Shown: positions 1 to 64,000 of the stretch, in pieces
Layout of the letters: the number at the start of each line of letters is the position of its first letter
Numbering within the stretch: position 1 is the first letter of the stretch
Source: Pontixanthobacter aquaemixtae
Lineage (GTDB): Bacteria; Pseudomonadota; Alphaproteobacteria; Sphingomonadales; Sphingomonadaceae
Assembly (NCBI RefSeq): GCF_009827395.1
Contig: NZ_WTYX01000002.1
Location: 496,001-560,000, forward strand
Direction: 5' to 3'
Length of the DNA stretch: 64,000 nt
The notes under the pieces: model-generated
What the model saw: only the letters and a program-made list of their open reading frames with translations
Told to the model about the DNA's origin: nothing
Databases searched by the model: none
Program-made: the position numbers and the translations under genes

Positions 1-1240
1 CCAATTGGACACGCGCAGCCAACAATTCCTGTTCAGCGTTGAGCACATCAAGAATGGTGCGGTTGCCGATCGAGTTTTCGGCGCGGGTTCCTTCGAGGCT
101 CAGTTCAGCGGCAGCCACCGCCGTTCGTGAACTTTCGATAATCGCATTGGCCGCCTGCCAGCTGGAGTAAGCAGCGCGGACTTGGGCGATGACGTCGCGC
201 TCGGCAGCGATCACTTGTTCAAACGCAGCGCTGGCACGCGCGCTGGCTTGCCGCTGCAAGGCGGCGGGCCGTCCACCCTGAAAAATCGGGATGCTCAGCC
301 GCACGCCGGCTTGCGCGCCGGTGGCGGTTTGCGCGCTCGGCACGGTCGGGCCGTTCGGATCGTTGGGATCTACCGGAATATCGGGGACGCTACCGAGGAA
401 ATTCTGGTAATTGTAGCGCGTGAACAGGCTGACAGTGGGCAGCCGACCTGCGCCTGCGACATCCACATCATATCCGGCAGCTTCTGCGCGCTCCTTGGCG
501 GCAATCAGATCGGGGTTGTTTTCTAAAGCGAAAAATACCGCTTCTTGCGCCGTGTCGGGAAGGCCGGGCAATGGCGGAGGCGGCTGCAGATCATCAGGCG
601 CTGATCCGACCAGACGGATATAGGTTTCGCGCGCTGAAATTAGATTGGCCTGTGCAGAGCGCAAATCGCTTTGGGACACGGCCAGCCGCGACTGAGATTG
701 CGCAATATCGGTGCGGGTCAAATCACCAATTTCGAAGCGATCCTCGGTGGCCTGTAGGTTGACCGAGAGAACATCTACCTGATTGGCCGACAAGGCAACG
801 ATCGCCTCGTTGCGGATCACGTCCATATAGGCTGCAACGACCTGGCTGAAAATTGCCGATTCGGTTCCGCGCAAATCCGCTCGACCCGCTTCGACACGCT
901 CTTTCGCGGCGCGAATTCCGTTCTTGACCGAGCCGCCCAAATAAATCGGCACACCCAGATCGACATCGGCGTTGAGCACGCGGTTCGGCGTAAAGAAACT
1001 GGTCGAATTCTGCTTGAGAAATTCTGTCTGTGTAACCGTACTGCTGACACTGGGCAGTCCGCTGGCCTTCTGGATCGGCACATTCTCATCGGTAGCGCGC
1101 TGGTTTGCCCGCGCAGCCTGCAGCGTCGGATTGGTCTGGTACGCCTCAACCAAGGCTTCGCGCAGCGTATCTGCATAAGCGGGGGTAGCGACAATTGCCG
1201 CACCGGCGAGCAGCGCCAATTTGCCGAACCGCTTTGACAT
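1..1240 (-). CDS. tolC: TolC family outer membrane protein (3' end beyond window)
   Basis: The frame is open from an ATG at 1240 to the window edge, giving the first ~413 residues of a TolC-type channel. The product begins with a clear signal peptide (MSKRFGK, hydrophobic stretch, cleavage near AYA-DT) followed by the TolC opening 'LREALVEAYQTNPTLQAARA'. Two repeat halves of long helices with sarcosine-rich style spacing are visible, including 'ENNPDLIAAKERAEAA' near residue 230. TolC trimers form the outer-membrane exit duct for RND and ABC export and type I secretion. It sits 4 bases downstream of the PIMT-like gene, so the two are probably one transcript, a gene order common in alphaproteobacteria. 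The C-terminus is missing only because the window ends. Confidence 0.93.
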   Translation of the reverse strand, partial: MSKRFGKLALLAGAAIVATPAYADTLREALVEAYQTNPTLQAARANQRATDENVPIQKASGLPSVSSTVTQTEFLKQNSTSFFTPNRVLNADVDLGVPIYLGGSVKNGIRAAKERVEAGRADLRGTESAIFSQVVAAYMDVIRNEAIVALSANQVDVLSVNLQATEDRFEIGDLTRTDIAQSQSRLAVSQSDLRSAQANLISARETYIRLVGSAPDDLQPPPPLPGLPDTAQEAVFFALENNPDLIAAKERAEAAGYDVDVAGAGRLPTVSLFTRYNYQNFLGSVPDIPVDPNDPNGPTVPSAQTATGAQAGVRLSIPIFQGGRPAALQRQASARASAAFEQVIAAERDVIAQVRAAYSSWQAANAIIESSRTAVAAAELSLEGTRAENSIGNRTILDVLNAEQELLAARVQL

Positions 1241-1244
1241 ATTT

Positions 1245-1868
1245 CTAGAAGCTCCAGCCCTTAGGCGCGTCAAATTCCGCGAGGCGGGGGATGCCGGTTT
1301 CGGCAAGCGGAAGGAGCGCAAGATCGCTACCCGTTTTCTGTCCGATGGCCAGCTTGGTCACACCCTTTGTGGCAATTCCGGTTACGATCCGCCCATTTGC
1401 TGCCAGGCGCTTCACAAGCGTCGCTGGAATGGCTTCAGCAGCACCATCAACGAGAATGAGCGAATAGGTCTTGCGCTTGCTGGTTTTTGCGGCCGCCTCT
1501 TGCGGGTCGATCACATCAACCGAAGCGACAATGGGTTTAACCAGAGCCGGAAGGTATCCACTTCCTGCATCCACCACCAGGACGCTATCCTCGGCAGTCG
1601 GCCGGGCTTCGGTCAGAACCATTCCGTAAAATAATGGCGCCGCAATCCGGCGGCCGTTTTCAAGCGGAATTGACCGGTCAATATAGGCGGTTCCCAGCGC
1701 GCTTGCGGGAACGTGCTTTTCGCGCGGAACGTCCAGCATCCGCGCGAGAACGAATTCGTCATTCACGCCGCTTGTGCGCAGCTGGCTATCGATCATCGAA
1801 CGCCGTGCAGCGGCAAAACCGGCACTGTCGCCAGCGGGCGATCCCGGCTTTGTTTTGGTCAAAGTCAT
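1245..1868 (-). CDS. Protein-L-isoaspartate O-methyltransferase-like protein
   Basis: The ~207-aa product has the PIMT N-terminal signature 'RRSMIDSQLRTSGVNDEFVLARMLDVPREKHVP' in pieces, then 'NGRRIAAPLFYGMVL' and a SAM-binding-like strand 'VLVVDAGSGYLPALV'. Family members transfer methyl groups from SAM to isoaspartyl residues to repair aged proteins. This copy is degenerate in the SAM loop (DAGSGY rather than the usual EIGTGSGY) and shorter in the middle than E. coli Pcm, so activity is not certain. ATGs at 1883 and 1868 are in frame; the inner one is preferred because AGAG lies about 5 bases before it, while the outer one abuts the palindromic operator and lacks a ribosome site. It is the first gene of a pair with tolC. 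Confidence 0.8.
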   Translation of the reverse strand: MTLTKTKPGSPAGDSAGFAAARRSMIDSQLRTSGVNDEFVLARMLDVPREKHVPASALGTAYIDRSIPLENGRRIAAPLFYGMVLTEARPTAEDSVLVVDAGSGYLPALVKPIVASVDVIDPQEAAAKTSKRKTYSLILVDGAAEAIPATLVKRLAANGRIVTGIATKGVTKLAIGQKTGSDLALLPLAETGIPRLAEFDAPKGWSF

Positions 1869-1888
1869 AGCATCTCTACTCATTTGAT

Positions 1889-1910
1889 CTGTATTACATC
1901 GATAATACAG
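1889..1910. promoter_or_regulatory. Palindromic operator candidate upstream of the PIMT-tolC pair
   Basis: A perfect 8-bp inverted repeat, CTGTATTA-N6-TAATACAG, lies about 20 bases before the preferred start of the PIMT-like gene in the divergent intergenic region with fumarase. Size and spacing fit a TetR- or MarR-type dimer site. The cognate regulator is not in the window. Confidence 0.5.
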
Positions 1911-2052
1911 CTAGTCAATTCTCCGAAATCGGTCAGAGACTTCAAAAATCGAAACGGCCTTAGTGGCAAGGTAGCGGTGGGCCAAGTGCTTTGACGCTAG
2001 AGGGTGCGCGCGCCTATGGGAGGCCCAATCGACCGGTAGGAGTATGGAATCG

Positions 2053-3573
2053 ATGAGCGACATTATCCGCATCACTGAAGAAGACCTGATCGAGAGCGTG
2101 GCAGACGCTCTGCAATATATCTCTTACTACCATCCGATGGACTATATCCGGGCTCTGGGCGAAGCCTACAAGGCCGAGCAAGGCCCGGCAGCGAAAGATG
2201 CGATAGCCCAAATTCTGACCAACAGCCGGATGTGCGCAGAGGGGCATCGTCCGATTTGCCAGGATACCGGCATCGTCAATGTGTTCGTCAAATGGGGGCA
2301 GGATTGCCGCCTCGAATCCAAGCGCAGTTTGCAGGACGTGGTCGATGATGGCGTGCGCAAGGCCTATATGCATCCGGAAAACAAGCTGCGCGCGTCGATA
2401 TTGGCGGACCCCGCTTTCACGCGCCGCAATACCCGCGATAACACGCCCTGCGTTCTATCGGTGGAGATGGTGCCGGGTAGCACTGTAGAAATCGACGTCG
2501 CAGCCAAAGGTGGCGGAAGTGAGAACAAGAGCAAGTTCAAAATGATGAACCCGAGCGACAACATCGTCGACTGGGTGCTCGAACAAATTCCTTCGATGGG
2601 TGCTGGCTGGTGCCCGCCGGGAATGCTCGGGATCGGAATCGGCGGCACCGCGGAACATTGCATGCGGCTGGCCAAACAGAGCCTGATGGACCCGATCGAT
2701 ATGGGGCAGCTGAAACAGCGCGGCGCCAGCAGCGATATCGAACAATTGCGGATCGACATTTTCGATGCGGTCAACGCGCAAGGGGTTGGCGCGCAGGGCC
2801 TGGGCGGGCTTTCCACCGTTCTGGACGTGAAAATCTATGATGCGCCGTGCCATGCGGCGGGGAAACCGGTTGCGATGATTCCCAATTGCGCGGCAACACG
2901 CCATGCGCATTTCACTCTCGATGGCTCGGGTCCGACCTATTTGGAGCAGCCCAAGCTGGACGAATGGCCCGATGTCAATTGGCAGCCAGACAGCGAGGCC
3001 AAACGCGTCGATCTCGACAATCTGACGCAAGAGGAAGTGGCAAGCTGGGACCATGGTGACCGTCTGCTCCTTTCGGGCAAAATGCTGACCGGTCGCGATG
3101 CCGCGCATAAGCGGATCCAGGATATGCTCGCCAAAGGCGAAGAACTGCCGGTCGATTTCAGAGGCCGCGCGATCTATTATGTTGGTCCGGTCGATCCGGT
3201 GATGGGCGAAGCGGTTGGACCGGCCGGCCCGACCACCGCGACGCGGATGGACAAATTCACCGAAATGATGCTCGATCAGGGCTTGCTGGCGATGATCGGC
3301 AAGGCAGAGCGGGGTGCGGATGCGGTGGATGTGATCAGCCGTTTTAAAGTGGCCTATCTGATGGCGACGGGCGGGGCGGCCTATCTTGTTTCGCGCGCGA
3401 TCAAGGAAGCCAAAGTGGTCGGATTCGAAGATCTGGGCATGGAAGCAATCTACGAATTCACCGTGGAAAATATGCCGGTAACCGTCGCCGTCGACAGCGC
3501 CGGAAACAACGTACACACCTTGGCGCCCGCCCGCTGGAAAGAGAGGATCGCCAAGGAAGGCTTGCTCGCCTGA
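2053..3573 (+). CDS. fumA: Fumarate hydratase class I (Fe-S)
   Basis: The 506-aa product is a class I fumarase, a [4Fe-4S] hydro-lyase interconverting fumarate and malate in the TCA cycle. The N-terminal alpha domain carries three conserved cysteines in the right contexts: Cys69 (PICQDTG), Cys187 (GWCPPG before LGIGIGGT) and Cys279 (IPNCAATRH). The C-terminal beta domain has 'GPVDPVMGEAVGPAGPTTA'. Length matches E. coli FumA/FumB (~548) less some trimming. An ATG at 2044 is in frame but only one base from TAGGAG; the ATG at 2053 has ten bases of spacing and gives MSDIIRIT, so it is preferred. Being oxygen-labile, the enzyme depends on Fe-S assembly of the kind encoded by the suf operon in this window. 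Confidence 0.95.
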   Translation: MSDIIRITEEDLIESVADALQYISYYHPMDYIRALGEAYKAEQGPAAKDAIAQILTNSRMCAEGHRPICQDTGIVNVFVKWGQDCRLESKRSLQDVVDDGVRKAYMHPENKLRASILADPAFTRRNTRDNTPCVLSVEMVPGSTVEIDVAAKGGGSENKSKFKMMNPSDNIVDWVLEQIPSMGAGWCPPGMLGIGIGGTAEHCMRLAKQSLMDPIDMGQLKQRGASSDIEQLRIDIFDAVNAQGVGAQGLGGLSTVLDVKIYDAPCHAAGKPVAMIPNCAATRHAHFTLDGSGPTYLEQPKLDEWPDVNWQPDSEAKRVDLDNLTQEEVASWDHGDRLLLSGKMLTGRDAAHKRIQDMLAKGEELPVDFRGRAIYYVGPVDPVMGEAVGPAGPTTATRMDKFTEMMLDQGLLAMIGKAERGADAVDVISRFKVAYLMATGGAAYLVSRAIKEAKVVGFEDLGMEAIYEFTVENMPVTVAVDSAGNNVHTLAPARWKERIAKEGLLA

Positions 3574-3670
3574 ACGACCGACCGACCAGCGCGCTCGACG
3601 AAGGGCCGAGTCATTTCGACGACGGCGCTGGCCTCGCTTGCGCGTTGCAGGCTAAGGCGGGGATATAAAT

Positions 3671-4891
3671 ATGGAAACCGAACTATCCCCCCATACCCCT
3701 GCGCGCGTCCCGTTCCGGACGGTCTTGATCTCGATGATCGGGCTGTGGCTATGCTATTTCCTGCTCACGACATTGCGCGGTTCGATTGTCGGGCTCGAAC
3801 CGCAATTCGACATGCTGTGGCGGCGGGGAATCGTAACGCTCGCAGGCCTCGCAATCACCATGGTTCTGTGGCTGCTCTTGCGGCTGTTCGATGCACGCCC
3901 ACTATGGATGAAAGTGGGCGCCGCGCTGATTCTGGCGCTGCCCGCGGCGGTCCTCGTCGCGCAAGTGAACCAGGCTGCATTCTGGTCAGTCCAGGACAAG
4001 ATTACCGAACGGATGGGCAAGGAACGCGGCGTGGGCATCCGGCGCGACGAATCGGGCAACATCTTTATCGAAGTCCCGCAGAACCGCGATGCTGCAGATT
4101 CGATTGATGAAGAATTGCCCGCACAGGAAGTGCTGATCGCCACGGCGCCAACCGGCTGGGATAGCTGGAAGGCAATCGTCGATATTGCGATCGGGCGCTA
4201 TTTCCTGCTGCTGGCGTGGTCATCGCTCTATTTTGCATTGTTGGCGATCGCGCAAGTGAAAGTGGCCGAGCGGCGTGAAAGCGAATTTCGCCGACTAGCC
4301 AAAGAGGCAGAGCTGCGATCGCTGCGCTATCAGGTAAATCCGCATTTCCTGTTCAATTCGCTCAACTCACTCAGCGCATTGGTAATGACTGGCAAAGCCG
4401 ATCGCGCCGAGGAAATGATTCAGACGCTCTCCAGTTTCTACCGGCACAGTCTTGCCGATGATACGACATCGGATGTCGACCTGGCTGACGAATTTGCCCT
4501 CCAGCAGCATTATCTAGAGATTGAATCGATCCGCTTTCCGGAGCGACTGATTATCGAAATCGACCTTCCCGACGATCTGCAAGATGCGCGAATTCCGGGA
4601 ATGATATTGCAGCCGTTGATCGAAAATTCGGTCAAATATGCCGTCGCGCCGCTGACGCGCCCGGTCCGCATCCGGGTTGCCGCGCGCGAGGATTATGGCC
4701 GGCTGGCGCTTACGGTAAGCGATGACGGCCCCGGTTCGAAAGACATAGCCGAACCGGGCTTCGGCATCGGTCTTGCCAATGTTCGGGACCGCTTGCGGGC
4801 GCGCTTTGGCAATGAAGCGACGATTACAGCAGGCCCCACCGAGACTGGCTATTCGACCGAGATTCGCGTCCCTCTCAGGAAACATGACTAG
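3671..4891 (+). CDS. LytS-type sensor histidine kinase
   Basis: The 406-aa protein has about four N-terminal membrane segments (roughly residues 15-35, 56-72, 82-100 and 172-196), the second pair separated by a ~70-residue loop, and then a His_kinase (PF06580) module. The phospho-acceptor is His225 in 'QVNPHFLFNSLNSLSAL'. The ATP-binding part follows with the N box 'QPLIENSVKYAV' and G boxes 'DDGPGS' and 'GFGIGLANVRDRL'. This family autophosphorylates and passes the phosphate to LytTR response regulators, one of which is encoded 8 bases downstream. The signal is unknown. A homologous but clearly distinct pair is encoded at 39795-41824. Confidence 0.92.
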   Translation: METELSPHTPARVPFRTVLISMIGLWLCYFLLTTLRGSIVGLEPQFDMLWRRGIVTLAGLAITMVLWLLLRLFDARPLWMKVGAALILALPAAVLVAQVNQAAFWSVQDKITERMGKERGVGIRRDESGNIFIEVPQNRDAADSIDEELPAQEVLIATAPTGWDSWKAIVDIAIGRYFLLLAWSSLYFALLAIAQVKVAERRESEFRRLAKEAELRSLRYQVNPHFLFNSLNSLSALVMTGKADRAEEMIQTLSSFYRHSLADDTTSDVDLADEFALQQHYLEIESIRFPERLIIEIDLPDDLQDARIPGMILQPLIENSVKYAVAPLTRPVRIRVAAREDYGRLALTVSDDGPGSKDIAEPGFGIGLANVRDRLRARFGNEATITAGPTETGYSTEIRVPLRKHD

Positions 4892-4899
4892 CGCATATT

Positions 4900-5640
4900 A
4901 TGGCTGACACCGGAAACGATACCGCCCTTCGCACCCTGATTGTCGATGATGAACCGCTCGCCGTAGAGCGGATGCAAGTCATCTGTGCGAAGCTGAAAGA
5001 TCTCGCGGTTGTCGGCACTGCAAGCGATGGATCGGCTGCGCTGCGCCTGATTGAAGCGCTCAGGCCCGATCTGGTCTTGCTCGACATGACCATGCCCGAA
5101 GTCGACGGCCTCTCGGTGGCTCGCGCATTGGCGGATATGGACCATCGCCCGGCGATAATTTTCGTGACCGCCCATGATAATTTCGCGGTCGAGGCATTCG
5201 ATCTGGATGCAGTGGATTACGTCCTGAAACCGGTGGCGACCGAGCGATTGGGACGGGCGATTGATCGCGCCATGGCGCGCCGCGGCGAACGCGAATCTGC
5301 CGAAAGCGAGTGGCTGGCCGAATTGTGGGTGCCCCATCGCAGCGAGCTACTGCGGATCGAGGTGTCGCAAGTCAGCCAGATCGATGCAGAGCGCGATTAT
5401 GTGCGGCTTCATGTCGGTGAGCGCACTTATTTACTGCTCCAGACAATTGCCGGTCTGGAAGAACGGTTAAATCCGGCAGAGTTTATCCGCATCCATCGCT
5501 CCACCATTTTGCGCCGCGACAGTATTCGCGGACTCAGGCATGACGGGCTGGGCGTATGGTCGGTCGAGCTGGAAGATGGAGAGGCGCTGCGGATCGGGCG
5601 GACTTATCTGCCCAAAGTGAAAGCAATGGCCGGGCGGTAA
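4900..5640 (+). CDS. LytTR-family response regulator
   Basis: The 246-aa protein consists of a receiver domain (acidic pair Asp16-Asp17, phospho-acceptor Asp62 in 'LLDMTMPEVDG', conserved Lys110 in 'VDYVLKPVA') and a C-terminal LytTR DNA-binding domain from about residue 145, recognisable by 'IDAERDYVRLHVGERTYLL' and 'FIRIHRSTILRRDSI'. LytTR proteins bind direct repeats near promoters through a beta-sheet domain rather than a helix-turn-helix. It lies 8 bases after the kinase gene and is certainly its partner. It ends just before the convergent flavin reductase gene. Confidence 0.94.
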   Translation: MADTGNDTALRTLIVDDEPLAVERMQVICAKLKDLAVVGTASDGSAALRLIEALRPDLVLLDMTMPEVDGLSVARALADMDHRPAIIFVTAHDNFAVEAFDLDAVDYVLKPVATERLGRAIDRAMARRGERESAESEWLAELWVPHRSELLRIEVSQVSQIDAERDYVRLHVGERTYLLLQTIAGLEERLNPAEFIRIHRSTILRRDSIRGLRHDGLGVWSVELEDGEALRIGRTYLPKVKAMAGR

Positions 5641-5652
5641 AGCGCGCCGCGC

Positions 5653-6585
5653 CTACCCCTCGCCTGTAAGCTCGATAATCCGCCGCAAGACACGTTTGGT
5701 CTCGGCAATTTCGCCTTCGGTGAAATGGTCGGCAAGATCAGCTTCAAGCGCTTTGCCGAAAGCAAGCATTTCGACAAACAATTTGCGCCCGCTATCGGCC
5801 AGATCATATCCATCCGAACCGGCGCAGATGAGCCCCTTGCTTTCCATGCTGGCAAGCAAATTGCCGTCTTTGTGCCCCGTGTGCGGTAGGCGTTCGGCAA
5901 TCGCTTCGCCTGACAGTGGCGCTTCCATGGCCAGCATCGCCAGCGCCATATATTCTTCCATCGACAAGCCGTTTTCGGCAAGCTTCTCTCGCGTCGGGCG
6001 CGATGTGTGGAAATGCGCCCGCGAGAGCAGGTAAAAGAGAAAGTCGTCGCTGAACTGGCCATGTTCGATGTCGATCGATTGGCCCGCCTCGCCAACCGGT
6101 CTCGGGCGACGCTCCACATAGCGCCCGCCATGAAACAGCAATGGCGCTTCGTCTCGGGCATCGAACGACACCACTTCGCCTACCAGGATGATGTGATCGC
6201 CGCCTTCATATTGATGTCTGGTGCGGCATTCGAACAAGGCCGCATGGTGGCTGAATATGGGCGAACCGAGTTCGCCAACCGACCAATCAACCGCAGCGAA
6301 TTTGTCTTCGCCCGAGCGGGCGAAAAGATTGGACAGCGCCTCCTGGCTAGCGGCCAGTACGTGTATTGCGAAATGGCCGCTATTGCAGAAGGCTTCGCGC
6401 GAAAGACTGCTTTTTGCCAATGACCACAAGACAAGCGGGGGATCGAGGCTGACCGAGTTGAAGCTGCTGGCAGTCACCCCGACGGGCTGGCCATCGCCGC
6501 CCATTGTTGTTGCGATGGTTACTCCGGTCGCAAACGAGCCCAGAGCATTGCGAAACTCAATTTCCGGATTGCTACTATTCTGCAC
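5653..6585 (-). CDS. Flavin reductase with C-terminal MarR-like domain
   Basis: Residues ~8-165 are a flavin reductase domain (HpaC/ActVB fold): 'LGSFATGVTIATTMGGDGQPVG', 'TASSFNSVSLDPPLVLW' and 'DHIILVGEV'. Residues ~185-310 form an all-helical winged-helix tail resembling MarR proteins ('MEEYMALAMLAMEAPLSGEA', then a DNA-binding-like helix and wing). The same layout is known in the C1 reductase of Acinetobacter p-hydroxyphenylacetate hydroxylase, where the tail is autoinhibitory and senses the aromatic substrate. The enzyme would supply reduced FMN/FAD to a monooxygenase. No monooxygenase gene is next to it here. The start codon is GTG at 6585; it stands alone, separated from urcA by a terminator. 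Confidence 0.85.
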   Translation of the reverse strand: MQNSSNPEIEFRNALGSFATGVTIATTMGGDGQPVGVTASSFNSVSLDPPLVLWSLAKSSLSREAFCNSGHFAIHVLAASQEALSNLFARSGEDKFAAVDWSVGELGSPIFSHHAALFECRTRHQYEGGDHIILVGEVVSFDARDEAPLLFHGGRYVERRPRPVGEAGQSIDIEHGQFSDDFLFYLLSRAHFHTSRPTREKLAENGLSMEEYMALAMLAMEAPLSGEAIAERLPHTGHKDGNLLASMESKGLICAGSDGYDLADSGRKLFVEMLAFGKALEADLADHFTEGEIAETKRVLRRIIELTGEG

Positions 6586-6646
6586 CGCGTCGCAGTAGCA
6601 TTTTTCCCCGACTTAGGAAGAGCTCTCGCGCGATATTGCAATCACG

Positions 6647-6684
6647 AAAAAGGCCCGGGCCGGGGGACTGAACCGGCTCGGGCC
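6647..6684 (-). terminator. Intrinsic terminator after urcA
   Basis: A 12-bp stem (GGCCCGGGCCGG against CCGGCTCGGGCC, one mismatch) followed on the minus strand by TTTTT. It ends the urcA transcript before the flavin reductase gene. Confidence 0.85.
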
Positions 6685-6738
6685 TGGCCCTGCGCATGTC
6701 TAGGGGTTCGCAGGGACGTCTCGGTTGTCGGGGGATCC

Positions 6739-7032
6739 TCAACCGCCGAGATTACGATCCTGCACCACCGCAGCCATCTGCCGCGACGCTTGCTTCTTGG
6801 CCTTGGCATAACACGCTTTGGCCGACGGGTCGGAAATCCGCGTGCCCATTGTGTGATCGCCAAGCTTGCAGACCTTCTTTGCTGCGCGGTCGATGCGCTG
6901 TTCGAGCTTCGCCTGACCTTCGGCGGTGCTCAGATTCAGATCGCGATATTGGATCGAAATGCTGTCGGCGAAGGCAGGGGCTGCGGTACATGCCGCGCTG
7001 ATGGCTGCAAGGGTGATTAGTGACTTTCTCAT
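6739..7032 (-). CDS. UrcA family protein
   Basis: The 97-aa product has a signal peptide (MRKSLITLAAISAACTAAPAFA, mature start near DSISI) and the UrcA-type core 'IQYRDLNLSTAEGQAKLEQR' with two cysteines, in 'KKVCKLG' and 'SAKACYAKA', that probably form a disulfide in the periplasm. The family is abundant in sphingomonads and Caulobacter and its function is not established. A strong ribosome site (GGAGGAAG) precedes the ATG at 7032, and a 9-bp hairpin sits directly upstream of it. It is a single-gene transcript ending at the terminator at 6647-6684. Confidence 0.85.
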   Translation of the reverse strand: MRKSLITLAAISAACTAAPAFADSISIQYRDLNLSTAEGQAKLEQRIDRAAKKVCKLGDHTMGTRISDPSAKACYAKAKKQASRQMAAVVQDRNLGG

Positions 7033-7048
7033 AGTGCTTCCTCCATGC

Positions 7049-7080
7049 GGACCTTTCCGGTGAAGGGGGGTGAAAGGTCC
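7049..7080 (-). promoter_or_regulatory. Hairpin in the urcA 5' leader
   Basis: Perfect 9-bp inverted repeat GGACCTTTC / GAAAGGTCC with a 14-base loop, 5 bases upstream of the urcA ribosome site on the minus strand. There is no T-run, so it is not a terminator. It could stabilise the mRNA or regulate initiation. Confidence 0.5.
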
Positions 7081-7199
7081 GTCTCTTTGCCTCTCGGGCG
7101 ACTATTGGAATAGGCCGGGAGCGAAAGGGATGCAGCACAGCGTCGATCGCGTGCTGCAATTGCTCGACCAAGAGCGCCGATTTTGACGGGCGGCTGAAA

Positions 7200-7520
7200 A
7201 TGCAGGACGAACGGCGCTTGCGAAGCGACGAGCGATTATGCACTAGAGCGTTCATGGCTATCGCGCTCATATTCCTCCTCGGGATCGGCAATTTCGCGCT
7301 GCACAAGGCGGTAATGCAGAGCGGGCACCCGATGATCGGGCAAATTCCGTGGCTTGCCCATGCCAATGGAAGGCGCATTGCCTTTGGTCTTGAATTTCTG
7401 GTTCTGGTTGCCGCCCTATTGCTTGTGACGAATGGCTGGCCCGGTCTTGCCTGGGGGTATTTGATCTATTCGGTTATCAACGGGCTGTCGGGCTGGCTGA
7501 TCCTGTCGGGCAAGATATGA
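7200..7520 (+). CDS. Small integral membrane protein, unknown function
   Basis: The 106-aa product is hydrophobic, with three likely membrane helices: 'FMAIALIFLLGIGNFALHKA', 'FGLEFLVLVAALLLVTNGW' and 'YLIYSVINGLSGWLILSG'. A conserved-looking segment HPMIGQIPWLAHANG lies in the first loop. The stop overlaps the ATG of the metallophosphoesterase gene in ATGA, so the two are translationally coupled. I do not recognise the family. An alternative start at the internal Met19 would remove the basic N-terminus. Confidence 0.65.
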   Translation: MQDERRLRSDERLCTRAFMAIALIFLLGIGNFALHKAVMQSGHPMIGQIPWLAHANGRRIAFGLEFLVLVAALLLVTNGWPGLAWGYLIYSVINGLSGWLILSGKI

Positions 7521-8269
7521 CCGCGCCCATCCGCCTTTTTCATGTGAGCGATGTTCATTTCGGTGTGGAACATACCGACGCGATGGCCTGGTTTGCTGAT
7601 GCTGTTCACGCTGAAAAGCCGGATGCCGTGATATGCACCGGCGACCTTACCCAACGCGCAACGCACAAACAGTTCGATCAGGCCCGCCTTTTCTTCGAAA
7701 GCCTGAAAGTGCCGGTCACGCTTGAGCCGGGCAATCACGACATGCCCTATTACAATCTGTGGGAACGATTCACGCAGCCCTATAAAAGGTATGGCGCTCT
7801 TGCGGATTCGGTCGGGGCGATATTGTCATTCGACCATTGCGTGATCATCTCGCTCAAGACCACCGTGCGTATCCAGCCGCGCTTCCCATGGTCCGACGGC
7901 TATGTGCACAAAGATGCGTTGGCGGCGACATTGCGGGAGGTCGAGGCGCTATCGGGTGATGGGCGCTTTCTGATTGTCAGCTGCCACCACCCCCTATTGC
8001 CGGCAAAGCCGGACGAGAAGAACCCGACGATTGGCGGCGATGCAGCCTTTGCTGCTTTGGCTGATGCGGGTGTCGATGCGATTCTGACGGGTCACGTCCA
8101 TGTTCCTTTCGATTTGACTCGCGCCTCGGGCAACCGGTCTGTGCGAATGGTCGGCGCGGGAACATTGTCGACACGGCTGCGCGGCGCCGAGCCCGGCTAT
8201 AATGTTGTGACCTATGATCCGACCGAAGGGCTTGGCGTCGAGCAGAGGGTGTTCGGTTTAGAAAGCTGA
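7517..8269 (+). CDS. Calcineurin-like metallophosphoesterase
   Basis: The 250-aa product shows all metal-binding blocks of the class III phosphodiesterase family in order: 'DVHFG' near the N-terminus, 'CTGDLTQ', 'PGNHD', 'SCHHPLL' and 'LTGHVHVP'. Relatives such as CpdA cleave cyclic AMP or other phosphodiesters with two metal ions; the substrate here cannot be read from the sequence. It overlaps the preceding membrane-protein gene by ATGA and ends 6 bases before a bidirectional terminator shared with rpsI. Confidence 0.9.
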   Translation: MTAPIRLFHVSDVHFGVEHTDAMAWFADAVHAEKPDAVICTGDLTQRATHKQFDQARLFFESLKVPVTLEPGNHDMPYYNLWERFTQPYKRYGALADSVGAILSFDHCVIISLKTTVRIQPRFPWSDGYVHKDALAATLREVEALSGDGRFLIVSCHHPLLPAKPDEKNPTIGGDAAFAALADAGVDAILTGHVHVPFDLTRASGNRSVRMVGAGTLSTRLRGAEPGYNVVTYDPTEGLGVEQRVFGLES

Positions 8270-8275
8270 GCGCCG

Positions 8276-8314
8276 AAAAAAAGGCGGCCCGTTTCCGGAC
8301 CGCCCCTTTTTTTT
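8276..8314. terminator. Bidirectional terminator between metallophosphoesterase and rpsI
   Basis: A 9-bp GC-rich stem (GGCGGCCCG against CGGACCGCC, one mismatch, TTTC loop) is flanked by an A-run on the left and a T-run of nine on the right, so it can stop transcription from both convergent genes. Confidence 0.9.
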
Positions 8315-8336
8315 TGAAATCGAAAACGTAAGTGAA

Positions 8337-8861
8337 TTAACGCTTCGAGAACTGGAAGCTACGGCGTGCTTTCGCTTTACCGTATTTCTTACGTTCAACC
8401 ACACGGCTGTCGCGGGTCAGGAAGCCAGCGGCTTTGACCGTGCTGCGAAGCGCAGGCTCGTATTTGGTCAGGGCTTGGCTGATGCCGTGCTTCACTGCAC
8501 CGGCTTGGCCCGACAGACCGCCGCCGCGAACGGTCGCGATAATGTCATACTGGCCTTCACGCTCGGTAATGGTGAAGGGCTGGTTCAGAACCAGGCGCAG
8601 AGTCGGACGTGCAAAATACACTTCCTGATCGCGACCATTGACTGTGATCTTGCCGGTGCCGGGCTTCAGCCACACGCGCGCTTTGGCATCTTTACGGCGG
8701 CCGGTTGCATAGGCGCGGCCGAGATCGTCGATTTCCTGTTCGCGCAGTGGTGCCGTTTCGACAACCACATTCTCAGCGGTTTCAGCGTCCGCAGCAGGTG
8801 CGTCAGCAGCGATGTCTTTCAGATCAGCCAGATCGGAGACGGTATCTTTGGTATCGGCCAT
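8337..8861 (-). CDS. rpsI: 30S ribosomal protein S9
   Basis: The C-terminal ~125 residues are standard uS9 ('[20 protein letters not shown]', '[19 protein letters not shown]') ending in '[17 protein letters not shown]', the basic tail that reaches the P-site tRNA. As is usual in alphaproteobacteria there is an acidic, alanine-rich N-terminal extension of about 45 residues, giving 174 aa compared with 130 in E. coli. Its ATG overlaps the rplM stop in TAATG, the typical L13-S9 operon. Confidence 0.98.
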
Positions 8862-9340
8862 TATGCAGACGCCTTATTCTTGCGGTTCATCGAGGCAACA
8901 TCCATCACTTTGGGCTTGTTGCCATCGTGTGGATGCTCGGTGCCCTTATACAGGTGCAGGGCACGCATCTGGTCACGGCCAAGCGGGCCGCGCGGGATCA
9001 TGCGCTGGATTGCTTTTTCAAGAACACGCTCAGGGAACTTGCCTTCGAGAATTTTCTCGGGCGTGGTTTCCTTGATGCCGCCGGGGTGGCCGGTGTGCTT
9101 GTAATAGACTTTGTTCGCGGCTTTGTTGCCGGTGAACTTCACCTTGTCGGCGTTGATGATGATCACGTGGTCACCACAATCGACATGCGGGGTATAGCTT
9201 GGCTTGTGTTTGCCGCGAAGCAGGTTCGCGACGATAGCAGCCAGACGGCCAACGACGAGGTTTTCCGCGTCGATGAGATGCCATTTCTTTTCGACGTCAG
9301 CCGGTTTTACCGACTGAGTCACTTTGCTGAGAGCCTTCAT
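8861..9340 (-). CDS. rplM: 50S ribosomal protein L13
   Basis: The 159-aa product is uL13: '[20 protein letters not shown]', '[20 protein letters not shown]' and '[20 protein letters not shown]'. It is an early-binding large-subunit protein contacting 23S rRNA. First gene of the rplM-rpsI operon, whose promoter must lie in the ~175-base gap up to cutA, where no other gene is seen. Confidence 0.98.
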
Positions 9341-9516
9341 GGGCTGTGTCCATTCCTAAAATCTGATGCGGCACCGAAGTGCTGCCGGGCTCACGAATCT
9401 CTCACCGAGGTCCGCGAAGAGCGCGCGAAATGATGGTTTAGGGCGCAGAAGTCAAGCAAATCCGCGCATCACGGGGGAGGTAAAATAATACCGTATTTAT
9501 TTGCGCAGGCTGATTC

Positions 9517-9828
9517 TCACCCTGTCAGATCTTTGAGCCAAGCGGCGGTAGCACCGGCGCTGGCATCGCATTTCCAGCCCAATATTGCTGGCGTGTTGTA
9601 GGGATGCAGCGCCTCGAGCCGTGCCACGGCTTTATTCAGCAGCGTGCCGTCCGTCTTGAACAACACGCCTACTTCATTGGCGGTATCGACCGTGCCTTGC
9701 CATAGGAACAGCGATGTAACGCCATCCATCATATTGGCACAGGCGACCAGCTTCTCTTCGACTAGCTTGCCGGAAATTTCCGCCGCTTGCTGCTTGTCAG
9801 CGAAAACGGTCCAGATCAGCGCGCTCAC
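9517..9828 (-). CDS. cutA: Divalent-cation tolerance protein CutA
   Basis: The 103-aa product shows the CutA1 pattern 'FADKQQAAEISGKLVEEKLV', 'ACANMMDGVTSLFLWQG', 'EVGVLFKTDG' and 'LHPYNTPAILGW'. CutA1 forms very stable PII-like trimers; a copper-tolerance role was proposed in E. coli but the molecular function is unclear. The reading frame extends upstream into ctaA, but the GTG at 9828 forms a GTGA overlap with the ctaA stop and gives the normal family length, so it is taken as the start. Confidence 0.92.
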   Translation of the reverse strand: MSALIWTVFADKQQAAEISGKLVEEKLVACANMMDGVTSLFLWQGTVDTANEVGVLFKTDGTLLNKAVARLEALHPYNTPAILGWKCDASAGATAAWLKDLTG

Positions 9829-10886
9829 GCTTTGCGGCCCAGCAGATGCGCCCCCCACGCGACGGCAGCCACCAGCAATGCGCCTACAGCCTGATGTGCA
9901 GTGGCCACCCACAGGTCAACTCCGGTCCAAACCGTCGCGATGCCGAGCAGGATCTGAATTCCAAATGCGGAGTGAATTGCAATCGATGCCCGCCGGTCAA
10001 AAGGGCGGACTTTGCGCGCCAGAACCACCAGCGCGATAACCGCAACCCAAGCCCACCAGCGGTGGAGGAAGTGAAGAAGGAACGGATCATGCGTGATCGC
10101 CAAAAACAGCCCCTTCGATGCATCGAACTCGGGAACCAGGCGGCCCTGCATCAACGGCCAGCTATCCGACGCAAGTCCAGCATTGAGCCCGGCAACCCAC
10201 GCGCCGAGCAGCAACTGGATAAACAGCACCAGGATGACCAGAAGCGAAAGGCCGGTAAGGCGCGCGGGCCGTGCTTCGGGAATGCTGTTGAGGCGGCGAA
10301 GATCAAGCGCGGTCCAAACCAGCCCGCCCAGGGTAAACAGCGCCGTTAGCAAGTGGATGGAGAGCCAAAAATGGCTGACATCGGTTACTTCGGTGGACAG
10401 TCCGGAGCGGACCATGAACCAGCCGAACGCACCTTGCATCGCGCCCAGCGCAAGCAACGCCAGCAGCCTCCATTTGTAGCCGGTAGGAATCTGCCCTTTG
10501 ACCCAAAACCATGCGAGCGGAAGCGCATAGACCAGACCCAGCAACCGCCCGAGGAATCGGTGAAACCACTCCCAGAAATAGATGAATTTGTAATCCGCCA
10601 GAGTCATTCCGGCAGGGCCGTTGATCTGCTTATACTCGCCGATCTTCTGATAGGCTTCGAACTCTGCCTGCCATTGCGCTTCGTTGAGCGGGGGAATGGC
10701 CCCGGTCAGCGGTTTCCATTCGGTTATCGACAATCCCGATTCGGTTAGCCGGGTGATCCCGCCAACGATGACCATCACGACAATCAGGACCGCTACGGCA
10801 AACAGCCACCGCGCGAGCAGATCTGGTCGTCCGAGATTGGGTGTCGGCGCGCCGATGGCGTCGCTCTGGGAAGATGCATTATTCAT
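9825..10886 (-). CDS. ctaA: Heme A synthase (COX15/CtaA family)
   Basis: The ~353-aa integral membrane protein has eight likely helices in two homologous four-helix halves. Conserved segments include 'GGITRLTESGLSITEWKP', 'EFEAYQKIGEYK', 'EWFHRFLGRLLG' and, in the second half, 'LLHFLHRWWAWVA' and 'ATAHQAVGALLVA'; these carry the four heme-ligand histidines. It oxidises the C8 methyl of heme O to a formyl group, making heme A for aa3-type cytochrome oxidase. The ATG at 10886 is preferred over one at 10937 because a GGGGGCGCC ribosome site precedes it. It overlaps cutA by 4 bases. Confidence 0.94.
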   Translation of the reverse strand: MNNASSQSDAIGAPTPNLGRPDLLARWLFAVAVLIVVMVIVGGITRLTESGLSITEWKPLTGAIPPLNEAQWQAEFEAYQKIGEYKQINGPAGMTLADYKFIYFWEWFHRFLGRLLGLVYALPLAWFWVKGQIPTGYKWRLLALLALGAMQGAFGWFMVRSGLSTEVTDVSHFWLSIHLLTALFTLGGLVWTALDLRRLNSIPEARPARLTGLSLLVILVLFIQLLLGAWVAGLNAGLASDSWPLMQGRLVPEFDASKGLFLAITHDPFLLHFLHRWWAWVAVIALVVLARKVRPFDRRASIAIHSAFGIQILLGIATVWTGVDLWVATAHQAVGALLVAAVAWGAHLLGRKA

Positions 10887-10947
10887 GGCGCCCCCAATGC
10901 TATTGTGATCCGCAATGCACAAGACGATATTATGCAAGACACCTTGC

Positions 10948-10970
10948 GAAATGTTACACTATAACATACA
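10948..10970. promoter_or_regulatory. Zur-like operator upstream of merC
   Basis: An inverted repeat ATGTTA-N5-TAACAT, preceded by GAA, occupies 10951-10967, between the divergent ctaA and merC genes and only 12-30 bases before merC. Base content and symmetry resemble alphaproteobacterial Zur (Fur-family, zinc) sites. The assignment to Zur is an inference. Confidence 0.5.
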
Positions 10971-10981
10971 TGCTCCGGGAC

Positions 10982-11365
10982 ATGAGCCGCACATTTCAAT
11001 CGATTCGCGCACGTCTAGATCGTGCGGGCGTGGTCCTCTCGGGCCTGTGCGTTGCACATTGCCTGCTCTCGATCCTTATCGTTTCGGCCCTCGGAATAGG
11101 CGGTGAGCTATTATTCGCACCGGCGATACATCGCATTGGACTGGCGCTGGCGCTGGTTATCGCAGCGGTCGCAATCGGATGGGGCGCAATCCAGCACCGG
11201 CGCGCGGCCCCCTTCGTAATTGCGATGATGGGTTTGACCTTCATGGGCGGGGCCTTGGCCGTACCGCACGGTGTTCACGAAGTGGTCTTGACCGTGATTG
11301 GTGTGACTTTGGTGTCGATCGGCCACATTCTCAACTTGCGCCCGCACTTGCCTAAGGCGGATTGA
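10982..11365 (+). CDS. MerC domain-containing membrane protein
   Basis: The ~127-aa product has four membrane helices and the MerC signature '[20 protein letters not shown]', with a Cys-Val-Ala-His-Cys motif in the first helix that in mercury transporters binds Hg(II). The second Cys pair typical of mer-operon MerC is not evident, and no other mer genes are present, so a role in another metal such as zinc is likely. The ATG at 10982 is chosen; an in-frame ATG at 10970 lies inside the last base of the palindromic operator and has no ribosome site. Confidence 0.8.
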
Positions 11366-11381
11366 CCGCTATCTGGCTGGC

Positions 11382-12371
11382 ATGAGCCAGACACTTTCCA
11401 TCACCGTCAACGGCGAAAGCCGCCAATCCACTGCTAGCACCATTGCCGCGCTTGTGCAGGAACTCGATCTCGATCCGGCGAAGGTCGCGGTTGAACGCAA
11501 TAGCGAAATCGTACCGCGTTCGACGCTTGCAGAAGTTGCATTGGCCGACGGGGATGTCCTGGAGATCGTCCATTTCGTCGGCGGAGGCGACCATGCGGGT
11601 GAAAGTGACAGCTGGGAAGTTGCCGGGCAACGCTTCACGTCACGGCTGATTGTTGGTACCGGCAAATACAAGGATTTCGAACAGAACGCCGCCGCGGTTG
11701 AGGCTTCTGGCGCCGAAATCGTCACGGTCGCTGTACGCCGGGTCAACGTCTCCGATCCGAAAGCGCCAATGCTGACCGACTATATCGACCCCAAGAAGAT
11801 TACTTATCTTCCCAATACCGCGGGCTGTTTCACCGCCGATGAGGCGATCCGGACTTTGCGCTTGGCGCGCGAAGCGGGCGGCTGGGAACTGGTCAAGCTC
11901 GAGGTTCTTGGCGAAGCGCGCACGCTTTACCCCGATATGCGCGAAACACTTCAAGCCACCGAAACGTTGGCCAAAGAAGGCTTCAAGCCCATGGTCTATT
12001 GTGTCGACGATCCAATCGCGGCGAAGCAGTTGGAGGAAGCAGGCGCGGTCGCGGTGATGCCGCTGGGCGCACCGATCGGATCGGGCCTTGGCATCCAAAA
12101 CCGCGTTACCATCAGGCTTATCGTAGAAGGTGCAAATGTCCCTGTTCTGGTCGATGCCGGCGTCGGCACGGCATCAGACGCAGCGGTCGGTATGGAACTC
12201 GGTTGCGACGGCATTCTGATGAACACCGCCATTGCCGAAGCAAAAGATCCACTGAAAATGGCGCATGCGATGAAGCTCGCGGTGCAAGCAGGCCGACACG
12301 CTTATCTTTCCGGCCGGATGGGTACGCGCAAATATGCTGACCCGAGCAGCCCGCTGGCCGGGCTTATTTGA
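11382..12371 (+). CDS. thiG: ThiS-ThiG fusion: sulfur carrier protein and thiazole synthase
   Basis: Residues 1-69 are a ubiquitin-like ThiS ('[20 protein letters not shown]', ending EIVHFVGGG at 67-69). Residues ~78-329 are ThiG, a TIM barrel: '[15 protein letters not shown]', '[20 protein letters not shown]', the catalytic-lysine segment '[17 protein letters not shown]' and phosphate-binding '[19 protein letters not shown]'. ThiG condenses deoxyxylulose phosphate, dehydroglycine and ThiS-thiocarboxylate into the thiazole of thiamine. ThiS normally needs a free C-terminal Gly-Gly, which is internal here; there is no in-frame ATG, GTG or TTG just after it that would give a separate ThiG. Other thi genes are not in the window. 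Confidence 0.93.
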
Positions 12372-12374
12372 TTC

Positions 12375-12662
12375 GACCCTCATTCGTCGGGCGGAATGCG
12401 TCCGAATTCGTTGGCTACCTCCCACCAGATCGGGCGGCCGCGCAGGTGCCCTTTGGCCGCCTACGCCTTCGGCTTCGACTCCGGCCTTGCGATCCGTCCG
12501 TTGGCGGATCGGACCATTCCAAGCCTTCAATCTTTGTCATGAACCTTGGTCGCGGCAGCCAGAGGGCGACTGCCCGACGGCCGGTCAGGCCGGAAGCCTA
12601 AGGGAGCGGATGCGACCGCCGGCGCTTGAGGCCAAACAAACAGACTCCGGCGACTGAGGGTC
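12375..12662. repeat. Structured repeat, left copy (inverted relative to 13270-13495)
   Basis: This 288-base element starts 3 bases after the thiG stop. It begins with GACCCTCATTCGTCGG and ends with CCGGCGACTGAGGGTC, which are 14/16 terminal inverted repeats. Internal hairpins include GATCCG/CGGATC (12491-12510), GGCGGCC/GGCCGCC (12433-12461) and CGGCC-GGTCA-GGCCG (12578-12592). Unpaired blocks TTGGTCGCGGCAGCCAGAG and GCCGGCGCTTGAGGC are shared word for word with the right copy. It contains no credible gene. It could be a MITE-like element or encode a structured RNA. Confidence 0.85.
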
Positions 12663-12741
12663 TAAACAAACAAACCACCTCCTAACCCAAAATTAACCAT
12701 GTTGCGCGACAACCTCTCTCACAACAGAGGGGCATATTCTC

Positions 12742-13269
12742 ATGGCGACTACTAGCACTGCATCGCTGACAATTGCTGAAATGCGCGAGTTTGCGAATTT
12801 CGATGCGGCAGAGCAACGCTACATCCGGCGCAGTCTTGATATTGGTCTGGGCCGCCAGGACGCGTTCAAGCTTTGGGCACGCGATGCGGCGGAGAATGCG
12901 GCTATACGCAGCCAGTATGTCGCCTACCAAGAGCTCAAAACACTGCGCGAGAGCATTCCGACGGCCACCGGCTTCGACGCCATCGAAGGCTTCATCGGCA
13001 AGCTCACCCGCGTTGCTGCGTTCGATCTGGCACAGGAACGGCTCGGTTGTTTTTCATCATTCCGCTTCTTGTATGAACGCCTGCTCGGCGCAGATGCGCG
13101 TCCGTGGCTACCCAGCGCGTTCTGTGCTGCCGCCGCACTTCCGCAAATCAGGCCAGAGCGTCGCAAGATGCTGCTGCAAAGTTTGAGCGAAGCTGCTGCC
13201 ACTGCGCCCGGCTGGTCCGACGCGCGCCCAAGTTTCTTTCCTGAGTTTATCGAGAAAGAAGCCGCATAG
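12742..13269 (+). CDS. Hypothetical protein between two inverted structured repeats
   Basis: The 175-aa product is predicted mostly helical, with no membrane segment or signal peptide ('AEMREFANFDAAEQRYIRRS', 'GRQDAFKLWARDAAENAAIR'). A good ribosome site (AGAGGGG) precedes the ATG and codon use looks like that of neighbouring core genes, so it is real. I do not recognise a family. Its stop codon abuts the right-hand repeat and the left-hand repeat ends about 80 bases before its start, so the gene is neatly bracketed, as a cargo gene or the gap between two insertions would be. Confidence 0.7.
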   Translation: MATTSTASLTIAEMREFANFDAAEQRYIRRSLDIGLGRQDAFKLWARDAAENAAIRSQYVAYQELKTLRESIPTATGFDAIEGFIGKLTRVAAFDLAQERLGCFSSFRFLYERLLGADARPWLPSAFCAAAALPQIRPERRKMLLQSLSEAAATAPGWSDARPSFFPEFIEKEAA

Positions 13270-13495
13270 CTTGTTTTGCCTCAAGCGCCGGCGCTCGTGT
13301 CCGCTCGCTTAGGCTTTCGCGCTAACCGCGCGTCGCCCGGCCGGGCTCTGGCTGCCGCGACCAAGAACAGGCACTAAACTGATGACTTGGAATGGACCGG
13401 TCCGCGTCGAGCGGACTGCAAGCGCGACCGCGCGCCCGAGCTTATGCGAGGTAGCCAAGGAATGCGGATGCATTCCGCCCGGCGACTGAGGGTCC
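13270..13495. repeat. Structured repeat, right copy (inverted)
   Basis: The reverse complement of this segment aligns along its whole length with 12375-12635: it begins GGACCCTCAGTCGCCGGG and ends GCCGGCGCTTGAGGC then AAAACAAG. Hairpins occupy the same places with different sequences: GTCCGC/GCGGAC (13400-13416), GCGCG/CGCGC (13422-13435), CGCGC/GCGCG (13318-13332, loop GGTTA read on the minus strand) and GGAATGC/GCATTCC (13459-13476). The second terminal inverted repeat of the left copy is absent here. It fills the gap up to the acyl-CoA synthetase stop. Confidence 0.85.
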
Positions 13496-13508
13496 AAAAC
13501 AAAAGATC

Positions 13509-15314
13509 CTAACTCCGATACAAGCCGTCGATTCTTTCCCGATAGCGATCGCGGATCTTGTGACGGCGGATTTTCATGCTCGGTGTCATTTCCTCGTTTT
13601 CGACCGTGAATGCTTCGTCCGCGAAGGCAAATTGGCGGACCTTTTCGGTAACCGACACTTCGTTATTCACACGCGCGACCGCTTCGCTCACGGCCTTGCG
13701 AAATTCGGGTAAGCCTTGCAACTCGGCCAGATCAAACTTGATATCTTTGGCCCGCGCCCATTCGAGCGCCCATTCCGCGTCGGGCACGATCAGTCCGACC
13801 ACATAAGGCCGCTGATCGCCAGAAATCATCGCTTGAGCAATCTCTTCCTGCAGCGTCAGCATGCCCTCAATCTTCTGAGGCGCGACATTGTCGCCCTTGT
13901 CGTTGACGATCATGTCTTTCTTGCGGTCGGTAATTTTGATCCGGCCCTTTTCATCGAGATGGCCGATATCGCCGGTATGCAGCCAGCCATCTTGCAGTGC
14001 CTTGTCGGTTTCGGCCTGGTTCTGCCAATAACCGCGCATCACCAGCTCGCCTTTGACGAGAATCTCTCCATCTTCCGCAATCTTCACATCGACTCCGCGC
14101 ATTGGCGGGCCAACCGTATCCATCGCAATGCCAGTTTTGGGGCGGTTGCAACTGATAACCGGCCCCGCTTCTGTCTGGCCGTAGCCTTGCAGCATCGTCA
14201 GGCCCATTGCTTCGAAGAAGATCCCGACATCCGGATTGAGCGGCGCGCCGCCAGAAACCATCGCTTTGATCCGCCCGCCGAATTTCGCGCGGATTTTGGG
14301 GCGTAGCGCTTTCTCCAGAATGAAGTTCATCGGCCTGTCGCGCAGACGCATTTTGCCATTGGATTTGTGCTCGCCAATAGAGAGCGCCCGCTCCATCATA
14401 TAATTGGCAGCTTTGCCCTGCTGGCTGACCTGTTTCATGATCCGCGTGCGCAGCACTTCGAATAGGCGCGGGACCACCACCATGATCGTCGGGCGGGTTT
14501 CTTCGATATTGCTGGCCAGTTTGTCCAAGCCTTGCGCGTAATAAATCTCTGCGCCAGCGCCGATTGGCAGATATTGCCCGCCCGAATGTTCATAGGCGTG
14601 GCTCAATGGCAGGAAGCTGAGGAACCGCTCATCATCTTCCAGACCAAAGTCGCTGGCGAGGATTTCTGCAGCGCCCGCGACATTGCACAGGATCGATCCA
14701 TGGTGTTGCATGACCCCGCGCGGCGCGCCGCCGGTGCCGCTGGTATAAATGATGCACGCCGTCTGATCACGGGAGACTTTGGCCATGCGCGCATCCACGG
14801 CCTTGCGCGCCTCGGCGGCATCGCCAACCAGCATCGATGCCCAGCTGCGGCATGTCAGATCGCCCGACTGGAAAGTGCGAATTGGGTCAATCGGGATAAT
14901 GTGGTCGGCAGTACCGGTGCGCATGATTGCAGGCAGCAACGGCTGCAACAGTTTCTCCTTGGAGACGACGACGGCCTTTGATCCCGAATTGTCAAGGATG
15001 TGCGCGTGGTCCCGTTCGGTATTGGTAATATAGGTGGGCACAGAAATGCAGCCCGCCGCCATGATTGCCAGATCGGCAATGCACCATTCGGGCCGGTTCT
15101 CCGACACAAGCATGACCCGGTCGCCATCGCCCAGGCCTATCTTGCGAAGGTTTTCGGCGAGCAAGCACACGCGATTGGCGGTTTCGGCCCAGCTGATGGT
15201 CTGCCATTCGCCATCGATCTTCGCGCCCAGGAATGGCGCGGAACCTTTCAGATCGGCGCGATTCAAAAATAGTTCGACCAGATTGTTGGCCGTATCAATG
15301 TCCGCTAGCTGCAA
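13509..15314 (-). CDS. Long-chain acyl-CoA synthetase (AMP-binding)
   Basis: The 601-aa product is an ANL-superfamily enzyme that activates fatty acids to acyl-CoA through an acyl-adenylate. The ATP-binding loop is 'YTSGTGGAPRG' at residues 190-200 (usually TSGTTGxPKG, so Thr and Lys are replaced by Gly and Arg). Further motifs are 'GYGQTEAGPV', 'GWLHTGDIGHLDEKGRIKITDRKKD' in parts, and the C-terminal Lys region 'TPSMKIRRHKIRDRY'. Length and the 'FLSFLPLSHAYEHSGG' segment match the bacterial FadD/ACSL group related to FAA1. It is a single gene; the gap to the next gene is about 95 bases. Confidence 0.93.
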   Translation of the reverse strand: MQLADIDTANNLVELFLNRADLKGSAPFLGAKIDGEWQTISWAETANRVCLLAENLRKIGLGDGDRVMLVSENRPEWCIADLAIMAAGCISVPTYITNTERDHAHILDNSGSKAVVVSKEKLLQPLLPAIMRTGTADHIIPIDPIRTFQSGDLTCRSWASMLVGDAAEARKAVDARMAKVSRDQTACIIYTSGTGGAPRGVMQHHGSILCNVAGAAEILASDFGLEDDERFLSFLPLSHAYEHSGGQYLPIGAGAEIYYAQGLDKLASNIEETRPTIMVVVPRLFEVLRTRIMKQVSQQGKAANYMMERALSIGEHKSNGKMRLRDRPMNFILEKALRPKIRAKFGGRIKAMVSGGAPLNPDVGIFFEAMGLTMLQGYGQTEAGPVISCNRPKTGIAMDTVGPPMRGVDVKIAEDGEILVKGELVMRGYWQNQAETDKALQDGWLHTGDIGHLDEKGRIKITDRKKDMIVNDKGDNVAPQKIEGMLTLQEEIAQAMISGDQRPYVVGLIVPDAEWALEWARAKDIKFDLAELQGLPEFRKAVSEAVARVNNEVSVTEKVRQFAFADEAFTVENEEMTPSMKIRRHKIRDRYRERIDGLYRS

Positions 15315-15409
15315 GGCTTGCTCCTGCTCCCAAACTCATTTCCGCTATTGCGGTTACATCTGATCTAGGCCGCTGCTGCCCCAGCGGCAAGGCGGTTTCG
15401 CCCGAAGCG

Positions 15410-17155
15410 CTAGGGTGTGGTTTCAAGCAGTCCGTCGAGGCGCGGATCGCGGGCGGACACCCATTCCTTGCCATTCCAGTGCACAACACCCGCTTTCAGC
15501 GGCGGTTTGCGGGCCGCAATCTGGCTGTGACCAAACTGCGCGAAAACATCCATCTGCTCTTCGAACCAGGTGCCCTCTTCCACCATCACACGGTCCCCAA
15601 AAGCCATCAACAAAGGCAGGCCCAGCGCCTTGTCGGCCGGCAAATCGAAGTCGATCAAACCGATAATCCCGCGCGCGGTCTGGACCGGGATGGTGGTGCC
15701 GCCGGCCGCGCCGATTGCGGCAAATGGTTTGCCATCGGGGCTGTAGATGATCGTCGGCGCCATCGAGCTGCGCGGTCGCTTGCCGCCCTCGACCCGATTG
15801 GCCACAGGCTTGCCATCCACGATAGGCGACCGGCTGAAATCGGTCAGTTCGTTGTTGAGATAGAACCCGCCAAAGATCAGCCCGGACCCGAAGGCCCCTT
15901 CGATTGTCGAGGTGTAGCTAACCATTGTTCCGTTCTTGTCGACGACAGCAAAATGGGATGTACCGTTCTCGGGCGGTTCGTCGCCATCGGCCCGCGCCAA
16001 TGGTGCACCTGCGGGAATACCCGGCTGGACATTCGTGATCGCCGTTTCAGGATCGATCAACGCGCTGCGCCGCGCCAGATAGTCGCGATCGATCAGGCCC
16101 GCGACCGGGACGCTGACATAGTCGCCATCGGCAAGGTAAATTTCCCTGTCGGCATAGGCCAAGCGCTGCGATTCGAGGAACAGATGCCAGGTTGTGGGGC
16201 TGTCGGTCCCGAGTTCGCGCAAGTTAAACCGTTCGAGCTGGCCAAGGATTTGCACAACGGCTACCGCACCCGAAGAAGGCGGCCCCATCCCGCAGATCTT
16301 GTATCCGCGATAGGTTCCGCAAACCGGTTCGCGCTCTTTCGTGACATATCCGGCCACATCGTCAGCGGTCATCCCGCCTTCGCGCGGGGTGGCGGCGCGG
16401 ACCGCATTTGCCATGCTCGCGGCGCTTTCGGACCGGTAGAAAGCATCGGGGCCGGCCGCTGCAATGGCTTCGAGCGTTTTGACTATGTCAGGATTGCGAA
16501 TGATCGTACCAACCGGCTTCGGCTTGCCATCGCTGGTATAGTAGGTTGACCGGCCATATTCGGAGAGGCCGGCGCGGTCATATTGGCCATCGAGCGATTG
16601 GTACAGCCTGCGGTTCACCGCAAACCCGTCGCGTGCGAGAGCAATCGCCGGTTCGAAAAGCTGGCTCCATGGCAGAACGCCGTGCCGTTTATGTGCTTCG
16701 GCCACCATTGCAATGTTGCCCGGCACGCCGACACTGAGGCCGCTTAGCAAGGCTTCGCGATAGGGGCGCAATTCGCCATCCTCACCCATAAACCATTGTG
16801 GATCGGCCCCTGCAGGCGCGGTTTCGCGGCCATCGAGCGTTTCAACTTCTCCATCGGCGGTGCCGCGCACATAGAAGCCGCCGCCGCCAATGCCCGAGCT
16901 TTGCGGCTCGACCACGGTCAGAGCCAGCATGACGGCGATTGCCGCATCGGTGGCCGAACCGCCATCGGCGAGCATTTTCTCGCCCGCCGCCTGCGCACGT
17001 GGATCGGCGGCGCTGACCGAAGCTGTGGCCGAAGCCAGCGGGTCAGGGGTGCTGTTTAACCGGGGCAGATCGCCCGTATTTGGCTGGCAGGCAGCAAGTG
17101 TTAGGCCGGTGAGCGCCAGCGCTGCATAGCGGATTGGTTTGGTCAGAACATTCAT
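15410..17155 (-). CDS. ggt: Gamma-glutamyltransferase, lipoprotein form
   Basis: The 581-aa precursor has a lipoprotein signal (LTGLTLAAC, Cys23) and the GGT fold. Self-cleavage would expose nucleophile Thr399 in 'NGTSHFAVVDKNG', followed by 'GAFGSGLIFGGFYLNNELTDFS' and 'RPRSSMAPTIIY', the substrate-binding and lid region. The large-subunit Arg lies in 'LDGRETAPAG'. GGT hydrolyses or transfers the gamma-glutamyl group of glutathione in the periplasm. The ATG at 17155 lies 10 bases after the pyrD stop and starts right at the signal peptide; an upstream in-frame start at 17191 would overlap pyrD and add residues before the signal. Confidence 0.93.
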   Translation of the reverse strand: MNVLTKPIRYAALALTGLTLAACQPNTGDLPRLNSTPDPLASATASVSAADPRAQAAGEKMLADGGSATDAAIAVMLALTVVEPQSSGIGGGGFYVRGTADGEVETLDGRETAPAGADPQWFMGEDGELRPYREALLSGLSVGVPGNIAMVAEAHKRHGVLPWSQLFEPAIALARDGFAVNRRLYQSLDGQYDRAGLSEYGRSTYYTSDGKPKPVGTIIRNPDIVKTLEAIAAAGPDAFYRSESAASMANAVRAATPREGGMTADDVAGYVTKEREPVCGTYRGYKICGMGPPSSGAVAVVQILGQLERFNLRELGTDSPTTWHLFLESQRLAYADREIYLADGDYVSVPVAGLIDRDYLARRSALIDPETAITNVQPGIPAGAPLARADGDEPPENGTSHFAVVDKNGTMVSYTSTIEGAFGSGLIFGGFYLNNELTDFSRSPIVDGKPVANRVEGGKRPRSSMAPTIIYSPDGKPFAAIGAAGGTTIPVQTARGIIGLIDFDLPADKALGLPLLMAFGDRVMVEEGTWFEEQMDVFAQFGHSQIAARKPPLKAGVVHWNGKEWVSARDPRLDGLLETTP

Positions 17156-17165
17156 GGTGATACTG

Positions 17166-18194
17166 CTATTCGCTTCCAATCGCCTCGGCAATGTTTGTGA
17201 AGCCGTCGCGCTGCATCAGGCGTTCCAACCCGCGTGTTATTGTGCGCGCCAGACCGGGGCCGTCATAGACCATCGCGCTATAGAGTTGGATCAGGCTTGC
17301 CCCTGCACGGATACGCTCCCACGCATCTTCTGCGCTACCGATGCCGCCCACACCGACGAGGGCGATCGCGCCGCCGGTGGCTTTGCGAAAATCGCGCATC
17401 CGCTCCAGCGCCAGTGGACGCAGCGGTGCGCCCGAAAGGCCGCCGGTTTCCGCAGCATGGCGCGAAGCGATTTGCGGCCTGCTGATCGTTGTGTTCGAAA
17501 TGATCAACGCGCCGAGCCCCTTGTCGATCGCGATACGCGCGATTGCATCCACATCGCTTGTGGTGAGATCGGGAGCGACTTTCAGGAATATCGGTGGTCC
17601 CTCGCCGGCGCGCGCTTCGACCACGGCATCGAGCAGTTCCACCAATGCGCCCTCGTCCTGCAAGGCGCGAAGGCCGGGAGTGTTGGGGCTGGAAATATTA
17701 ACTGCCAGATAGGTCGCGAGCGGGGCCATGATCCGGGTCATTTCCGCATAATCGGCAATGCGGTCAGCCGAATCCTTGTTTGCCCCGATATTGATACCGA
17801 CCACACCGCCCTTGTTCCGCCGTGCCTTCAGCCGCGCCGCCGCCGCTTCGCTGCCGCCATTGTTGAATCCCATCCGGTTGATAACGGCTCTGTCCTCGGC
17901 CAATCTGAACAGTCGTGGCTTGGGGTTTCCGTCTTGCGGGCGCGGGGTGATCGATCCGACCTCGGCAAAGCCGAATCCCAGCCCCAGCACCGCGTCGGGA
18001 ACTTCGCCATCCTTGTCGAAACCTGCCGCCATTCCAACCGGGTTTGGGAAAGTAATACCTGCCACATCGACAGCCAGTTTGCCGGGTTTGGGTTGCGGCC
18101 CGTTGGGTGCAGCGCGCAGTCCGGCAATGGTCAAACGGTGCGCCCGTTCGGGGTCGAGCGCAAAAATTGCGGGCTTGAGAAACTGGAAGATCAT
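17166..18194 (-). CDS. pyrD: Dihydroorotate dehydrogenase, class 2 (quinone)
   Basis: The 342-aa product is a class 2 DHODH, membrane-associated and FMN-dependent, oxidising dihydroorotate to orotate in pyrimidine synthesis with quinone as acceptor. It shows the N-terminal helical extension 'ALDPERAHRLTIAGLRA', 'NPVGMAAGFDKDGEVPDAVL', 'FGFAEVGSITPRPQDGNPKP', 'NRMGFNNGG', the active-site serine in 'NISSPNTPGLRALQ' and the FMN-phosphate site 'GVGGIGSAEDAWERIRAGAS'. Its ATG overlaps the stop of a small upstream frame by ATGA, and ggt follows after 10 bases. Confidence 0.96.
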   Translation of the reverse strand: MIFQFLKPAIFALDPERAHRLTIAGLRAAPNGPQPKPGKLAVDVAGITFPNPVGMAAGFDKDGEVPDAVLGLGFGFAEVGSITPRPQDGNPKPRLFRLAEDRAVINRMGFNNGGSEAAAARLKARRNKGGVVGINIGANKDSADRIADYAEMTRIMAPLATYLAVNISSPNTPGLRALQDEGALVELLDAVVEARAGEGPPIFLKVAPDLTTSDVDAIARIAIDKGLGALIISNTTISRPQIASRHAAETGGLSGAPLRPLALERMRDFRKATGGAIALVGVGGIGSAEDAWERIRAGASLIQLYSAMVYDGPGLARTITRGLERLMQRDGFTNIAEAIGSE

Positions 18195-18343
18195 CGCCCG
18201 GCGCTATGCCAAGGCTTTTCCGCGCTGTCGATGGCGCCCGTTTCATGCGCTGCTTTGTTCATATATTTCAGCATTGCCGGCCAAATTTCCTGAAAACTGT
18301 CGTTTCCATACAATGCGTTTTGCGATTCTTTGAGTACCAGCAT
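18191..18343 (-). CDS. Small conserved-looking hypothetical protein upstream of pyrD
   Basis: A 50-aa frame (MLVLKESQNALYGN to the C-terminus WHSAGR) ends in TGA within an ATGA overlap with pyrD, which argues for coupled translation. The composition ('SFQEIWPAMLKYMNKAAHET') looks like a folded helical peptide. The frame stays open upstream to 18706, with another ATG at 18550, but the longer form would run through the plus-strand terminator hairpin at 18394-18429 and into the start of the DUF885 gene, so the short form is preferred. No family recognised. Confidence 0.45.
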   Translation of the reverse strand: MLVLKESQNALYGNDSFQEIWPAMLKYMNKAAHETGAIDSAEKPWHSAGR

Positions 18344-18393
18344 TTCTGCGACCCGAAGGGCTCTAGCATCATGCGAGAGTTCCTCGACTTCAG

Positions 18394-18429
18394 GGGGCAG
18401 CTTCCGGAAACGGGGCTGCCCCTTTTTTT
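18394..18429 (+). terminator. Strong plus-strand intrinsic terminator without an upstream gene
   Basis: GGGGCAGC / GCTGCCCC, an 8-bp perfect stem with a 13-base loop, is followed by seven T. All annotated genes from 13509 to here are on the minus strand, so it must end a short non-coding transcript or serve as an attenuator in the leader of the DUF885 gene starting at 18511. A small CCC-GAA-GGG hairpin lies about 50 bases upstream. Confidence 0.7.
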
Positions 18430-18510
18430 GCGAATTTTCGACGAGCGTTGTGGCCAAACCGGCGTCCTCCCGATTAGGAGGGCGCCATTCGAGGTTTGAG
18501 GAGAATGAAG

Positions 18511-20349
18511 ATGTCGCGCCAATCCCTGATGCTTTCTTGTGCACTTGCATCGCTATCGCTAGCGGGCTGCGCAGCAACCAACAGCCAACCGCAATCGGCG
18601 CAAACAGAAGCAGCTCCGGCGCCGGTTGCAGAGAAGGCGGATATCGACACTTTGTTTGCCGAATATGATGCGGCGCAGCTGGAATTGTCGCCGCTGTCGA
18701 AGTCATACCGCGGGATTCGCGATGAAGATTACAGCCGCTGGGGCGATTTCAGCGATGCTTCTGCGGTAGCGGGCGAAGAGCTGCTGCAATCGACCGCTCA
18801 GTCGATGCGCGAAACGTATGATGTGGCCGACCTTTCCGGTCAGGATGCGCTCTCTTACCGGCTGTTTGATGCCATGGCGAAACGCAGCGCCGATCGCTTC
18901 AAATATCGCGACTACGGCTACATTTTTGACCAGATGAACGGGGCGCAAAGCCAGTTGCCCGCCTTCCTGATCAATATCCATCGCATCAGCACCGCGGGGG
19001 ATGCAGAGGCATATATCAGCCGTATCGAGAAACTCGGGCCTGCGATCGATCAACTCATCGCCGAGTCGCGCAGCCAGGCTGACGAAGGTGTGATGCCGCC
19101 CGATTGGGTCTATCCCTATGTCATCAAAGATATCGAGAACTTGCTCGAGGCTGGCGACGACAATCCGGTTCTCGAAGACTTCAACGAAAAGCTCGCGCCG
19201 ATAACACCCGATTTGCCGCCTGATACGCAAGCCGAAGCCAGCCAGATTATCGGCTTAATGGAGATGGCGCGCGAGGCATGGAATGGTTCGGCCCGCCCGG
19301 CCTATCAACGCCTGCTTGCCGAGATGAAGCGGCAGCAAGCGATCGCCCCGACCGATGACGGCATCTGGCGCTTTCCCGAAGGCGCGGGGTATTACAAGGC
19401 GCTGCTCGCCAATTACACCACGACCGATCTCACTGCTGACGAGATTCACAATATCGGCCTGCGCGAAGTCGAGCGGATCCACGGTGAAATGCGCGCAATC
19501 ATGAAGAAAGTGGGTTTCGAGGGAAGCCTACAGGACTTCTTCGAACACACGCGGACAGGCGACCAGTTCTTCTATCCCAGCCGCGAAGACTATCTTGCCG
19601 ATGCCAATGCGGTTCTGCGCAAAGTGGAGGCCAAGCTGCCCGAATATTTCGGGCGGCTCCCCAAGGCACCGATGGTGATCAAGCCGGTAGAGGCGTTCCG
19701 CGAACAGAGCGCGGGCAAAGCCTTTTACCAAAGCCCTGCGCCCGATGGTTCGCGGCCCGGTACCTATTACGTGAACCTCTATAATCTGCGCGATATGTCC
19801 AAGAACGAGCTCGAAGCGCTTGCCTATCACGAGGGTTCTCCGGGGCATCACCTCCAACGGGCCTTGCAGACCGAAATGGGCGATCTTCCGCCCTTCCGGC
19901 GCTTCGGCGGCGTGACCGCCTATACCGAAGGGTGGGGGCTTTATTCCGAAGAGCTCGGCAAGGACATGGGCTTCTACACCGATCCCTATTCCGATTTTGG
20001 CCGGTTGGGGATGGAACTATGGCGCGCATGCCGTTTGGTTGTCGATACGGGCATTCACCACAAGCGCTGGAGCCGCGAAGAAGCGATTGCCTATCTGACC
20101 GAAAACACGCCCAATCCCGATGGAGACATCCGCAAGGCGATCGAGCGCTACGTCGTGTATCCCGGCCAAGCCACAGCATATATGATCGGCAAGCTCAAGA
20201 TTATGGAACTGCGTCAAAAGGCGCGGACGGAACTGGGCGACAAGTTCGATATTCGCGGGTTCCACGACTCTGTGTTGGAAAGCGGGCCTGTGCCGCTTTC
20301 GATTCTGGAAGAAAATATCGATGCATGGATCGCTAGCCAGAAGGATTAA
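18511..20349 (+). CDS. DUF885 family lipoprotein (putative zinc peptidase)
   Basis: The 612-aa precursor starts MSRQSLMLSCALASLSLAGC, a clear lipoprotein signal, so the protein is membrane-anchored in the periplasm. The DUF885 hallmark 'YHEGSPGHHLQ' (an HExxxGHH zinc-site-like motif) and 'AYTEGWGLYSEELGKDMGFY' lie in the C-terminal half, where zinc carboxypeptidases of this fold have their catalytic Glu. Family members are widespread in sphingomonads, usually unassigned. GAGGAG lies 7 bases before the ATG at 18511; a TTG at 18496 and an ATG at 18505 are less well placed. It is a single gene, possibly with an attenuator-type leader. Confidence 0.88.
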   Translation: MSRQSLMLSCALASLSLAGCAATNSQPQSAQTEAAPAPVAEKADIDTLFAEYDAAQLELSPLSKSYRGIRDEDYSRWGDFSDASAVAGEELLQSTAQSMRETYDVADLSGQDALSYRLFDAMAKRSADRFKYRDYGYIFDQMNGAQSQLPAFLINIHRISTAGDAEAYISRIEKLGPAIDQLIAESRSQADEGVMPPDWVYPYVIKDIENLLEAGDDNPVLEDFNEKLAPITPDLPPDTQAEASQIIGLMEMAREAWNGSARPAYQRLLAEMKRQQAIAPTDDGIWRFPEGAGYYKALLANYTTTDLTADEIHNIGLREVERIHGEMRAIMKKVGFEGSLQDFFEHTRTGDQFFYPSREDYLADANAVLRKVEAKLPEYFGRLPKAPMVIKPVEAFREQSAGKAFYQSPAPDGSRPGTYYVNLYNLRDMSKNELEALAYHEGSPGHHLQRALQTEMGDLPPFRRFGGVTAYTEGWGLYSEELGKDMGFYTDPYSDFGRLGMELWRACRLVVDTGIHHKRWSREEAIAYLTENTPNPDGDIRKAIERYVVYPGQATAYMIGKLKIMELRQKARTELGDKFDIRGFHDSVLESGPVPLSILEENIDAWIASQKD

Positions 20350-20486
20350 TTCTCCTCGTTGCGTTTGCGGGCACAAACAAACCAAACGCTAACGACTCGC
20401 AACAAGCGGTTTGCGGTTGAAGTCACGCCAGACGATCTCTAGGTGAAATCGGAACGATTCAGTCTGATTTAACAGCGGAGCGTGCT

Positions 20487-20902
20487 TTGCGCCTGTCCAA
20501 TCTTGCCGATTATGCCGTAGTCACGATGAGCGCCGCAGCGCGCCATTGCGGCGGCGTGCGCGTATCGGCTGCGGAGCTGGCAGCGGAAACCGGGCTCCCC
20601 ACGCCTACGGTACAAAAGCTGGTGAGCAAGCTGACGGCGGCTGGCTTGCTGCGCTCTGTGCGCGGGGCTGGCGGCGGATTGCAATTGGCGCGTCCGGCAG
20701 CGGCGATCAGTGTGGCCGATATTGTCGAGGCAGTCGAAGGGCCGATTGCGCTCACCGCCTGCGTCGACGCGCAAGACTGCTGTTATGACGACGCATGCAG
20801 TCTGAAACCGCATTGGCCGGTGGTGAACAACGCCCTGCGCGGGGCATTGGCGAGCATCCCACTGACACAACTATCGGGCGCACCCGAAATGGAACTAACC
20901 CA

Positions 20903-20906
<4 letters not shown>
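20487..20906 (+). CDS. sufR: Rrf2 family regulator of the suf operon
   Basis: The 139-aa product is an IscR/Rrf2-type winged-helix repressor: '[20 protein letters not shown]' then '[20 protein letters not shown]' as the recognition helix region. Four cysteines in the loop ([17 protein letters not shown]) are arranged as in the SUF-specific Rrf2 regulators and likely bind a Fe-S cluster, letting the protein sense cluster supply. The start is TTG, 6 bases after GCGGAG. Its stop overlaps the sufB ATG in ATGA. It presumably autoregulates the operon; I saw no clear palindrome in the ~135-base upstream gap. Confidence 0.92.
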
Positions 20907-22380
<1,474 letters not shown>

Positions 22381-22384
<4 letters not shown>

Positions 22385-22881
22385 CTACCCGTAAGACTCT
22401 CTCCCTCGGCGATAACGCCTCTGCCAATGCGGATAAGACCGCTGGCTGGAACATATCCGATGCGCGCAAGGACAAGTTGCATGATCGCGCGCGGTTCAAC
22501 CGGCGGCATCCGTCCGAGGCGCATAAGCGGCTTTGGGGGCTGCTCAAGGATAAGGGCGTCGGCAATTTCGCGTTCAATCGCGAGGTCGTGATGGGGTCCT
22601 CTGTGGTTGATTTCGCCTGCAAGACCCGCTGGCTGGTAGTCGAAATCAGCGGGGACAGCGAAGCGGATGCGAAGATAGAGGAATTGTCCGACCGCAAGCT
22701 CCAAGAGGTCGGGGTCCGCGTGATGCGCTACACCAAAGAGCAGGTGATGGGCGATCTCGAGCCGATCAAGGAAGCGATATACGAAGAGCTGATGAAGCCG
22801 TTCGACAAGCCGCGCAGGACCAAACCTGAGCAAACCAGTTTTGAAGACCGCGACTTCAATCGTCGCGGATCAATCCGATAG
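22381..22881 (+). CDS. DUF559 endonuclease-fold protein inside the suf operon
   Basis: The 166-aa product matches DUF559, a Vsr/type-II-restriction-like fold: '[20 protein letters not shown]' (the 'AR.LR...T.AE..LW' motif), '[20 protein letters not shown]' with the catalytic Asp, and '[20 protein letters not shown]' followed by '[14 protein letters not shown]'. In the usual family this strand reads E-x-DG-x-xH; here Glu is kept but the rest is altered. It starts by ATGA overlap with sufB and ends 23 bases before sufC, so it is co-translated with Fe-S assembly genes. The function is unknown. Confidence 0.85.
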
Positions 22882-22904
22882 AATTCACAGAGATTTACAG
22901 AGCA

Positions 22905-23648
22905 ATGCTGAAAATAACCGATCTCCACGCCACCGTTGGCGATACCGAAATCCTCAAGGGGCTGACGCTCGAGGTCGGCGCGGGCGAAGTGCACGCGATT
23001 ATGGGCCCCAATGGCGCGGGCAAATCGACGCTGTCCTATGTGCTGGGCGGGCGGCCCGGCTATGAAGTCACCGGTGGTTCGGTCGAATTCATGGGGCAGG
23101 ATTTGCTCGATATGGAACCGCATGAGCGTGCCGCGACGGGGCTGTTCCTCGGCTTCCAATATCCGGTCGAAATTCCCGGCGTTTCCAACGTCCAGTTCCT
23201 GCGCGAAGCGCTCAACGCACAGCGCGCTGCGCGCGGCGAAGAAGCGCTGTCGGGCGGTGAATTCCTGAAGCTGGCCAAGGAGAAAGCGGCGCTGCTCAAA
23301 CTCGATATGGAAATGCTCAAGCGGCAAGTGAATGTCGGCTTTTCGGGCGGCGAGAAGAAGCGTTCCGAAATGGTCCAGATGGGCATTCTTGATCCCAAAT
23401 TCGCAGTCCTCGACGAGACCGATAGCGGACTTGATATCGATGCGCTGCGCGTTGTCGGTGACGGGATCAATGCGATCATGCGCGATCCGGGCAAAGGCGT
23501 GTTGCTGATCACCCATTACCAGCGGCTGCTCGACTATGTGAAGCCGGACAAGGTGCATGTGCTCGCCAAGGGCCGGATCGTGAAAAGCGGCGGACCTGAG
23601 CTGGCCCTGCAGCTGGAAAGTGAAGGCTATGAGGCGGTTGCGGTCTGA
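22905..23648 (+). CDS. sufC: Fe-S cluster assembly ATPase SufC
   Basis: The 247-aa product is the ABC-type ATPase of the SufBCD complex. It shows Walker A 'GPNGAGKST', the Q-loop 'LGFQYPVEIPGVSN', the signature 'NVGFSGGEKKRSEMVQM', Walker B 'FAVLDETDSGLDIDAL' and the switch His in 'LLITHYQRLL'. ATP binding dimerises SufC and opens the SufB-SufD interface for cluster formation. Its stop shares one base with the sufD start (TGATG). Confidence 0.97.
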   Translation: MLKITDLHATVGDTEILKGLTLEVGAGEVHAIMGPNGAGKSTLSYVLGGRPGYEVTGGSVEFMGQDLLDMEPHERAATGLFLGFQYPVEIPGVSNVQFLREALNAQRAARGEEALSGGEFLKLAKEKAALLKLDMEMLKRQVNVGFSGGEKKRSEMVQMGILDPKFAVLDETDSGLDIDALRVVGDGINAIMRDPGKGVLLITHYQRLLDYVKPDKVHVLAKGRIVKSGGPELALQLESEGYEAVAV

Positions 23649-24415
23649 TGGCTGAGGCAGCAATTCTTCCTACGACCAAAGACGAGGATTGGCGCTATGC
23701 CGACGGCGCGTTCCTGGCCGCGTCCGATCCTGCCGCGATCAACCATTGGCGCATACTGGAAGTCCCCGCCGGCGAGACACGCAGCGAACATAGCTATCAC
23801 AATTCGGGCGATGAAAGTGCCGGATCGGTTGACCGGCTGCGGGTTCATGTCGGCAAAGGCGGCTGTTTCGAAGCTTACAAGATTATCGCTGGCGGCAAGT
23901 ACCAGCGTATCGAAATCGAAGTGACACTTGAAGAGGGCGCGCATTTCGAATTTGGCGGTGTTACGCTGGGCGGTGGTGACAAGGTGCAGGAATTTGTCAC
24001 TTGCACCAAGCACGCGCATCCCGATGCGACATCGAATCAGGTCGTGCGCGCGGTGCAATGGGGGCAATCGACGGGCAATTTCCTTGGCCGGATCGAAGTG
24101 GCGCGCGATGCGCAGAAAACCGATGCGGCACAGAATTTCCGCGCGATCCTGCTGGAGAAAGGCGCTTCTGCCAACACAAAGCCCGAGCTAGAGATTTTCG
24201 CTGATGATGTACTCTGCGCGCATGGTGCGGCGATCGGCCAGCTCGACGAACTAGCAAGCTATTACATGGCTGCGCGCGGCATTCCGCCGGAGATTGCACG
24301 CAAATTGTTGATCCAGGCCTTCATTGGCGATGCTTTTGAAGCGATTGGCGATGAGGCGACACGCGAGCGGATGCTCGAACAGGCGCTTGAACAGCTCGAT
24401 ACGGAGGCAGTGTGA
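23648..24415 (+). CDS. sufD: Fe-S cluster assembly protein SufD
   Basis: The 255-aa product is a short SufD (E. coli SufD has ~423 residues), consisting mainly of the beta-helical core and the C-terminal helical domain: 'LPTTKDEDWRYADGAFLAAS' at the N-terminus, 'CTKHAHPDATSNQVVRAVQW', and 'DDVLCAHGAAIGQLDELASYYMAARGIP' in parts, which is the SufB-contact region containing the conserved Cys and His. It pairs with SufB and SufC. Both ends overlap neighbours (TGATG with sufC, GTGA with sufS). Confidence 0.93.
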   Translation: MAEAAILPTTKDEDWRYADGAFLAASDPAAINHWRILEVPAGETRSEHSYHNSGDESAGSVDRLRVHVGKGGCFEAYKIIAGGKYQRIEIEVTLEEGAHFEFGGVTLGGGDKVQEFVTCTKHAHPDATSNQVVRAVQWGQSTGNFLGRIEVARDAQKTDAAQNFRAILLEKGASANTKPELEIFADDVLCAHGAAIGQLDELASYYMAARGIPPEIARKLLIQAFIGDAFEAIGDEATRERMLEQALEQLDTEAV

Positions 24416-25635
24416 ACGCACCGGCGTCCATCCTGTCGCGCAAAGCGGATTTCCCGGGCCTGACGACGGCTGACGGAAAGGCGTGGCATTATCTCGACAC
24501 CGCTGCGACCGCGCAAAAGCCGCAGGCAGTGATCGATGCGATGTCCAATGCGCTGGGCCGCGACTACGCGACGGTGCATCGCGGGGTCTATGCGCGTTCG
24601 GCGGAAATGACGCTGGCCTATGAAGCTGCACGGCGACGGGCGGCTGAATTTATTGGCGCCAGAAGCGAGAACGAGATCGTTTTCGTACGCGGCGCGACAG
24701 AGGGGATCAATCTGGTCGCGCAAAGCTGGGGTGGGCTGAATCTGAAAGCCGGCGACCGGATAATGCTCAGCCAGTTGGAACATCATTCCAATATTGTCCC
24801 GTGGCAGATGATTGCCGAACAGACCGGCGCCAAAATCGATGTCTGTCCGTTGACCGAAGACCATCTGATTGACCTCGATGCTCTCGAGACGCTGTTGACG
24901 CCGCAGCACAAGATTGTCGCGCTGGCGCATGTATCCAATGTCCTTGGCTCTATTCTGGGCGTAAAGCGCGCGGCCAAACTGGCGCATGGCGTTGGTGCGA
25001 AATTGTTTCTCGATGGTTGCCAGGCGGCACCGCGGATGCGGCTCAATATGCAAGAGCTTGGCTGCGATTTTTATGTTTTGTCGGCGCACAAGCTTTATGG
25101 CCCCACCGGGATCGGGGTGTTGTGGGCGCGCGAAGAACTGCTCGACGCGATGCCGCCTTATCAGGGGGGCGGCGCGATGATCGATAAGGTGACGTTCGAG
25201 AAGACCACCTATGCCCCGCCGCCGCAGCGGTTTGAAGCTGGCACCCCGATGATTACCGAGGCCGTCGCGCTGCATGCGGCGATTGATTATGTCGATGCGC
25301 TGGGGCCGGAAAGCCTGTTCGCGCATGAAAGCGGGCTAGCCGCAACGCTTCGCGATGAACTCAGGTCGATCAACTCGATCCGCCTGTTCGGGCCGGACAA
25401 GTCCGCGGGTATCGTTTCTTTCGAGATAGAAGGCATTCACCCGCACGATCTCGGCACCATATTGGATGAAGAGAATGTCGCGATCCGCGCGGGCCATCAC
25501 TGTGCACAGCCGCTGATGGCGCATCTGGGCGTTCCCGCAACCGCGCGCGCCAGCTTTGGTCTGTATAGCGACGAAAGCGATATTGACGCGCTGCTGCGCG
25601 GAATCGATCGAACCAAAAGGATTTTCGGCCAATGA
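24412..25635 (+). CDS. sufS: Cysteine desulfurase SufS
   Basis: The 407-aa PLP enzyme removes sulfur from cysteine for Fe-S assembly. Visible features are 'YLDTAATAQKPQAVIDAM', 'RGATEGINLVAQSWG', 'LEHHSNIVPWQ', the PLP lysine in 'VLSAHKLYGPTGIG', and the active-site cysteine region 'AIRAGHHCAQPLM' typical of group II (SufS/CsdA) desulfurases. The start is GTG at 24412, in GTGA with sufD; the stop overlaps sufT in ATGA. A SufE or SufU activator is not encoded in the operon. Confidence 0.96.
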   Translation: MNAPASILSRKADFPGLTTADGKAWHYLDTAATAQKPQAVIDAMSNALGRDYATVHRGVYARSAEMTLAYEAARRRAAEFIGARSENEIVFVRGATEGINLVAQSWGGLNLKAGDRIMLSQLEHHSNIVPWQMIAEQTGAKIDVCPLTEDHLIDLDALETLLTPQHKIVALAHVSNVLGSILGVKRAAKLAHGVGAKLFLDGCQAAPRMRLNMQELGCDFYVLSAHKLYGPTGIGVLWAREELLDAMPPYQGGGAMIDKVTFEKTTYAPPPQRFEAGTPMITEAVALHAAIDYVDALGPESLFAHESGLAATLRDELRSINSIRLFGPDKSAGIVSFEIEGIHPHDLGTILDEENVAIRAGHHCAQPLMAHLGVPATARASFGLYSDESDIDALLRGIDRTKRIFGQ

Positions 25636-26144
25636 CCGCCGAAATGGACAAGAGCATGAACGAAACACGAAAGATCGAAGTCGAAGAAGTAAGCGAGGTT
25701 GCTTCGCCCGCCCGCGCACGCGTCGATGATGCAGTGGATTCTGCGCCCGAAACCATGGGCGAAAAGCTGGAGCGCAAGCGCGATTATCTCGAAGGCTTTC
25801 TTCAAAAGAAACCCGAACAAGTCGCGCCCGGTGAACCTGGCGGTGAACTGCACGATGCGGTGATCGCAGCGCTCAAGGAAATCTTCGACCCCGAAATTCC
25901 GGTCAATATCTATGACCTGGGCCTAATTTACGGCGTCGAAGTTGATGATGAAAGCGATGTGGTGGTGACGATGACCCTCACCACCCCGCATTGCCCAGTA
26001 GCCGAATCGATGCCGGGCGAAGTGGAACTGCGCGCGGCCAGCGTGCCCGGTGTGCGCGATGCAGAGGTCAATCTTGTGTGGGATCCGCCATGGTCGCCTG
26101 AAAAGATGACCGATGAGGCGCGGCTCGAATTGGGGATGCTGTGA
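25632..26144 (+). CDS. sufT: SUF system protein SufT (DUF59/MIP18 family)
   Basis: Residues ~75-170 are a DUF59 domain: 'AVIAALKEIFDPEIPVNIYD', 'LGLIYGVEVDDESDVVVTMT', 'TTPHCPVAESMPGEVE' with the reactive Cys, and 'VNLVWDPPWSPEKMTDEARL'. An N-terminal charged extension of ~70 residues precedes it. SufT proteins help mature Fe-S enzymes under high demand. The start at 25632 overlaps sufS by ATGA; internal ATGs at 25644 and 25656 are possible. The stop overlaps the sufA start. Confidence 0.93.
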   Translation: MTAEMDKSMNETRKIEVEEVSEVASPARARVDDAVDSAPETMGEKLERKRDYLEGFLQKKPEQVAPGEPGGELHDAVIAALKEIFDPEIPVNIYDLGLIYGVEVDDESDVVVTMTLTTPHCPVAESMPGEVELRAASVPGVRDAEVNLVWDPPWSPEKMTDEARLELGML

Positions 26145-26500
26145 TGACCGATACGAAAACTCGCCAAGTACCCGCCGCTGTCACCCTGACCAAAGGCGCG
26201 GAAGCGCGCATTGCGCATCTTATGTCAAAAGCACCTGACGATGCGATTGGCGTGAAGCTCTCGACACCGCGAAGGGGCTGCTCTGGCCTCGCTTACTCGG
26301 TTGATTATGTGACCGAAGAGGCCGGCTTCGACGAGAAGATCGAGACCCCCGGCGGCACATTCTATATCGATGGTGCCAGCGTGCTCTATCTGATCGGCTC
26401 GACAATGGATTGGGTCGAGGATGACTTCACCGCAGGCTTCACTTTCGAAAACCCCAACGCCAAGGGCGCTTGCGGTTGCGGTGAAAGCTTTATGGTCTGA
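26141..26500 (+). CDS. sufA: A-type Fe-S carrier (HesB/IscA/SufA family)
   Basis: The ~119-aa product has the three conserved cysteines of A-type carriers: 'RRGCSGLAYSVDY' and the C-terminal 'GACGCGESFMV'. These proteins shuttle Fe-S clusters from SufBCD to target apoproteins. The GTG at 26141 forms GTGA with the sufT stop; the next codon is ATG at 26144 and could equally be the start. It closes the operon, and the following gene is convergent after 39 bases. Confidence 0.95.
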   Translation: MMTDTKTRQVPAAVTLTKGAEARIAHLMSKAPDDAIGVKLSTPRRGCSGLAYSVDYVTEEAGFDEKIETPGGTFYIDGASVLYLIGSTMDWVEDDFTAGFTFENPNAKGACGCGESFMV

Positions 26501-26539
26501 GGGGCAGCAAATGCCCGTCACTGAATCTGCAAAGCTGAT

Positions 26540-27487
26540 TTAGGCGGCGTCTTCGGCCAGGCGGTCAAGCAGCGCGCGCTCCAGAACATCCACTTCGCCA
26601 TCGGCTTCGACCATTCCGTCCAGCCAGTTCTTCTCGTTCTCGGTCACGATCTGGCCCGCAGCTTCCCGCGCGACAAACCCGGAATTGGCTGGCTTCCTGC
26701 CAAACGCTTTACCGAAATGATTGTGAACCTCGGGTGCGGCTTTGGCCATGCGTCCGAAGAAACGGCCGACATTCACCGAACTATCAGCGACAAATGTTTC
26801 GAGCTCTTTCATCCGTGCATGATCGAGCTGTGCATTGGCGGCGGTGAAACCGCGCAGGTAATTGGCCACGCCATCGACAAACAAATTTTGCCATTCGGGG
26901 GCGTTGTCATGACCCAGAGTCGCGTCTTTCAGGCGGAACAGCATTTCGGCATCAAACCTGCTGACCGCTGCGGGGCCGTGGCCACCGCTCGAAAAGATGA
27001 TCCGGCGCACAAGGTTGCATTCGGCAGAGGAGATGTGCGTATCCGATAGGGTGCCGCCGCAGCGGGTCGGGCCGGTGCCTGTCAGGACGGCCGCCTCAAC
27101 CTGTTTGAGCGCGTAGTGCTTGAGAGTTTCGGCCACATTCTGGGCGCGTTCGAGCACATGGGTGAGCAGTTCGAGCTCTGCCATTGTTTCCAGCTTGCCG
27201 TCTTGATCGAGTGCGGCGATCAACCACGCCGCCTCGTCTTCGCTGACATAACCGCGTGGCTCGGTGCCGTTGCGCACCATGTCGCTGATCGCTTCTACGA
27301 AGAAATCGACCCATTCAATGCTGGGGTCTTTGATCTGGTGATTGATCGCAAAAATCGCTTCGGCTTCGTCTTGATAGATTTTTCCGTCGCCCCAGCCTTG
27401 CTGGCGTAGCGCAAGAATTTCCTCTGCAGAAACATGGCCATCTGCAGCGACTTTGTCTGCCAATTCGCCGAAATGCACGCTCATCAC
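26540..27487 (-). CDS. TerB-like/EF-hand-like hypothetical protein
   Basis: The 315-aa soluble protein contains several similar helix-loop-helix units with acidic loops: 'VAADGHVSAEEILALRQQ' near the N-terminus, 'ALDQDGKLETMAELELLTHV' in the middle and 'MVEADGEVDVLERALLDRLA' at the end. The loops read like TerB or degenerate EF-hand metal sites (D-x-D-G-x-hydrophobic-x-x-x-E). It begins MMSVHFGEL with two adjacent ATGs. Homologues are common in sphingomonads from memory; the function is unknown. It is convergent with the suf operon and stands alone. Confidence 0.7.
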   Translation of the reverse strand: MMSVHFGELADKVAADGHVSAEEILALRQQGWGDGKIYQDEAEAIFAINHQIKDPSIEWVDFFVEAISDMVRNGTEPRGYVSEDEAAWLIAALDQDGKLETMAELELLTHVLERAQNVAETLKHYALKQVEAAVLTGTGPTRCGGTLSDTHISSAECNLVRRIIFSSGGHGPAAVSRFDAEMLFRLKDATLGHDNAPEWQNLFVDGVANYLRGFTAANAQLDHARMKELETFVADSSVNVGRFFGRMAKAAPEVHNHFGKAFGRKPANSGFVAREAAGQIVTENEKNWLDGMVEADGEVDVLERALLDRLAEDAA

Positions 27488-27541
27488 TCAATCCCCTGAA
27501 ATTACCGGGGGGATCGATAGCGCAATATGCTTAAATTCCCG

Positions 27542-27997
27542 TTAGCGTTTGAGAGCAGCCACGCAGGAGGCGCGATCAACGTCCAGCCCGTCGCTGGCAC
27601 GGCGTGCATCGACGTAGGTTGCCGTTGGCTGGGCACCCTGACGCAGCGGGTAGAGATAGATGTCCAGCACGCAGGCTTCGCCGCTAAATTGCAGCTTTCG
27701 GACATCGCCTTCGCGCACGTCCAGCCTTGGTTCGCCGAATTGCCGCTGCAATGCATTGCTGTCCGCGCCGATAACGCCCTCTAGACCCAGTATATTCATC
27801 ACCCGCGGGGCCTGAAACCCGTCCGTTGTTGGCGGCGGCGTATATTGCGGCGGCGGGGTCGTTGGCCGGGGGGCACGGCTGTTTGATGGCGGCGGCGAGT
27901 TTGCCCCGGTTGAAGCGGGCGGCACGGCTGTTGCTGCGCAGGCGCCAAGAAAGGGCAAAAGGCTTAGGGTCAAAATTCGCGATGTTTTACGCCGCAT
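27542..27997 (-). CDS. Small proline-rich lipoprotein
   Basis: The ~151-aa precursor starts MRRKTSRILTLSLLPFLGAC, a lipoprotein signal, followed by a Pro/Thr-rich linker (residues ~20-60) and a C-terminal domain with two cysteines ('EACVLDIYLYP', 'ASCVAALKR') and 'MNILGLEGVIGADSNALQRQFGEP', which resembles a SmpA/BamE-like beginning. It overlaps the end of the EI24 gene by 11 bases, so it is coupled to it. Function not recognised. Confidence 0.75.
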   Translation of the reverse strand: MRRKTSRILTLSLLPFLGACAATAVPPASTGANSPPPSNSRAPRPTTPPPQYTPPPTTDGFQAPRVMNILGLEGVIGADSNALQRQFGEPRLDVREGDVRKLQFSGEACVLDIYLYPLRQGAQPTATYVDARRASDGLDVDRASCVAALKR

Positions 27998-28694
27998 GAT
28001 GTGCTCCGATTTTGCGCCGCCCCAGATGGCCATGGACCAGATGGGCAGCGCTTGCCGCCCCGATAATGGGTGCGAGGAAATTCACCAAGGGAATTGCCAT
28101 CAGCGCGGCAATTATCCCGCCCAAGAAAAACCGCTCCAGCTTGCCCAGCGGCGGCGCTTCGTCTGGCGACAGGCTGTGGCGGAGCCAGACCATGTCCTGC
28201 AATTCGCGGCCCAAAAGCCAGGCATTGGCCGCCCAAAACACCACTGCCGGGCCAATTGCGGTGAGAAGCAAGGGAACCGCCACCAACAGAGCGAGCGCGT
28301 TGACGGCGATCACTCTGCCAATCGAGCGTAGCGTTTGGCCAAGCTCTTCGCGCCAACCCAGTTTCCGCGCTTGGCCCAAGCTGGCCCGATAGTGCTTCTC
28401 CTCCACCGCCTGAACGACTTCATCGGCGAAGAACTGCAGAACCGCCAGGGCCACCATCCGGAACAGCACCCAGCCCCCTACAATGGTCAGCAAGATAGCA
28501 ATCAATCCGCCGATTTCGGCGCCCAGTGCAAAGCCTTGGCTTTCCAATGCTTTATACAGGCCGAACCATAGGCCCGCGCCCAGTAACGCGAATATCACCA
28601 AAGTGATCACAACCGTTCTGACCAGCAGCTTCACGATCTTGGGATCGCCAAGTTGCGCAATCGCACGGGACATTGCTGCGGGCACCTGTGTCAT
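27987..28694 (-). CDS. EI24 domain-containing membrane protein (CysZ-like)
   Basis: The ~235-aa product has four to five long hydrophobic segments ('TVVITLVIFALLGAGLWFGL', 'IGGLIAILLTIVGGWVLF', 'IAVNALALLVAVPLLLTAIG', 'GGIIAALMAIPLVNFLAP') in the EI24/CysZ arrangement, including 'ANAWLLGRELQDMVWLRH'. CysZ of E. coli imports sulfate; alphaproteobacterial members often lack sulfur-gene context, as here. The ATG at 28694 matches the family start; an upstream in-frame ATG at 28769 adds an unlikely hydrophilic stretch. Confidence 0.82.
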   Translation of the reverse strand: MTQVPAAMSRAIAQLGDPKIVKLLVRTVVITLVIFALLGAGLWFGLYKALESQGFALGAEIGGLIAILLTIVGGWVLFRMVALAVLQFFADEVVQAVEEKHYRASLGQARKLGWREELGQTLRSIGRVIAVNALALLVAVPLLLTAIGPAVVFWAANAWLLGRELQDMVWLRHSLSPDEAPPLGKLERFFLGGIIAALMAIPLVNFLAPIIGAASAAHLVHGHLGRRKIGAHHAA

Positions 28695-28822
28695 GGACCA
28701 GTGCTTTGGCCCCCACCGGGCATCCGCGTCAATCTCTGCATGCGCGGAAAACCTTGGCTCGCCCCGCACAAGCGGCTAGGCGCGCCAGCGAACTCCCTTT
28801 TTGATGAATTATTCGAGGACTT

Positions 28823-29818
28823 ATGACCAACCCACGCTACGATGTGATCGCGATCGGCAACGCAATCGTCGATGTAATGGCGCCTTGCGAAGAAGCGCTG
28901 ATCGAGGAGCTGAAACTCGCCAAAGGCGGCATGTCGTTGATTGATGCCGATGGCGCGCGCGATCTTTATGCGGCGATGGGCCCGGCGAAGGAAATTTCGG
29001 GCGGATCGGCGGCAAATACGCTAGCCGGCCTCGCCAATCTGGGTGCGAAATGCGCATTCATTGGCCAAGTCGCCAACGACCAGCTGGGCGATGTGTTCAG
29101 CCATGACATCCGTTCCGCAGGGATCGATTTCGATACTCCTGCGCGCGAAGGCGAACCGCCGACCGCGCGTTGCCTGATTTTCGTCACTCCTGATGGCGAG
29201 CGGACGATGAACACATTTCTGGGCGCAAGCCAGTTCCTCCCGCCAGCTGCCTTGACCGAAGATGCGATCGCCGATGCGGCCGTGCTGTATCTGGAAGGGT
29301 ATCTGTGGGACCCAGAGGAGCCGCGCAGCGCCATGCGCCGGGCGATCGAGATTGCGCGCGATGCTGGCCGCAAAGTCGCCTTCACTGCGTCGGAGAGCTT
29401 TGTGATCGACCGCCACGGCGACGATTTCCGCGCGATGATCGAGGAAGGCCTGATCGACATCCTGTTTGTGAACGAAAGCGAACTTGCGACATTGACCGGC
29501 GAAGATGATTTCGAGGCGGGTCTGGCCAAGATCGCTCCCAAACTGCCGGTTCTGGTTGCCACTAAAGGAGAAAACGGCGCTGTCGCGATTGCTGACGGGG
29601 TGCGCGGCGAAGTCGCTGCAGAACCTGTCGATGCGGTGGTCGACACGACCGGCGCGGGCGATCTGTTCGCCGCTGGCTTCCTTTCAGGCCATGTGAAAGG
29701 CGAAAGCCTGGAAAATTGCCTGACTCGCGGCGCTGTTTGTGCCGCGGAAATCATTTCGCATTACGGCGCGCGGCCCGATGCCGATCTGAAGGCATTGGTT
29801 GCAAAGCGGCTGGGGTAA
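28823..29818 (+). CDS. PfkB-family carbohydrate kinase, adenosine kinase type
   Basis: The 331-aa product has both PfkB signatures: 'GGSAANTLAGLANLGAKCAF' and 'VVDTTGAGDLFAAGFLSG' with the catalytic Asp in DTTGAGD. The N-terminus 'YDVIAIGNAIVDVMA' is typical of the alphaproteobacterial group annotated as adenosine kinase, which phosphorylates adenosine to AMP. The substrate is a family-based inference. The stop TAA at 29816-29818 is followed in the same frame by the pseudouridine synthase gene. Confidence 0.88.
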   Translation: MTNPRYDVIAIGNAIVDVMAPCEEALIEELKLAKGGMSLIDADGARDLYAAMGPAKEISGGSAANTLAGLANLGAKCAFIGQVANDQLGDVFSHDIRSAGIDFDTPAREGEPPTARCLIFVTPDGERTMNTFLGASQFLPPAALTEDAIADAAVLYLEGYLWDPEEPRSAMRRAIEIARDAGRKVAFTASESFVIDRHGDDFRAMIEEGLIDILFVNESELATLTGEDDFEAGLAKIAPKLPVLVATKGENGAVAIADGVRGEVAAEPVDAVVDTTGAGDLFAAGFLSGHVKGESLENCLTRGAVCAAEIISHYGARPDADLKALVAKRLG

Positions 29819-29830
29819 AAGGCCAAGCCG

Positions 29831-30367
29831 CTGCTGATCCTGCTCAACAAGCCTTATGGAGTGCTGTCGCAATTTACCGATGGCGGATCTTCGCACCCCA
29901 CATTGGCAAACTATGTTGATGTGCCGGATGTGTATCCTGCCGGACGGCTGGACCGCGACAGCGAAGGGTTACTGCTGCTGACCGATGACGGGCGTCAGCA
30001 GGCGCGGATTGCGGACCCGAAATTCAAAATGCCCAAGACCTATCTTGTGCAGGTCGAAGGCGAGATTGATCGGGCAGGGTTGGACCAGTTGCGCCGCGGA
30101 GTGCGGCTGAAAGACGGGATGACACTGCCCGCCGAAGCAGATCAGATCGATGCGCCCGATTTGTGGCCGCGCAACCCGCCCGTCCGCTATCGCAAAAGCG
30201 TGCCAGATTGCTGGATCAAGCTGACAATCCGCGAGGGCAGAAACCGGCAAGTACGGCGGATGACAGCAGCGGTCGGGTTTCCGACCTTGCGGCTGGTTCG
30301 ATGGTCGATTGGGGACTGGTCGCTCGATGGCATCGCGCCTGGCACCTGGCGTGAGGAGCGCGGCTAG
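29831..30367 (+). CDS. rRNA pseudouridine synthase, RsuA/RluE type, no standard start codon
   Basis: The product matches short RsuA-family synthases: '[12 protein letters not shown]', catalytic '[19 protein letters not shown]' (Asp in RLDRDSEG), 'KTYLVQVEG' and '[20 protein letters not shown]'. They isomerise uridines in rRNA. No ATG, GTG or TTG lies between the adenosine kinase TAA (same frame) and a GTG at 29861, which would cut off the conserved LLNKPYG block. CTG codons at 29831 and 29834 sit 8-11 bases after AAAAGG and are the best candidates. Its stop shares CTAG with the stop of the convergent next gene. Confidence 0.8.
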
Positions 30368-31515
30368 CTTTCGATTGCCAGAACGCCGCGATTGATCAGA
30401 TCGACCACCAATTGCAGCGTCGCGGCCGAGCCCAGAATTTGCGCGGAAAGCTGCATTTCTGGCCAGGCGCAGATTGCGCGCGCGAATTCTGCCGACGCAC
30501 CAGTGCAATCAAAGGCTTCGCCATCTGTGAACAGCATAACCGCGCCGCTTGCTCGCTCGATATAGGCGAAGCGCGCGGCTGGATTGCGGATTAGCGTCAC
30601 CCCATCCGCGTTCGCTTCCGTAAGCTCTTCCACTGTCATGGGTTTGCCCGGCCGCCAGTCTATTTCCGGATGTTTGGCCGTGCTGTTGTAGGCCCCGAAC
30701 CATCGCGAAAACGCATCGCGATCAGCCAGCTTTTCGGTGACCATTGCATGCAGCCGGCCAATTGCCTTGGCGGAGATTTCACCGGGGTTGGATTGCGGGT
30801 CAAGCGCCGCGTCGCCGTACCGGTCTTCCTCGCCCAATTCCTTTAACAGGTCATCCATCCATCCGCCGATTAAGTCGCCGCGCGATGGCGCGCGAAAGCC
30901 TACCGAATAGGTCATGCAATGGTCGCTTGCCGCCACGCCATTATGCGCAATGCCGGGCGGGACATAGAGCATATCGCCCGGCTCCAGCAGCCATTCAGCC
31001 TCTGGAGTGAAGTCCTTGAGCAGACGCAAATCACCATTGGGCAGCAATTCGCTTGCCTCGTCGCACATTGCGCCGATTTGCCACTTCCGCTGGCCAAGAC
31101 CCTGGATCAGGAACACATCATACTGGTCAAAATGCGCGCCCACCCCACCATTTTTGGCGGCAAAGCTGACCATCACATCATCGATCCGCCAATTGGGGAT
31201 AAACCGGAACGATTCGAGCAATGCGGCAACTTCCGGCGAATGATGATCGACCGCTTGTACCAACAGAGTCCAATCTGCGGTCCCAAGCGCGTCAAAACGC
31301 GTGGCGGAAACCGGGCCATGTTCAACCTCAAGGCCACCGCCGTTGCCGCCGACTATCAGGCGCGATTCAACTGTTTCCTCGCAAGCGAGCCCGGCCAATT
31401 CCTCGGGCGTGATCGGGTCTACCCATGGATCCCATGCCTTGCGAATCAGCAATGACTTCTGCTGCCAGTAATCGCGCAGAAACGCCTCGGGATCAAAGCC
31501 GGAGAATGCCATCAC
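30364..31515 (-). CDS. JmjC/cupin oxygenase, ribosomal protein L16 arginine hydroxylase type
   Basis: The 383-aa product is a YcfD/RoxA-like 2-oxoglutarate and Fe(II) oxygenase. The metal triad is His128-x-Asp130 in '[14 protein letters not shown]' and His191 in '[12 protein letters not shown]'; '[11 protein letters not shown]' follows the first pair. A C-terminal winged-helix-like dimerisation region occupies residues ~270-380. The E. coli enzyme hydroxylates Arg81 of L16. It ends convergently on the pseudouridine synthase gene with overlapping stop codons, and is followed upstream by purD on the same strand. Confidence 0.88.
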
Positions 31516-31527
31516 ACTTTGGCGGAA

Positions 31528-32823
31528 TCAGCCACTGCGCCCCTCGCGCTCGACTTCGCGCCAGCCGATATCGCGGCGACAAAATCCGTCCGGGAAGGCA
31601 ATCGCATCCACAGCCCGATAGGCTTTGGCCTTGGCCTCGGTCACATTTTCGCCGGTTTGCGTGACATTGAGTACACGGCCACCGCTTGCTGTCAGGCTGC
31701 CATCTTCGCTGCGCTTTGTGCCTGCATGAAACACCTTCGCGCCTTCGCCTTCTGCATTGCCAAGATCGATGGAGCCGCCTTTCTCAGGCGTTCCTGGATA
31801 GCCATTTGCCGCCATGACGACTGTGAGCGCGGTGGCTTCTTCGAAGCGGGCGTCGCCAGCCTTGTCCAACTCGCCATGGGCACAGGCCAACATCATTTCG
31901 CCAAGATCGCTGTCGAGGCGCGTCATCAGTACTTGGCATTCCGGATCACCGAAGCGGCAATTATACTCGATCAGCTTCGGCCCGCTATCGGTCAGCATGA
32001 GCCCGGCGAACAGGACTCCCGAATAGGGCATGCCTTCGCTGCGCAAGGTGTCGACAGTCGGTTTGATAATCCGTTCCATCACCTGCGCCTCGAGCTCGGG
32101 TGTGAGCACCGGCGCCGGGCTGTAAGCGCCCATTCCGCCGGTGTTTGGCCCTGTATCGCCTTCGCCAACGCGCTTGTGATCCTGCGCGCTGCCAAAGGGG
32201 ATAATCGTCTCGCCATCGGTAAGCGCGAAAAAGCTCGCTTCCTCGCCGCGCATAAATTCCTCGATAACGACTTCGGCACCAGCTTCGCCAAAGCGTCCCG
32301 AATACATGTCGGTCAGCGCTTCTGCAGCCTCGGCGCGTGTTTCGGCAATGACCACGCCCTTACCCGCGGCCAATCCATCGGCTTTCAGAACATAGGGCGC
32401 TTCGAATTTGTCGAGCGCTGCGGTTGCATCGGCGAGCGAAGCGGTGCGGACATATCCCGCGGTGGGAATGCCGGCGCGTTCGCACAAATCCTTGGTGAAA
32501 CCCTTGCTGCCTTCCAGCTGTGCCGCGGCTTTTGCGGGTCCGAACACCGCGATGGAGCTGTTCCGTAAACTATCGGCCAACCCATCGACCAGCGGCGCTT
32601 CGGGACCAATTACAACGAGGCCAATTGCGTGCTCTGCGCAGAAATCGGAAACCGCCTGATGATCAGTGGCGTCCAGCGCGACGCATCGTGCATGATCGGC
32701 AATACCGGGGTTGCCCGGCGCGGCGTAAAAGCTATCGTCGGAACCGGCAAGCAAGCTGGATTGCGCCAATTTCCATGCCAGCGCATGTTCGCGCCCGCCA
32801 GAGCCCAGTAGAAGGATATTCAT
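31528..32823 (-). CDS. purD: Phosphoribosylamine-glycine ligase
   Basis: The 431-aa product is GAR synthetase, an ATP-grasp enzyme of purine synthesis that joins glycine to phosphoribosylamine: '[20 protein letters not shown]', '[16 protein letters not shown]', '[17 protein letters not shown]', '[14 protein letters not shown]', '[14 protein letters not shown]' and '[14 protein letters not shown]'. The frame is open 56 codons further upstream, but the family start is the ATG at 32823. That ATG overlaps head-to-head with the xseA start in the sequence CATG, leaving no untranslated spacer between the divergent genes. Confidence 0.97.
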
Positions 32824-34282
32824 GCCCAGTTCTTCATCCCAAGAAAATGCGGAGAACGGATTGGTAGCGCGCAGCGGAGAGGGCGACAACGCCGCTCCGT
32901 TCTCGATCACCGAAATATCGACAATGCTTAAGCGGACGGTGGAGGATCGCTTCGGCTTTGTCCGCTTGCGCGGCGAATTGTCGGGGGTCAAGCGCGCGGC
33001 GTCTGGCCATCTCTATTGCAGCCTGAAAGATGAAAAGGCGGTGATCGATGGAGTGATGTGGCGCGGCAATGCCGGGCGCCTGGGGTTCCTGCCGGAAGAC
33101 GGGATTGAGGTCGTCGCGACGGGCAAGCTGACGACTTATGCCGGCCGCTCGAAATACCAGATTGTCATGGACAGTATGGAAATCGCGGGCGAGGGCGCGC
33201 TGCTCGCGCTGCTTGAGAAAACACGGCTGCGACTGGAAAAGGAAGGGCTTTTCGCCGCCGAACGCAAAAGGCAGCTACCGTTTCTGCCGCGCACGATTGC
33301 CGTCGTGACGTCGCCCACCGGTGCGGTCATCCGCGATATTTTGCACCGTCTGGCCGACCGCTTCCCGAGCCGGGTTCTGGTCTGGCCAGTCCTGGTGCAG
33401 GGTCAAGGCAGCGCCGATCAGGTTGCATCGGCGATTCGCGGCTTCTCGAATGTGCCGAAGACCATTCCCAAACCCGACGTTTTGATCGTAGCACGCGGCG
33501 GCGGTTCGATTGAGGATTTGTGGGGCTTCAACGAAGAGGTGGTCGTTCGCGCGATTGCGGATTGTCCGATTCCGGTGATCTCAGCCGTCGGGCATGAGAC
33601 AGACACGACGCTTGCAGATTACGCCGCTGACAGGCGCGCGCCGACTCCCACCGCAGCTGCCGAAATGGCGGTTCCGGTTCGTGCAGAGCTTGCCGCGACA
33701 ATCGAGGATCTGGCGCACCGCCAGAAACGCGCAATCGGGCGTCCGGTCACATTGGGCCGCGAACGATTGGAGGCACGGGTCCAGCGGCTGCCCAGGCCCG
33801 AGGCGGTTTTGCAGCCGCAAGGCCAGAAACTGGACGATCTGTCAGAGAGGCTTCGACGCGGGTTGATGGACCGCGCCGCGAAAGGGCGCGAGAAGCTCGG
33901 GGCGTTGCGCATGCCGCGCGCGATATTGGATCGCGGTCTTCGCGAGGCACGGCAGAAACTTGGCAACAATCGCTTGTCCGCGGCGGTCATCGAGGGGCGC
34001 TTTTCGCGCGATAGCGAGCGGTTTGCTGCGCTCGATCGGCTATATCAATCGCTTAACCCCAAGGCGCCGTTGAAACGCGGCTTCGTGCTGGTCAAAGATG
34101 TTGATGGAAATTTGGTCAGGACGCGCAAGGATGCGGGCCAGCACGCGGCGCTGGGTATCGAATTTGGCGATGGCATTCTTGATGTAACAACCGGTGCGGC
34201 GCCTGCAGCTCAGGCCAAACCACGCAAGCGCAAGCCACGCACCGATACGGCACAGAATCGACAAGATGATTTGTTCGGCTAG
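32822..34282 (+). CDS. xseA: Exodeoxyribonuclease VII large subunit
   Basis: The 486-aa product has the OB-fold N-terminus ('[20 protein letters not shown]', '[20 protein letters not shown]'), the catalytic domain ('[20 protein letters not shown]', '[20 protein letters not shown]', '[20 protein letters not shown]', '[14 protein letters not shown]') and a C-terminal coiled-coil ending in basic KPRKRKPR. With XseB it degrades single-stranded DNA. AGAAGGAT lies 6 bases upstream of the ATG at 32822. The xseB gene is not in the window. Confidence 0.97.
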
Positions 34283-34306
34283 CGCCAGTTTGCTAAGGGC
34301 GCGGCT

Positions 34307-34510
34307 ATGTTGATGTCTTCAGGTGAGAAAGAGGCCAAGCTGGCTTACGGCCCCAACGGCTTTCGGGTGGTGAAATCGGGCAGCTTTGTGCTGTGCGCGG
34401 TTACATCCGAACAGATCGGGCTGGAAGAATTGCGCTATTGGAGCGTGGATTTGCAAGAACCCTATGCCAGCGCCGAAATCGCCACGCGCAGATTGATGGA
34501 CATCGAATGA
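34307..34510 (+). CDS. DUF2093 protein
   Basis: The 67-aa product matches DUF2093: 'AKLAYGPNGFRVVKSGSFVL', 'CAVTSEQIGLEELRYWSVDL' and 'QEPYASAEIATRR'. These are small alphaproteobacterial proteins of unknown function, usually next to xseA as here. A second ATG at 34313 is possible. The stop overlaps the M23 peptidase start in ATGA. Confidence 0.9.
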   Translation: MLMSSGEKEAKLAYGPNGFRVVKSGSFVLCAVTSEQIGLEELRYWSVDLQEPYASAEIATRRLMDIE

Positions 34511-35460
34511 TGCCCCTGCGCACCGCGCTTGTGATCAGCGCTGCGTTGATGAGCTTGTCGGGCTGCAGCGGTACCGCGCTTGAGGAGCAAGCGCCCGAAA
34601 CCGGTCAGGCCGAAGTGGTTCAGCCGATTTCGACACCGGCGGCGCGGCCTGCTCCGGTCTCAACACCAAGTCCATCACCCTCCCCGACACCTCCTCCGGG
34701 TCCTACGACATTTGTTTTTGACGGCGAGCTTACGCAAGGCGGGTGGATTCGCGGGCAAGCGCCGGGCGGCACCGTGACGGCAACTTTGGGAAGCCAGACG
34801 CTGACGCTCGATGATGGCGGCCATTTCTTTGCAGCTTTCGACCGCGATGCGGGCTCGACCGAGACCCTTGTTGCACGGCTTTCCGATGGCCGCAGGATCG
34901 AAAGCCCGATCGCGATCTCGCCGCGCACATGGGATATCGAACGGGTCAATGTTGCAAAACGCCCTTCGGGATCGAGCGAGGCATGGTGGAAGCGGCGAGA
35001 GCCCGAATATAACGCAATCGTCGCCGCGCGGGCCATGGAAACCGGGGCGACCGGTTGGCGGCAGGATTTCATTTGGCCGGTGACAGGGCGCATTTCCGGG
35101 CGCTTTGGACGCCAGCGGATTTATCGCGGCGAGCCCGGATCCTATCATAGCGGGATTGATATTGCCGGCGGCAATGGCACGCCGTTCGTGGCGCCCGCCG
35201 ATGGCGTGGTGACTCTGGCGACAACGCAGCCATTCTCGCTCGAAGGCTATTTGCTGATCATCGACCACGGGCAGGGCCTCAACAGTGCATTCCTGCACAT
35301 GTCGAAAATTGCGGTGCGCGACGGGGAAACCGTCCGGCAGGGCCAGTATATCGGCAATATCGGCGCGTCGGGGCGTGCAACCGGACCGCATCTCCATTGG
35401 GGGCTGAAATGGCGCGATGCGCGCCTTGATCCGTTGCTGTTCACCGGCCCGATGCGCTGA
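34507..35460 (+). CDS. M23 family metallopeptidase, lipoprotein
   Basis: The 317-aa precursor begins with a lipoprotein signal (ALMSLSGC), followed by a Pro/Ser-rich linker at residues ~40-75, an Ig-like beta domain, and a LytM/M23 domain at ~195-317. Zinc-site blocks 'YHSGIDIAGGNGTPFVAPAD' (H-x-x-x-D) and 'ATGPHLHWGLKW' (HxH) are intact, so it should be an active peptidoglycan endopeptidase rather than an EnvC-type pseudo-enzyme. The frame is open upstream to 34393, but the ATG at 34507 is coupled to DUF2093. Confidence 0.92.
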   Translation: MMPLRTALVISAALMSLSGCSGTALEEQAPETGQAEVVQPISTPAARPAPVSTPSPSPSPTPPPGPTTFVFDGELTQGGWIRGQAPGGTVTATLGSQTLTLDDGGHFFAAFDRDAGSTETLVARLSDGRRIESPIAISPRTWDIERVNVAKRPSGSSEAWWKRREPEYNAIVAARAMETGATGWRQDFIWPVTGRISGRFGRQRIYRGEPGSYHSGIDIAGGNGTPFVAPADGVVTLATTQPFSLEGYLLIIDHGQGLNSAFLHMSKIAVRDGETVRQGQYIGNIGASGRATGPHLHWGLKWRDARLDPLLFTGPMR

Positions 35461-35490
35461 TCACATTGCCGCGAACACGTCCGGTGAACC

Positions 35491-36465
35491 ATGATTAGAA
35501 CAGTCGCGCTGGTTATCCTTCTGGTGCTGGCCGGGCTGACGACGTGGGTGCGTTCCCCCGCGGTTAAGGCCAATCTCAGCCAGTCGCTTTCGCTCACGCC
35601 GCTCGACATCGGGGCCGGCGATATCGGAGAGGCCACGCTCGAAAGCGCATGGCACTTGGACAGCCCGAACAGCCTGTTTGGCAGCTATTCCTCGCTATTG
35701 GCCATGCCGGACGATCAGTTTCTCTCAGCCAGCGATTCGGGGGGGCTTCTCCGCTTCCCCATCCCCGGAGCCGACGGCACCGTCGAGATTGGCCGTTTCG
35801 CAGGCCGCACTGCGTATAAGAAGAAGCTGATCGACATCGAATCGCTCACTCGCGATCCGCAGACGGGCCGCATCTGGGTCGGGTATGAAGGCACCAACAC
35901 GATTGAGCGGCTGGAAAGCGATCTGACCGGAAGTACCCGCGTCCAGCCAGACGCCATGGCCGGCTGGGCGTCCAATTCGGGGCCCGAATCGATGGTGCGT
36001 CTATCCGACGGGCGCTTCATTGTGATCGCCGAGGGCCGCGAATCCTACTTGGGCAGCGTACATCAGGCGATCCTGTTTGATGGCGACCCGCTGGAAGGGG
36101 CAATAGCGCAGAGTTTCCGTTTCGAACCTCCCAAGGGGTATCGCCCGGTGGATATGGCGCAGTTGCCCGATGGCCGCGTGGTGATTCTCGCGCGCAAACT
36201 CGTTCCCGGCCTTCCGCCATCATTCAACACGAAACTGGTCGTCGCCGATCCATCGCAAATCGCATCCGGCGGAAATTGGTCCGGCCGCGAGATGGCGGCA
36301 ATTTCTGATCCCGATCTGGAAGACAATTATGAAGGGTTGGCAATAATCCCGCGCAAGGACGGAACGGTGGATTTATGGCTGATCTCCGACGACAATGGCA
36401 CGACTTTCCAGCGGACCTTGCTGGTCAAGCTTCATTGGGATCCGGCCACGCAGGACGCGCAATAG
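35491..36465 (+). CDS. Phytase-like esterase family protein
   Basis: The 324-aa precursor has an N-terminal signal or anchor (VALVILLVLAGLTTWV) and a beta-propeller-like body of the 'phytase-like' family: 'LLAMPDDQFLSASDSGGLLR', 'SLTRDPQTGRIWVGYEGTNT', 'PESMVRLSDGRFIVIAEG' and the acidic end 'DNYEGLAIIPRKDGTVDLWLISDDN' in parts. Family members are secreted esterase/phytase-like proteins of uncertain substrate. It starts 30 bases after the M23 gene and may belong to the same transcript. Confidence 0.82.
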   Translation: MIRTVALVILLVLAGLTTWVRSPAVKANLSQSLSLTPLDIGAGDIGEATLESAWHLDSPNSLFGSYSSLLAMPDDQFLSASDSGGLLRFPIPGADGTVEIGRFAGRTAYKKKLIDIESLTRDPQTGRIWVGYEGTNTIERLESDLTGSTRVQPDAMAGWASNSGPESMVRLSDGRFIVIAEGRESYLGSVHQAILFDGDPLEGAIAQSFRFEPPKGYRPVDMAQLPDGRVVILARKLVPGLPPSFNTKLVVADPSQIASGGNWSGREMAAISDPDLEDNYEGLAIIPRKDGTVDLWLISDDNGTTFQRTLLVKLHWDPATQDAQ

Positions 36466-36492
36466 AAAAGGCGCGCGGATATCCCGCACGCC
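36466..36492 (-). terminator. Intrinsic terminator after rpmB
   Basis: On the minus strand a 9-bp stem (GGCGTGCGG against CCGCGCGCC, one G-T pair, GATAT loop) is followed by TTTT. It lies between the convergent phytase-like gene and rpmB. Confidence 0.65.
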
Positions 36493-36543
36493 CTTCATTG
36501 TCCTCAATGGAACGCCGCGCACCCAAAGGGCGCGGGCCGCAAA

Positions 36544-36840
36544 TCAGGCGGCTTTGTCTTCCTTGACCGCTTTCTTCAGTTCGCGCTTCACTTTCAGCGC
36601 GTTCTTGGAGAGCTTTTCGTCTTTGGTCTTGAGCAACCAATTGTCGAGACCGCCATTATGCTCGACCGAGCGCAATGCGTGAGTCGACACACGGAATTTG
36701 AAACCGCGATCAAGCTTTTCGCTGAGCAGCGTCACGTGCTGCAGATTGGGCAGGAACACACGCTTCGTTCTATTGTTGGCGTGGCTAACGTTGTTGCCGG
36801 TCAGGCGGCCCTTGCCGGTCAGTTCGCAAATGCGCGACAT
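36544..36840 (-). CDS. rpmB: 50S ribosomal protein L28
   Basis: The 98-aa product is bL28: '[27 protein letters not shown]' in pieces, '[13 protein letters not shown]', '[20 protein letters not shown]'. The N-terminal CxxC zinc motif seen in some L28 proteins is reduced to a single Cys. Single-gene transcript with its own terminator. Confidence 0.97.
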
Positions 36841-37027
36841 GCTGTTTCTCGTTCGAATTCGGGGCCGCCGGCGTGTGCCGAGGGCCAGTTTAATCTGTGG
36901 GATTATCCCGGAAAGGCGCGCGGATAGCTTCCAAAGCGCGAATCGTCAAGCAAATCGTCGCCCTGTCGCAGTTCGCTTTAGCGGTGACTGATTGCACGAA
37001 TGGGCCAGCGGCGCTAGCGCATCGGCC

Positions 37028-37483
37028 ATGACAAAATGGCCGCTCCCCCTACCAATGCAGCGCGCGCTTGCCTTGGCCGAGGCGTCTGCGGAGGCGGGCG
37101 AAGTTCCGGTAGGGGCGGTGATTATGCGCGGCGGAAAAATTATCTCCGAAGCGCACAACACCCCGCGCACGGATCACGACCCGACCGCGCACGCTGAAAT
37201 CATGGCGATACGCGCGGCGGCAAAGGCGCTGGGCGATGAGCGGCTTGAAGGCTGCGAGTTGTGGGTCACGCTGGAACCATGCGCGATGTGTGCAGGCGCG
37301 ATCAGCCATGCGCGCATCGCGAAGCTATATTATGCGGCCTCCGATCCCAAAGGCGGGGCGGTAGAACACGGGGCCAGAGTGTTCGAGCAGGAGCAATGTC
37401 TGCACAGGCCGGAGGTCTATTCTGGAATAGGTGAAGCCGAGGCGACCGTTATGTTGAAGGCGTTTTTCTCCAAGCTGCGATAG
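37028..37483 (+). CDS. tadA: tRNA adenosine(34) deaminase TadA / nucleoside deaminase
   Basis: The 151-aa product is a zinc deaminase that makes inosine at the wobble position of tRNA-Arg(ACG). Catalytic blocks are 'HDPTAHAEIMAIRAAAKALG' (H-A-E) and 'LEPCAMCAGAISHARIAKLY' (PCxxC); 'DPKGGAVEHGARVF' follows as in TadA. An ATG at 36992 is in frame, but the one at 37028 matches the family N-terminus (MQRALALAEAS region). Single gene. Confidence 0.93.
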   Translation: MTKWPLPLPMQRALALAEASAEAGEVPVGAVIMRGGKIISEAHNTPRTDHDPTAHAEIMAIRAAAKALGDERLEGCELWVTLEPCAMCAGAISHARIAKLYYAASDPKGGAVEHGARVFEQEQCLHRPEVYSGIGEAEATVMLKAFFSKLR

Positions 37484-37605
37484 CGACTGCCGCTTGGAGC
37501 CAATCGGAACCGGTGTTTACCTTGCTATAACTCTCCGGCGCTACTGATCACGGACCATCTGGCGCGAGCGATTCAGGCGGGAAGCCTTTGGGCGGGAGAA
37601 CGGCG

Positions 37606-37740
37606 ATGTACAACACTACGACCAAATCCATGATCTGGGCCGGCGTGATTATTCTCACCGTCGGTGCCTACATGGTGTTTGGTCTGATTCCTGCAGCGGT
37701 CGTAGCCGGAGCAAGCGGCTGGTGGGCACTGAACCAGTAA
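37606..37740 (+). CDS. 44-aa single-span membrane peptide
   Basis: A short frame, starting MYNTTTKSMIWAGV and ending WWALNQ, encodes one membrane helix (about residues 9-37, Val/Ile/Ala-rich, with Gly and Pro in the middle). GGGAG lies about 9 bases before the ATG and a promoter-like AT-rich patch precedes it. It sits alone between tadA and the convergent RNase T2 gene. I do not recognise it. Confidence 0.6.
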   Translation: MYNTTTKSMIWAGVIILTVGAYMVFGLIPAAVVAGASGWWALNQ

Positions 37741-37744
37741 ACCT

Positions 37745-38485
37745 TTACAGTCCTCGCCAGATTTTCACTTTCGCCGAATCGCGCGCACCAAACCGCCGCT
37801 TGTCACACCACTTGGGCATGAAATCCTTGCCATAGCAGAGCCTAAGCTCGCGCAGCCAACCGCGCCTGTTCAAATTCACGCCAATCGCTTCGCGCGGCCA
37901 GGCCGGATTAGTGCGAATAAAGGCGTCGCGCAGTTTTCCTGCGGTGAGATCATCCTCGCGCGATAATTGATCGCCGGGCGGGAATGTGATGCTTCTCCAT
38001 AAGATGCGCGTGATCTTGAAATAGGATTCGGGCTTGCTCACCATGCAGCTGCCATGTTTCGCCCATTGGCTCGCGATCAGCCTTGCCGAAGGCATCATGC
38101 ACATGTTCCGTCGCGCTTCGGCGGAGGAAACGACACGCGATGTCCGGCACCATTGCGGCCATGATCCGCGGCTTTCGGGCCACAGGCCGTGCGCGACAAA
38201 GGCGAAGCGCCCATTGCGCGTGGAGCACTGCGTCCGGTGCCGTGCTTGCGTTTCGCGCCCTTTGCAGAATTCGGGCGACCAGCTCGCCGCGAGCGTATAG
38301 CCTGTAACGGGTAGGCGCCGCGGTTTGGCATCGGGCGTTATTTTCGGAACCGGGACCGATTGCGGCATGCGGCACTGATAAGCCTGCGCCGCCGCCGCAA
38401 TTGGTATGGCCGATAGCGCCAGCGAAAGCGCCACAGCCAGCAGGCGCAGGAGCCTACTTGAAAGTGTCGTGGTCAACCGGGTCAT
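37745..38485 (-). CDS. Secreted ribonuclease T2 family protein
   Basis: The ~246-aa precursor has a signal peptide (LLRLLAVALSLALSAIPIAAAAQA) and both catalytic segments of RNase T2: CAS I 'FVAHGLWPESRG' and CAS II 'ASQWAKHGSCM', each with its histidine. Several cysteines suggest disulfides in the periplasm. The enzyme would cleave RNA non-specifically through 2',3'-cyclic phosphates. Two in-frame ATGs exist (38506 and 38485); either overlaps the end of the upstream membrane-protein gene, by about 30-50 bases. Confidence 0.9.
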   Translation of the reverse strand: MTRLTTTLSSRLLRLLAVALSLALSAIPIAAAAQAYQCRMPQSVPVPKITPDAKPRRLPVTGYTLAASWSPEFCKGRETQARHRTQCSTRNGRFAFVAHGLWPESRGSWPQWCRTSRVVSSAEARRNMCMMPSARLIASQWAKHGSCMVSKPESYFKITRILWRSITFPPGDQLSREDDLTAGKLRDAFIRTNPAWPREAIGVNLNRRGWLRELRLCYGKDFMPKWCDKRRFGARDSAKVKIWRGL

Positions 38486-38873
38486 TGGACAAATAGGCTT
38501 TGGCATCGGGGCGGAACAGATAGAAGATCGAGGCAGCCTGCATGACCGTGACCGCGATAACGAACACCGTCCCCAACATGCTCATTCCAGCCAACGAAGC
38601 CGGCGTCATCAACACACCGATCACGAACAAGACGATCATGATCCACATCGCGACTTTGCTTTTCACATTCGAAATCAGAAACCACAGCAGCAAGGAAATC
38701 CCCATTCCAAAGGCGAAGGCTCCATACAGAAAGCCGCTGCCCAATTGCGCTGTCGCCGGATCCGCTTCGAGCATCGCCATGGTTTCGTTGCGCGTTACAA
38801 CAAAATTGATCACACCCAGCACCAGCGAGCCGAGATAGAGAAAATCGAACGTTTTGATGGATTGTGGTTTCAT
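38454..38873 (-). CDS. Four-helix membrane protein, unknown function
   Basis: The 139-aa product has four likely membrane helices ('FLYLGSLVLGVINFVV', 'FLYGAFAFGMGISLLLWFLI', 'WIMIVLFVIGVLMTPAS', 'MLGTVFVIAVTVMQAASIFY'), with the last followed by 'LFRPDAKAYLSN'. This is a common sphingomonad pattern resembling small DoxX-free four-helix proteins; no function can be assigned. It overlaps the RNase T2 gene downstream, suggesting co-transcription. Confidence 0.75.
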   Translation of the reverse strand: MKPQSIKTFDFLYLGSLVLGVINFVVTRNETMAMLEADPATAQLGSGFLYGAFAFGMGISLLLWFLISNVKSKVAMWIMIVLFVIGVLMTPASLAGMSMLGTVFVIAVTVMQAASIFYLFRPDAKAYLSNDPVDHDTFK

Positions 38874-38932
38874 ATGCCTGCTCCCCTTTTGCGCTCAAGC
38901 TAGCGGATAAGGAGTGCGCAGCAAAAGAAAAA

Positions 38933-39820
38933 TCAGTCGATCGGCGTAAAGTCGAGGCCGATATCCGCCGCGGGCGCGCTCTGAGTCAGGCGGCCGACCG
39001 AGACAAAATCGACGCCGGTCGCAGCCTTGGCCTTGATCGTTTCCAGATTAATTCCGCCGCTTGCCTCTGTCGGCACGCGCCCGGCCACGATTGCCACAGC
39101 TTCGCGCAGCGTATCAGGCTCCATATTGTCGAGCAGCAGCCGGGTCGCGCCTGCGTCCAGCGCCGGTTCGATCTGGTCCAGCCGGTCGACTTCGCAAATG
39201 ATCGTCTCGACCCCCGCATCGCGCGCGCGGCGCACAGCTTCGCCAACATCACCGGCAACCAGCACATGATTGTCCTTGATCATCGCCGCGTCCCACAGAC
39301 CCATCCGGTGATTGCTCGCGCCACCCATGCGCACAGCATATTTCTCCAGATGGCGCAGGCCGGGAATGGTTTTGCGCGTGTCGAGCAGCGTGCAATCGGG
39401 ATTGTCCATCCTGTCGACATATTCGCGCACCATCGTTGCGATGCCCGAAAGATGCTGGACTGTATTCAGCGCGCTGCGCTCGGCGGTCAACATGGCGCGG
39501 GCATTGCCCGACAAACGCATCAGATCCGATCCGGCAGGGACGGACTGGCCTTCCTCAACGAGAATTTCGATGTGCATTTCCGGCTCGAGCGCGCGGAAAA
39601 ATGCTTCGGCAATCGGCAATCCGGCGACTGTGATCGGATCGCGGCTGTCCATAACCCCTGCGAATCGGGCATCTGCGGGAATCACGCTTTCCGAAGTGAC
39701 ATCACGCCCCCCGCCGGCAAGCCCTTCGCCAAGATCTTCGGCAAAGGTTTCGCGGATAAATTTGTCGAGATCGAAGCCGGTGAGGCCAAACGGCTTAGTG
39801 GACAAAGCGGGCCACCACAT
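38933..39820 (-). CDS. nadC: Nicotinate-nucleotide pyrophosphorylase (carboxylating)
   Basis: The 295-aa product is quinolinate phosphoribosyltransferase of NAD synthesis: 'FAEDLGEGLAGGGRDVTSES', 'LNTVQHLSGIATMVREYVDR', 'LLDTRKTIPGLRHLEKYAVR', 'GGASNHRMGLWDAAMIKDNH' and 'EASGGINLETIKAKAATGVD'. The start is uncertain: ATG at 39820 overlaps the response regulator gene by 26 bases; a TTG at 39805 would overlap by 11. nadA and nadB are not in the window. Confidence 0.95.
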   Translation of the reverse strand: MWWPALSTKPFGLTGFDLDKFIRETFAEDLGEGLAGGGRDVTSESVIPADARFAGVMDSRDPITVAGLPIAEAFFRALEPEMHIEILVEEGQSVPAGSDLMRLSGNARAMLTAERSALNTVQHLSGIATMVREYVDRMDNPDCTLLDTRKTIPGLRHLEKYAVRMGGASNHRMGLWDAAMIKDNHVLVAGDVGEAVRRARDAGVETIICEVDRLDQIEPALDAGATRLLLDNMEPDTLREAVAIVAGRVPTEASGGINLETIKAKAATGVDFVSVGRLTQSAPAADIGLDFTPID

Positions 39821-40592
39821 CGCGATAGGAACGGCTCACTTTCACCTCTGCACCCGAATCGAGAACGAGGAAGCACTCGCCATTGGTATGCGGTTTGACT
39901 TGCCGCACCTGGTCTAGATTAACGATGGTGGAGCGGTGCACCCGCTGGAACTTGCGCGGATCAAGCCGCCGCTCAAGGTCTTTCATCGTCTCGCGCAGGA
40001 TCAACGAATTGTCGCCGGTATAGATGCACATATAATCGCCCGCAGCCTCGATATGTTCGATCGAATCAACTTCGACGCGGAAGATCTGCCCGCGATCTTT
40101 GACATTGATCAGTTTTTCGAACCGCTCGGCGCTTTCGCCATCATCCTCGGCAAATTCCTCGGCCGCATCGGGCGCAACTTCGGCCAGAACATTCATCAGC
40201 CGCTCTGCATCCTCGGTCGACTTCTTCTCCGACAGGCGCAAGCGGACACGCTCTATCGTGTCGGCCAGCTTGTCTTCATCGACGGGCTTCATCAGGTAGT
40301 TGACCGCATTGGCCTCAAACGCGCGGATCGCATGTTCTTGATAAGCAGTCACGAATACGATCAGCGGCGGCTCCAGCTCCATTACCCCTTTGACCACGCT
40401 GAACCCGTCAAAGCCGGGCATCTGGATGTCGAGAAACACAACATCGGGTTTGAGCGTCTTGATCTTGCGGATCGCCTCGCGGCCGTTGGCGCATGTGTCG
40501 ATCACTTCAACATCTTCGAAAGCCTGGAGCCGCAATTGCAGCCCTTGGACGGCGAGTTTCTCGTCATCGACGATAATGGCTCGGATGGTCAT
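39795..40592 (-). CDS. LytTR-family response regulator (second pair)
   Basis: The 265-aa product has a receiver domain (Asp9-Asp10, phospho-acceptor Asp55 in 'VVFLDIQMPGFDGF', Lys102 in 'NYLMKPVDEDKL'), an acidic linker (residues ~130-155) and a LytTR domain ('IEAAGDYMCIYTGDNSLILR', 'FQRVHRSTIVNLDQVRQVKP'). The long acidic linker distinguishes it from the regulator at 4900-5640. Its start overlaps the kinase stop in ATGA, and its end overlaps nadC. Confidence 0.94.
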   Translation of the reverse strand: MTIRAIIVDDEKLAVQGLQLRLQAFEDVEVIDTCANGREAIRKIKTLKPDVVFLDIQMPGFDGFSVVKGVMELEPPLIVFVTAYQEHAIRAFEANAVNYLMKPVDEDKLADTIERVRLRLSEKKSTEDAERLMNVLAEVAPDAAEEFAEDDGESAERFEKLINVKDRGQIFRVEVDSIEHIEAAGDYMCIYTGDNSLILRETMKDLERRLDPRKFQRVHRSTIVNLDQVRQVKPHTNGECFLVLDSGAEVKVSRSYRDVVARFVH

Positions 40593-41824
40593 GTCTGTGT
40601 TCCAATCTGTCGCGGCGCCAATGCGGGCTCGGGGGTGGGGGTATCCTGAGCCGGCGCGGCAAGTTTCGGGGGGGAATCGTGTAACAGTTCGGGTGTTTCC
40701 GGCTCTTCTTCAAGATCATGCCGTTCGTGCGGCAGTTCGATTATCACGGTGAAGCCGCCTGCCGGGGGCGTGCGGATTTCAAACGAATGGTCTTCGCCAT
40801 AGGCTTGCACCAGCCTGTCTCGAATATTCGGCAATCCAACACCGGTCGACACTGCGTGCCCTTCTCCTGTCAACGCATCAGGTAATTTGCGCGCGGAATC
40901 GCCGCCCTGCAATCCCGGTCCGGTATCGGAAACGCTAATCCGCAGCCGCTTTCCGACGAGCTGCGCCGACAGGCTGATCTTTGCGCCTTCTTCTTGAGGG
41001 GACACCGCATATTTGATCGCGTTTTCGACAAGAGGCTGGAGGAGCATCGCGGGCAGATAGGCCTTGGCCGCTGCTGGTTCGATATCGAATTCGGTCCGCA
41101 ACCGGTCTTCGAAGCGCATCCGTTCGATGCCGAGATAAAGGTTCAGCGTTTCCACCTCTTGCGCCAGGGTGACTTTGCCGCTGGGCTCAATCAACAATGT
41201 ATGGCGAAGGAAAGAGGAAAGCCGCGTAAGCATCGCATTGGCCGGCTCGGTCTGCTTCAGCAGCACCAGCGTGCTGATCGAGTTGAGCGTGTTGAACAGA
41301 AAATGCGGATTGAGCTGATAACGCAGCATTTGCAATTGCGCGGTGGTCGCCTGCGCTTCCAGCCGCTCCAATTGATCGGCCTGTTGTTCGACCTGCAGAA
41401 AGAAATTGATCGCATAATAAAGCGCCGACCACGCTCCAAGCAGCGTTAGAGGCAGGTAGAACAGGCCGATCACCAGTTGGGTGAAGGATGTCGCGCTATC
41501 GGCGCGGATCAACTGCAAAACCCAAGCGTCGATAAAGGTATAGAGCCCGACCGACAGCATCAGAACAACGCCGGTCACGCCCCAGGTAACGATCGGGCGG
41601 CGATTGATCAGCTCGCGGAAAATGACCGACAATACGAGAGTGATCGAAAAGCCGGTGATCACGCTGATCAGGTGTTGCAGCAGCAATGATGTGGGCTGCT
41701 GGTTGGCGATTGCCGCTGTTGCGCGCAGCAAGAACGCGCCGCCCCAGCCTGCAAGTTGCAGGACCCAGAACGCCCTGTTCTTGTTCGCGAAGAATGGCGT
41801 TGGTTGGAAAGGCAATACGGCCAT
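40589..41824 (-). CDS. LytS-type sensor histidine kinase (second pair)
   Basis: The 411-aa protein has about four membrane helices in residues 20-140 and a His_kinase module with His173 in 'YQLNPHFLFNTLNSISTLVL', the N box 'QPLVENAIKYAVS' and G boxes 'DTGPGLQGG' and 'STGVGLPNIRDRL'. It ends in a Pro-rich tail (residues ~375-411) with no obvious function. Unlike the kinase at 3671-4891 it has no large loop, so it probably reads a membrane or redox signal. It is coupled to its regulator by ATGA. Confidence 0.92.
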   Translation of the reverse strand: MAVLPFQPTPFFANKNRAFWVLQLAGWGGAFLLRATAAIANQQPTSLLLQHLISVITGFSITLVLSVIFRELINRRPIVTWGVTGVVLMLSVGLYTFIDAWVLQLIRADSATSFTQLVIGLFYLPLTLLGAWSALYYAINFFLQVEQQADQLERLEAQATTAQLQMLRYQLNPHFLFNTLNSISTLVLLKQTEPANAMLTRLSSFLRHTLLIEPSGKVTLAQEVETLNLYLGIERMRFEDRLRTEFDIEPAAAKAYLPAMLLQPLVENAIKYAVSPQEEGAKISLSAQLVGKRLRISVSDTGPGLQGGDSARKLPDALTGEGHAVSTGVGLPNIRDRLVQAYGEDHSFEIRTPPAGGFTVIIELPHERHDLEEEPETPELLHDSPPKLAAPAQDTPTPEPALAPRQIGTQT

Positions 41825-41956
41825 AGAGGGTCTTTAGCCCAAAATTGGCCACCGCGTCACATATGTTTTACTCGCGATGCGCCTTGCGGTATCGTGGGCA
41901 GGATAAAACGCGCTAACCGGGCTGAAAGAATGGCTCTCGCGCAGGGGAGAAAAGCA

Positions 41957-42565
41957 ATGGATATCAAGACCGGCCAAATGAAAAGCGCAGGCAAAAGCGC
42001 GAAATTCCGCGAGATGAAGGAAGGCACCGCTGAAGACTGGGCCATTATCCAGGGCCACTACATGGAATTTGCCTCGGATGTGGCGGACCGGGTTTTGACG
42101 CATCTCAAATTGCTCGAAGGCGATTTTGGCGGTTTTCCGGTGTGCCGCCTCGAACATTCGCTTCAGACCGCGACTCGTGCGCATCGCGACGGGCGCGGCG
42201 AACGCTATGTCGTAATGGCGCTGCTGCATGACATTGGCGATACGCTTGGAACCTATAACCACCCCGATGTTGCGGCCGCGATCATCAAACCCTTCGTAAC
42301 CGAGGAAGAGCATTGGATTTGCCAGCATCATGGGGCGTTCCAGGGCTATTACTTTTTTCACTTCCTCGGGATGGATAAGGATATTCGCGAGCAATTCCGC
42401 GACAGTCCGTATTTCGACGCCTGCGCCGAATTCTGCGAGAAATATGATCAGGCGGCGTTTGATCCCGATTACGACAGCGAACCACTTGAGTTTTTCGAGC
42501 CGATGGTGCGCCGGGTAATGGCGAAACCGCTTAGCTCGATGTATGTCGAGGATGACGCGGCCTAA
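41957..42565 (+). CDS. HD-domain protein, PhnZ-like group
   Basis: The 202-aa product has the HD metal pattern 'CRLEHSLQTATRAHRDG', 'MALLHDIGDTLGTYNHPDVA', 'ICQHHGAFQGYYFFHFLG' and 'FDPDYDSEPLEFFEPMVR'. This set of residues resembles the mixed-valence di-iron oxygenases around PhnZ more than HD phosphohydrolases, but the substrate is unknown. GGGGAG precedes the ATG at 41957; the frame is open upstream to 41756 without a ribosome site. It ends convergently on the next gene, the two stop codons overlapping. Confidence 0.8.
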   Translation: MDIKTGQMKSAGKSAKFREMKEGTAEDWAIIQGHYMEFASDVADRVLTHLKLLEGDFGGFPVCRLEHSLQTATRAHRDGRGERYVVMALLHDIGDTLGTYNHPDVAAAIIKPFVTEEEHWICQHHGAFQGYYFFHFLGMDKDIREQFRDSPYFDACAEFCEKYDQAAFDPDYDSEPLEFFEPMVRRVMAKPLSSMYVEDDAA

Positions 42566-43521
42566 CTCACCGCTTTGCGGGGAAAGCGGGCGGACCAGTC
42601 AGCGGCGCCGCCATTTTCGAGTGCTTTACCGATTAGCGGAAGCTCGGCCTCGATAAATTCGACCCGCTCGTCCCACCCATCATGGGTGCGTTTGCGAAAC
42701 AGCCCGCCCCCATGTTCGGGGCCCCAGCGCCGCATGAAGCGAACGGCTGCGGCGGGGTCATAGCCGGCATTGGCAAGCAACCACGGCATCAGCCGGTCTG
42801 CCTCGCGCTCGGTCTCCCGGATATCGCGGCGTTTTCGCCCGTTGGCAGAGAGCCATTGCGGGTGGCCTAGTACGACATGCGCCAGCTCATGCGCCATCGC
42901 CGCGGCCAATTCGTCATCGGCATAGGAAAGTCCCGCAAAATTGCCGCCGACATAGACGCTTGCCGCATCGGCTGCTGCCTTATCATCGCTTGGGCGAACC
43001 ACGAACCGCGCCTTGCAAACCGGTACACCCGTTACGGTAATTGCGCTTTCATCATCTGCGACATTCAGGGCCACCACTCCATTGGCCTCAAGGCTGGACT
43101 GCAACACCCGTTCGACCTGCAGCAGCCGAAGATAAATCGCCTTGGCATCGCGCACCATGCCGGACAGATCGCTGTAATCGATCGCCACAATTGGCTGATT
43201 GGACTGGAGCCCGGCTTTGTCGGCAGGACTGCCTTCGGCCACGGCCTGCACCGCAAAATCAGTTGGGATGGCCAAGGCTGACCGAGCATCATCCGGCCTG
43301 TTGTACCCCTGCAAATCCTGAATCAGCAGCCCGATTGCGGGGCTTGTTTGATCGCAGAATGACGCGTTGCCATCGGCGAGACGCCAGCCAATGGTCTGGA
43401 CCCGTGTGTCGAGCAGCTGCAGGTTCCGCAGCGAGTCCCCGTAGCCTATGTCATGCGCCGCTGTGGGAACGGCGAGCGCAGCCAGAAGGATAGAAAGGAA
43501 AAGGCGCGCCAATCCGCGCAA
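42562..43521 (-). CDS. Secreted zinc metalloprotease with PDZ domain (M48-like)
   Basis: The 319-aa precursor has a signal peptide (LFLSILLAALAVPTAAH), a PDZ-like segment ('VQAVAEGSPADKAGLQSNQP') at residues ~95-130 and a zinc-peptidase site 'AAMAHELAHVVLGHPQW' near residue 215, with the downstream Glu in 'ETEREADRLMPWLLANAGYD'. The order PDZ then gluzincin is found in a group of sphingomonad M48-like proteins. It lies 2 bases from the DsbA-like gene, on the same strand as a run of envelope genes. Confidence 0.82.
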   Translation of the reverse strand: MRGLARLFLSILLAALAVPTAAHDIGYGDSLRNLQLLDTRVQTIGWRLADGNASFCDQTSPAIGLLIQDLQGYNRPDDARSALAIPTDFAVQAVAEGSPADKAGLQSNQPIVAIDYSDLSGMVRDAKAIYLRLLQVERVLQSSLEANGVVALNVADDESAITVTGVPVCKARFVVRPSDDKAAADAASVYVGGNFAGLSYADDELAAAMAHELAHVVLGHPQWLSANGRKRRDIRETEREADRLMPWLLANAGYDPAAAVRFMRRWGPEHGGGLFRKRTHDGWDERVEFIEAELPLIGKALENGGAADWSARFPRKAVS

Positions 43522-43523
43522 TT

Positions 43524-44231
43524 TCAGGATTCGCGGGCCGCGTCGATTGCAGCTTGCAGCGCCTCTTCGCCGACCGCGCCCTCAAACGCCTGGTCCCCCA
43601 CGACCCAGCTCGGCGTGCCGCCAAAACCCAATTGCCGCGCAAGCCCGGTGTTCTTCGACAATTCGTAATCGGGGCCGCCCGCCTCGATGAATTGTTCCGC
43701 CTTGGCAAGATCAAGCTCGGCAATAGCCGCGGCGGCAAGGATGCCGTCTTCGCTTCGCGAGCTTTGATCAAACATGGCGGCGTGGAACTCTGCAAATTTG
43801 CCTTGCTGCGCGGCGGCCAGCGCCATGCTCGCAGCCTTGTCGCTGCCTTCGAAAATTGGCCATTCGCGAATTACAACCCGCAGATCGGGGTTCTTCGCGA
43901 TCAGAGCCTCGATCGGTTCGCGGCTCAACCGGCAAAAAGAGCAGCCGTAATCGGTGAACTCGACCAAAGTGACAGTGCCTTCGGGGTTACCCAGAACCGC
44001 GCCGGGGAAGGGGGCAACCACTTGGTCCGCAACGCCCACCAACCGGGCGCTTGCTTCTTTGCGCTGAAGATTCTCTGCCATCTGCGGGAGAAGTTCGGGA
44101 TTCTCGAGCAGATAGTCGCGCGTTTGCGAGTGGCCGAGCCCTGTAACCGACCACAAAGCCGCACCGCCAAATCCGAAAAGCAGCGCGACAAAAGCGGTGA
44201 CCAGCAATGATCGTTTGGAATTATCCTGCAT
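43524..44231 (-). CDS. DsbA-family thioredoxin-fold protein
   Basis: The ~235-aa product has an N-terminal membrane anchor ('LLVTAFVALLFGFGGAALW') and a periplasmic DsbA domain: 'VTLVEFTDYGCSFCRLSREP' with the CSFC redox site, a helical insertion, and the cis-Pro segment 'GFGGTPSWVVGDQAF'. This is the Com1/BdbD-type oxidoreductase group. ATG at 44231 lies 10 bases after the M48 gene stop; an upstream start at 44324 would overlap that gene. It likely oxidises or isomerises disulfides in envelope proteins. Confidence 0.9.
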   Translation of the reverse strand: MQDNSKRSLLVTAFVALLFGFGGAALWSVTGLGHSQTRDYLLENPELLPQMAENLQRKEASARLVGVADQVVAPFPGAVLGNPEGTVTLVEFTDYGCSFCRLSREPIEALIAKNPDLRVVIREWPIFEGSDKAASMALAAAQQGKFAEFHAAMFDQSSRSEDGILAAAAIAELDLAKAEQFIEAGGPDYELSKNTGLARQLGFGGTPSWVVGDQAFEGAVGEEALQAAIDAARES

Positions 44232-44241
44232 GGCGAGTGCG

Positions 44242-45618
44242 CTAGCGGCGCTCTTGCAGCCGTTCAAGCTCGGCGCGGGCTTGCAGGCCGATATCCTGAG
44301 CGCGAAGCCAATCGGGCGAACCAACCGGCAGCCCTGCCTCGGCGAAGCCCGCGCTGCGAATGGCCAACCCGTATTGCCTGCTCATCACCTGCTGTTCGGC
44401 GCTGGCCAATCTTGCCCTCGGCATGTCGCCTTTGGCTGCATAGACGACGCCCAGCTGATACCATGCAAAGGGATTGAGCCGGTCGCGCGCAACCGCAGCG
44501 CGAAGCACTTGTTCGGCTTCGGCGTGATGGCTCTCATCTTCGGTGGCAATAAGGGCATGGCCGAACATCGATGCAATCAGCGGTTCGCTAAGCGACAATT
44601 CGGTTGCCCGTCTGAGGGGCGAAATCGCCTCCGCAGGCCGTCCCGATTCAAGCAGCACCTGGCCCTTGAGCTCGAGGAAATAGGGGTCATCAGGGTTTGA
44701 TCCGAGAAGAGCGTTGGCTTCCTCTAGCGCCTCTTCGATCATCGCATTTTTGTGATAGCCATAGGCGCGGGCATAACGGGCGGGGATATCGGTCCGGGTC
44801 TCGGGAAATTCCTGTAGAGTCTTTCTCGGGTCGGCCTGATATCCGTAAAGCTTGGCTTTGACGCGTTCGAACCTTGCCTGAAGCTCAGTGTCCGCAGGCT
44901 GATCCCACGCCGGATCGGCAATATAGGTTTCTCGCAGCAAAGCGATCCGGTCACCGGACAAGGGGTGGGTGCGGCTGAATGTCGCATCATCATCCTGACT
45001 GCGGCCGTAGCGGAATTCCAGGTTCTGCAGCTTTTTGAAGAATTCCAGCGAGCCACGGCCCGAAATTCCGGCAATCGAAAGATATTCCGCACCAGCGGCA
45101 TCGGCGCTGGCTTCCTGCACGCGGGTGAAGGCAAGGAAGTTACCATAGGCGGCTTGCTGGCCTGCTGCGATAATACCCATGCCAGCATCACCGGCCCCGG
45201 CAAGCGCAGCGGCCACACCGATCAGCATCGACAGGATCGAGATATTGGTTGCCTTGCCAATGCCGTCATGCATGCGGTTTATATGACCGCCGGTAATATG
45301 GCCCAGCTCATGGGCGATCACGCCTTGGACCTCTTCGGCTGTGTCAGCCGCCTCAATCAGACCGGTGTGGATATAGACGGCTTGCCCGCCTGCCACGAAG
45401 GCGTTGATTGATCGATCATTGACCAGCACCACATCGACATTGCCCGGCTCAAGCCCTGCGGCCTCGATCAACGGAGCGGACATGTCGCTCAGCAATGCCT
45501 CGGTTTCTGCGTCGCGCAGGATTGATTGCGCGGCGGCGGGCTGCGCGATCATCGTCAACGCGGCGACAATGGCGAGCAGCCGGGCGAGGAATTGGACGGG
45601 GGAAGGGAATCTTCGCAT
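44242..45618 (-). CDS. M48 family metalloprotease with TPR region (BepA/YfgC-like)
   Basis: The 458-aa precursor has a signal peptide (AIVAALTMIAQPAAAQ), an M48 domain with zinc site 'QGVIAHELGHITGGHINRMH' and downstream Glu in 'EASADAAGAEYLSIAG', followed by TPR-type helices from about residue 310 ('NPDDPYFLELKGQVLLESGR', 'LNPFAWYQLGVVYAAKGDMP'). BepA of E. coli assists and degrades outer-membrane protein assembly intermediates such as LptD. The ATG at 45618 opens the signal peptide; the upstream in-frame stretch is not coding-like. Confidence 0.92.
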   Translation of the reverse strand: MRRFPSPVQFLARLLAIVAALTMIAQPAAAQSILRDAETEALLSDMSAPLIEAAGLEPGNVDVVLVNDRSINAFVAGGQAVYIHTGLIEAADTAEEVQGVIAHELGHITGGHINRMHDGIGKATNISILSMLIGVAAALAGAGDAGMGIIAAGQQAAYGNFLAFTRVQEASADAAGAEYLSIAGISGRGSLEFFKKLQNLEFRYGRSQDDDATFSRTHPLSGDRIALLRETYIADPAWDQPADTELQARFERVKAKLYGYQADPRKTLQEFPETRTDIPARYARAYGYHKNAMIEEALEEANALLGSNPDDPYFLELKGQVLLESGRPAEAISPLRRATELSLSEPLIASMFGHALIATEDESHHAEAEQVLRAAVARDRLNPFAWYQLGVVYAAKGDMPRARLASAEQQVMSRQYGLAIRSAGFAEAGLPVGSPDWLRAQDIGLQARAELERLQERR

Positions 45619-45628
45619 GCGCGCCACG

Positions 45629-46597
45629 CTAGCGGTTTTCGGCCTGAACCGGAACTGAAGCGGCTGGTTTGACGGCGCGCGCGGCCAACACTTCGCTGAT
45701 GAACGAATTGAATGCGTCGATAATCTCGCGATTGCGCCGCCACGGACTGGCCAGAGCCAGAACGGGCGCATTGTGGTCCATGTTGGCGAACATCGCGGTG
45801 TCGGCTGTTCCGCCGGCATCACTTATCGCATTTACCAAAGTGGGCGCGTGACGCGGGCTGACTAGCGTGTCTTTCTCGCCCTGAACAAGCAGCATCGGCG
45901 GCGCGTCGGCGCGCGCAAATTGTATCGGCTGGGTGGTCAGCGGATCGTCAGCACCGCCAAAGGCGAGCTTGGTCGATTCGCTATCGAACGGATAGAAATC
46001 ATACGGGCCGGACATGCCGATGACCCCGGCGATATCGCTTGTTTCCAATCCTTCGCGGCCCAGCCATTGGCGGTCGAGGCCGATCATGGCGACATTGTAA
46101 GCACCGGCCGAATGTCCCGAGATGAAGATTGTTTCCGGGTCCCCGCCATATTTTGCGATATTGTTTTTGGTCCAGGCGACGGCTTTCGCGGTGTCTTTCA
46201 GCATGGCAGGAAACACGCCGTCAGCATTTAACCGGTAGCCCGCCAACACAACGACATATCCTTCGGGCACCAGCCCGCGCGCAAGAAAGCCGTAATCGTC
46301 AATATCGCCGCTGCGCCATCCGCCGCCATGGACGAAGATGATGACAGGTTTGGGTCCGGTCTCACTCGAAGCGGCGGCGGATCGATAGACAGCCAGCTTC
46401 TGCTTGGGATGGTCGCCCAAACTTTCCTTATGAACCATTTCAACGTCGCGCGATCCGCCGGTCAGGCTGTCGACCATGTCGAGCACTTTGGGCCCGTTGC
46501 GGCCGATCGAGTATTGCAAAGCCACCGCCACTCCGGCCAGCAAAAGCACCAATGCGAAAAGAATCCACCCCATGCGCCGTATTCCTTTGCTCGCCAT
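45629..46597 (-). CDS. Alpha/beta hydrolase, BD-FAE/carboxylesterase type
   Basis: The 322-aa product has an N-terminal membrane anchor ('WILFALVLLLAGVAVALQYS') and an esterase domain: oxyanion-hole block 'IIFVHGGGWRSGDIDDYGF', nucleophile elbow 'IFISGHSAGAYNVAMIG', Asp in 'VQGEKDTLVSP' and His in 'ANMDHNAPVLALA'. This is the bacterial carboxylesterase/feruloyl-esterase-like group; the substrate is unknown. It directly follows the App1-like gene, without a gap, and is 10 bases before the M48 gene. Confidence 0.87.
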   Translation of the reverse strand: MASKGIRRMGWILFALVLLLAGVAVALQYSIGRNGPKVLDMVDSLTGGSRDVEMVHKESLGDHPKQKLAVYRSAAASSETGPKPVIIFVHGGGWRSGDIDDYGFLARGLVPEGYVVVLAGYRLNADGVFPAMLKDTAKAVAWTKNNIAKYGGDPETIFISGHSAGAYNVAMIGLDRQWLGREGLETSDIAGVIGMSGPYDFYPFDSESTKLAFGGADDPLTTQPIQFARADAPPMLLVQGEKDTLVSPRHAPTLVNAISDAGGTADTAMFANMDHNAPVLALASPWRRNREIIDAFNSFISEVLAARAVKPAASVPVQAENR

Positions 46598-47707
46598 TTA
46601 TGCTGCCGTCCCGCTTGCCTTGTGCGCTTTGTCGATTGTCGTCACGATTTGTGCGGCATCGCTGTCGGATGCAAGCCCTGCTTCGCGCAAGAATGCCTGA
46701 CCAGAAGCATAGCCGCTGCCGAGCCATAGGGGGACTCCCGATGCAATAATGTGCGAGCGGGCTTCCTCCTCACTTGCGGTAAAATCTTCTCCTGCCGTGC
46801 GAATGAAGACCGCTGCGATACGGCCGGGATAGTTGCGAACGATATTTCCATAGGCGACCAGGTCACCCTGCGTGTCGTCCCCGATCAGGGCAAAACGCAT
46901 ATCGGGATACGCGCCAAGGATCGCGGCAATTGCCTCGCGCTTATGCGCGCCGTGGCTCGCGGATCCGAACGTGTCGCGGTTGAATCCCCAATCGCGCAGC
47001 ATGATCGGCCCGAGCGGAAGTTTGCGGCTCTTCTTGAAGGCAACCAGATAGGAGAACAGGTTCCATGGGCTGGAAGAGACATAGAAGAACGGACGCCGGG
47101 TCAGCGTGGGCACAGACTTTCCCTGATTGCTGCTGTCCTGCAATACGGCACCGCCACCCAAGGCCGCGTAGAAAGTGTCGACGCCGGGCACATGGAGCCG
47201 CTCATCGGGCATTTGTGCCAAGATGCGCTTCCAATTGCGGACTATAGCGCGGAAGCTGCCGGTGATGCCGGTTTCAATAATCGTGTCATCAATATCGGAA
47301 ATGACGCCGAGCTGGGCGTTGGCAGCGGGAGCCAACACATGGCCTTCGGCATATTGGGCGCCGTCTCTGGTGGCCCAGCGCAAAGTGATCACTTCCCACA
47401 TTGGCTTGGCGGGCAATTGGCAGTGATCCAGATCAATCCTGAAATGGACAAACCCTTCTTTGTCGGTGACTGCTTCATGCCGCACGGCTGATCCGCCGGG
47501 CATCTTTGCCACTAGCGTAACCGCAACGCCCGCGGCCTCGCGCGAGGCGAACTGGGCGAGCATGGTGCGCATGGCCTGCCACCGGCCGCCACGGCTGAAA
47601 TCCTCTTTGCCCGATCGCAATGCGCGCGCGGATATGACCAGCCGGCGCTGGTTTCGATATCCGAAATAGGGTTGGACGCGCACTGGTGCGCCGCGCAGAA
47701 GTGGCAT
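46598..47707 (-). CDS. App1-like phosphatase (DUF2183)
   Basis: The 369-aa product carries the HAD-type motif 'GVISDIDDTIIETGITGSFR' and 'VFIRTAGEDF' of the App1/DUF2183 family, with 'FFYVSSSPWNLFSYLVAF' and 'DMRFALIGDDTQGDLVAYGN' as further HAD blocks. Yeast App1 is a phosphatidate phosphatase; bacterial relatives are common in sphingomonads and untested. An N-terminal beta domain (residues ~15-130) precedes the HAD part. First gene of a five-gene minus-strand run to 42562. Confidence 0.87.
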   Translation of the reverse strand: MPLLRGAPVRVQPYFGYRNQRRLVISARALRSGKEDFSRGGRWQAMRTMLAQFASREAAGVAVTLVAKMPGGSAVRHEAVTDKEGFVHFRIDLDHCQLPAKPMWEVITLRWATRDGAQYAEGHVLAPAANAQLGVISDIDDTIIETGITGSFRAIVRNWKRILAQMPDERLHVPGVDTFYAALGGGAVLQDSSNQGKSVPTLTRRPFFYVSSSPWNLFSYLVAFKKSRKLPLGPIMLRDWGFNRDTFGSASHGAHKREAIAAILGAYPDMRFALIGDDTQGDLVAYGNIVRNYPGRIAAVFIRTAGEDFTASEEEARSHIIASGVPLWLGSGYASGQAFLREAGLASDSDAAQIVTTIDKAHKASGTAA

Positions 47708-47756
47708 CGCCCGAGGCTAAGCCTGAGCGCGCAATATTCCTACCCCGAAGGCAGAT

Positions 47757-49421
47757 TTATTTCAGCAGTTTGCGCGCGACTTTCTCGACCAGCGGGATGT
47801 CATCCGACACTTCGCCAAGGACAACAATTTCGCCCGTTGTCAGGCGGCGGATCATCACCACGCCGAATTCTGCGCCCTGCGGATCAATCGAATCGAGCGA
47901 TTGCCCGTCGATCTTGCGCAGCTTCTTGGCCAGCGAAGGCTTGGGTGCATCAAGCGGCGCAACTTCTTTGCCGCTTTCTTCCTTGCGGATCCGGCGCTCG
48001 GCCTGAACCACGCCTTTCAGTCCGCCATCGGCATTTGCGAGAAATTCGGACAGAGCGCCGCGTTCGATCCCCATGCGCTGCGCATGGGACAGGACAGATG
48101 CGTATTCGGTCAGGCGGGTCTTGTCGTAATCGGCGCCGAAGACCAGCTTGACCACCGGCGTCATTGGCGCGCGATTCTGGATCGTCAGGCCGTTTTCCGC
48201 GACCAGCTCTTCAAAATCCTCGGGCGCATCTTGTGCTGCGACACTGACATCATAGGCGCGGCCAACCGCCGCATAGAGCGCAGAGCGCGTGCGATCTTCG
48301 CTGGTGCGGGCAACTTGTGCGAGCTCGCGGGCTTCTGCGAGGCAGTCATGCAATCCGGCGTTCGGATCGACAACAAATTCGCTTTCGACTTGTTGTTCCG
48401 GGACCAGCTCTTCTTCCATCGCCACGGGCATGGCGGGTGCCGGCTTTTGCATAAGCGGCGAGGCTTCGTTGCCTTCGATCTCTATATCGTCCTGGTCCCA
48501 ATCTCCCTCGTCAGCGCCCGAAAGATCAAGTCCGGCTGTAACGCCCGTACGAGGCTGGATCAGGCTGGAGAGACGCTCGACGACCGCGTCGTCAGAGAAT
48601 GTCTCATCTTCGATATCGTCCTGATCGTTCCAGACGTCGCCATCATCTTCGCCAAATTCTTCCGCTTCATCTTCGTCGAAGGCGTTTTCTAGACCACCGG
48701 ATTCGGCGGTGTCTCCGAATGCGGGGGCAGGAAACTGTTCATTGTCGTCAGCCGATTCCCCGGAAACCGGGCCATCTGCCCAGTCAGTGACCGGGTCGGG
48801 CGAGCGCGCCTCTTCTGCGGAGTCATCCAGTTCAAGTGCTTGGTCAATTTCCAACAGCAATTCATCGGTAGTGACCTGATCGGCCATCTCTTTCCAATTG
48901 ATGACGCCATAGATGAAATCGATCGTCTCGCCGTCGCTGGAATAAGGCAGCAAGATTCCGCGATAGAGAATGGTCGCCTCGCGCTGGTTAACAAACTCCG
49001 CTTCGAAACCGATCGGGGCCTGATTGGCGAGGATCTGCATGTAGTGATCCGTGATGCGGCTCAAGAGCGAGCGGCTGGGCACGTCGGATAGCTGAGCGAT
49101 CTCGGTCTCGGTGCCGCATTCGCTTGCCAGTTCGGCGCCCAGATACTGGATGGCAGGATCGTCTATGCCCGCAGTAAAGTCGAGCAGAACGCTATAGGGT
49201 CCAAAATCGGGCAGTTCGCCTGGCTCAAGATCTTCGATCGAAGGGAAGTTGCGCTCGTCGAGCAGGCTGGCCCAGTGATTATAGGCGCGGACCTGCATCC
49301 GGCGCTCGTCGGTGCCGATAGCTGCAGGCGGCAGTTCGCGATCGGTTTCGTCGCCGTCGTCGTAACCGTCCTGATCAGCATCATAATCGGTCGAACCGAA
49401 ATTTCCGCGCAGCGTATCCAT
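47757..49421 (-). CDS. Acidic PAS-like protein with low-complexity middle
   Basis: The 554-aa protein begins with an Asp-rich stretch containing an EF-hand-like loop (DADQDGYDDGDE), then a PAS-like domain at ~35-185 ('QVRAYNHWASLLDERNFPSI', 'YSVLLDFTAGIDDPAIQYLG', 'SRLLSRITDHYMQILANQAP'-like helix, 'YGVINWKEMAD'). Residues ~190-350 are Asp/Glu-rich low complexity. The C-terminal ~190 residues are folded and end in 'TTGEIVVLGEVSDDIPLVEK'. It resembles sphingomonad PAS proteins of unknown role. Nothing else shares its transcript. Confidence 0.7.
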   Translation of the reverse strand: MDTLRGNFGSTDYDADQDGYDDGDETDRELPPAAIGTDERRMQVRAYNHWASLLDERNFPSIEDLEPGELPDFGPYSVLLDFTAGIDDPAIQYLGAELASECGTETEIAQLSDVPSRSLLSRITDHYMQILANQAPIGFEAEFVNQREATILYRGILLPYSSDGETIDFIYGVINWKEMADQVTTDELLLEIDQALELDDSAEEARSPDPVTDWADGPVSGESADDNEQFPAPAFGDTAESGGLENAFDEDEAEEFGEDDGDVWNDQDDIEDETFSDDAVVERLSSLIQPRTGVTAGLDLSGADEGDWDQDDIEIEGNEASPLMQKPAPAMPVAMEEELVPEQQVESEFVVDPNAGLHDCLAEARELAQVARTSEDRTRSALYAAVGRAYDVSVAAQDAPEDFEELVAENGLTIQNRAPMTPVVKLVFGADYDKTRLTEYASVLSHAQRMGIERGALSEFLANADGGLKGVVQAERRIRKEESGKEVAPLDAPKPSLAKKLRKIDGQSLDSIDPQGAEFGVVMIRRLTTGEIVVLGEVSDDIPLVEKVARKLLK

Positions 49422-49548
49422 GGCCTTGGAAGCCCCCTTGGTGATAGTTCAGGAGGTCTTATGAAGGTGCGTGGTAAACAACGAGTTAAGAGCGGCCGCT
49501 TTGCAGGCGGAGCAACATTGTTAAGAATGGCGTCAGCGTTGCCCGCGA

Positions 49549-50067
49549 TCAGAGCATATAGCGCATGCGGATGGTTTGGGACTGATCTTCGGCAGTGACG
49601 TCAAACGCCGCGGCACTGAATTTGGGTGGCCCCATGCGCACTTTGGCATCGCGCGAAAAGCCGTAGCCTTCCTTGGGCATCATCATCAATGCGCGGTCAG
49701 CTTTACCGTTGTTGTTCTCGTCATGCAGCAGCGCGATGGCATAGCGCCCCGGCGCAACGTTCTTGAAGCTGAATGTTACCGTAGAGCCAGCTGGGACGAC
49801 CACGGAATGGGCTTTGGCTTCGCCGCGGCATTTGGGGAACAATTCGGGATTGGTGGTCATGCAGGCCCGAACAACCCCTTTGCTGTTTCGCAGATTGGTC
49901 GCCGTAACCTTTACAGTGGCGGATTGCGCGCCGGATTGCGCGCGTATCCCGCTGCTTGCCCAGAAACCGCCCGAGACCAGCAGACCTATCGCTGCAACGC
50001 GTCCGAAATTCCGCGATCGGTTCCGCAGATTTTGTCCCAAAACCGGAAATAGAGCCCGTAATTGCAT
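49549..50067 (-). CDS. DUF2141 secreted protein
   Basis: The ~172-aa precursor has a signal or anchor segment ('VAAIGLLVSGGFWASSGIRA') and a DUF2141 beta-sandwich: 'SATVKVTATNLRNSKGVVRA', 'VPAGSTVTFSFKNVAPGRYA', 'IALLHDENNNGKADRALMMM' and 'PKEGYGFSRDAKVRMGPPKF'. The family has unknown function and is secreted. The only ATG fitting the frame (50067) lies inside the 3' end of the hydroxylase gene, an 82-base overlap; a TTG at 50040 would still overlap. No later start codon precedes the signal peptide. Confidence 0.85.
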   Translation of the reverse strand: MQLRALFPVLGQNLRNRSRNFGRVAAIGLLVSGGFWASSGIRAQSGAQSATVKVTATNLRNSKGVVRACMTTNPELFPKCRGEAKAHSVVVPAGSTVTFSFKNVAPGRYAIALLHDENNNGKADRALMMMPKEGYGFSRDAKVRMGPPKFSAAAFDVTAEDQSQTIRMRYML

Positions 50068-50708
50068 GAATATGCCTCGTGATGCCGCTGGTGATGACTG
50101 GCTGTTATCAGCCAATCGCCCAACTTGGAATGAACGAGCGCGCGTGGAAACATCTCCCAGCCCATATGATTGGTAACGCCCATGATCGTCATGATCGCCA
50201 GAACCAACCCCAGCATTGCCACGTGGATCGGGATGATGAACACCAACGCGGGAATAACGACCGCCCCGGTAATCGCTTCGAGCGGATGAAAGCTCATCGC
50301 AGCCCAGGCCGTTGGAGGGCGGCTATTGTGATGCACGGCATGCGCGATCCGGAACAGGCGTGGCCGGTGCATCCAGCGATGTGTCCAGTAAAACCATGTG
50401 TCATGGAGAAAGAGATAAATCACCAGCGATAGCGGCAAGTACCACAGCGTGTATGCGTCCAAATCGGTGTAGATCAGCGTCCACCCCTGGTTTTGCCACC
50501 CCCATGCAACGACGCCGGCCGGAACACCGTAAATTGCGGCAGATAAGAGCGACCAACGGATCTCTCTGCTGATCTGGCTTCCCAATTTCGCATAAAGCCT
50601 GGGCCTGACGCGCGATGTGGCCCATGCGAATAATCCGCTTGCGATCAGGTAGCGGACCGCAACGATTGCCGTCATCGCCAATGCAGAAATTGTGATTGCG
50701 GTCAGCAT
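49986..50708 (-). CDS. Sterol desaturase / fatty acid hydroxylase family protein
   Basis: The 240-aa membrane protein has the full set of di-iron histidine boxes: 'LHDTWFYWTHRWMHRPRLFR', 'IAHAVHHNSRPPTAWAAMSFH' in pieces, and 'ITASHHQRHHEAYSCNYGLY' near the end. Three to four hydrophobic segments separate them. The family hydroxylates or desaturates lipids (sterols, fatty acids, carotenoids); no pathway context is given here. Its last 25 codons overlap the start of DUF2141 in another frame. Confidence 0.9.
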   Translation of the reverse strand: MLTAITISALAMTAIVAVRYLIASGLFAWATSRVRPRLYAKLGSQISREIRWSLLSAAIYGVPAGVVAWGWQNQGWTLIYTDLDAYTLWYLPLSLVIYLFLHDTWFYWTHRWMHRPRLFRIAHAVHHNSRPPTAWAAMSFHPLEAITGAVVIPALVFIIPIHVAMLGLVLAIMTIMGVTNHMGWEMFPRALVHSKLGDWLITASHHQRHHEAYSCNYGLYFRFWDKICGTDRGISDALQR

Positions 50709-50760
50709 CTTTGGCTCTATGCCGCATCATCCCGGCCAGCAACAGCGCCAAATGGGCTGA

Positions 50761-51258
50761 TCAGGACTGGCCCCAAGTCGTACAGTCCGGATCGCTGCTC
50801 ATCACATTTCTGCGCAGCGAAGCCCGCGCAAGCCGCTCGATTTCGACTTTGCGCCGTGCGGCGGCCAAAGGGTGCGACGGGGCAGGTCGGACGATTTCGG
50901 CATCATATCCATCGGCAACAATCACGCCGCAGGTTTCGGGCAGAAAAGCTTCGGTTTCCAGCGGGCTTCGATCCAGTTCTGGCGGTAGCCCCCAATAGAA
51001 CCGGTCGCAAAAATCGAGATAATCAGGCCATTTGTTATCGCCCAGCAGATCCGCCCGGCTAACCTTGATTTCTACAATCACGACCTGCCCCTTGGCATCG
51101 ATACCCATCAGATCGGCGCGGCGATTGTTGCGCAGGGGCATTTCGGGCAGACACCAGATATTGTTGCGCCCGAACAGCCGCAAAATACCGCGCGCGACAT
51201 TCTTCGCGTCGGCGCTCAACATTGTATCACCGGGAAGGACGAGAGTCGGTTTAACCAT
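50761..51258 (-). CDS. mmcB: DNA repair putative endonuclease MmcB
   Basis: The ~165-aa product matches the MmcB family: 'ADAKNVARGILRLFGRNNIW', 'RRADLMGIDAKGQVVIVEIKVSR' in pieces (D...E-x-K, a PD-(D/E)XK core), and 'DNKWPDYLDFCDRFYWGLPP'. In Caulobacter mmcB is SOS-induced and protects from UV and mitomycin C. An alphaproteobacterial LexA box lies 13 bases before the ATG at 51258. A further in-frame ATG at 51276 lies within that box and is rejected; one at 51222 (MLSADAKN) is an alternative. Confidence 0.9.
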   Translation of the reverse strand: MVKPTLVLPGDTMLSADAKNVARGILRLFGRNNIWCLPEMPLRNNRRADLMGIDAKGQVVIVEIKVSRADLLGDNKWPDYLDFCDRFYWGLPPELDRSPLETEAFLPETCGVIVADGYDAEIVRPAPSHPLAAARRKVEIERLARASLRRNVMSSDPDCTTWGQS

Positions 51259-51270
51259 CCCCGACACTTG

Positions 51271-51285
51271 GAACATATGGGGAAC
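51271..51285 (-). promoter_or_regulatory. LexA (SOS) box upstream of mmcB
   Basis: On the minus strand the sequence reads GTTC-CCCATAT-GTTC, an exact match to the alphaproteobacterial GTTC-N7-GTTC LexA operator. It lies between the stop of the upstream gene and the mmcB start. Confidence 0.85.
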
Positions 51286-51315
51286 TTGGTCAAGCGCGGC
51301 GATGCGCTTTTGCGG

Positions 51316-51714
51316 TTAGGCCGATCGTTGCGGCCCCATCGCACCCGTTTCGGGCAGCAGGCTAAGCACGGCTTCGCGCGCCTCGAAATATTCGCGCCAC
51401 AATGTCAGCGCGGCGACGGTCGCATCCTGTCCGCGGGCATTGACGGCGAGCAGGGCTGAGACGCCGGGTTTCATCATTGCCGCGAGATCGGCGACGTGGT
51501 TTTTGGCCAGTTCGTGCCGCCAACCCTCTGCGTCTTTGATCAGCGCGGGAAAGTTTCTGATACGATTGGTCGGCTTTTCCGGGGCAAGCCGCGCCAACAT
51601 CGCCACTGCGCTCGCGGCATCTTGCACCGCAGCCCATTGCCGGCTCAGCTCGCTGCGCGGCTTTGACAGCGCCTGACCGGCAGGTTTGGCAAATTTTGGC
51701 GTTTCGGCGTCCAT
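51316..51714 (-). CDS. Hypothetical helical protein
   Basis: The ~132-aa product (start MDAETPKFAK) is soluble and largely helical, with 'ELSRQWAAVQDAASAVAMLA' and 'MKPGVSALLAVNARGQDATV'. It ends in MGPQRSA. The upstream in-frame ATG at 51747 adds a Cys/His-rich bit that does not look coding. No family recognised, though composition matches core genes. It lies upstream of the mmcB SOS box, so it is probably transcribed separately. Confidence 0.6.
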   Translation of the reverse strand: MDAETPKFAKPAGQALSKPRSELSRQWAAVQDAASAVAMLARLAPEKPTNRIRNFPALIKDAEGWRHELAKNHVADLAAMMKPGVSALLAVNARGQDATVAALTLWREYFEAREAVLSLLPETGAMGPQRSA

Positions 51715-51869
51715 GGTCGCATGGCCATAACAGCGACGGCTTGCCAAAAGCCTAATGGCCGCAACCCAAAACTTTGGTGTCTGGGCTATGCGTAGTTTTG
51801 GACTGGCAAGCGCGTTTGCGCTTTGCTAAGCGCCGCGCTCGCTTCCATATTGCGAAGCGGGCAATATCA

Positions 51870-51946
<77 letters not shown>

Positions 51947-52333
51947 TTTTTTCAATGACTTAATGTTCATTGATTCACCAAATAGGCAAAAAATAGGAAA
52001 ACCCGATCTTTTGGTTGATTGACTAATTAGGGCCTCTGTGTGCCGATAGAGCTAGTCCGCTTTTGTAGTCGCCAGACCATATGATGTAAGTCGCGAACTG
52101 GGGTGAAAGCTGACAAGCGACCGAAGCAAAAGGCATTCCGCAAAGCGGAGCCATCTTCCCTTTGTGGTGCGTACAAATCCCCCTGTTCCGTTGTTAGGCC
52201 TAGTTTGCTTGCCGCCGATAATATGGCAGATCGGTCTTGCCCTGACTGACCTGCTTTAAGACCGTCTCAAAAGAGAGAGGTACGAGCTCCAAGGTTTACG
52301 CCGTTCGCTATTCAGAATTGCATTGCGCAGTGA
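51947..52333. other. Non-coding stretch between tRNA-Arg and integrase remnant
   Basis: No credible gene. The first ~60 bases are AT-rich with AAATAGG repeated (…AAATAGGCAAAAAATAGG), the kind of sequence that flanks integrase core sites. The rest looks like decayed coding DNA with many stops. Confidence 0.5.
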
Positions 52334-52552
52334 AGGCCGCCGAAGAAGATCCAAATCATGTTGGGGCACTCGTCGATAACGATGACCTTTGACGTTTATG
52401 GTCATCTGTTTCACGACCCGGCGAAGGACGTGGATCTTATGGGTGAGATGGCGAGAGAATTTCTGCGCAGTGACCAAGGTTCTGTACCTTCGACAATTGA
52501 AAATTTTGTGAAATCATTGACTTGTAGTACGCCTACTCTGCGAAACAAATAA
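52334..52552 (+). pseudogene. Tyrosine recombinase (phage-type integrase), C-terminal remnant
   Basis: Only the last ~72 codons remain: 'PPKKIQIMLGHSSITMTFDV' followed by 'YGHLFHDPAKD'. This is the diagnostic integrase C-terminus with the active-site His (LGHSS) and the nucleophile Tyr (VYGHLF). A TGA at 52331-52333 closes the frame just upstream and the catalytic Arg region is not found in any frame nearby. It is in the expected place next to tRNA-Arg, so it most likely is what is left of the integrase that inserted the island. Confidence 0.8.
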
Positions 52553-52563
52553 GGGGGAGGGGT

Positions 52564-55500
52564 ATGTCGAACTATTTGCACTTCATGCAGAAGAGGCAGC
52601 CGCAGTTAGCAAATTTAGATCAATCTCTGGCTCACAGTATCCCACTCATTGATGATGAATACCCCGCAAGCGCTTATTGTCGGAGGCTGAGAGAACTAGC
52701 GGAAAGCTGCAATGCGGAGCGCGGTATCCGCCTTGCTTATTCGCGCGCGATAACAAACCTTGGGAAGTTGGAAAATCTCGAGGAAGAAATTCGTCGGCTC
52801 GAAGAGGACCGAAAAGCTAAAGCGCAAAGCGATTATGAGAAGAAGAAGGCTGAGATTGAAGCCAGCATTGCCGCGGCGACTGAGTCCATAAACACACTGG
52901 AAGGTAAGATTGATGCGCTTGATCCGCAAAAGGATCAGGCGGCCATTGACAAGCTGAAGGAGAAAATCGCCCTCAAGAAGTCTGAGATTGCATCTTTGCA
53001 ATCAGATTTGGCTTCGTTGCATCCGAAGCTGGCACCTAAAACCCAGCAACACGTACTGTTTTGCACTCTCAGAGATGTAACTGAAGCATCAGCCTTTTTG
53101 TGCGATGTTTGCTCGAAAGCGGGAAAACGAAGAGCAAATCATTTCATCGAAAAGAGGATTGCACAACTAAAAGCCCTCACAAGAACCCAGTTACGCGCGG
53201 CATGGCGCTTTCTAGTCGATCTACTGATTTCCTTGCGCGTATTGAAGAAATCGACCGACTCGCAGTTGCCGAATATTCGTTGCTATCTGAAGACTATCCG
53301 CGTTCTCTCCTCGGTTATTGCTGAATATGATGCGAACCCGGGCGGGGCTCTAAGCCTGAACGAGGCATGCGAGATTTCTCGCCGTCCGATTACCTTTCCG
53401 GGCTGGGTAGCGAAGCTCGACCCTTGCTGTGGATGCAAAGAAGGGCCAGCTGGCGAGGATGAGCGTCTTTTGGATTCTGGGCCGCTAAAGAAGCTTGAGC
53501 AACTTAAAGAGTACCGAGAAGGATTGCATCGCGCGCAACGATGCCGAGAGCAGAATCCGGCCGCGGCTCCTTGCTCAGAATGCGATGGCCCATGCGAATG
53601 CACGTGCGACGAAACGTGCATGCCGCAAAACCCGTGCTGTGCTACGGTCGACACTTATGTGACCGACTTGATGACGGTTCGCCAGACACTTGAGTGTTAC
53701 GAGGCGGCTGAGCTTGCCCACATTCACAATACGATGGCGGGCGAAAGCTTGGTGAGCAAACATACCGTCATGAAAGAGGTCGAGACCTTCGAAGAGACTG
53801 AAGAAACCGTCGATCGTTCAGAGGAGCAGGAGTATGCTTCTTCAGAGCAGTTCGAACTTCAAAGCGCTGTGCAAGAGACAACGGAGAAGGACTTCGCAGC
53901 GGATGCCGGTATCACAACAAGTGCGAAATATGGCATACCTAATGGTGAGATGGCAGTAAGCGCTTCGGCTAACGTTTCTTACTCCAACAGCAAGTCAAAA
54001 TCGCGAAAGGAATCGGAGAGTTTTGCAAAGGACGTAACCGAACGATCGGTCATGCGGCTGCAGCAGAAGACTCGTGAGCTGTCTAGGCAGCGCCGCCTCA
54101 CGCGGACTACTGATAAGAACACACATACAATTGAAGGGGGCGCGGATCATACCAACGCGCAGTTCTTCTGGACCAAGAAGATATATCGGGCTGAAACGAT
54201 AAATTGGGGCAAGCGCATGATGGTGCGCAAGGCTATTTTCCATCCCTCGAAGCAATACAAGGAGCTTCTCAAGCGGCGCGAGGAGGCACAGCCGCTTGAC
54301 AAGCCCATCGCGCCTGAAAAGCCAGAGGTAACGCCAGCGGAAATCACGCGCGACAATTACGATGATCTATGTCATGCCCATAATGCTGCTCCGATTTCAC
54401 CTCCGGTGGCGAAAAAGCACGGCTTCGCGCAATTCTCGCAGGTCGAAGACCAAAATAAGAAGGCTGCACCGGCAATAGCCGCAAAGGCATCGACGGCGAT
54501 CAATATACCCCCGGGATACCATGCGACGAGCGTCAAATTTGGCGGTGCGACTTATTGGAGCAAATGGCAGAAAAACGATACTGGTGACGTGTACCCTGAT
54601 GATGCTGGAGCGGAACCCAACATGGCCACTTTTTCTGCCGGTGGGCAGAATGTTGTTATCTATCGCAACGAAGCGGTGCCGACGCTCAATGTGACGATTC
54701 CGCTCAATGATCTACGTTCGGATGAGTCCGCCATCGAGATCACCATGATGAGTTTGGGGGTCAACGCATACAACATAAACGTCGCGGCAGAGTTTGTTGT
54801 GGATCAGGAAACTGAAGATGCGTGGCGGCACGAAATCTATGATGCGATTATGGCGAAGTATCGCGAAGAGCTTTCCGAATACGAAGACGCTCTGGATGAG
54901 TACGAATCTGCACAAGATGACGGTAAACTGTTTGAAATAAAGGGAGAGAATCCTGCCCTGAACAGAGTTCGGGAAAGGGAGGAGCTGCAAAAGCAAATGA
55001 TCTCGATCCTCTCATGTCAGCATTTTGATGACTTCAAATCGGTTCTGTCGAAAGTTGAACCTTGCGGATACCCCCAGATTGACTTTCAAAAATCGGATCA
55101 GGAAGAGGAAATTGCTCTCTTCTACCAGTTCGCATTCGAGTGGTCTCAGATGATGTATCTGTTCTCGCCATACTACTGGGCTGACAAGTGTGATTGGTCC
55201 ACGAACATGAAGTTCGATACCGGCGATCCATTGCATAACAAGTTCCTTGAGGCGGGGATGGCGCTGGTAGAGGTTCCTGTAACACCAGGATACGAGGGAT
55301 TGGTGGCCCACTTGCTAGCAACCGGTGAGATTTGGGGAGGTGAGGGCATGCCTGATCTCGATGACACCCAGCCGCATTACATTGCTATGCACGAAGAATT
55401 CAAGCGACAGAATGGAACCTTTCAAGATGACCGTCCCGGGCTTGTTGACATTGACTATGAGTACAATGACGGCAGCGGTAACCCACTGACAATTGATCCT

Positions 55501-55959
55501 TATACGATTGTCGTACACGGCACTGACTATTGGTGGGACTGGATGGGTACTCCTATTCCGGGAGAGTATGGATCAGAAAACAACACGGCCATCGATGATG
55601 ATATTGATAGGGAAATCATTATCGATCGGACTTCATATCGCATCGTCGACATAGAACTTTATCGGGGCTTGGACAGCGGTCTGACAGATCCGGTCATTCC
55701 GACCTTGGCTGCACAGCAAAATGACCCAAATTTTGTCAGCGGCATGAAATGGATCATTACGCTCGACCGGGCGGTCTCGCTCAAACAACGACATCCAACT
55801 AACCCACCACCGCGGAAGAACTGGAAATACGCGACGGGCGGCATCCACGCAGGCGCTGCATTTAATGTCGAGGTTCCAGAGCCGAACCTGATTTGGCTCC
55901 GCCCAACCGAGGATGCCGAGCACCCTTATTGCCTGCCGTGCTTTCCAGTTGAGTGCTAG
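52564..55959 (+). CDS. Large coiled-coil/Cys-rich protein, putative carrier partner of the LysM toxin-like protein
   Basis: The 1131-aa protein has no signal peptide. Visible regions: a long coiled coil at ~62-155 (Glu/Lys/Ala heptads), a Cys-rich stretch at ~288-359 with about 15 cysteines (CCGC, CSEC, CECTCDETC), a core at ~370-570 with 'TLECYEAAELAHIHNTMAGE', a Ser/Asn-rich segment and 'TKKIYRAETINWGKRMM', then a long beta-rich acidic half with many Asp/Trp/Tyr. The core layout recalls large uncharacterised proteins encoded beside LysM-bearing proteins, but this is from memory. A strong ribosome site (GGGGGAGGGG) precedes the ATG; the next gene starts 3 bases after its stop. AT content is higher than in core genes. 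Confidence 0.7.
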   Translation: MSNYLHFMQKRQPQLANLDQSLAHSIPLIDDEYPASAYCRRLRELAESCNAERGIRLAYSRAITNLGKLENLEEEIRRLEEDRKAKAQSDYEKKKAEIEASIAAATESINTLEGKIDALDPQKDQAAIDKLKEKIALKKSEIASLQSDLASLHPKLAPKTQQHVLFCTLRDVTEASAFLCDVCSKAGKRRANHFIEKRIAQLKALTRTQLRAAWRFLVDLLISLRVLKKSTDSQLPNIRCYLKTIRVLSSVIAEYDANPGGALSLNEACEISRRPITFPGWVAKLDPCCGCKEGPAGEDERLLDSGPLKKLEQLKEYREGLHRAQRCREQNPAAAPCSECDGPCECTCDETCMPQNPCCATVDTYVTDLMTVRQTLECYEAAELAHIHNTMAGESLVSKHTVMKEVETFEETEETVDRSEEQEYASSEQFELQSAVQETTEKDFAADAGITTSAKYGIPNGEMAVSASANVSYSNSKSKSRKESESFAKDVTERSVMRLQQKTRELSRQRRLTRTTDKNTHTIEGGADHTNAQFFWTKKIYRAETINWGKRMMVRKAIFHPSKQYKELLKRREEAQPLDKPIAPEKPEVTPAEITRDNYDDLCHAHNAAPISPPVAKKHGFAQFSQVEDQNKKAAPAIAAKASTAINIPPGYHATSVKFGGATYWSKWQKNDTGDVYPDDAGAEPNMATFSAGGQNVVIYRNEAVPTLNVTIPLNDLRSDESAIEITMMSLGVNAYNINVAAEFVVDQETEDAWRHEIYDAIMAKYREELSEYEDALDEYESAQDDGKLFEIKGENPALNRVREREELQKQMISILSCQHFDDFKSVLSKVEPCGYPQIDFQKSDQEEEIALFYQFAFEWSQMMYLFSPYYWADKCDWSTNMKFDTGDPLHNKFLEAGMALVEVPVTPGYEGLVAHLLATGEIWGGEGMPDLDDTQPHYIAMHEEFKRQNGTFQDDRPGLVDIDYEYNDGSGNPLTIDPYTIVVHGTDYWWDWMGTPIPGEYGSENNTAIDDDIDREIIIDRTSYRIVDIELYRGLDSGLTDPVIPTLAAQQNDPNFVSGMKWIITLDRAVSLKQRHPTNPPPRKNWKYATGGIHAGAAFNVEVPEPNLIWLRPTEDAEHPYCLPCFPVEC

Positions 55960-55962
55960 GAG

Positions 55963-58275
55963 ATGACCTATGGCGCTCTAAAGACGACTGGGGATCCCTT
56001 TGGTAAACGAAGAGATGCCGCTAACGCGGAGAACGAGGGGATACCTGATGTAGGTTGGGATTTCTCTTTAAGCCGCTTGGAAAAGGTACAAGTAAATCGG
56101 CCATATCTTGCAGGGAACTTTTTTAGGCGGAAAATCCGTGACAAGGTATCATGGATGAAGAAGTATTGGGGGGAACCCCGAGAGGTAATGGAACAGACCA
56201 TTGTAGATTGGCACTTGGCTAGAAACCGCCTCGATGAAACCGAACTTCTCAAGCCAAACGATTACATCAGCGGTTTGGACTGGGTCACGCCCGAGCTGAT
56301 CAAGACGCACGAGCTCACAGAAGTAGTTGTCACATCTGAAAGTGGCGAATTCTACAAAACCGACAAGTTGCATGGTTGGATCAGTAGGATTGACGGGACG
56401 GCTATCTACGCATCACCATCGAAGCCAAAAAATTTCACATCAGGGCGAGTTATCGAAAACGAAAAAATTACGATACTCGCTCGCAATAATGATGGTTGGG
56501 CTATTGCAAAACGATACAAGGAGGATGGCCCATACTTCTTTATCGACAGGCTAACTTACCTAGATGTTAGGGAGGGGGATGATGATCTCCGTTGGCGAAT
56601 GATGTCCAAGGACCCAAAGTGTTTCCTTCATCGCGTCAAGCCGGGCGAAACAATTGAAGGTATCATAAAGAAATACTACTTAACGACCATCAAAGATGAT
56701 GCGTTGATGGTCTATAAAGATAAGCCGCAGCACCGCCTGAAGTCTATTGCCCAGAACATAGTTTTTAATAATCCGAATGCTTTTGGCAAGAAGGTCATTG
56801 CAGGTGAAAAGAACTACGGCATCTACATGACGCTGCAATCAGATAACATCATCAAATTGCACGACCCAGACTACATTCGACAAAACATTCTCGAACTGAC
56901 CGATAAGGATCTGAACGTAGCCTACTCAGAAAGTAACAGCTGGGATGCTGCTATCGAGTGGTGGGAAACTTTCGAAGACACGACCGGTGTTGGTGCTATT
57001 CGCGGGATCAGAGATGGGCTCGGTGATGGCATTGTTGCTTCGCTCTACGGCTATGTCGATATGGCGAAGGACATTTTCAAAGCCGCTTGGTTCTTGATGA
57101 AAACCACTTGGGTCGATGTCGCTGTAGCGACGGTTAAGTTCTTCAAGAAATATGACAGCTGGGAGAAATTGCAGGCTTTAGCGGCACAGATATGGGGTGA
57201 GCTTAAGGCGGGAGCAATAAAGGAATACGAGGAACTGAAGTTTGCAATATTCTCACGCAAGGCAGCCAATGTCGCCTATGCGATTGGCCGAATGATTGGC
57301 TTCATTGTGGCCGAGATCATCATTGGTATACTTACGTCGGGGATGAGTGCTGCCCTTTTGGCCGCGAAATTCGGGGCAAAAACGCTTTCAAAATTGCTGA
57401 AACAGATTTTCGAAGTGATTCTAAAAACTGCCAAGGCAAATGTCGCTAAACTCAATGATACAATAAAGAGCATAGCTAAGTTCCCGGTTACTGTTAAAGA
57501 ATTGGTGAGAAAAGTTAAAAAGGGTGCAGATACATTATTAAAAGATATTCCGCCAGATGATGGCCTGTACAAGAAGTTTGCTCGCAATAAGAAAATGTGG
57601 AAGGAGTTCTATGATCAGCTAGCAGAATCTTCGACTTACAGGGGTAGGCGGATTAACGAGGCTGGCAATTTGGAGCTATCGTTCGTAGATGGAAAAAACC
57701 AACTATTGGCAGTGCTGGATGAGAATGGAGATCTGCTGGAGGCAACTGTGGATTTCACAGAGATCCATAAGCTGACAGATGCTTCCAAAAAATACGATAA
57801 GAAGGCCAATGACTGGTTTGCTAAATTTAAGGGGCGGCCCAAAGAATTCGATTCCGGACACCCCGGCCCATCGAGCTTTATTAGAGAATTGCCAGGCCTA
57901 ATCCGTATTGCCCAGCCGGCGACGCAAAATGCCGGGCGCAAGTTGACGAAATACGGGATCGCGTCATTCAAAGACTTCGAAGAGGTCATGAAGCTGATGA
58001 TCGGCGACATGAATGGACTAACTAAGGAAGGCAAGAAAAGCTTATATTATTTGGGCGACGAGCTTGAATGGCGAGGTGGGTTCAAGATTAAGTATAATCG
58101 AGAGGGTGGCAATGTGACCTCGATGGATATCTCCACTGTCTTTTCGGGACCAAACGGAACCAGTTGGTACAGCCCAAAATCTGTCCGATTCAGCAATAAG
58201 CCTGATGTCTTTGCATCGGAATGGATGGAACTATTGCCTCCAATCGACGGTGATTTCGTAAACGCGATGAATTGA
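55963..58275 (+). CDS. LysM/SH3-like modular protein with toxin-type architecture
   Basis: The 770-aa protein lacks a signal peptide. Segments in order: unknown N-terminal region (1-125); SH3-like beta region ~128-200 ('GTAIYASPSKPKNFTSG', 'ITILARNNDGWAIAKRY'); LysM-like unit ~221-270 ('FLHRVKPGETIEGIIKKYYL' then 'LKSIAQNIVFNNPNAFG'); helical linker; Gly-rich hydrophobic segment ~436-472 ('IGFIVAEIIIGILTSGMSAA'), typical of pre-toxin regions; basic helix; and a C-terminal domain ~530-770 ('YKKFARNKKMWKEFYDQLAE', 'KEFDSGHPGPSSFIRELPGL') of no recognised fold. The layout fits a polymorphic toxin; the target is unknown. It follows the 1131-aa gene after 3 bases, with TAGGAG overlapping that stop, so translation is by reinitiation. 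Confidence 0.65.
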   Translation: MTYGALKTTGDPFGKRRDAANAENEGIPDVGWDFSLSRLEKVQVNRPYLAGNFFRRKIRDKVSWMKKYWGEPREVMEQTIVDWHLARNRLDETELLKPNDYISGLDWVTPELIKTHELTEVVVTSESGEFYKTDKLHGWISRIDGTAIYASPSKPKNFTSGRVIENEKITILARNNDGWAIAKRYKEDGPYFFIDRLTYLDVREGDDDLRWRMMSKDPKCFLHRVKPGETIEGIIKKYYLTTIKDDALMVYKDKPQHRLKSIAQNIVFNNPNAFGKKVIAGEKNYGIYMTLQSDNIIKLHDPDYIRQNILELTDKDLNVAYSESNSWDAAIEWWETFEDTTGVGAIRGIRDGLGDGIVASLYGYVDMAKDIFKAAWFLMKTTWVDVAVATVKFFKKYDSWEKLQALAAQIWGELKAGAIKEYEELKFAIFSRKAANVAYAIGRMIGFIVAEIIIGILTSGMSAALLAAKFGAKTLSKLLKQIFEVILKTAKANVAKLNDTIKSIAKFPVTVKELVRKVKKGADTLLKDIPPDDGLYKKFARNKKMWKEFYDQLAESSTYRGRRINEAGNLELSFVDGKNQLLAVLDENGDLLEATVDFTEIHKLTDASKKYDKKANDWFAKFKGRPKEFDSGHPGPSSFIRELPGLIRIAQPATQNAGRKLTKYGIASFKDFEEVMKLMIGDMNGLTKEGKKSLYYLGDELEWRGGFKIKYNREGGNVTSMDISTVFSGPNGTSWYSPKSVRFSNKPDVFASEWMELLPPIDGDFVNAMN

Positions 58276-58737
58276 CGACCGGCCTAGCTACCATTGTTCA
58301 GGGACCGAACCCGAGGACTCAGCGGCGCCAGCGCCATACTTCCTTTAAAGCCCGAAGGACCGACAATCGTAGGTTATCCTTGCCCAATGGTGTCAAACGA
58401 TGATGATCTTGGCGCAGACGCTTCTAGCAGCGACTTCCGTTCGAATTATGTAATAGTTTTTATGGCGCTGCTCCAACATTTTCACAGGACAGATACTCAC
58501 CCCTGCTAACCAATAGTCGTGGCCGGACGATATGTGAAATATCGGAGATTGGGTCGTAGACTGAAGGTCCGCTTCGCAGGTTCGATCAGCTAGATTCAGT
58601 TACTCCTATCCAGCCCGAAAATCTATTAATCGAACTGGGCGGTTGTTGGCTGTGCTACTGAGGCAACTTCTTTGATCTCAAAATGAATTCAACCCGACAA
58701 GCGCGCCCCTGTGGCGCGAAATTCGGGAGAACTCACC
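58276..58737. other. Gap downstream of the toxin-like gene, no convincing gene
   Basis: This 460-base stretch, where an immunity gene would be expected, has no frame with a good start, ribosome site and protein-like composition. The best short frame (58387-58509, 40 aa, acidic start MVSNDDDLGADASSSD then a hydrophobic stretch) has no ribosome site. It may contain decayed DNA from a recombination junction between two insertions. Confidence 0.5.
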
Positions 58738-59805
58738 TTGCTTACCAGCCTTCGCCAGCCAGTCCGGCAATTGCCATTGGTCCCAGCCGATTTGCTCAAG
58801 TCTCACGACGTATATGAGAAGTTCGACACCCGCTTTCGTGCCTGCGCAAGGCTCTTGCAGTCGCTTTGGCGAGAGGCGCAAGAACTGCCCTGCGGCCAGA
58901 AGCGCTCGACAAAGGGGCGCAGCAAGCGACTAGGTTCGCGGCTGGCAGCGAAAGCAGCCATTGCTGGGCGCAACTTTCTCACGCCAGCCATTGCAGCGTT
59001 AGCCGACGTGGAGATTGCTTATCAGGAGCGAGGCGCGCTTATCGATAGAGATCGCCTTTCTTCAAACCTGCTTTCATCAATGCCTCTTGCATTCAACTTG
59101 GCAGGACCTTGGCGACTTGATCCGCAGTTAGCAGCAAAAATTCTTTGCAAGCTCTTCCCATCTGTGAAAATCAAACGCGTGCTACATGTCTGGTTCGAGC
59201 ACTCACCAAATCGGCTGGACCCCAATCTGACAGGCGACCGGTCGGCGCTCGACATTGCCGTTGTTTTCGAGCGACCCGACGGAAAGCGTGGCTTGATTGG
59301 CTTTGAAATCAAATACTCTGAAGACTCGCATGACGGAAGCAATCGCGAGCCCCAAAGCCCTTTTGACGAACTTGCCAAGTCCTCTGACCTTTACAAGGAG
59401 CCCGATCATTCTGCCTTGCGGGTGCGGCCAATGCAGCAGCTCTTTCGCGAACATCTGCTGTGCTACGCAGCGCTGCGCCAAGAGCTCTATGCAGAAACGC
59501 ATTTCGCATTAGTGGCCCCGTGTCAAAATCACCGCATTGAACGCTTACAAACACTCTACTCTGCATTCTTAAAGAATGCAGAATCGGGCATTGTCCCGTT
59601 CCGCTATCTCGAGCTCGAGACCATTATTGCCGCTTTCGCAGAAGTGGGCGAGGAAGATTATGCAACGCTGCTGTTCGAGCGCTATTGCGACTGGCAGCGG
59701 CTCGACAACCTCATCGAAGGCTCGATCACGAGATCTGTCCGTGATTGGTCCGTAAGGTCCGCTCCTAACCGTCCAGATCTATCGCTTGTGGCGAGTGCTG
59801 CGTGA
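58738..59805 (+). CDS. PD-(D/E)XK nuclease-like protein (PGN_0703-like)
   Basis: The 355-aa product has a nuclease core at ~155-225: 'LDPNLTGDRSALDIAVVFER' with the Asp and 'RGLIGFEIKYSEDSHD' with Glu-x-Lys, the arrangement of the PGN_0703-type members of the PD-(D/E)XK superfamily. The rest is helical ('LHVWFEHSPNRLD', 'MQQLFREHLLCYAALRQELY'). It may act in defence or mobile-DNA processing. TTG at 58738 has GGGAG 8 bases before it; a GTG at 58711 in the same frame has no ribosome site. It overlaps the next gene (TGATG). Confidence 0.75.
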   Translation: MLTSLRQPVRQLPLVPADLLKSHDVYEKFDTRFRACARLLQSLWREAQELPCGQKRSTKGRSKRLGSRLAAKAAIAGRNFLTPAIAALADVEIAYQERGALIDRDRLSSNLLSSMPLAFNLAGPWRLDPQLAAKILCKLFPSVKIKRVLHVWFEHSPNRLDPNLTGDRSALDIAVVFERPDGKRGLIGFEIKYSEDSHDGSNREPQSPFDELAKSSDLYKEPDHSALRVRPMQQLFREHLLCYAALRQELYAETHFALVAPCQNHRIERLQTLYSAFLKNAESGIVPFRYLELETIIAAFAEVGEEDYATLLFERYCDWQRLDNLIEGSITRSVRDWSVRSAPNRPDLSLVASAA

Positions 59806-60161
59806 TGTTTGAGCGCAGCAAACTGCTCAGCGATGAGGCCTTTACTCAATTGCTCATGAATGGCCATGCGACAGCAGGGGGTGACGATATAGATCCTCCG
59901 CCTGTGGTGAAGCTTTTCACGCCGGACGCTGCAGCGACTTGGCTGCTTACTGAAGTTGACCCTGACGATGAGGATAGAGCCTTTGGACTGTGTGATTTGG
60001 GCCTTGGATCTCCAGAGCTCGGCTGGGTTCGTTTGAGTGAGCTCGAAGCGCTTCGTGGCACGCTAGGTCTCCCAGTTGAAGTCGATCAGCAATTCACATC
60101 GGTCCAAAGTCTATCTGAACATGCCAAAGAGGCCCGTCTAAAGCGCCGAATAGCTGCATAA
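59805..60161 (+). CDS. DUF2958 protein
   Basis: The 118-aa product matches DUF2958: 'VVKLFTPDAAATWLLTEVDP', 'RAFGLCDLGLGSPELGWVRL', 'SELEALRGTLGLPVEVDQQF'. The family is found on plasmids and integrative elements and has no known function. ATG at 59805 overlaps the stop of the nuclease gene (TGATG), so the two are coupled. After it, 184 bases to the HTH gene hold nothing recognisable. Confidence 0.88.
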   Translation: MFERSKLLSDEAFTQLLMNGHATAGGDDIDPPPVVKLFTPDAAATWLLTEVDPDDEDRAFGLCDLGLGSPELGWVRLSELEALRGTLGLPVEVDQQFTSVQSLSEHAKEARLKRRIAA

Positions 60162-60345
60162 GCAACTTGGCGGGCTGGCAGATCAACCAGTTCACGCAGC
60201 TCCAGCGGAATGGGTGCTCTTGGAGTTTGTAACCCAGCCCGCATTAAGCAGCATTGAGGAGTGATTGAACGAAAAACTGGCTCAATTGCAATGAATGAAA
60301 AGACCACTTGCCTCGATATGGAAGCTCTTAAAAAGGAGTTCTCTA

Positions 60346-60543
60346 ATGCACTATGATCAAGACGATCCGCCTCAGCTCATCACCATCCGTGAATTTTGTA
60401 CTCGATATGCCGTTGGGCGAAGCAAAGCCTATGAACTTCTCAACGCCCGAAAAGTAGAGGCCAAAAAGTTCGGCAGCAGCACGCTGATTGTGCGCGAGAG
60501 TGCCGACCAATGGGTCGCCAACCTTCCGCCTTATGCGCCTTAA
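60346..60543 (+). CDS. Excisionase/AlpA-like helix-turn-helix protein
   Basis: The 65-aa product fits a MerR-like/excisionase winged helix: 'LITIREFCTRYAVGRSKAYELL' in parts, then 'NARKVEAKKFGSSTLIVRES' and 'ADQWVANLPPY'. Such proteins regulate or direct excision of integrative elements. A perfect ribosome site (AAAAGGAG) precedes the ATG at 60346; an upstream in-frame ATG at 60295 has none. It is convergent with the DnaX-like gene. Confidence 0.85.
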   Translation: MHYDQDDPPQLITIREFCTRYAVGRSKAYELLNARKVEAKKFGSSTLIVRESADQWVANLPPYAP

Positions 60544-60589
60544 ACCCAACGCCCTCCAATCATCCGCACTCTGGCACAAGCCCGTTCGG

Positions 60590-62665
60590 TTACCACCAGC
60601 CCTCCCTGCTCCGGGGTCGGTCATGGGCAAGCGCTGGCCAGTCCGCCTGCATGCGCGCGACCGCATGGTGATAGGCATCCCGTTCAAGCTGTGTGGCAGC
60701 TGGTGGGTATTCCTTTTGCAAGCGATCCATTTGATCCGACCTTCGCACTGTTTCGACAAGCCGGTCATTATGTTCATCGAGTTCCCAGCCCGACTGCAGA
60801 ACTTCCCAAGCGCAATCGGCAAAGGCAGACAAAAATGGCATGCGTCCATCAGCGGCCTTTCGCCGCGCGGCTGGGCCAAGAGATTGTGACCCACCAAGTG
60901 CGTTCAAGTTTTGAATGCTGCCAATTATGTATCGGTCTGGCTTCGCGATATTGAGCAAATCAACCAATGGGCTGCGACTGGATAATTCTTCTTGGTCAGA
61001 CCAATGTAAAATGTCAGGATGAATCGCGCTGGCCAACCAGCGAAAGATCCACCAGTGCCTCTGGTTCCGGTTATGATTGAAGCCTTCTGCGCGATTAGCC
61101 GCTTGAACATCATACTCGGTTTCTAGCTTGAATTTTGGATCAGCTTTGTCTCGCCAGGACTCCAGCCAAGGCTCGACTTTTGCCAAGGCCTGACGCGGAA
61201 GATGGAGCCCTAGTCGCGTGACTACACTTTGTTCATCCTTGGCGTTCACATAGATCCAGTGCGCAGGAGCGTTGGACCAAGCCTTTGCGCGTTGTGCCAG
61301 CGCATGGGTCACCTCGGAAACGAGTGGCGGCACCTTGGCGTTACCGACTGCATCTGGGCATTGCCTGATTGTGATTTTGGTATTGAGAAATACGCCATGT
61401 TCCTGGACCAGGAAGCTGGCCATATCGTACATGTTTTCGCACTGTTTCAGATTAAGGTAATTGCTATCTGCCGATTTCGGCCCTTGGGAAATACGTCTTC
61501 GCCTAGGTTTAGCCTTTTCCGGCAAGTCGGCAGTGACCTTGCCCATTATTTCAGGTGAAACTGGTTGTGGCGCATCTCCATGCAGCAGCCTGTCAAAACG
61601 GCACACCTTAATCATTAAACTAGATCGATCGGTTATGTTGCCCGGATCACCTTCCCATTGTTCCATCATATCAAGCATGAAGTCGGGAAATGCTCGCGCG
61701 CGTGACGAGGCCAGGTGCCGAAAGCCCGACGCGATGGCGATCCGATCAGCCTCAAGAACCTCAAAGAAGGCAGCATTTACGATATCGCTTGAGCGTTTTG
61801 CCCGCGCCTCGAAATTGTAGATGTACAACAGAAAATCACGGATGAGTTTGACGATTTCTTGAGGCTGCGTTTGCCACTGCAATATCGCTTCATCTTGCGC
61901 ATCCACATCTGCTGCCAGCACTGCCCGGAAGTATTTCAACACGCTGGCTGCATTCCCCAGCGAAAGGCACTCAGCCACCAATTCAGTGGTCACAGGCCCA
62001 AGGTCAGCAATCCCGTCCAGCTGAACCAAAGCGTCCCGCGCAGCGCCTTCTGCTACAGCTGCAATCATATCGAGTGCGCGCGGCTCATACTGAATTTCTT
62101 CGGCAGCGCAGACCTTTGCTAAAAGCTCATAGAGATCGGCGCTATTGAGGGTGCGAAGTTGAACTAGCTGGCAACGTCCGCGCAATGTTCGGCGCACATT
62201 CTGGGGTTCGGTTGTCGCGAATACAATTCGAACGTCTCGGTTCGGATCTTCAATAGGCTTCAGAAGTACATCGGCCCCCGCCTTGGAGAGCCCATGAGCC
62301 TCGTCGACAAAAGTGGTCCATCTCCAGAGCACCGCCTCGTCTATGGATTTTGTGATGTATTTAGCATCTTCAGCCGAAGAGGACTTGGCTCCGTTGAATT
62401 CAGAATATCCGATGGCGGGCCTTCCCTCGAAGATTTGAACGCAGTTTTTGCATTCGCCGCATGGAGCATCAGTAGACTCACAAAGGTATGTTGCACCTAT
62501 AATGCGGGCAATGGTGGTTTTTCCGGTGCCGCTGGCTCCTGCAATAAGCAATGGTTGAGGTCGCTCGGATTCAAGCCATAACTTCACTGCCTTTGCAGCT
62601 GAGTCTTGTCCGACAAGATCCGCCAACTTGCACGGTGCATGTGTCCGAGTAAGTTTACGGGGCAT
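60590..62665 (-). CDS. DnaX-like AAA+ clamp-loader protein with unknown C-terminal half
   Basis: Residues 1-~350 are a DnaX-type AAA+ module: 'LADLVGQDSAAKAVKLWLES', Walker A GASGTGKT (43-50), a four-Cys zinc site (Cys62, Cys69, Cys72, Cys75, CGECKNC), Walker B DEAH (121-124), sensor 'FATTEPQNVRRTLRGRCQL' with the arginine-finger position, and sensor 2 'EGAARDALVQLDG'. Residues ~390-691 match no domain I know: a basic linker (KPRRRR), a Trp-rich helical part ('NRNQRHWWIFRWLASAIHPD') and an end rich in Arg. Chromosomal DnaX has a different tail. It is an island-borne clamp-loader-like ATPase, perhaps for element replication or defence. Coupled to the small gene upstream by TAATG. Confidence 0.82.
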   Translation of the reverse strand: MPRKLTRTHAPCKLADLVGQDSAAKAVKLWLESERPQPLLIAGASGTGKTTIARIIGATYLCESTDAPCGECKNCVQIFEGRPAIGYSEFNGAKSSSAEDAKYITKSIDEAVLWRWTTFVDEAHGLSKAGADVLLKPIEDPNRDVRIVFATTEPQNVRRTLRGRCQLVQLRTLNSADLYELLAKVCAAEEIQYEPRALDMIAAVAEGAARDALVQLDGIADLGPVTTELVAECLSLGNAASVLKYFRAVLAADVDAQDEAILQWQTQPQEIVKLIRDFLLYIYNFEARAKRSSDIVNAAFFEVLEADRIAIASGFRHLASSRARAFPDFMLDMMEQWEGDPGNITDRSSLMIKVCRFDRLLHGDAPQPVSPEIMGKVTADLPEKAKPRRRRISQGPKSADSNYLNLKQCENMYDMASFLVQEHGVFLNTKITIRQCPDAVGNAKVPPLVSEVTHALAQRAKAWSNAPAHWIYVNAKDEQSVVTRLGLHLPRQALAKVEPWLESWRDKADPKFKLETEYDVQAANRAEGFNHNRNQRHWWIFRWLASAIHPDILHWSDQEELSSRSPLVDLLNIAKPDRYIIGSIQNLNALGGSQSLGPAARRKAADGRMPFLSAFADCAWEVLQSGWELDEHNDRLVETVRRSDQMDRLQKEYPPAATQLERDAYHHAVARMQADWPALAHDRPRSREGWW

Positions 62666-62892
62666 TAGGGTGTAGGCTCATTGTCGAGGGTACATCGATT
62701 AAGCTCTGCATTCGGCCCATCACCCCAGGTGGCCATGGCGAGCCAGATGCCATGATATCTTCGGATTTGAGCTTGGTGGGCTCGCTCTTCAAAATCAACG
62801 ATCCGCATGACTTCATCAAAATCATGCGGGCGTTCGTTGGGGCGCCAACGACTAGAATTGCTGGGATGGTGGGGATTGAGCGATTCGTGCAT
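62665..62892 (-). CDS. Small hypothetical protein coupled to the DnaX-like gene
   Basis: The 75-aa product ('RPHDFDEVMRIVDFEERAHQ', 'IRRYHGIWLAMATWGDGPNA') is soluble and acidic. Its stop shares one base with the start of the DnaX-like gene (TAATG), strongly suggesting coupled expression and a joint function. ATG at 62892 is chosen; a GTG at 62925 in frame lies in the palindromic operator. No family recognised. Confidence 0.6.
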   Translation of the reverse strand: MHESLNPHHPSNSSRWRPNERPHDFDEVMRIVDFEERAHQAQIRRYHGIWLAMATWGDGPNAELNRCTLDNEPTP

Positions 62893-62918
62893 TTCAGGAC
62901 TTTCTTCGAAATATAAAG

Positions 62919-62939
62919 TGCACACATAAACTGTGTACA
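62919..62939. promoter_or_regulatory. Palindromic operator candidate between the DnaX-like unit and the XRE gene
   Basis: TGCACACA-N5-TGTGTACA, arms matching 7 of 8, lies in the AT-rich divergent intergenic region. Probably the binding site of the XRE regulator encoded at 62989, controlling both directions. Confidence 0.5.
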
Positions 62940-62988
62940 GTTATATTTTCAAGCCTAACTTTTCTGGAGTTTCGGATTTCCTTGAGTT

Positions 62989-63339
62989 ATGGCCCTTCCT
63001 AATATGGACAGCTATTTCAGAACTCGCCGCAAGGAACTTGGCCTCACCGTCCCTGAAATCGCTGAGCGTGTAGGTGTTTCAGACACTGCTGCTTGGAATT
63101 GGGACCGCGGCAAATCACTCCCTAAAGAGGAGTATGTCGAGAAGCTGGCCGCCCTCCTTGATGTCAGTTCACACACGCTGAATGAACAGCTTGTCCGGAT
63201 TGACCCAGAATTGACTGATTTATCTAGCCGCGTTGACAGAATTCTGGATCGGGCGAGAGACGATTTGGCATCCCATCTTGGCGTAGAAGTCGAGCGCGTT
63301 GAAATAAACTTTTTGATCAAATCACGAGCTGACACTTAG
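62989..63339 (+). CDS. XRE-family helix-turn-helix regulator
   Basis: The 116-aa product has an N-terminal HTH_3 domain (residues ~8-62): 'YFRTRRKELGLTVPEIAERV', 'GVSDTAAWNWDRGKSLPKEE' as recognition helix, 'YVEKLAALLDVSSHTLNEQL'. A C-terminal helical region (~70-116) may dimerise. It is typical of mobile-element repressors. A second in-frame ATG at 63004 (MDSYFRT) is possible. It is divergent from the DnaX-like unit, with a palindrome between. Confidence 0.88.
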   Translation: MALPNMDSYFRTRRKELGLTVPEIAERVGVSDTAAWNWDRGKSLPKEEYVEKLAALLDVSSHTLNEQLVRIDPELTDLSSRVDRILDRARDDLASHLGVEVERVEINFLIKSRADT

Positions 63340-63459
63340 AAGAATGGGGGGAGTCGGATGTGCGGGCTATCCTGAAAGTTTGGATTGGCCTGTGATTGCG
63401 ACGCCAAGAAACATTTCGCGCGGCCAGTTGAATGATGGGGAAATTGCGGAGCGCAGAAT

Positions 63460-64000
63460 TTGAAACGGCACGACCTAAGTAAAACCAAGATTACGCTATT
63501 CGAGCAATGCCCAAAGCGGCTTTGGCTTTCTGTGCGCCGACGCGATTTGATCAAAATCGATGCCGCAACGCAGGCGCGCTTTGATACCGGCCATGCCGTT
63601 GGCAACCTTGCTTGTGACTTGGTCGAAGACGGAGTGATGGTCACTATGGACGAAGGCGTCCAAGGGGCGCTGCAGCAAACCAGCAATCTTATCGCGGCAG
63701 CCGATCTCCCCATATTTGAAGGCACGTTTCAACATGAAGGCGTACTTGTTAGGGTCGACATCATGTGGCCAGATCGCAAGGACGGATGGCACGTCGCCGA
63801 AGTTAAAAGTACGGCTTCTCGCAAGGACTATCACATTGCGGATTTAGCAACGCAGGTCTGGGTTATGGAAGGTGCTGGTATCAAAATTGCCTCAGCTTTC
63901 ATCCGCCACATCAACACCAAGTTTGTCTATGCGCGTGAGCGCGACTACCTGGGGTTTCTAACGGATCGGCGCTCTGATGAGGAACTTAGGCCCATTGCCG
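63460..64000 (+). CDS. DUF2779/Cas4-like PD-(D/E)XK nuclease (N-terminal part, continues beyond window)
   Basis: The frame is open from TTG 63460 to the window end (180 codons). It begins 'RHDLSKTKITLFEQCPKRLWLS', the Cas4/DUF2779 opening with the Cys of an iron-sulfur site, then 'RFDTGHAVGNLACDLVE', 'GVLVRVDIMWPDRKDGWHVAEVKS' in pieces (D...E-x-K), and 'ASRKDYHIADLATQVWVMEG' with the conserved Tyr-His-Gln pattern. These proteins are RecB-family nucleases. GGAG lies 8 bases before the TTG, and a TGA at 63433 closes the frame upstream. Its partners lie beyond the window. Confidence 0.82.
   Translation, partial: MKRHDLSKTKITLFEQCPKRLWLSVRRRDLIKIDAATQARFDTGHAVGNLACDLVEDGVMVTMDEGVQGALQQTSNLIAAADLPIFEGTFQHEGVLVRVDIMWPDRKDGWHVAEVKSTASRKDYHIADLATQVWVMEGAGIKIASAFIRHINTKFVYARERDYLGFLTDRRSDEELRPIA

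Follow-up and report, generated by a model that had tools for sequence, protein, structure and literature searches.

The rhizobial RIME and ABC elements are mosaic palindromic elements found in alphaproteobacterial intergenic DNA. Alphaproteobacteria also carry the CGTC REPs, which the cited part of their published description (Di Nocera 2013, PMC3733652) presents as mostly head-to-head dimers with no dedicated transposase known; they start with CGTC (or TGTC, CCTC), have stems of 8–9 bp in which the first two pairs are A-T, and mostly bear a CCA tail. RAYTs are reported from gammaproteobacteria only in the section of PMC2817692 drawn on here, and the IS1031 group of IS5, going by an excerpt of PMC12016507, prefers TNA and produces a 3-bp duplication.

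Here we analyse a pair of inverted repeats in Pontixanthobacter aquaemixtae (G000, genome of 2.98 Mb), located in a 64-kb stretch of DNA that we call the window (C2:496001-560000). These repeats are very probably insertions of non-autonomous mobile DNA, that is, a MITE made of folded palindromes and organised like BIMEs or REPINs. As in BIMEs and REPINs, short palindromic modules are paired in inverted orientation, occur in many intergenic copies near gene 3′ ends and form heterodimers of two types, but here three hairpins make up each module of ~90 nt instead of one hairpin of 20–40 bp, the GTAG tag is absent (the head being CTCARNCGCCGG), the own genome lacks a RAYT, and the solo form of the element makes TNA duplications. 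CGTC REPs are likewise alphaproteobacterial palindromes that form dimers and have no identified transposase; the head CCCTCARNCGCCGG, the 7-bp stem and the NTCC loop nevertheless set our modules apart from the cited part of the CGTC REP description, and a CCTC string in the module head does not stand beside a CGTC-REP-like stem (alignment A1). Br-REP1/2 of Bradyrhizobium are other sequences, as far as the part of PMC5082802 used here describes them. IS5/IS1031-type MITEs are similarly small and non-coding, with terminal inverted repeats and exact 3-bp TNA duplications (shared by the solo form), but the present elements hold an internal hairpin array with exchangeable stems, and neither the commonest protein families next to the modules nor 400 kb of G102, an alphaproteobacterium of another family, yielded an IS1031-type transposase with matching ends. 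RIME and ABC elements are alike in general description, as intergenic mosaic palindromes.

No Rfam family matched the elements in the window above its gathering score, nor the region at a loose threshold, and at 10 other loci the only Rfam match was a tRNA. A match to a described family would have counted against the sequence-only reading that first drew attention to the locus, and as far as the search went there is none. Among the papers listed in literature searches, judged by titles and abstract openings, none names a similar family. We regard the hairpin modules as a new family and a variation on the MITE/BIME type, to which the dimer form belongs through its shared modules and empty sites, not through target duplications of its own.

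Results

Two inverted dimers in the window

The two copies match as inverted repeats in three ungapped blocks, of 95 nt (82%, 12545–12639 / 13271–13365), 65 nt (85%, 12372–12436 / 13433–13497) and 26 nt (85%, 12504–12529 / 13380–13405). The sequence-only reading had aligned the copies over their full length; the inverted relationship stands, but some parts cannot be aligned. It had also described hairpins that keep their place while their stem sequence changes, and by eye the hairpin pairs that it named are indeed present; the single-strand blocks TTGGTCGCGGCAGCCAGAG and GCCGGCGCTTGAGGC do not differ between the copies. The 16-bp terminal inverted repeat assigned to the left copy matches at 14 of 16 positions, but it makes use of an extra truncated head in tandem, which adjoins the head of the module itself (GCCGGCGCTTGAGGC; Table 1).

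A covariance model built without the own genome (R1, see below) finds exactly four strong modules in the window, two per copy, with E-values from 2e-21 to 2e-7, the next window match being at E 0.36. Since the two matches in each copy are in inverted orientation, each copy is an inverted dimer of the ~90-nt module. HP1 of the left copy has decayed (GGAATGC/GAATTCG, 5 of 7 pairs kept). Folding z-scores are −4.13 for the left copy and −1.65 for the right, for which 12 of 200 shuffles folded equally well. The pair is beyond chance, the left element alone matching 43 places in the own genome (BLAST pieces).

Table 1 Features of the two elements and their borders in the window.
Feature	Position	Strand	Evidence
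Left element: inverted dimer, class I module facing out at the left end and class II module at the right, followed by an extra truncated head	12375..12662	+	
Left element, module 1, class I type, HP1 decayed	12379..12472	+	Covariance model R1, 43.5 bits, E 4e-10
Left element, variable hairpin HP4, CGATCCG...CGGATCG	12490..12511	+	
Left element, module 2, class II, tandem T.C/C.T mismatch GGTCGC/GCTCCC	12543..12630	-	R1, 39.7 bits, E 4e-9
Block TTGGTCGCGGCAGCCAGAG, same in both copies, inner tail of class II module	12546..12564	+	
Additional truncated head GACCCTCAGTCGCCGG, in tandem with the end of the module itself	12647..12662	-	
Stop codon TAG of the 175-aa gene, left edge of right element	13267..13269	+	
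Right element with A/T-rich ends, inverted relative to the left, between the stops of two convergent genes	13270..13508	-	
Right element, class II module	13280..13367	+	R1, 33.5 bits, E 2e-7
Right element, class I module, intact	13401..13490	-	R1, 85.8 bits, E 2e-21
Right element, HP1: 7-bp stem GGAATGC, loop ATCC	13459..13476	-	
Stop codon of the AMP-binding ligase, right edge of right element	13509..13511	-	

The copies do bracket a single 175-aa gene, as had been noted, but this gene does not belong with them: it is native, and the order thiG, 175-aa gene, AMP-binding ligase is kept in the genus wherever the assembly covers it. The 175-aa gene (12742–13269) has no Pfam match at E 0.01. Upstream, 11382–12371 encodes one 329-aa protein in which ThiS and ThiG domains are fused (PF02597, PF05690).

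Module architecture

The order of parts within the ~90-nt module is fixed: a constant head (CCCTCARNCGCCGG; CCCTCARNCGCCGGGC in the shared module alignment), HP1 with a 7-bp stem and an NTCC loop, TTGGCT, HP2 and HP3, after which a fourth hairpin is usually present in the aligned modules. HP1 is fully paired in class I modules, and in class II it contains a kept tandem T.C/C.T mismatch (GGTCGC/GCTCCC). HP2 (columns 43–44 with 63–64 of alignment A1) is mostly either fully paired or interrupted by the same tandem mismatch (30 of 102 modules), which looks like a kept feature of both HP2 and class II HP1.

In Pontixanthobacter, two modules are mostly arranged head-outward as an inverted dimer with ~200–310 bp between the outer heads. 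Thirteen outward-facing groups of this width account for 31 of the 48 heads in the own genome, the other 17 having no exact partner, and in G016 an outward-facing pair of module matches is found at 17 of the 20 loci fetched. Solo modules predominate in other taxa, where, with taxon groups assigned manually for this count and for that of target duplications below, an inverted head follows within 400 bp downstream of 11/53 modules from Sphingomonadales, 3/54 from Rhodospirillales and Acetobacteraceae, and 3/12 unplaced modules (upstream: 2/52, 2/52 and 0/12, respectively). The dimer ends, seen by eye as TTTGTTT..CCTCA / TGAGG..AAACAAA in many copies from Pontixanthobacter and from G016, are unlike those of the solo form, which has the terminal inverted repeats TACCAA/TTGGTA in G102 and is 127–146 bp long there. 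Both forms are too short to encode a transposase, and in some copies interior segments are inverted.

Smaller and larger arrangements of the same parts also occur. At the G004 site of L013, a minimal form (L294) consists of one hairpin, GGGACGC-GGAT-GCGTCCC, between two outward heads, less than 90 bp in total. Tandem module arrays with a period of ~100–136 bp are present in G018:C24, G615:C33, L168, L095 and L162, some of their copies being near-identical.

Spread and copy number

The head motif CTCARNCGCCGG occurs 48 times in the own genome, compared to three occurrences of a reversed-motif control. Scanning one genome per species with a pattern that leaves the HP1 stem free (CGCCGGGC-N6-C-NTCC-G-N6-TTGGCT) gave at least 124 matches in at least 115 stretches. 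All of the matches listed that could be placed to class or lower are alphaproteobacterial, L105 being placed to Proteobacteria only; the taxa among the matches listed include Erythrobacteraceae, Sphingomonadaceae and Acetobacteraceae (Roseomonas and allies), and the genera Magnetospirillum, Azospirillum, Telmatospirillum and Terasakiella. A similar exact pattern is present in 7 of 385 evenly drawn alphaproteobacterial genomes, including the own genome.

For the covariance model, L089 (inside a gene, with a non-complementary stem), modules cut by contig ends and modules identical over 90 nt were dropped before alignment, leaving 119, and R1 was built from the 102 of these that were aligned, all from other alphaproteobacteria. 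In a search of 60 genomes with R1, under filters that lose weak matches, 27 matched, counting the own genome; 36 modules were found in the latter, 48 and 51 in the congeners G004 and G005, and 45 in G016. Across the phylum, 10 of 249 genomes match, again including the own genome, and all ten are alphaproteobacterial. Within the Alphaproteobacteria the family has a patchy distribution over several orders, with members in Sphingomonadales, Rhodospirillales and Acetobacteraceae, and is not universal. No match to the window copy was found in plasmid or phage collections, and none to the G102 element in plasmids; for a Falsiroseomonas module, plasmids of Niveispirillum and Azospirillum gave two partial matches, covering 32% and 27% of the query.

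Presence and absence at Pontixanthobacter sites

Comparison with congeners shows that the right window site is empty in G001, G004, G005 and G007; in G006 it holds a separate solo insertion, in G003 ~500 bp of other DNA, and in G002 the assembly is broken. The left site is without an element in G001, G003, G006 and G007, and by coordinates also in G002; G004 and G005 have elements with other hairpins there. An empty site could be mimicked by the precise loss of an old insertion. By eye, in G001, G004 and G005, where the right site is empty, the two convergent genes have overlapping stops, and at the right site of the window both stops are present, one on either side of the element, an arrangement that is consistent with a short duplication. 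An exact target duplication was sought at the two window sites and at three further Pontixanthobacter sites, and was not established at these.

Other repeats were noticed as well. L282 and L285 (in G004 and G007, at the site of L022) are a dimer resembling the CGTC type of REP, CGTCATTCCCGC...GCGGGGATGACG, separate from the hairpin-module family and positioned directly after the gene end where the own genome has a hairpin-module element. L014:2606-2689 is another short interspersed repeat, parts of which also match G004 at eight further places and G007 at one.

TNA duplications and stop codons in relatives

G102 contains many near-identical elements of ~145 bp, which include the module and have the ends TACCAA...TTGGTA; the best 40 of 221 candidates were taken as long matches, with 16 copies of at least 110 bp in 400 kb. 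When copies were found by their ends regardless of flanks, 23 of 23 had identical 3-bp flanks, always TNA (TTA 14, TAA 5, TGA 2, TCA 2). Shuffling the right flanks left a mean of 10 and a maximum of 18 of the 23 identical, a high control score because TTA is so common. The 400-kb sample, which partly overlaps the 23-copy sample, shows the TNA duplication at 12 of its 16 copies. Beyond G102, 120 modules were inspected, with contig-end and duplicate modules left out: TACC/GGTA ends with a TNA duplication occur at 6 of 53 modules from named Rhodospirillales and Acetobacteraceae (displaced controls, 0), and at 0 of 67 others, mostly from Sphingomonadales. Target duplications were demonstrated for the solo form only, in G102 and in genomes of Rhodospirillales and Acetobacteraceae.

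TNA corresponds to TAA or TGA on one strand or the other. At 19 of 29 sites the duplicated triplet is the stop of a reading frame of at least 100 codons (21 of 29 at 60 codons or more), compared to a background of 13.7% of all TNA sites (24.9% at 60 codons); of intergenic TNA sites, 12.4% are stops of called genes (p about 1e-10). In Pontixanthobacter and G016, a stop of this kind lies within 80 bp upstream of 72 of 122 outer heads against 14.1% of control positions, a lenient control because these positions are mostly inside genes. The distance from stop to outer head is most commonly 13–16 nt (16 of 122).

The near-identical G102 copies with intact duplications indicate recent activity. Several G102 contigs (C5, C7, C22, C113 and others) start or finish in the 145-bp element, which thus seems to break the assembly.

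Gene context

With genes called by a simple codon-bias script, which makes the context counts approximate, only 3 of 124 modules lie inside called genes, one of which (L089) is probably a chance match. The remainder are in tandem gaps (70), convergent gaps (31), divergent gaps (11) or at contig edges (9). Measured against module-free gaps of at least 100 bp (147 tandem, 33 convergent, 75 divergent), divergent gaps are depleted (11/112 vs 75/255, p 3e-5) and convergent gaps enriched (31/112 vs 33/255, p 1e-3). Relative to tandem neighbour genes, modules are oriented 38 one way and 32 the other, showing no strand preference (p 0.55).

Covariation and replacement of stems

Among 69 distinct matches to the free-stem pattern, 48 have a perfect 6/6 stem, compared to a mean of 1.65 and a maximum of 8 when arms are shuffled (2000 trials), with 36 different stems. 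In the alignment of 102 modules, 90.6% of cells in the three helices pair, as opposed to 65.3% when shuffled and 31–52% when slid, and 409 cells are changed on both sides versus 157 in shuffles. The covariation score of 0.562, against 0.159 for shuffles, was reached in 0 of 500 of them; 13 pairs show a both-side change at all, which is not above the shuffled value of 12.2. RNAalifold recovered HP1 and HP3, and did not recover HP2.

The manner in which the stems vary is distinctive. In HP1, whose five varying pairs show two-sided changes in 231 cells and one-sided changes in 3, G-U pairs make up 3 of 714 cells (HP2, 9/601; HP3, 12/408), significantly fewer than the 20 of 302 in tRNAs at the same loci (Fisher p 2e-8 for HP1). 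G-U compared to A-C counts are 3 vs 9 in HP1, 9 vs 4 in HP2 and 12 vs 6 in HP3; as HP1 leans one way, and HP2 and HP3 the opposite way, no RNA strand can be chosen.

We aligned 13 groups of orthologous sites among congeners. In three of them (e, f and j: L020/L244/L260, L009/L236 and L008/L247) a whole hairpin is replaced between kept flanking linkers, as judged by eye; in the other 10, the elements are too different to tell hairpin replacement from independent insertions. Some stems recur among copies of the own genome (GCGAGCC seven times, GGAATGC six times), which indicates exchange or common descent. The stem pattern fits exchanged or templated DNA-level palindromes better than it fits stepwise RNA evolution.

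Search for the mobilising enzyme

The Y1 transposase domain (PF01797) was found in 0 proteins of the own genome, in 1 of 8 genus genomes including the own, and in 9 of 40 genomes overall. A survey of 150 of 154 neighbour proteins gave 141 Pfam families, of which the 25 commonest included no transposase. A search of 400 kb of G102 for an autonomous partner found no long element with the same ends. From the 3-bp TNA duplication, which is typical of the IS1031 group, we infer a DDE transposase acting in trans.

Discussion

The sequence-only reading left two possibilities, a folded MITE or a new structured RNA family. Empty sites, copies throughout the genome and TNA duplications in a relative bear out the former, and the latter is not favoured: the empty sites, the TNA duplications and the rebuilt stops lead us to prefer a mobile palindrome of the MITE/BIME kind over a new regulatory RNA. 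A family of 3′-UTR elements or small RNAs, maintained by selection on how the RNA folds and copied to many places in the genome, would fit the very strong covariation in three helices, the conserved loops and linkers, the preference for gene 3′ ends and the strong folding of the left copy. The changes in the hairpins had been taken as the mark of selection on RNA or cruciform structure, and their covariation was upheld far above background in the alignment of 102 modules, but the RNA interpretation does not sit well with G-U pairs that are rare next to tRNAs at the same loci or with stems swapped wholesale at some sites. Neither does the lack of strand preference towards tandem neighbours, the presence and absence at the window sites among congeners, the weak folding of the right copy relative to its shuffles, or the decay of HP1 in the left copy; we consider an RNA family quite improbable. 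Alternatively, perfect but changing stems may be an unselected by-product of template switching within palindromes, the repeats being inert relics. Template switching can make multibase compensatory changes in stems (PMC8794818) and homogenise the arms of inverted repeats with inversion of the spacer (PMC8604942), as stated in the parts of these papers drawn on here, and both the preponderance of two-sided changes in HP1 and the inverted interiors are as such precedents would have it. Against inert relics, stem length, the NTCC loop and the linkers are fixed across distant alphaproteobacteria (HP1 length and parts of the loop and linker being set by the search pattern), certain stems are found repeatedly within one genome, and G102 has near-identical copies with their duplications intact. 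We regard this alternative as unlikely, though it deserves to be taken seriously.

Two further alternatives concern the way in which the elements would move. Inverted dimers of hairpin modules at gene ends resemble REPINs and BIMEs, so that a REPIN system with a RAYT (Y1 HUH) transposase as its mover comes to mind; however, Y1_Tnp is missing from the own genome and occurs in 1 of 8 genus genomes, the GTAG tag is absent, and the solo form makes 3-bp target duplications, which HUH transposases are not known to make. This candidate, rejected for its missing Y1_Tnp, is very improbable indeed. That exactly one gene lies between the inverted copies could suggest a single composite element carrying the 175-aa gene, yet genomes of the genus that lack one or both elements still have the gene between thiG and the ligase, and a composite transposon is discarded by synteny and empty sites to the point of being scarcely conceivable.

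Under the preferred reading of mobile, non-autonomous palindromes, a transposase supplied in trans, probably of the DDE type and duplicating TNA, would recognise the ends of the element. Exchange between copies, together with template switching within palindromes, would produce the perfect stems with changing sequence; we infer that both are at work, and they would also account for the inverted interiors. Insertions at gene ends would be tolerated where the duplication restores the stop codon, and mRNA ends would be affected only secondarily, if at all.

A bolder proposal, which we put forward tentatively and think doubtful as it stands, is that this is class-wide mobile DNA recognised by its folded shape (hairpin order, stem length, loops and linkers), with stems swapped as cassettes and with insertion at TNA rebuilding stops. 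On this proposal, since TNA triplets are the stop codons TAA and TGA read on one strand or the other, their duplication would rebuild the stop and leave the host gene unharmed. If true, a family recognised by shape would represent transposition by the reading of structure, with harmlessness built in. The replacement of stems as whole units at some orthologous places offers a natural record of how stems evolve without broken intermediates. Insertion into stop codons of the TNA type, together with their duplication, gives a simple reason why such elements accumulate harmlessly at gene ends. The family also carries a warning, in that mobile palindromes can yield covariation of textbook strength that does not imply a functional RNA.
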